Assembly (NCBI GenBank): GCA_030642845.1
Contig: DAOWMZ010000007.1
Span: 1-15,772 of the forward strand
DNA from: Candidatus Zixiibacteriota bacterium
GTDB lineage: Bacteria; Zixibacteria; MSB-5A5; GN15; FEB-12
DNA length: 15,772 nt
Direction: 5' to 3'
Below, piece by piece: positions 1 to 15,772 of the stretch. The notes below the pieces were generated by a model. That model saw only the letters and a list, made by a program, of their open reading frames with translations, searched no databases and was not told the DNA's origin. Position 1 is the first letter of the stretch, and every line of letters starts with the position of its first letter. The translations under genes and the position numbers were made by a program.

Positions 1-1286
1 ATGATGAGTTAGAAATTTCTCATACTCTTAATAATATGGGCAATATATACTGGATTGCAAGTGATCTAAATAAGGCTCTACAAAATTATCGCAAGGCACT
101 GAAAATCCAAAGACGTCTCGTTATTGTTGAAGACATAGCCTCGACTCTTAGTAACATAGCTTCAATCTACGCCCTTAAAGGGGATTTCAAAAGGGGTATT
201 AGAATACTTAATCTCTCTCTTAAACTCAAAAAAGAAATTGGGAACAAAGTTGAGATCGCTCGCACCCTTAATAATCTTGGTTATTGTTTTCATAGCAGTG
301 GAGATCACTATAAGGCAGTAAACAGCCTAACTGAATCACTCGAATTAAACCGACAAGTTGGAAACAAAAAGGAAATTTTATATAATCTTGAAAATCTTAC
401 CACTTTAATGATAACCGCTGGGCAACTAAAAGAATCTTTAAGTTATCTCAAAGAGGGTATTTTAATCTCTGATCAGGTGGGTGATAAAAACCATTTTGGA
501 ATATTCCAGTTGAATATGGCTACTGTCCTTCGACGCATGGGACAATTCGGACAGGCAGAAAAGTGTTTAGCAACAGTTAAAGAAATAATTGACAGTTCTG
601 ATAACAAAAACCTTAAAATAATTCTTATGAATGCACGCGCTTCTATTCGTTTAGCTATAGGTGATAATATAAATGCAGAAAATATCATTATTGAAGCAAT
701 ATCTCTTGCAGAAGAAATTAATAATCGTCCGGAAAAATTGAACTCACTTTTGATTTTAACAAAAATTAATAATACGCCCGAAATTATTAAACAGGCACTC
801 TCGTTAACAGATGAGTTGTCTCTGAATCGTGAAAAGATCTTAATCAAAAACAATATGCTCAGCAACAATTTAAATTCCAAGGCTAATGTTGAGACCCAAA
901 ATATTGTTGAAGAGATTGAGAGAGACTTGCACAGCATGATGGAAGATGTTGAAATTGCTGAAATTCAGATAAACCTTGCTGAGTATTATTTTCAAAATAA
1001 TAAACATGACAAAGCTTTTGATTATGCAAATAAGGCTTCGCAAAAAGCTATTCTCTCAAATTTAATTCCTGAAATGATAAGGGCTAATATCCTATTAGGT
1101 AAAATCCAATTAACTAAAGGGGAATATGAAGCCTGTTTTGATTGTTACAAAAAAGGGATGAAGCTTACTCAGCAAATTTCATCCGGCTTGCTTACCGATG
1201 AAGATAAAATAATATTCCAGAACCATGAGATTATTCGTTCTCTACTTTCCGAGATTAACAAATTTAAAATGCAGACAGTCACTTAG
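1..1286 (+). CDS. TPR-repeat protein, 5' end outside window
   Basis: The reading frame is open to the left edge. Codons from position 3 (D-E-L-E-I-S-H-T-L-N-N) already fit a TPR helix, so the ATG at 36 is internal and the real start lies upstream. About 427 residues are visible. Repeats have the roughly 40-residue period of the TPR_12/MalT-like class, with the recurring pattern TLNNxGxxY..GD..KA....AL.L....GNK.EI. At least three clean copies cover the first 130 residues, then more diverged ones, with a final pair near the C-terminus (AEYYFQNNKHDKAFDYA and LGKIQLTKGEYEACFDCY). There is no signal peptide or catalytic domain in the visible part. Such arrays are often the C-terminal scaffold of protein kinases, cyclases or AAA regulators; which one applies here cannot be told. 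It is AT-rich and convergent with the peptide gene at 1350-1442. Confidence 0.85.
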   Translation, partial: DELEISHTLNNMGNIYWIASDLNKALQNYRKALKIQRRLVIVEDIASTLSNIASIYALKGDFKRGIRILNLSLKLKKEIGNKVEIARTLNNLGYCFHSSGDHYKAVNSLTESLELNRQVGNKKEILYNLENLTTLMITAGQLKESLSYLKEGILISDQVGDKNHFGIFQLNMATVLRRMGQFGQAEKCLATVKEIIDSSDNKNLKIILMNARASIRLAIGDNINAENIIIEAISLAEEINNRPEKLNSLLILTKINNTPEIIKQALSLTDELSLNREKILIKNNMLSNNLNSKANVETQNIVEEIERDLHSMMEDVEIAEIQINLAEYYFQNNKHDKAFDYANKASQKAILSNLIPEMIRANILLGKIQLTKGEYEACFDCYKKGMKLTQQISSGLLTDEDKIIFQNHEIIRSLLSEINKFKMQTVT

Positions 1287-1298
1287 ATAATAAAAAAA

Positions 1299-1322
1299 GG
1301 CAGTCCGCCTAGGCGGACTGCC
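1299..1322 (-). terminator. Rho-independent terminator of the small peptide gene
   Basis: A perfect 24-nt palindrome (ggcagtccgcct/aggcggactgcc) gives a GC-rich stem of about 10-12 bp. Read on the minus strand it is followed by TTTTTTTATTA (1288-1298), the classic intrinsic terminator form. On the plus strand no T-run follows, so it mainly serves the minus-strand peptide gene ending at 1350. It also lies 12 bp past the stop of the convergent TPR gene. Confidence 0.85.
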
Positions 1323-1333
1323 CTAAGATCAGC

Positions 1334-1347
1334 TAGTCTAGAGACTA
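1334..1347 (-). other. Small stem-loop just after the peptide stop codon
   Basis: tagtctagagacta is a near-palindrome with a 5-bp stem and a TAGA loop. It lies between the peptide stop codon (1350-1352) and the main terminator. It could protect the 3' end of a very short mRNA or be chance. Confidence 0.3.
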
Positions 1348-1349
1348 AC

Positions 1350-1442
1350 TTACGGACCAATTTGGAACTGGCCACCCTGGCTCAGACCGATTGGTGCGAT
1401 ACGTGCCTCTAGGACTTCCAAAGAGAGCTCGTAATTAATCAT
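1350..1442 (-). CDS. Small peptide (30 aa), candidate substrate of the adjacent PqqD-M50-HlyD protein
   Basis: This ORF reads ATG to TAA on the minus strand and encodes 30 residues. It begins MINYELSLEVLEARIAP and ends in a Gly/Gln-rich tail, LSQGGQFQIGP. Three things argue that it is real. The Shine-Dalgarno AGGAGGTG sits 6 nt before the ATG. A strong intrinsic terminator follows 27 nt after the stop. It also lies directly downstream, on the same strand, of a protein with a PqqD-like N-terminus. PqqD-like (RRE) domains are known to bind leader peptides of ribosomally made, modified peptides. The amphipathic N-terminal half (YELSLEVLEARI) could be a leader helix and the tail a core. There is no Cys, Ser-rich core or GG cleavage site of bacteriocin type, and no radical SAM or cyclase gene nearby, so the product could be a simple processed signal peptide. 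Function is inferred. Confidence 0.72.
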   Translation of the reverse strand: MINYELSLEVLEARIAPIGLSQGGQFQIGP

Positions 1443-1448
1443 AGGTAA

Positions 1449-1456
1449 CACCTCCT
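1449..1456 (-). promoter_or_regulatory. Very strong ribosome binding site of the small peptide
   Basis: cacctcct on the plus strand is AGGAGGTG on the minus strand, a full match to the 16S anti-Shine-Dalgarno, 6 nt from the ATG at 1442. It is among the strongest ribosome binding sites in the window and is the main evidence that the 30-codon ORF is translated. The upstream protease gene has no visible Shine-Dalgarno, so the peptide is probably made in large excess. Confidence 0.8.
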
Positions 1457-1471
1457 AATTAAGACACATAC

Positions 1472-1508
1472 ATATACTCTCAAACTTTAAAAGAGAGTAT
1501 ATTTTTTT
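1472..1508. terminator. Hairpin with plus-strand T-run: plus-strand terminator and/or peptide mRNA leader stem
   Basis: atatactctc (1472-1481) and gagagtatat (1493-1502) form a perfect 10-bp stem with an 11-nt loop. On the plus strand it is followed by a T7 run (1502-1508), so it could stop transcription that passes 1286 before it runs antisense into the protease gene. On the minus strand the same stem lies about 15 nt upstream of the peptide Shine-Dalgarno, where it would be a 5' stabilising stem-loop. Confidence 0.5.
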
Positions 1509-1524
1509 CAACATTGTTATTTTC

Positions 1525-1563
1525 AATATAATTATAAACGTAAGAATACCAAGAAGTATTCAA
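1525..1563 (-). promoter_or_regulatory. Possible promoter of the small peptide with an embedded inverted repeat
   Basis: On the minus strand TTGGTA (1552-1547) and TATATT (1530-1525) are 16 nt apart. A TATAAT (1536-1531) also occurs, but its best -35, TTGAAT (1563-1558), is 21 nt away. The inverted repeat gaatac-N6-gtattc (1544-1561) overlaps the -35 area and could be an operator. The rest of 1509-1637 is AT-rich without an ORF. It holds one more stem, gcggaaattatttccgc (1609-1625), just after the protease stop, which lacks a T-run. Confidence 0.35.
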
Positions 1564-1637
1564 AGAATATGAAAATAATTTAAAATAATTTAGGAATACG
1601 AACAGAATGCGGAAATTATTTCCGCGTTGGAACTATT

Positions 1638-3950
1638 TTACCACCACGACCAGAACTCGACACGGATAAATGACATCATTTTCCTTAATGTCATTTTATA
1701 TAATGAAGAATCCCCGATCTCAATTTTGGCATAACCGGTCATCCCTTTCTGGAGCAAATTGTCTTCATTTTCCACAATTACCGAAATCGGGAAATATGCC
1801 TGGTTATTATAAATGTTAGCAGAGAGTGGTATATGAGCCACATAGCCTTTAAAAGTATGATCAGGATAAGACCGAAGTTTTAATATTACAGGCTGGTTAA
1901 GCTCAATCAATTTAATATTGAAATCAGGAACCGGAACAAGTATTTCAATCTGGCGTGAATCCATGATCGAAAGAAAACCTTCACTGTTGCTATCATGAAC
2001 TTTTATAATCCCACTAATAGGAGCGTTGACAGATTGAGCTTCTTTTTGCTTTTCAAGAAAATCAACTTTTGCTTTCTGCTTGTTTATCTCAGCTCTGATG
2101 ACCGCTTCTTCCTCAGGTTTGGGAGGGGATTTTAATAAATTGAGTCGTGCAGTTTTATTGGCTACTTCAGCTTCAGCAATTTTAACTTCGGATTGAATTC
2201 TATCATATTCCTCCTTTGAAGTTAGATTCTTTTGGAACAACTCCTGAACACGAGTCAGATCTTTTTTAAGTTTAACCAGATTAAATTCAGCCGCTTCAAC
2301 CTGGGCATCGGCTTCGTTGATCTCTTCCGGTTTGGGAGGTGATTTAAGGAGAGCTAATTGTCCCTCAAATTTATCTAACTCAGCAATATTGGCGATTATC
2401 TCTTTGGTCACCTGATTGGATATCAAAATGGCAAGAGTATCATCAATGTCAACCCTCTGACCATCTTTGACAAAAGGAATTAACTGCAGTGAAGCCATTT
2501 CATTGGAGGTCATCTGAAGATAATTGGTTTTGTTTCCCGGGTCTGCTCCACGTCGAGTAATCTTACTTTCCAACAATCCGAACTCGTTCAGAAGTAGAGT
2601 AAATTCTGTAATCGGACGAACATCAACCTCGCCTGATACACGATGCGGTAAAGGTACGGCAAAAAAACCGATAGCAAAACTGCCAAGGGCAATTAGATAA
2701 ATTATAATCTTAGAAGGTTTTTTCATCTCCGTCCTCTTATATTTAAAATGCTTAATCAATCCCTTTAATAATTCAAAAATACCAGATCTTAAAGCATAAA
2801 TAATAACTACCGTAAATATAAGTAAGCCCCATCCGCCAGTCTTGGCAAGTAAGAACTTTGCTGCAATTACAAACAGGTAAACCAGCAAAAACAGTGAATA
2901 TGCTAAAGCAAAGAGAGAGTAATAAAGATATATTCTGCGTTTTCTTTCTGGAATTTCAATTTTATCAATGGGCCAGCCCAGAATGTTTCTCTTGAAAACA
3001 GACCCTAAGTAATCAAATGCTTTCTTTCGCAAATTGGGAATATCAACCCAATCCGAAAGTAGATAATAGCCGTCGAGTTTTATCAGGGGATTAAAATTAA
3101 AGAGCATTGTCACCCAGCAAACAACTACAATAACCCGGGCAACTTCGTTTATAAAAATACCGGGCACAGTAACTCGCCATAGAAATACTGCCAGGGCAAA
3201 TAATAATAATTGCATAACCGGTCCAGCAAATGTAACTGCCAGACGATGAGATTTCTTTTTGAATAACCAGGCATCGGAAAGATCAGAGTAAAAGCATGGC
3301 TGGAAATATAATAACAGGAATCCAATCTCTCGCACCTCTCCCCCATAGTACCGGCAGACTACAGCATGAGCAAATTCATGAAAGCTGATAATTATAAAAA
3401 GAGAGATTACTATTACAAGTATTGAGCTGATACTGTAAAGATCTCCTAAATCGATATAGAAATATTGAGAATTAGCAGCCATCACCAAAAATCCAAGAAA
3501 GATTAACAGCATTGTAACGCCAAACCAGAATTTACTATGAAACGGACTATACAGCGATGTCAACCAGTCCAGGAATCGACCCGGATTAAAACCTTTCAGC
3601 TTGATAAATAAAAGTTTGGAGAAAAAGGTCTTTCCACGAGCAGCATTGTAGCTGGCCCGGGAAGTTGCTTGTTCAGCCCGGCCATCATCCAGGAAAAATA
3701 ACTTCTCAAGCAGAGTTACAAATTTTTTTACCGCTTCTGCATCAATATTAAGATTAAACTTTTCTCGAAATCTATTCGCAACTTCTTCATAGGGGGTCTT
3801 TCCGTCAAGCTGCCTGATTAGCCAGTACTCCGGTTCACGAAGTCGAAAGTAGCTTCCCGTTATCGGATCTTTTATATTACAGACGGTCACACCGTCAATT
3901 TCTGCAGTAGAGGCAACTAAGTCACTTCTAAGCTTGGCATAATCAGACAT
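1638..3950 (-). CDS. PqqD-like domain / M50 membrane metalloprotease / HlyD-like adaptor fusion
   Basis: The protein has 770 residues. Residues 1-90 resemble PqqD-like (RRE) domains (fxLxxpeywLirqLDGktpyeeVa). Residues 140-390 hold several membrane segments and the M50 site-2-protease core: zinc motif HEFAH at 191-195 and the partner motif NPLIKLDG at 287-294, whose Asp293 is the expected third ligand. Residues 413-432 are a further membrane span. Then come an HlyD/membrane-fusion arm with a lipoyl half-motif (FVKDGQRVDIDDTL, 493-506), a coiled-coil hairpin at about 515-637, the second lipoyl half (VNAPISGIIKV, 641-651) and a beta-barrel. SPPKPEE occurs at 537 and 608, flanking the two arms of the hairpin. 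The known relatives are M50 peptide maturases/exporters annotated 'putative peptide zinc metalloprotease'. I infer that it binds, cuts and hands out a small peptide, most likely the one encoded at 1350-1442. The ATG at 3950 has no Shine-Dalgarno. All three catalytic ligands are present. Confidence 0.88.
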   Translation of the reverse strand: MSDYAKLRSDLVASTAEIDGVTVCNIKDPITGSYFRLREPEYWLIRQLDGKTPYEEVANRFREKFNLNIDAEAVKKFVTLLEKLFFLDDGRAEQATSRASYNAARGKTFFSKLLFIKLKGFNPGRFLDWLTSLYSPFHSKFWFGVTMLLIFLGFLVMAANSQYFYIDLGDLYSISSILVIVISLFIIISFHEFAHAVVCRYYGGEVREIGFLLLYFQPCFYSDLSDAWLFKKKSHRLAVTFAGPVMQLLLFALAVFLWRVTVPGIFINEVARVIVVVCWVTMLFNFNPLIKLDGYYLLSDWVDIPNLRKKAFDYLGSVFKRNILGWPIDKIEIPERKRRIYLYYSLFALAYSLFLLVYLFVIAAKFLLAKTGGWGLLIFTVVIIYALRSGIFELLKGLIKHFKYKRTEMKKPSKIIIYLIALGSFAIGFFAVPLPHRVSGEVDVRPITEFTLLLNEFGLLESKITRRGADPGNKTNYLQMTSNEMASLQLIPFVKDGQRVDIDDTLAILISNQVTKEIIANIAELDKFEGQLALLKSPPKPEEINEADAQVEAAEFNLVKLKKDLTRVQELFQKNLTSKEEYDRIQSEVKIAEAEVANKTARLNLLKSPPKPEEEAVIRAEINKQKAKVDFLEKQKEAQSVNAPISGIIKVHDSNSEGFLSIMDSRQIEILVPVPDFNIKLIELNQPVILKLRSYPDHTFKGYVAHIPLSANIYNNQAYFPISVIVENEDNLLQKGMTGYAKIEIGDSSLYKMTLRKMMSFIRVEFWSWW

Positions 3951-4038
3951 AATTAAATTTATACAAGAGCTATTACAAGTGCAAGGTTGTTTATCCTATC
4001 CAAATTGAGGGATAAGGATATTTTTAAAAAATAGCGAT

Positions 4039-5790
4039 TTATCGCCTGAGAGTATCGATAAGCTGTTTGTTGTAATAATCGATCAAGTCTTCCCGACGAA
4101 GAACGCCTATTACTTTATCGTTGTCATATTTATTTATAACAGGAATCATTTTGAGATCTTTAATACCGAATAATTTAAAAGCTTGTTCAAGATCATCATC
4201 ATAATTTACAACTACAGTTTCTTCCTGAACCAGGTCTTTAGCAATTACCAAATTATCTAAAGAGTGCTGGCTTAATAATGATCTTAAATCCTGAAAAGAG
4301 ATCACCCCCTGTATAGAATCCTCTTTGTTGACAACGACGAAATAGGAATCACTGCCCTGTTCTACTCGCAATAATATTTCCTGCAAAGATGTTGAGAGCC
4401 GTATTTTTTCAAAAGTTTCATCCATAATCTCGGCTACCTTATGTGATCTAAGGACATTGACATCTTTACCACTCCTAATATCAATCCCTTTCCTTATCAG
4501 CTTAACGGTATAAATAGAGTGAGGGAATAATTTTCGGGCAAATAATGCAGAGAATACAACAGTTACCATTAAGGGCAAAATAATTCTATAATCTGAGGTC
4601 ATTTCAAATATAATTAAAAGGGCTGTTATCGGAGCGTGGGTTGTAGCCGCAACCATCCCGGCCATCCCCACCAGAGCGTATGCACCCGGAGTAGCAGTGA
4701 CATCCGGAAAGATAGTATGGACCAATATTCCAAAAGCCCCACCGGCAACCGCTCCCATAAAAAGAGCTGGAGCAAAAATACCTCCGGAATTTCCGGAACC
4801 TAAGGTTAATGATGTCGCTGCTATTTTCATAACAATTAAAATCAATAAGAGTGTTAATCCTAATTGCCCCTCAAGAGTCAGTTTAATGGTCTCATAACCA
4901 TCAGCTAAAACCTGAGGATAAAACATTGCAATACACCCGAGAAGCAATCCGCCCAGAGCCGGTTTTAACATCGGGGACATTTTTAATTTGTCGAATAAAT
5001 CTTCAAAAAGACTTAGTATTCGAGTAAAACCGACACCGGCCCAGCCAAGAGACAGACCCATAATCATGTATAGAGGCATTTCCCAGGCAGAAACCAGAGA
5101 ATATTCGGGTATGCTAAATGCAGGATGATCACCCAAAATTGAACGGCTCACCACTGACGCAACAACCGAGGATAAAATAACCGGGGAGAAAGTAGTAATG
5201 GCAAAATCACCCAGAATAATTTCCAGAGAGAATATAACTCCTGCAATAGGTGCGTTAAAGATTGAAGAAATACCTGCGGCAGCTCCGCACCCAACCAGGA
5301 TTTTCACCCTGTCACCGGACATTCTGAACATTTGTCCGAGAGTTGATCCAATCGCAGAACCTATTTGAACAATCGGACCTTCACGTCCAGCCGACCCGCC
5401 TGATCCGATACAGATAGCTGAGGCGATAGTTTTAGCCACAGCTACTCGCGGCCTGATGATTCCGCCTAAACGAGCAACAGCGTTCATCACTTCCGGGACT
5501 CCATGCCCTTTGGCTTCTTTAGCAAATTTATAGACAATCGGTCCAACCAATAATCCCCCGACCATGGGAATTACTGGAAGCCACCATTTAATACCTAAAT
5601 CGGGAAGCTGGGCAGCAAGGACTTGATCAGAAAGTCCAAAGAACAGACCATTAAAAAATTCTAAAAGTTTTATAAAACCTACCGCTCCCAAAGAAGTCGC
5701 TAAACCAACAATAATCGACATCAGAATCAGGACATTTGTTTCCGACGGTTGTATTTTTTTAAATATTTTGTCAATAACAGGTAGTTGCAT
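4039..5790 (-). CDS. ClC-family chloride channel/antiporter with C-terminal CBS pair
   Basis: The protein has 583 residues. Residues 20-425 form the ClC membrane domain: GHGVPE (95-100, selectivity motif 1), GREGP (135-139, with gating glutamate E137), GGIFAP (336-341, motif 3) and a Tyr at 427 in HSIYTV, matching the anion-coordinating Tyr445 of E. coli ClC. Residues 450-583 are two CBS domains, which usually bind adenine nucleotides and regulate transport. By eye, SLEIIL (188-193) aligns with the 'FIIEEM' stretch of E. coli ClC, which puts Ile191 where the internal proton glutamate E203 would be. That hints at a channel or altered coupling rather than a 2:1 antiporter. Motif 1 has His in place of the usual Ser, which I believe is common in CBS-bearing bacterial ClCs. 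It lies 88 bp upstream of the M50 fusion gene on the same strand. Co-transcription is possible, but a functional link is not evident. Confidence 0.93.
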   Translation of the reverse strand: MQLPVIDKIFKKIQPSETNVLILMSIIVGLATSLGAVGFIKLLEFFNGLFFGLSDQVLAAQLPDLGIKWWLPVIPMVGGLLVGPIVYKFAKEAKGHGVPEVMNAVARLGGIIRPRVAVAKTIASAICIGSGGSAGREGPIVQIGSAIGSTLGQMFRMSGDRVKILVGCGAAAGISSIFNAPIAGVIFSLEIILGDFAITTFSPVILSSVVASVVSRSILGDHPAFSIPEYSLVSAWEMPLYMIMGLSLGWAGVGFTRILSLFEDLFDKLKMSPMLKPALGGLLLGCIAMFYPQVLADGYETIKLTLEGQLGLTLLLILIVMKIAATSLTLGSGNSGGIFAPALFMGAVAGGAFGILVHTIFPDVTATPGAYALVGMAGMVAATTHAPITALLIIFEMTSDYRIILPLMVTVVFSALFARKLFPHSIYTVKLIRKGIDIRSGKDVNVLRSHKVAEIMDETFEKIRLSTSLQEILLRVEQGSDSYFVVVNKEDSIQGVISFQDLRSLLSQHSLDNLVIAKDLVQEETVVVNYDDDLEQAFKLFGIKDLKMIPVINKYDNDKVIGVLRREDLIDYYNKQLIDTLRR

Positions 5791-5880
5791 AGTATGCCGA
5801 ATCTATCGTTTTTTTACATTATTGCAAGAAGTAAATATGCAATTCAGATATTAGCCATAAAAATGAAAGAGCAATTTGTC

Positions 5881-5922
5881 TTGACTTCACCCCTTATTTA
5901 TATATTTTCATAGTGAAAATAT
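5881..5922 (+). promoter_or_regulatory. Promoter with operator-like palindrome upstream of the FAD oxidoreductase
   Basis: TTGACT (5881-5886) and TATTTT (5903-5908), 16 nt apart, resemble a sigma70-type promoter. The -10 is embedded in a perfect inverted repeat, atattttca-tag-tgaaaatat (5902-5922), with 9-bp arms and a 3-nt centre. A dimeric regulator bound there would block the promoter. It lies 35 bp upstream of the start codon at 5958. The divergent ClC gene starts at 5790, so the 167-bp gap holds control sites for both genes. Confidence 0.5.
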
Positions 5923-5957
5923 TCACGAATTAGGCTTTTAATTATTGAGGTTCGTAT

Positions 5958-7106
5958 ATGCGTGGACAGGCTGATGCAGTCATCATTGGTGGTGGAATTA
6001 TCGGATTATCAGTTGCTTTTTATTTGGCTCGCGAAAAAATGGGCAATATTATTGTTGTAGAAAAAGAGCCGTTTCTTGGTTCAGGGGCTACATCTAAAGC
6101 AGCAGGTGGAATCCGAGCTCAGTTCTCAACTAAAGTCAACATAGAAATGTCTATGCTTTCCGAAAAATTATTTAGACAGTTTGAAGACGATACTAGCTCA
6201 AAAGCTCTTTTCGATCAAGTTGGTTATATGTTCCTGCTTCAAACAGATGAAGAAGTCACACAATTTACCAGAGATTATGAATTACAAAAGTCATTAGGCC
6301 TTAATGTTCAGATGCTAAAACCGGATGATGTTCCTCAATATGCCCCCCATGTAAGTCTGGATGGAATTCAATTTGCCACTTTCTGTCCAAATGATGGACT
6401 TGGTGACCCGCATGAGTTTTTATCAGGGTACGAACATGCCGCACGCAAGATGGGTGTGGAAATAGCTTTTGAAACTGAAGTTACCGGGATAGAAACTAAT
6501 AATGATGCTGTTAAATTATTAAAAACATCTCAGGGGAATATTGAAACTCCATTAGTCATAAACTGTACAGGTCCACAAACAAAGCTGATTGGACAAATGT
6601 ATGGAGTTAATATTCCGGTGGAGCCAATTAAACGGCAGATTGTAACTACCGGTGAATTGGATTTTGTTAAACCGTTCTTCCCGATGGTCGTGGATGTGAA
6701 ATCCGGCCTCTATTTTCATAAAGAATCAAAAGGGATGCTTTTAGGCTGGGCGGATAAATCCGTTGAACCTTCTTTTGATATTTCAATCGACCCGGATTAT
6801 ACCGACGCCATCCTTGAAAAAGCTTTAGATAGAATACCTCAATTGGAAGAAGCGGAAATTGCCAACCAGTGGGCCGGTCTATATGAAACCACTCCTGATC
6901 ATCATGCCATAATTGGCTGGGATTCCAAAATAAAAGGGATATTCCATTGCACAGGTTTTTCCGGACATGGATTTATGCAGGCTCCTGCCGCCGGATTAGT
7001 AACGTCGGAAATTATTGCAAGTAAAAAGCCATCGGTTGATATAACTCCCCTTTCACCAAAAAGATTCAGAGTTGGTGCTATAACCAATGAGAAAAATGTA
7101 ATTTAA
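5958..7106 (+). CDS. FAD-dependent amine/amino-acid oxidoreductase (DAO / sarcosine oxidase beta-like)
   Basis: The 382-residue protein is of normal length for the DAO fold. The dinucleotide motif GGGIIG is at 11-16, and the ribose-binding acid ends the second strand at E35 (IIVVEKE). The family signature GSGATSKAAGGIRAQF follows at 41-56, VINCTGPQT at 200-208, and the C-terminal FAD/substrate motif GFSGHGFMQAP at 333-343. This pattern fits the beta subunits of sarcosine oxidase, dye-linked proline dehydrogenase and glycine-oxidase-like enzymes, which oxidise a secondary or primary amine of a small amino acid. The substrate cannot be fixed from sequence. No partner subunit is adjacent. GAGG lies 7 nt before the ATG. 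The next gene starts 35 nt downstream with no terminator between, so the two are probably co-transcribed. Confidence 0.85.
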   Translation: MRGQADAVIIGGGIIGLSVAFYLAREKMGNIIVVEKEPFLGSGATSKAAGGIRAQFSTKVNIEMSMLSEKLFRQFEDDTSSKALFDQVGYMFLLQTDEEVTQFTRDYELQKSLGLNVQMLKPDDVPQYAPHVSLDGIQFATFCPNDGLGDPHEFLSGYEHAARKMGVEIAFETEVTGIETNNDAVKLLKTSQGNIETPLVINCTGPQTKLIGQMYGVNIPVEPIKRQIVTTGELDFVKPFFPMVVDVKSGLYFHKESKGMLLGWADKSVEPSFDISIDPDYTDAILEKALDRIPQLEEAEIANQWAGLYETTPDHHAIIGWDSKIKGIFHCTGFSGHGFMQAPAAGLVTSEIIASKKPSVDITPLSPKRFRVGAITNEKNVI

Positions 7107-7141
7107 AAGTCTGTTTTTTTATATAAAAGGAGAGAGGTAAC

Positions 7142-7876
7142 ATGAAAATAATTCTTTTAGTAATATCACTTGGATTATTGATATTTAATTTTACCAATGC
7201 CGATGAAAAATCCTGCCCGTCTGATAGAGCTGCAGATTTGGGGCATGATCCCTTTGGTGCTTTTCATGAGATCATGGCTCCAACCTGGCATGTTGCCTGG
7301 CCGGACAGTAACTTTGCAGATCTTTTTGAAGCTGGTCCAAAGTTTAAGAAATTATTTAAAGGTATAAAGAACATTACTCCGAGCACTAGAAGTGAGAGAA
7401 GAAACAATCTGTTTATTGAAAGACGAAAAGAATTTGAAAAGATTGTAAAAGAATATGCCAAAGCAGCTAAGGATAATAATAAAGAAAAAGTTTACGAACT
7501 AATGCCTATCCTTCATGAAATTTTTGAATCAACAGCCTCTGCTCTTATACCTATTCAATATCCTCAATTTGAAGGAGCAGGGATCACCTGTAATATTATT
7601 TTAAAAGAGCATCTCCCAAATAACAATATGGATGGTATAATTGGTTCAACTGAAACATTGTTAATGAAACTTAAGCATTTGACCCCTGAAACAATACCAA
7701 ATGAACTCAAAGAATACGAACCTGAAATCACGCAGTCATTTAAAAACATGTTAATGCTTACAATACTCATGCAGAAATGTTGTAATGAAAAAGACATGGA
7801 GAGCTATAAAAACCATATGGGTAATTTGGAAAAGATTATGGGGGATTTTATTATTAAGTATCTCTGGGAAAGTTGA
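7142..7876 (+). CDS. Secreted helical protein of unknown function, His/Cys-containing
   Basis: The protein has 244 residues. A signal peptide is clear (MKIILLVISLGLLIFNFTNA, likely cleavage after A20). The mature protein is predicted to be nearly all alpha-helical. A His-containing opening, FHEIMAPTWHVAWPDSNF (41-58), resembles what I recall from exported helical proteins annotated only as hypothetical. Cys occur at 25, 150, 213 and 214, and His at 35, 42, 50, 125, 157, 179 and 225. The stretches NNKEKVYELMPILHEIF (112-128) and EKDMESYKNHMGNLEKIM (216-233) look alike, suggesting two related helical-bundle halves. Metal or heme binding is possible, but there is no CxxCH motif. AGGAG/GAGG stands 4-9 nt before the ATG, and a strong terminator follows. 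I cannot name a family. Confidence 0.8.
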   Translation: MKIILLVISLGLLIFNFTNADEKSCPSDRAADLGHDPFGAFHEIMAPTWHVAWPDSNFADLFEAGPKFKKLFKGIKNITPSTRSERRNNLFIERRKEFEKIVKEYAKAAKDNNKEKVYELMPILHEIFESTASALIPIQYPQFEGAGITCNIILKEHLPNNNMDGIIGSTETLLMKLKHLTPETIPNELKEYEPEITQSFKNMLMLTILMQKCCNEKDMESYKNHMGNLEKIMGDFIIKYLWES

Positions 7877-7890
7877 TTCACCTTATTTAG

Positions 7891-7917
7891 GGGAACCATT
7901 ATTGGTTCCCTTTTTTT
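7891..7917 (+). terminator. Rho-independent terminator after the FAD oxidoreductase operon
   Basis: gggaacca-ttat-tggttccc is a perfect 8-bp stem with a 4-nt loop, followed at once by T7 (7911-7917). It begins 15 nt after the stop codon at 7876 and ends the two-gene operon. Confidence 0.9.
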
Positions 7918-7920
7918 GCG

Positions 7921-7975
7921 CTGTCAGGATTCCTATCCTGACAGTTTCTAAGTTCTGTCAGGAAAGATTCCTGAC
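7921..7975. repeat. Two tandem, related hairpin repeats (CTGTCAGGA type)
   Basis: Copy 1 (7921-7944) is a perfect 10-bp stem, ctgtcaggat-tcct-atcctgacag. Copy 2 (7957-7975), gtcaggaa-aga-ttcctgac, is an 8-bp stem with the same core, and a ct before it matches copy 1. They sit between a terminator and the hydrolase gene. This looks like a REP-like interspersed palindrome pair. Copy 1 is followed by TTTCTAAGTT, so it might add to termination. Confidence 0.6.
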
Positions 7976-8011
7976 GACGCTGGGGAATTTATTTAATAGG
8001 AAGGCAATAAT

Positions 8012-8791
8012 ATGAAAACATTGAGATTAAGTGTTTTATTAGTAGTTATTATAATGTTAAATTCATCGACTCTACTGAGTTCGGAATGGGAAACAATTGA
8101 AATTAAAATCACTACAAGTGATGGGCTCGATCTTTATAGCTGGTTTAGCAAGCCTGACCACAATAAAAAAGCACCATTGCTTGTTCTGCTTCCAATGATG
8201 AATCACACGCATAAAAGTTATGATCCCTTCCTATCGATTTTAAAACAATATCTCGACAATGACACTCTATCCCACAATAATATTATGCCATATTTATTAG
8301 CTCTGGATTTAAGAGGACATGGCAAATCTACAAAGTTTAATGATTCGATTTTAGTCTGGGAAAATATGACAGGAGATGATTTTGCCCTGTATCCATATGA
8401 CGTTAAAAATTCAATCAATCGAGTACTTTCTGATTCTACAAATAAAATAAATTCAGAAGACATTATGGTAGTTGGTGCCTCTATAGGATCAAACACTGCT
8501 ATAATGCTGAATGAACATATGAACGGTTTGACAAAAGTGGCAATGTTGTCACCGGGAGAAAACTACAGAGATTTGCAGCCGGCTAAAGCTCTTGAATCAT
8601 ATAATGGTGATTGTATTATTTATGCAGGTAAGGCAGATACTTATTCTTATACTTCCTCGGTGAATTTATCAAAACTTAATAAAAAATGTGAACTAAAAGT
8701 TTACGAGGGAAAAGATCACGGAACGGATATTATCAATAATGATCCAGAGGCGATTAATTATTTAATTGAGTGGCTATATAAAGAAAAGTAG
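8012..8791 (+). CDS. Secreted alpha/beta hydrolase
   Basis: The protein has 259 residues. It has an N-terminal signal peptide or lipid-free export signal (about 1-24, ending LLSS-E). The alpha/beta-hydrolase fold is shown by ALDLRGHGKS (97-106), the nucleophile elbow VVGASIGS with Ser157, the acid Asp209 in YAGKADTY, and His236 in YEGKDHGTDI. The order and spacing of the triad are normal for the DLH/BAAT/S9-like esterase or peptidase group. The substrate is unknown. AGGAAGG lies 7 nt upstream of the ATG. It is separated from the previous operon by a terminator and the hairpin repeats, so it probably has its own weak promoter in the AT-rich leader. It ends 23 bp from the convergent sensor gene. 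Confidence 0.85.
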   Translation: MKTLRLSVLLVVIIMLNSSTLLSSEWETIEIKITTSDGLDLYSWFSKPDHNKKAPLLVLLPMMNHTHKSYDPFLSILKQYLDNDTLSHNNIMPYLLALDLRGHGKSTKFNDSILVWENMTGDDFALYPYDVKNSINRVLSDSTNKINSEDIMVVGASIGSNTAIMLNEHMNGLTKVAMLSPGENYRDLQPAKALESYNGDCIIYAGKADTYSYTSSVNLSKLNKKCELKVYEGKDHGTDIINNDPEAINYLIEWLYKEK

Positions 8792-8814
8792 AATTTATAA
8801 TATGGAGTATTAAC

Positions 8815-9630
8815 TTATTTCTCGTCTTCGTTTTCATCTTCGGGAAGGGGAATCATGTTGGTGCCATCAAGATAAACTTTAGAGGTAGGATCTGTCACCT
8901 GGGTTAATTTTTTAGTAACCGATCCGATTTTCATAGCAGCTTCTTCGATTACTTTTAGCTTTGATTCCAGTTCTTTGTCCATATCCTTACTATTAATAAA
9001 CAGCAATTGCACACTGGCTATAATTGCCTGAAGAGGATTATTTACTTCGTGATTGACTGTTACCGCAGTGTCATGAATACCGCTCAATCTCTCCTGTTCA
9101 AGACGCTTTTCTATCGAAGCCAGATCACTGTCTCCAGCCCTACCAGAACTGGCTGTATAATATAGACCTACTATAGCTGTAAGAGTTTCAAGAAATGCTT
9201 CTTCGGAAATAATTGTCCTCTCCCCTTCCTGCAAACCAATGACAGCTCCAAATGTATTATCCTGATATTTTAGCGGAAGTGTAAAGGAATGGATTGTTGT
9301 CTCCCCTCCGAATGATAGATAGGCCGATACCAGTTGGCGATCCCTGCGAAATTTATCGTACATATCTTTTTCAAGCGAGAGCAGGCGGTCTTTATCTGAC
9401 TCTTCATCAGCATGAGTGACATTAAAAACAGGCTGGAAATCTTTATCCCAGACAATCAAAGCAGCAGCTTTAAGCCCGACTAACTCAGCAATATGGGTCA
9501 GGGCTAATTCGGCTAATTTATGAAATCCGATCCCCTTAGAATCAGCTTGAGTCAGTGCTCTGAATACTTCAAATCTGTTCTTATTATCATTATTCAACAA
9601 AATATCTCCATTACCCTGCTCTTTAAGCAA
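8815..9630 (-). CDS. GAF-domain sensor with histidine-kinase H-box but no ATPase domain
   Basis: The protein has up to 271 residues. Residues 25-160 look like a GAF domain. A short coiled linker (170-185) leads into a DHp-type segment with the H-box NHEVNNPL (His194 at 192-199) and a second helix (220-245). The chain then ends in an acidic tail. The N, G1, F and G2 boxes of the HATPase domain are absent, and the stop codon is well formed, so this is not an obvious frameshift. It could be a phosphoacceptor/scaffold served by another kinase, or a regulator that dimerises with one. The start is uncertain. No ATG fits; TTG at 9630 has a modest TAAGG 8 nt upstream, and a TTG about 11 codons later has GGAG upstream. 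It is cytosolic, with no membrane segment. Confidence 0.75.
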   Translation of the reverse strand: MLKEQGNGDILLNNDNKNRFEVFRALTQADSKGIGFHKLAELALTHIAELVGLKAAALIVWDKDFQPVFNVTHADEESDKDRLLSLEKDMYDKFRRDRQLVSAYLSFGGETTIHSFTLPLKYQDNTFGAVIGLQEGERTIISEEAFLETLTAIVGLYYTASSGRAGDSDLASIEKRLEQERLSGIHDTAVTVNHEVNNPLQAIIASVQLLFINSKDMDKELESKLKVIEEAAMKIGSVTKKLTQVTDPTSKVYLDGTNMIPLPEDENEDEK

Positions 9631-9808
9631 AAGTAATGCCTTATATATAATAATACCCTATTCGTAGGTACAAAAGTAGTATGCAGGAAAGTACTATATA
9701 ATCAACGATTTATCCAGTTAATTATCTGCTCAAAAATTGAACACACAGGTATTGCCTGTTTTATTTGCAGATTAGTTCATATAATATGTCATTGATAGCG
9801 TCTATTTA

Positions 9809-9865
9809 TTGACTTTTATATAATCAGGCTATAGATTACGTGCTTCCTGAAGCCGTTTAAAACGG
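9809..9865 (+). promoter_or_regulatory. Possible purF promoter and leader palindrome
   Basis: TTGACT (9809-9814) and TATAGA (9830-9835) lie 15 nt apart upstream of purF; a TATAAT at 9819-9824 is an alternative -10 without a good -35. The 13-nt palindrome ccgtttaaaacgg (9853-9865) sits just before the Shine-Dalgarno and could be an operator. I see no purine-riboswitch fold. The remainder of 9631-9808 shows no ORF. Confidence 0.35.
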
Positions 9866-9885
9866 TAAAAATAGAGGAGTTATTG

Positions 9886-11289
9886 ATGCATGATGAATGC
9901 GGCATATTTGGGATATTCGGACACTCCAAAGCGGCTGAACTAACCTACTCTGGCCTTTATGCTCTACAGCACAGGGGACAGGAATCAGCCGGAATTGTTA
10001 CATCCAACAAAGGTGAGATTCATTATAAAAAAGGGATGGGATTAGTCTCGGAAGTTTTCTCCAATAAAGCTATCCTCAAAGAACTGACAGGGGATAATGC
10101 TATAGGACATACCCGTTACAGCACTACCGGAGCGTCCTCTTTGATAAATATCCAGCCTTTTCTGATGACTAACCGCTCTCATTATACAGCAATTGCCCAC
10201 AACGGAAACTTAACCAATTCACTTGAATTAAGAACCCGCCTTGATGCCAAAGGATCAATTTTCCAAACTACTTCCGATACTGAAATAGTTTTACATCTTG
10301 CAGCACGATCCTCAAAGAAGACAGGAATCGGAAGAATTTGTGATGCCTTAAGCATAATCAAAGGAGCCTTCTCTCTTGTATTTTTAACCGATGATTCAAT
10401 TATTGCCGCCCGCGATCCCCGCGGATTCCGACCTCTTGCTTTAGGAAAATTACGCAAAGCCTGGGTAATAGCCTCAGAGACCTGTGCATTTGATCTTATT
10501 GGAGCCAAATATGTTAGGGATGTTGAACCGGGGGAAGTTTTGGAAATTACAAAAAAGGGATTGAAATCGTATTTTCCATCAAAAACTGCAAAAAAGGCAA
10601 GTTGTATTTTTGAATATATATATTTTTCAAGACCTGACTCAATAGTATTTGGAGAAAATGTTGACAAAATCCGTCGTCGACTGGGAAGGATGTTAGCCCG
10701 TGAACATCCGGTTGAAGCTGATATCGTCATCGGCATTCCCGATTCCGCAAATACTGCTACATTAGGATATGCTGAAGAATCCGGTATCAAATTTGAAATT
10801 GGCTTAATAAGAAACCACTATGTCGGTCGGACATTTATTGATCCGCAGCAAAAGGCTCGTGATCTTGATGTAAAAGTTAAATTCAACCCGGTCAAAGGTG
10901 TCCTGAATGGCCGACGAGTTGTGGTAGTCGATGATTCAATTGTTCGAGGGACTACATCAAAAAAATTAGTCAAACTTATCCGGGAAGCAGGAGCCAAAGA
11001 GGTCCATTTCCGGGTATCCTCTCCTCCGATAATTTCTCCCTGTTTTTTCGGAGTCGATATGCCAACCAAGGAAGAGCTGATAGGTTACCGTATGTCCATC
11101 AAGGAGATAGAGAAGTATCTTAAAGCAGATTCTCTCCGATATCTCACATTAAAAGGTATGTTGGGGATGAAATCTTTACCTGATACAACTTTCTGCAGCA
11201 GTTGTTTCTCAGGTAAATATCCAATAAAAATACCTGTTGTGAACGGCAAATACCGTCTTCAAATTAAAACACCGGCTTTAAGCGTATAA
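9886..11289 (+). CDS. purF: Amidophosphoribosyltransferase (glutamine PRPP amidotransferase)
   Basis: This is the first committed enzyme of de novo purine synthesis: PRPP + glutamine gives 5-phosphoribosylamine. From the ATG at 9886 it has 467 residues. An upstream TTG at 9883 is in frame, but GAGGAG is only 3 nt from it against 6 nt from the ATG. The protein opens MHDECGIFG, so a four-residue propeptide must be removed to expose the nucleophile Cys5. The N-terminal Ntn glutaminase shows LQHRGQESAG, GHTRYSTTG and HNGNL. The phosphoribosyltransferase domain has the PRPP loop VVVVDDSIVRGTTS (345-358). Four cysteines, C240, C386, C437 and C440 (CSSC), match the 4Fe-4S ligands of the Bacillus-type enzyme, which makes it the oxygen-sensitive class. 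No other pur gene is adjacent. Confidence 0.97.
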   Translation: MHDECGIFGIFGHSKAAELTYSGLYALQHRGQESAGIVTSNKGEIHYKKGMGLVSEVFSNKAILKELTGDNAIGHTRYSTTGASSLINIQPFLMTNRSHYTAIAHNGNLTNSLELRTRLDAKGSIFQTTSDTEIVLHLAARSSKKTGIGRICDALSIIKGAFSLVFLTDDSIIAARDPRGFRPLALGKLRKAWVIASETCAFDLIGAKYVRDVEPGEVLEITKKGLKSYFPSKTAKKASCIFEYIYFSRPDSIVFGENVDKIRRRLGRMLAREHPVEADIVIGIPDSANTATLGYAEESGIKFEIGLIRNHYVGRTFIDPQQKARDLDVKVKFNPVKGVLNGRRVVVVDDSIVRGTTSKKLVKLIREAGAKEVHFRVSSPPIISPCFFGVDMPTKEELIGYRMSIKEIEKYLKADSLRYLTLKGMLGMKSLPDTTFCSSCFSGKYPIKIPVVNGKYRLQIKTPALSV

Positions 11290-11342
11290 TAAGAGACTTG
11301 TTCAACAGCTTTAAATGCCGATAATCTCCAAAAGAGATCGTA

Positions 11343-11370
11343 TTGACATTCCTGAACTTATTATTATATT
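11343..11370 (+). promoter_or_regulatory. Promoter of the secreted protease
   Basis: TTGACA (11343-11348) and TATATT (11365-11370) are 16 nt apart, and a further TATAAT lies at 11373-11378. It stands in the 161-bp gap after purF and about 80 bp before the protease start. GGAGG at 11442-11446 is the ribosome binding site. Confidence 0.5.
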
Positions 11371-11450
11371 TATATAATAGTCATCTGTTTCTACGATTAC
11401 TTACATCCTGATCGTATAATCTGCGAACAGTAAAATTTGCCGGAGGCATA

Positions 11451-14189
11451 ATGATAAAAACCGGACACAACAACCTAACTATATCCGGGCTAATATTTCT
11501 TTGTTGTTTTATTATTTATTTCAGCAATATTTTCGCTGCAACAAAAAGCCAAACCCCTGTTTCTGCTAATACTATCAAACTCGAACCAAGGACTATTCCG
11601 GTAAAACCGCATAATACTGTAATTAATTCTCATACTAATATCTCCCATGTTGTTGTTAAGTTTCATGATGATTCCGAGGTAAGAAAATCAGGTGACAGGC
11701 TAATTACAAAAAGCGGGACAGCTTCAATGATTGAACCCAACAACAGGCTTAGCATGTATCTTGGGACAGATAGAATGAGAAAGCTGTTCAACAACGTTTC
11801 CGAATCAAAATTGGATTTAACTCGGGAAGTATTGCAACTGAATAATAAAATTGAATTGGCTGATCTTAATAATTATTATCGGATTGAAGTCAGTGATTAT
11901 CAGGAAGCTGAAAATCTTATTAATGAACTTAATGCTCTTAAAGAAGTTGAGATTGCATATTATAAACCAATGTCCGAACCAGCTGGCGACATTGACCCTC
12001 CCACCCCTGATTATGTAGCCAATCAGGACTATCGTGAAGCTGCACCTGATGGAGTTGATGCTGATTATGCTAACACGCTTTCTGGAGGAGACGGTGCAGG
12101 AGTTAAAATAATTGATATTGAAGGGGGTTGGAAAGATACCCATGAAGATCTGGACAAAGCTCTTGGAGGACTTATTACTCCTTCACAGATTGAAGATTTA
12201 TCCTGGCGCAATCATGGAACAGCAGTAATTGGTGCAATGATTGCCGGTGATAACGGATATGGTGTTACAGGAATATGCCCCGGAGCAGATATTGGAATGA
12301 TATCGATTGCGACTCTCTCTGTAAGCGAAGCAATCATAACTGCTGCTGATACTCTCCAACCGGGAGATCTTATTTTGATAGAACTTCACGCTCCCGGACC
12401 TCATTATAATTTTCAAACCCGCCCCGACCAATTAGGATATGTTTGTGAGGAATACTGGCAGGATAATTTTGATGCTATCCAATATGCCTGGGCAAAAGGA
12501 ATTATAGTTATCGAAGCCGGTGGTAATGGTGCTGAAGATTTTGATGATGCTGGAATATATGGTTCCCTGTTTGATACAACATACCGAAATTCCCATGCTA
12601 TTATCGTTGGGGCCGGTGCAGAAGCTGCCTCTGCAGATAACCTTCAGAAAAAGGGTTTCTCGAATTACGGTGAAAGAGTCAATCTGCAAGGGTATGGTTC
12701 GGGTGTATATACTACCGGATATGGCGGTCTGTTTGATGGTGGTGGTGATGAGAACCAATACTACACCTCTTCTTTCAGTGGGACATCATCAGCCTCACCA
12801 ATAATTACCGGAGCGGCTGCCTGTCTTCAGGGTTACTATAAAGCTACCTATGGCACACCTCTTACATCAGATCAAATCCGTGATATACTTGTCCCTACCG
12901 GAACTCCACAGCTTGGAGATACTTTTTTACATATTGGACCACGCCCTGACCTGCTTACCGCCATTAGTACTCTGACTGATCCGGCATCATTATTTGTTAA
13001 TCCTCTAATGTTGGATACGACCCTTGATGAAGGCGAGCAAGCGGTGATGTCTATTTGGATTCATAATCGCTCGATAATTGATAATTTTGATTTTACTATT
13101 TTTGATAACGACTCATTAGCAAAAGTAAGTGAAAACTGGCTTACGGTATCCCCTCAATCAGGGATAGTTTATGCTGCTGATTCAATCGAAATTGATGTTA
13201 TGCTTGATGCCTCGTTGTTAGAAGATCGAATTAAGTTCTATAAAGGGATTCTTGAAATTAACTGGGGACTGGAAGGGGGCATTCTTGATTCACTTACATA
13301 TTTGCCGGTCTTTCTGCAAGTTCCCTGTTATGACACTACCTATACTTCCGTTTCATCTGATGAACCCTCAGGACCAACTTATAACTGGTTTTCCGCTTTT
13401 GATAACGGCTGGAGAATACCTTTCTCCTTCTATTATGGTTCCGGCTCTAATGTTCTCGATGATGGAACCACCGGCCCTTATGATATCGGGTTTGAATTCA
13501 ATTTTTATGATTCATTCTATACCGAAGTTTATCTTGGGGTAAACGGAGCAATTTCATTCGAGGAAGAGGATTTGAATATTAACGGATATTTTTCAAATCT
13601 TGAACTTCCGGGAGTACCATTTAAAACCTTTGTTGCTCCGCTATGGTCTGATTTGATTTTTGACACCGCCTTTGTTGCTGATTGCGGGATTTATTTCTAT
13701 ACCAATTATGAAGACACTTGTGTGATAGAATGGCATCAGCCGGCCAATTTTAATCAGGTTGGTGATACAACAATGGATTTTGAGGTTATTCTTACTCGCA
13801 ATGGCGATATTACTTTTCAATATAAAAATATCGGCACCAGCGGGCTCGAGCAAATTGCCCTGGTTGGAGTCTCTGATTTAGACTGCAAGGCATTAAGTCA
13901 TCTCGATAATAATGAACCAATTGAGCATGAGATTACAGTATTTGAGGCTATCTTGTTTGAAAATTCAGAGTATGTCTGGATTCAAACTGGTAATGTCGAT
14001 GGCTCGCCAGGAATTCTTGTTTCTGATTTAGTATTTTTGGTTGATTTCCTCTTTAAAGGAGGATCGGCTCCGGTACCCGAAAAATCGGGTGATGTAAATT
14101 GTGATAATGGTTTGAATGTTGCTGATTTAGTATTTTTAGTAGATTATATTTTCAAGGGTGGTCCTTCCCCCTGCTATTATTTGCAATAG
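11451..14189 (+). CDS. Secreted S8 (subtilisin-like) protease with C-terminal dockerin-like repeats
   Basis: The protein has 912 residues. A signal peptide spans about 1-29 (cleavage near IFA-A). Residues 60-180 look like a propeptide (VVVKFHDD..., YYRIEVSD...). The S8 domain at 200-510 has Asp222 (VKIIDIEGGW), His255 (SWRNHGTAVIG), oxyanion Asn359 (EAGGNG) and Ser446 (SFSGTSSASP). The catalytic-site motifs are atypical, with DIEGGW in place of D(S/T)G and NHGTAV in place of HGTHVAG, but the triad is complete. Next comes a BACON-like Ig domain (about 512-610, WLTVSPQSGIV), then a beta-sandwich at about 640-840 (GVNGAISF, FVAPLWSDL) like those in surface proteins. The last 66 residues are two dockerin-like repeats (VSDLVFLVDFLF and GDVNCDNGLNVADLVFLVDYIF) with calcium-loop acidic residues. 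It is probably exported and attached to, or assembled on, the cell exterior. Confidence 0.92.
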   Translation: MIKTGHNNLTISGLIFLCCFIIYFSNIFAATKSQTPVSANTIKLEPRTIPVKPHNTVINSHTNISHVVVKFHDDSEVRKSGDRLITKSGTASMIEPNNRLSMYLGTDRMRKLFNNVSESKLDLTREVLQLNNKIELADLNNYYRIEVSDYQEAENLINELNALKEVEIAYYKPMSEPAGDIDPPTPDYVANQDYREAAPDGVDADYANTLSGGDGAGVKIIDIEGGWKDTHEDLDKALGGLITPSQIEDLSWRNHGTAVIGAMIAGDNGYGVTGICPGADIGMISIATLSVSEAIITAADTLQPGDLILIELHAPGPHYNFQTRPDQLGYVCEEYWQDNFDAIQYAWAKGIIVIEAGGNGAEDFDDAGIYGSLFDTTYRNSHAIIVGAGAEAASADNLQKKGFSNYGERVNLQGYGSGVYTTGYGGLFDGGGDENQYYTSSFSGTSSASPIITGAAACLQGYYKATYGTPLTSDQIRDILVPTGTPQLGDTFLHIGPRPDLLTAISTLTDPASLFVNPLMLDTTLDEGEQAVMSIWIHNRSIIDNFDFTIFDNDSLAKVSENWLTVSPQSGIVYAADSIEIDVMLDASLLEDRIKFYKGILEINWGLEGGILDSLTYLPVFLQVPCYDTTYTSVSSDEPSGPTYNWFSAFDNGWRIPFSFYYGSGSNVLDDGTTGPYDIGFEFNFYDSFYTEVYLGVNGAISFEEEDLNINGYFSNLELPGVPFKTFVAPLWSDLIFDTAFVADCGIYFYTNYEDTCVIEWHQPANFNQVGDTTMDFEVILTRNGDITFQYKNIGTSGLEQIALVGVSDLDCKALSHLDNNEPIEHEITVFEAILFENSEYVWIQTGNVDGSPGILVSDLVFLVDFLFKGGSAPVPEKSGDVNCDNGLNVADLVFLVDYIFKGGPSPCYYLQ

Positions 14190-14190
14190 T

Positions 14191-14221
14191 ATTTCTTTGT
14201 AATCCTAATACTTACAGAAAT
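14191..14221. terminator. Weak hairpin between convergent protease and nuoN
   Basis: atttctttgtaa (14191-14202) pairs with ttacagaaat (14212-14221), with a 2-nt bulge and a 9-nt loop. It fills the 22-bp gap between the two convergent stop codons. There is no GC-rich stem or clean T-run, so it is at best a weak two-way terminator. Confidence 0.3.
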
Positions 14222-15660
14222 GAAATAATTGCCGCTTTCGTAAACTCAAGCAATTGCTGTGGGAAAAAGCCTAATCCCAGAGTACCGATCGCAGTAATAA
14301 CCACAACCATCATAATTGAGGGAGTATAAGTAATCGGAATAAAAGTCGTTTCAGGTTCTTCGAAATAACTGGCTTTGATAACACGCAGATAATAATACAC
14401 AGAAATAAATGAGTTCATCACACCAATCACAGCTAACCAGATAAAGTTGGCTTCTATTGCTGCTGAGAACAGATAAAATTTTCCAAAGAAACCCAGCGTT
14501 GGCGGGAATCCGCTTAGTGCAAACATAAACAGCGCCAATACTGCCGAGAGGTAGGGATTAGCTTTGGCTAAGCCGGGTAATTCGGAAAAATTGGACTTGC
14601 AACCTGATCTCGTTTCTAGCAGAGTTACAATTGCAAATCCACCAAGATTGAATATGGTATAGGCAATTATGTAGAAGATTGCAGCCGAGACAGCTTCCTG
14701 ACCGCCGACTGCAAGAGCAATCAAAAGATAACCGGCATGAGCAATTGAGGAATAAGCTAACATCCTCTTAATATTGGTTTGTTTTAAGGCAAATACATTT
14801 CCGACAGTCATAGTCAGAACAGCCAATACCCAGAATATTTCAGAGATGATTTCCATCCCGGAAAAACCAAATATGAAAATCCGAATCAATACAGCGAACC
14901 CTGCTGCTTTAGGACCTACCGAGAAAAAGGCAGTTACCGGTGTTGGCGCACCCTGATAAACATCCGGAACCCAACTGTGGAACGGCACGGCAGCGACTTT
15001 AAATCCAAAGCCAATAAGCACCATCACAACCCCCGCATAAAGATATGCGCCATGCTGCGACTCTATAAAACTAAAATCAGTAATGATTCGTCTGAGTTCT
15101 GTTGTAGATGAAGCCCCATAGATAAATGCGATACCCATCAAAAGGAAAGCACTGGCAAAGGCTCCCATAATAAAATATTTAATACCGGCTTCATTTGATT
15201 CCAATGATCTTCGGGCAAAACCGGCTAATACATATAGAGGGATTGACATAATTTCCAAACCGAGGAACATGACCACCAAATCAGTGGTATTAGCCATGAC
15301 CATCATACCCATTGTTGATATCAGCAGGAGAGAATAAAATTCAGGTTTGTTGATCCCCTTGGCGTTCATAAACCTGACTGCCAGCAACATAACCAATAGA
15401 GATGTGGAAGAGAATATTATTTTAAATGCAACTCCAAAGTTATCACAGGAGACCATCCCGAAAAAACCCTGGCTGTTTTCACCCCATTGATTGATACTGA
15501 AAATAAGCGCTGTAACCAAACCCAGGAAAGCAATAATCGGGGGAGTTTTTTCCATCCCTTTTAAATAACCAACCAGAAGAATAATAAAAGCAGCTGCAAG
15601 CAGAGATATTTCACTCGCTATAAGTCCAAAGTCTATTCCTGCTGATGTATAATCTATCAT
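14212..15660 (-). CDS. nuoN: NADH-quinone oxidoreductase subunit N
   Basis: This is an antiporter-like, proton-pumping membrane subunit of respiratory complex I. It has 482 residues, the usual length, and about 14 membrane helices. The ionisable residues of the proton path can be lined up by eye with E. coli NuoN: E136 (GLEIMSIPLY; E133), K161 (GIKYFIMGA; K158), K221 (GFKVAAVPFH; K217), K251 (GPKAAGF; K247) and K394 (FFGKFYLF; K395). The signature VPFHSWVPDVYQGAPTPVTAF is intact. The ATG at 15660 has only a weak GGA upstream. nuoN normally follows nuoM, but here the gene directly upstream is the glutaredoxin-like frame 37 nt away. Either nuoM lies beyond the window or the nuo operon is split. 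nuoN is the last gene of its transcript before the convergent protease. Confidence 0.95.
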   Translation of the reverse strand: MIDYTSAGIDFGLIASEISLLAAAFIILLVGYLKGMEKTPPIIAFLGLVTALIFSINQWGENSQGFFGMVSCDNFGVAFKIIFSSTSLLVMLLAVRFMNAKGINKPEFYSLLLISTMGMMVMANTTDLVVMFLGLEIMSIPLYVLAGFARRSLESNEAGIKYFIMGAFASAFLLMGIAFIYGASSTTELRRIITDFSFIESQHGAYLYAGVVMVLIGFGFKVAAVPFHSWVPDVYQGAPTPVTAFFSVGPKAAGFAVLIRIFIFGFSGMEIISEIFWVLAVLTMTVGNVFALKQTNIKRMLAYSSIAHAGYLLIALAVGGQEAVSAAIFYIIAYTIFNLGGFAIVTLLETRSGCKSNFSELPGLAKANPYLSAVLALFMFALSGFPPTLGFFGKFYLFSAAIEANFIWLAVIGVMNSFISVYYYLRVIKASYFEEPETTFIPITYTPSIMMVVVITAIGTLGLGFFPQQLLEFTKAAIISFL

Positions 15661-15672
15661 TTACAATTTCCA

Positions 15673-15697
15673 TTTAGCGGCGACCGCCGCAATAAAT
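15673..15697 (-). promoter_or_regulatory. Candidate bacterial SECIS element
   Basis: On the minus strand, 5' to 3': ATTTA (15697-15693) pairs with TAAAT (15676-15672). A TT bulge (15692-15691) follows on the 5' side. Then GCGGC (15690-15686) pairs with GCCGC (15681-15677) around a GGTC loop (15685-15682). The loop begins 21 nt after the in-frame UGA at 15709-15707. The GGUC loop, short upper stem and 5' bulged U match the key features of the E. coli fdhF SECIS, where 18 nt separate UGA and loop. An ordinary intergenic hairpin cannot be excluded. Confidence 0.55.
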
Positions 15698-15772
15698 TTA
15701 AAAGCCTCAACCACCGCCGAAGCCAATTTTAATTTCACCTTTATCAACTATAACCGGAACGATATTTTGACC
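15698..15772 (-). CDS. Glutaredoxin-like protein, C-terminal end only; candidate selenoprotein ending Sec-Gly-Phe-stop
   Basis: This is the 3' end of a gene whose start lies beyond the right edge. The visible frame reads GQNIVPVIVDKGEIKIGFGGG, then TGA (15709-15707), GGC, TTT, TAA (15700-15698). The VPVIV...IKIGF stretch looks like the cis-proline and last strands of a glutaredoxin/NrdH-type thioredoxin fold. With UGA read as selenocysteine, the protein would end GGGUGF. I recall a glutaredoxin-like (seleno)protein family called 'Uxx-star', a name that would fit a Sec three codons before the stop, but I cannot confirm that match. The SECIS-like hairpin just downstream supports recoding. If UGA is a plain stop, the protein simply ends in GGG. 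The N-terminal active site is not visible. Confidence 0.6.

Follow-up and report, generated by a model that had tools for sequence, protein, structure and literature searches.

The epipeptide pathway includes a radical SAM epimerase, and to our knowledge the EpeP/YydH family carries neither an RRE nor an HlyD arm. In RRNPP systems, TPR arrays bind peptides, the receptor is an HTH regulator or a Rap phosphatase, and the peptides travel out via Sec and in via Opp. In daptide loci, short ORFs with the leader ELExMEAP lie next to the gene of a site-2 protease that carries a fused RRE; the MpaA1 leader is numbered from E(−8) to P(−1), L(−7) and M(−4) are reported as essential for the first modification, and the RRE used in that step belongs to a different protein, MpaB (PMC10036551). 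EpeP/YydH (NF058609) is described as an M50 membrane protease that matures a small peptide and is thought to cut and export it (PMC10885120).

In the window (the whole 15,772-nucleotide stretch of Zixibacteria DNA analyzed here), one minus-strand gene encodes a protein joining a predicted RRE, an M50 protease domain, and an HlyD-like arm; a peptide gene follows on the same strand after 195 bases. A plus-strand TPR ORF converges on the pair and ends 63 bases from the peptide stop. The features are as follows:

3..1286, plus strand: 3' part of a Ser/Thr-kinase-TPR gene, truncated by the contig end and convergent with the peptide gene
1297..1324, minus strand: terminator (12-pair hairpin and T-tail) between the peptide gene and the convergent TPR ORF
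1350..1442, stop included, minus strand: precursor peptide gene, 30 aa, MINYELSLEVLEARIAPIGLSQGGQFQIGP (ORF, homologue alignment)
within 1350..1442, minus strand: leader YELSLEVLEARIAP and predicted core IGLSQGGQFQIGP, with the cut site placed by the daptide register
1449..1456, minus strand: Shine-Dalgarno AGGAGGTG of the peptide gene (sequence)
1609..1625, minus strand: weak hairpin directly 3' of the fusion gene, a possible partial terminator parting the fusion and peptide genes
1638..3950, minus strand: RRE-M50-HlyD fusion protein, 770 aa (ORF, domain searches, motif conservation)
1641..2654, minus strand: membrane-fusion part (HlyD/EmrA/MacA-like), residues ~433–770, with a conserved C-terminal RVEFWSWW
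3366..3380, minus strand: HEFAH zinc motif of the M50 domain, residues 191–195
3681..3950, minus strand: predicted RRE (PqqD-like) N-terminal domain, residues ~1–90 (profile and predicted fold)

The window also encodes an S8 subtilase-type protease at 11451–14189, whose C-terminal repeats look dockerin-like by eye.

The M50 domain is recognized by Pfam PF02163 (E 1.6e-9), and HExxH (H191, E192, H195) and LDG are invariant across 40 homologues, the motifs expected of an active M50 protease. An RRE fold is predicted for the N terminus: The window protein scores weakly against PF05402 (17.4 bits, E 0.0057, under the 23.4 cutoff), and two of the 10 N termini tested exceed that cutoff (L118, 26.8; L134, 24.0). 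An RRE domain in the processing protein is a RiPP criterion, and the predicted model places one in the fusion. The C-terminal half matches EmrA/MacA periplasmic adaptors by sequence profile and fold (TIGR01730, E 8.2e-16, below that model's cutoff; profile of this part against EmrA 4tko, E 3.7e-18), but here one polypeptide carries the adaptor C-terminal to an RRE-M50 membrane protease, and neither an energizing partner transporter nor a TolC partner recurs beside the fusion gene. Domain profiles, predicted RRE fold, and invariant HExxH together uphold the single-chain PqqD-M50-HlyD architecture put forward by an earlier sequence-only reading of this DNA. Current annotations of such proteins capture one piece at a time: an adaptor, a site-2 protease, or a PqqD chaperone. 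Homologues were collected with alignment A2, which succeeded as a query of the contig database where the single protein gave no match; the best 80 of 279 matches were kept and gave 77 loci. Fusion alignments omit L086 (a frameshifted match) and L131 (an internal stop).

The NCBIfam model of the daptide intramembrane protease (NF041824) aligns to residues 32–388 (E 1.4e-65), with a score of 222 under its cutoff of 300. As described in PMC10036551 and PMC12338566, daptide systems (MpaA/MpaP, DapA/DapP) share with this locus an RRE plus intramembrane site-2 protease and multiple short ORFs nearby; in the same register, daptide ELExMEAP and ELExRIAP here have E, L, E, A, and P in common and differ at M(−4) and E(−3). 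The uniting of binding, cutting, and export in one protein had been regarded as unusual. Since a daptide RRE-site-2 protease beside ELExMEAP ORFs is already known (PMC10036551), "bind and cut" has a precedent, and what differs is the HlyD arm, which is fused here, unlike in daptides. According to the same sources, daptides have an invariant C-terminal Thr, carry genes for an oxidative decarboxylase, an aminotransferase, a methyltransferase, and ABC proteins, and occur mainly in Actinomycetota and Bacillota; here, no listed Zixibacteria peptide ends in Thr, none of those genes is among 17 recurrent neighbor clusters, and the phyla are diderm. Because the C-terminal Thr and the tailoring genes were not found, we do not class the system as a daptide. 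It stands apart by its HlyD arm, the absence of tailoring genes from its recurrent neighbors, the phyla in which it occurs, and a kinase link described below.

The fusion gives a weak match to the EpeP/YydH family (NF058609, E 1.5e-10), and in contrast to the epipeptide pathway, no radical SAM gene is recurrent among its neighbors. All 17 recurrent neighbor clusters, defined as present in at least 4 of 66 loci, were Pfam-scanned; ABC, radical SAM, cyclase, and other tailoring genes are absent from them, and recurrent neighbors include no recognizable immunity gene, in agreement with what had been read from the window alone. On this basis we rejected the idea that the locus is a conserved operon including radical SAM, ABC, or cyclase genes. 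Searches of open-licence papers turned up neither the leader family nor the three-part system.

The small gene had been credited with a near-perfect Shine-Dalgarno and its own terminator, and both are present (AGGAGGTG at 1456–1449; hairpin at 1324–1297). Shine-Dalgarno sequences resembling AGGAGGTG also lie upstream of the homologues displayed, one of the two sets of which had required one. The family leader has the consensus YxLxVExLExRIAP and is under purifying selection (pN 0.16 vs. pS 0.74, pN/pS 0.22; 14 leader codons, 27 Zixibacteria copies). Its daptide register predicts short cores: If cut as in daptides, the window peptide yields 13 residues, and 91 Zixibacteria cores span 6–20 residues (median 8; 6–8 in 71/91). 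Ser occurs in all 91 of these cores, S-x-G-G in 54, and a GGQ terminus in 34.

A regex census of short ORFs, its pattern composed after the first peptides had been inspected, returned 78 ORFs in the 77 loci (1.03 Mb), 77 of them on the fusion strand and one, chance-like, on the opposite strand; eight Markov shuffles gave 0–6 with the same regex. At least one short ORF was present in 56/77 fusion loci, and the 21 misses include four loci with nearly no 3' flank (L062, L078, L103, L107). Among the genomes of missed loci, peptides were later detected for L062, L070, L107, L110, L114, L115, L117, L121, L125, L128, and L136, and a peptide search found none for L132 and L135. The expectations that fusion homologues have a conserved short ORF nearby, and that the 30-codon ORF is conserved above the neutral rate, thus survive; selection, conservation, and shuffles rule out a chance ORF. 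The LExR of the leader resembles the LEPR-8K/LEPR-XLL motif, presumably only superficially. That motif (NF012209) belongs to the N termini of giant surface proteins (see PMC10868602). We rejected the leader as a LEPR-like export signal of large surface proteins, since a scan of 61 genomes with profile A1, built from 30 peptides, picks out the dedicated short ORFs; its off-family matches there are weak and scattered (E 0.024 or worse), with one exception at 3e-4 in G056. The window peptide has no NCBIfam match, NF012209 matches none of 10 other-phylum peptides, and it gave no match in G000, though control genomes also gave none.

The peptide is conserved and paired with the fusion protein. Among 132 Zixibacteria genomes, many of them incomplete assemblies, the fusion is found in 101, the peptide in 104, and both in 97; 4 have the fusion alone, 7 the peptide alone, and 24 neither. 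The pairing, originally drawn from adjacency and domain content, thus recurs as a peptide in 97/101 fusion-bearing vs. 7/31 fusion-less genomes (Fisher P = 3e-16, kinship ignored), and leaving out the 29 profile-source genomes gives 68/72 vs. 7/31 (Fisher P = 2e-13, kinship again ignored). The profile search found no peptide match in fusion-positive G119, G135, G140, and G161. In a set of 61 relatives, 47 carry the fusion, each in single copy (E 1e-20), and every one of the 47 also gives an A1 peptide match (E ≤ 1.1e-7), as do, among them, 18/18 that contributed no row to the profile; among the 14 without a fusion match, 3 have a peptide (G019, G027, G057). G011 has lost both fusion and peptide and kept the kinase, with its CLC and kinase genes adjacent. 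In G027 (84% complete), peptide and kinase are retained and no fusion was found; in G057 (83% complete), which likewise yielded no fusion, the peptide faces a TPR fragment, and the assembly seems to have split the kinase gene. Genus g30 has as many as seven peptide copies per genome, and most of its cores start S-[RK]-[YWF]-G.

The two-gene system first proposed holds as a peptide-fusion pair, but in Zixibacteria the convergent Ser/Thr-kinase-TPR gene also belongs. The window TPR ORF (3..1286) aligns to residues 553–970 of a 985-aa kinase-TPR orthologue, and neighbor clustering placed a convergent 994-aa protein (Pkinase + TPR, Pfam) in 32/39 Zixibacteria loci and a GAF-HisKA-HATPase protein also in 32/39. 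With 35 further loci taken around peptide matches, mostly picked for having no adjacent fusion, the set comprised 91 distinct peptides in 104 loci. A kinase-TPR gene is faced by 62 of the 80 peptides with sufficient 3' flank and lies downstream on the peptide strand in 0/80; an upstream kinase or TPR match occurs for 1/91. Given 1.2 kb on both flanks, 22/26 peptides with no fusion within ≤3.2 kb upstream face the gene, as do 32/46 with the fusion upstream. In one f4 genome (G039), the fusion is ~22 kb away and the peptide nonetheless faces the kinase; the remaining f4 matches have similar fusion-peptide spacing when both are on one contig. Within Zixibacteria, the kinase-TPR gene is therefore a steadier neighbor of the peptide than the fusion gene. 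Of the 18 peptides not facing a kinase, 12 come from genus g30 (L068, L072, L210) and 6 from elsewhere (L094, L099, L104, L190, L203, L205). That genus has only paralogue-level matches and no clear kinase orthologue despite its many peptides, so the kinase is not always needed.

The catalytic residues of the kinase do not vary among 16 aligned proteins, and in a motif search restricted by position, 45/53 proteins carried both kinase motifs. No hydrophobic 19-mer occurs in 28/39 members of the kinase-TPR cluster, and the protein is predicted to be cytosolic. TPR kinases are common (11–56 and 19–93 first-look candidates per genome in two surveys). At E 1e-60, the kinase matches 46/47 fusion-positive and 6/14 fusion-negative genomes of the smaller set, but phylum-wide this threshold is uninformative, as paralogues match in 128/132 genomes; at 1e-85, a threshold picked post hoc, it matches 99/104 peptide-positive vs. 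10/28 peptide-negative genomes (Fisher P = 4e-11).

Other genes recur beyond the kinases: an Omp85-barrel gene in 27/39 loci (e.g., L066:7525–9561) and a DUF4390 gene in 13/39 (e.g., L072:13577–14209). In L137 (1462–6942 and 7491), a kinase-AAA-TPR-GAF-sigma54 protein lies next to the fusion, alongside a peptide whose predicted core is NVIWVS, and in L098 (11099–13963) a TPR-sigma54-Fis protein adjoins the fusion; such proteins being common, both may be chance.

Leader peptides co-occur with the fusion in other phyla as well (labeled Verrucomicrobia, Acidobacteria, Eisenbacteria, Planctomycetes, Rokubacteria, and others), although most of these records are metagenome-assembled and individual labels may be wrong. 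Their cores are longer and Gly/Asn/Pro-rich, and the peptides lie mainly upstream, often in several tandem copies with tails that recur between phyla. Across L108–L138 (e.g., L124:6592–7826, L133:52–801), tandem leader peptides carry the cross-phylum tail types GYEGQPGNQ, NPGNNNPPLNNTNNPGNEGTGGQVSTG, FPPGQFPSGNPAHAPG, and ALHNNPNNPNNNN. An A3 whole-genome search (E 0.01) found the family in 27/30 genomes, 15 of which had supplied A3 rows; 12/15 genomes without rows were positive. Two loci, L114 and L115 (the latter labeled Aminicenantes), carry tandem 31-aa peptides, nearly identical to one another, on the strand opposite the fusion: three or more, at L114:10300–10679 and L115:7800–8315, both minus strand and convergent with the fusion, with predicted core TRAAIAMG. 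A database search with 23 other-phylum peptides gave 2108 matches, and all 120 listed lack a Pfam domain. P0001 and P0041 bear signs of unit duplication: One of these ORFs contains a pair of leader-core units, and in the other the leader is doubled. The kinase cluster appears in 5/27 "far" loci, two of the five labeled Zixibacteria; with this rare kinase link and mostly long cores outside Zixibacteria, the machine is not specific to signaling.

Building on the established genes, conservation, co-occurrence, and orientation, and on folds that are predictions, we infer a sequence of leader binding, cleavage at a defined site, export, possibly re-entry of the core into the cell, and core-kinase binding. 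The conserved leader of the 30-aa precursor, ending ELExRIAP, would dock on the RRE domain, and the M50 domain would cleave after ...AP to release a short core (13 residues here, mostly 6–8 in relatives); such RRE-guided cleavage is probable. The HlyD/MFP part may then pass the core outward, perhaps to an outer-membrane factor, with the Omp85 barrel as a possible exit; for export we see the chances as even. In Zixibacteria the core would then signal to the convergently encoded Ser/Thr-kinase-TPR protein, with the TPR array as likely peptide-binding site and the adjoining GAF-histidine kinase as partner. Even where the fusion gene lies elsewhere, the peptide gene usually goes on facing the kinase gene; as the kinase seems capable of peptide binding, the peptide may act as a signal, and peptide binding by the TPR arrays of RRNPP makes a receptor role natural; kinase-directed signaling is plausible, at somewhat less than even odds. 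The likeness to RRNPP of Firmicutes is one of gene arrangement only: a short peptide gene adjoins a gene whose TPR product has no clear membrane segments. Here, a Ser/Thr kinase with TPRs, beside a GAF-histidine kinase, replaces the HTH regulator or Rap phosphatase, the leader is of RRE type, the genes are convergent, and the bacteria are diderm. As a whole, we hold with about balanced confidence the reading that a short, apparently untailored RiPP-type peptide owes its maturation to a single RRE-M50-HlyD protein and has a TPR kinase as its target.

An alternative keeps the same maturation machine and makes the core a bacteriocin-like antimicrobial whose production the kinase pair merely regulates. 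RRE/M50 proteases do serve bioactive RiPPs (daptides and epipeptides), and tandem copies with varied tails occur in genus g30 and other phyla; Zixibacteria cores, however, are short and conserved (S-x-G-G in 54/91, a GGQ end in 34/91), and recurrent neighbors include neither an ABC transporter nor a recognizable immunity gene, leaving this reading unlikely. The kinase mostly lacks a hydrophobic 19-mer, so an exported core must re-enter or else act inside. The peptide could accordingly be an intracellular regulatory ligand of the kinase, destroyed or removed by the fusion with no export, as G027 (peptide and kinase) and G057 (peptide and TPR fragment), where no fusion was found, would allow. 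Those genomes, however, are just 84% and 83% complete, the conserved leader is matched to an RRE-bearing protein, and fusion and peptide also co-occur in phyla that rarely show the kinase link; we consider this rather unlikely. Serine-bearing cores also allow the kinase a tailoring role, phosphorylating core Ser before export to give a phospho-RiPP, but this is quite improbable: Ser in 91/91 cores, the invariant catalytic residues (16 aligned; motif pair in 45/53), and the peptide-kinase gene link speak for it, whereas g30 cores retain Ser without a clear kinase orthologue, the large TPR array and adjoining GAF-histidine kinase fit signaling better, and the sequences are related and hence not independent.

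Returning to the reading of a matured peptide that acts on a TPR kinase, a wider version would make it a phylum-wide diderm circuit—unmodified pheromone, RRE-M50-HlyD export, and sensing by a TPR Ser/Thr kinase—with the same leader and machine, carrying exchangeable cores, as a general small-peptide export route in many phyla; we advance this tentatively, as more doubtful than the signaling step itself. Zixibacteria are known mostly from metagenomes, and peptide-to-kinase signaling is suggested in them here. The leader is constant and the cores vary, so the leader could be a simple export tag for short peptides. If true, the finding would add a family of small peptides that carry a leader, are widespread, and have gone essentially unannotated, with one protein serving to mature and export them; it would also make the role of the piecemeal-annotated RRE-M50-HlyD proteins testable.
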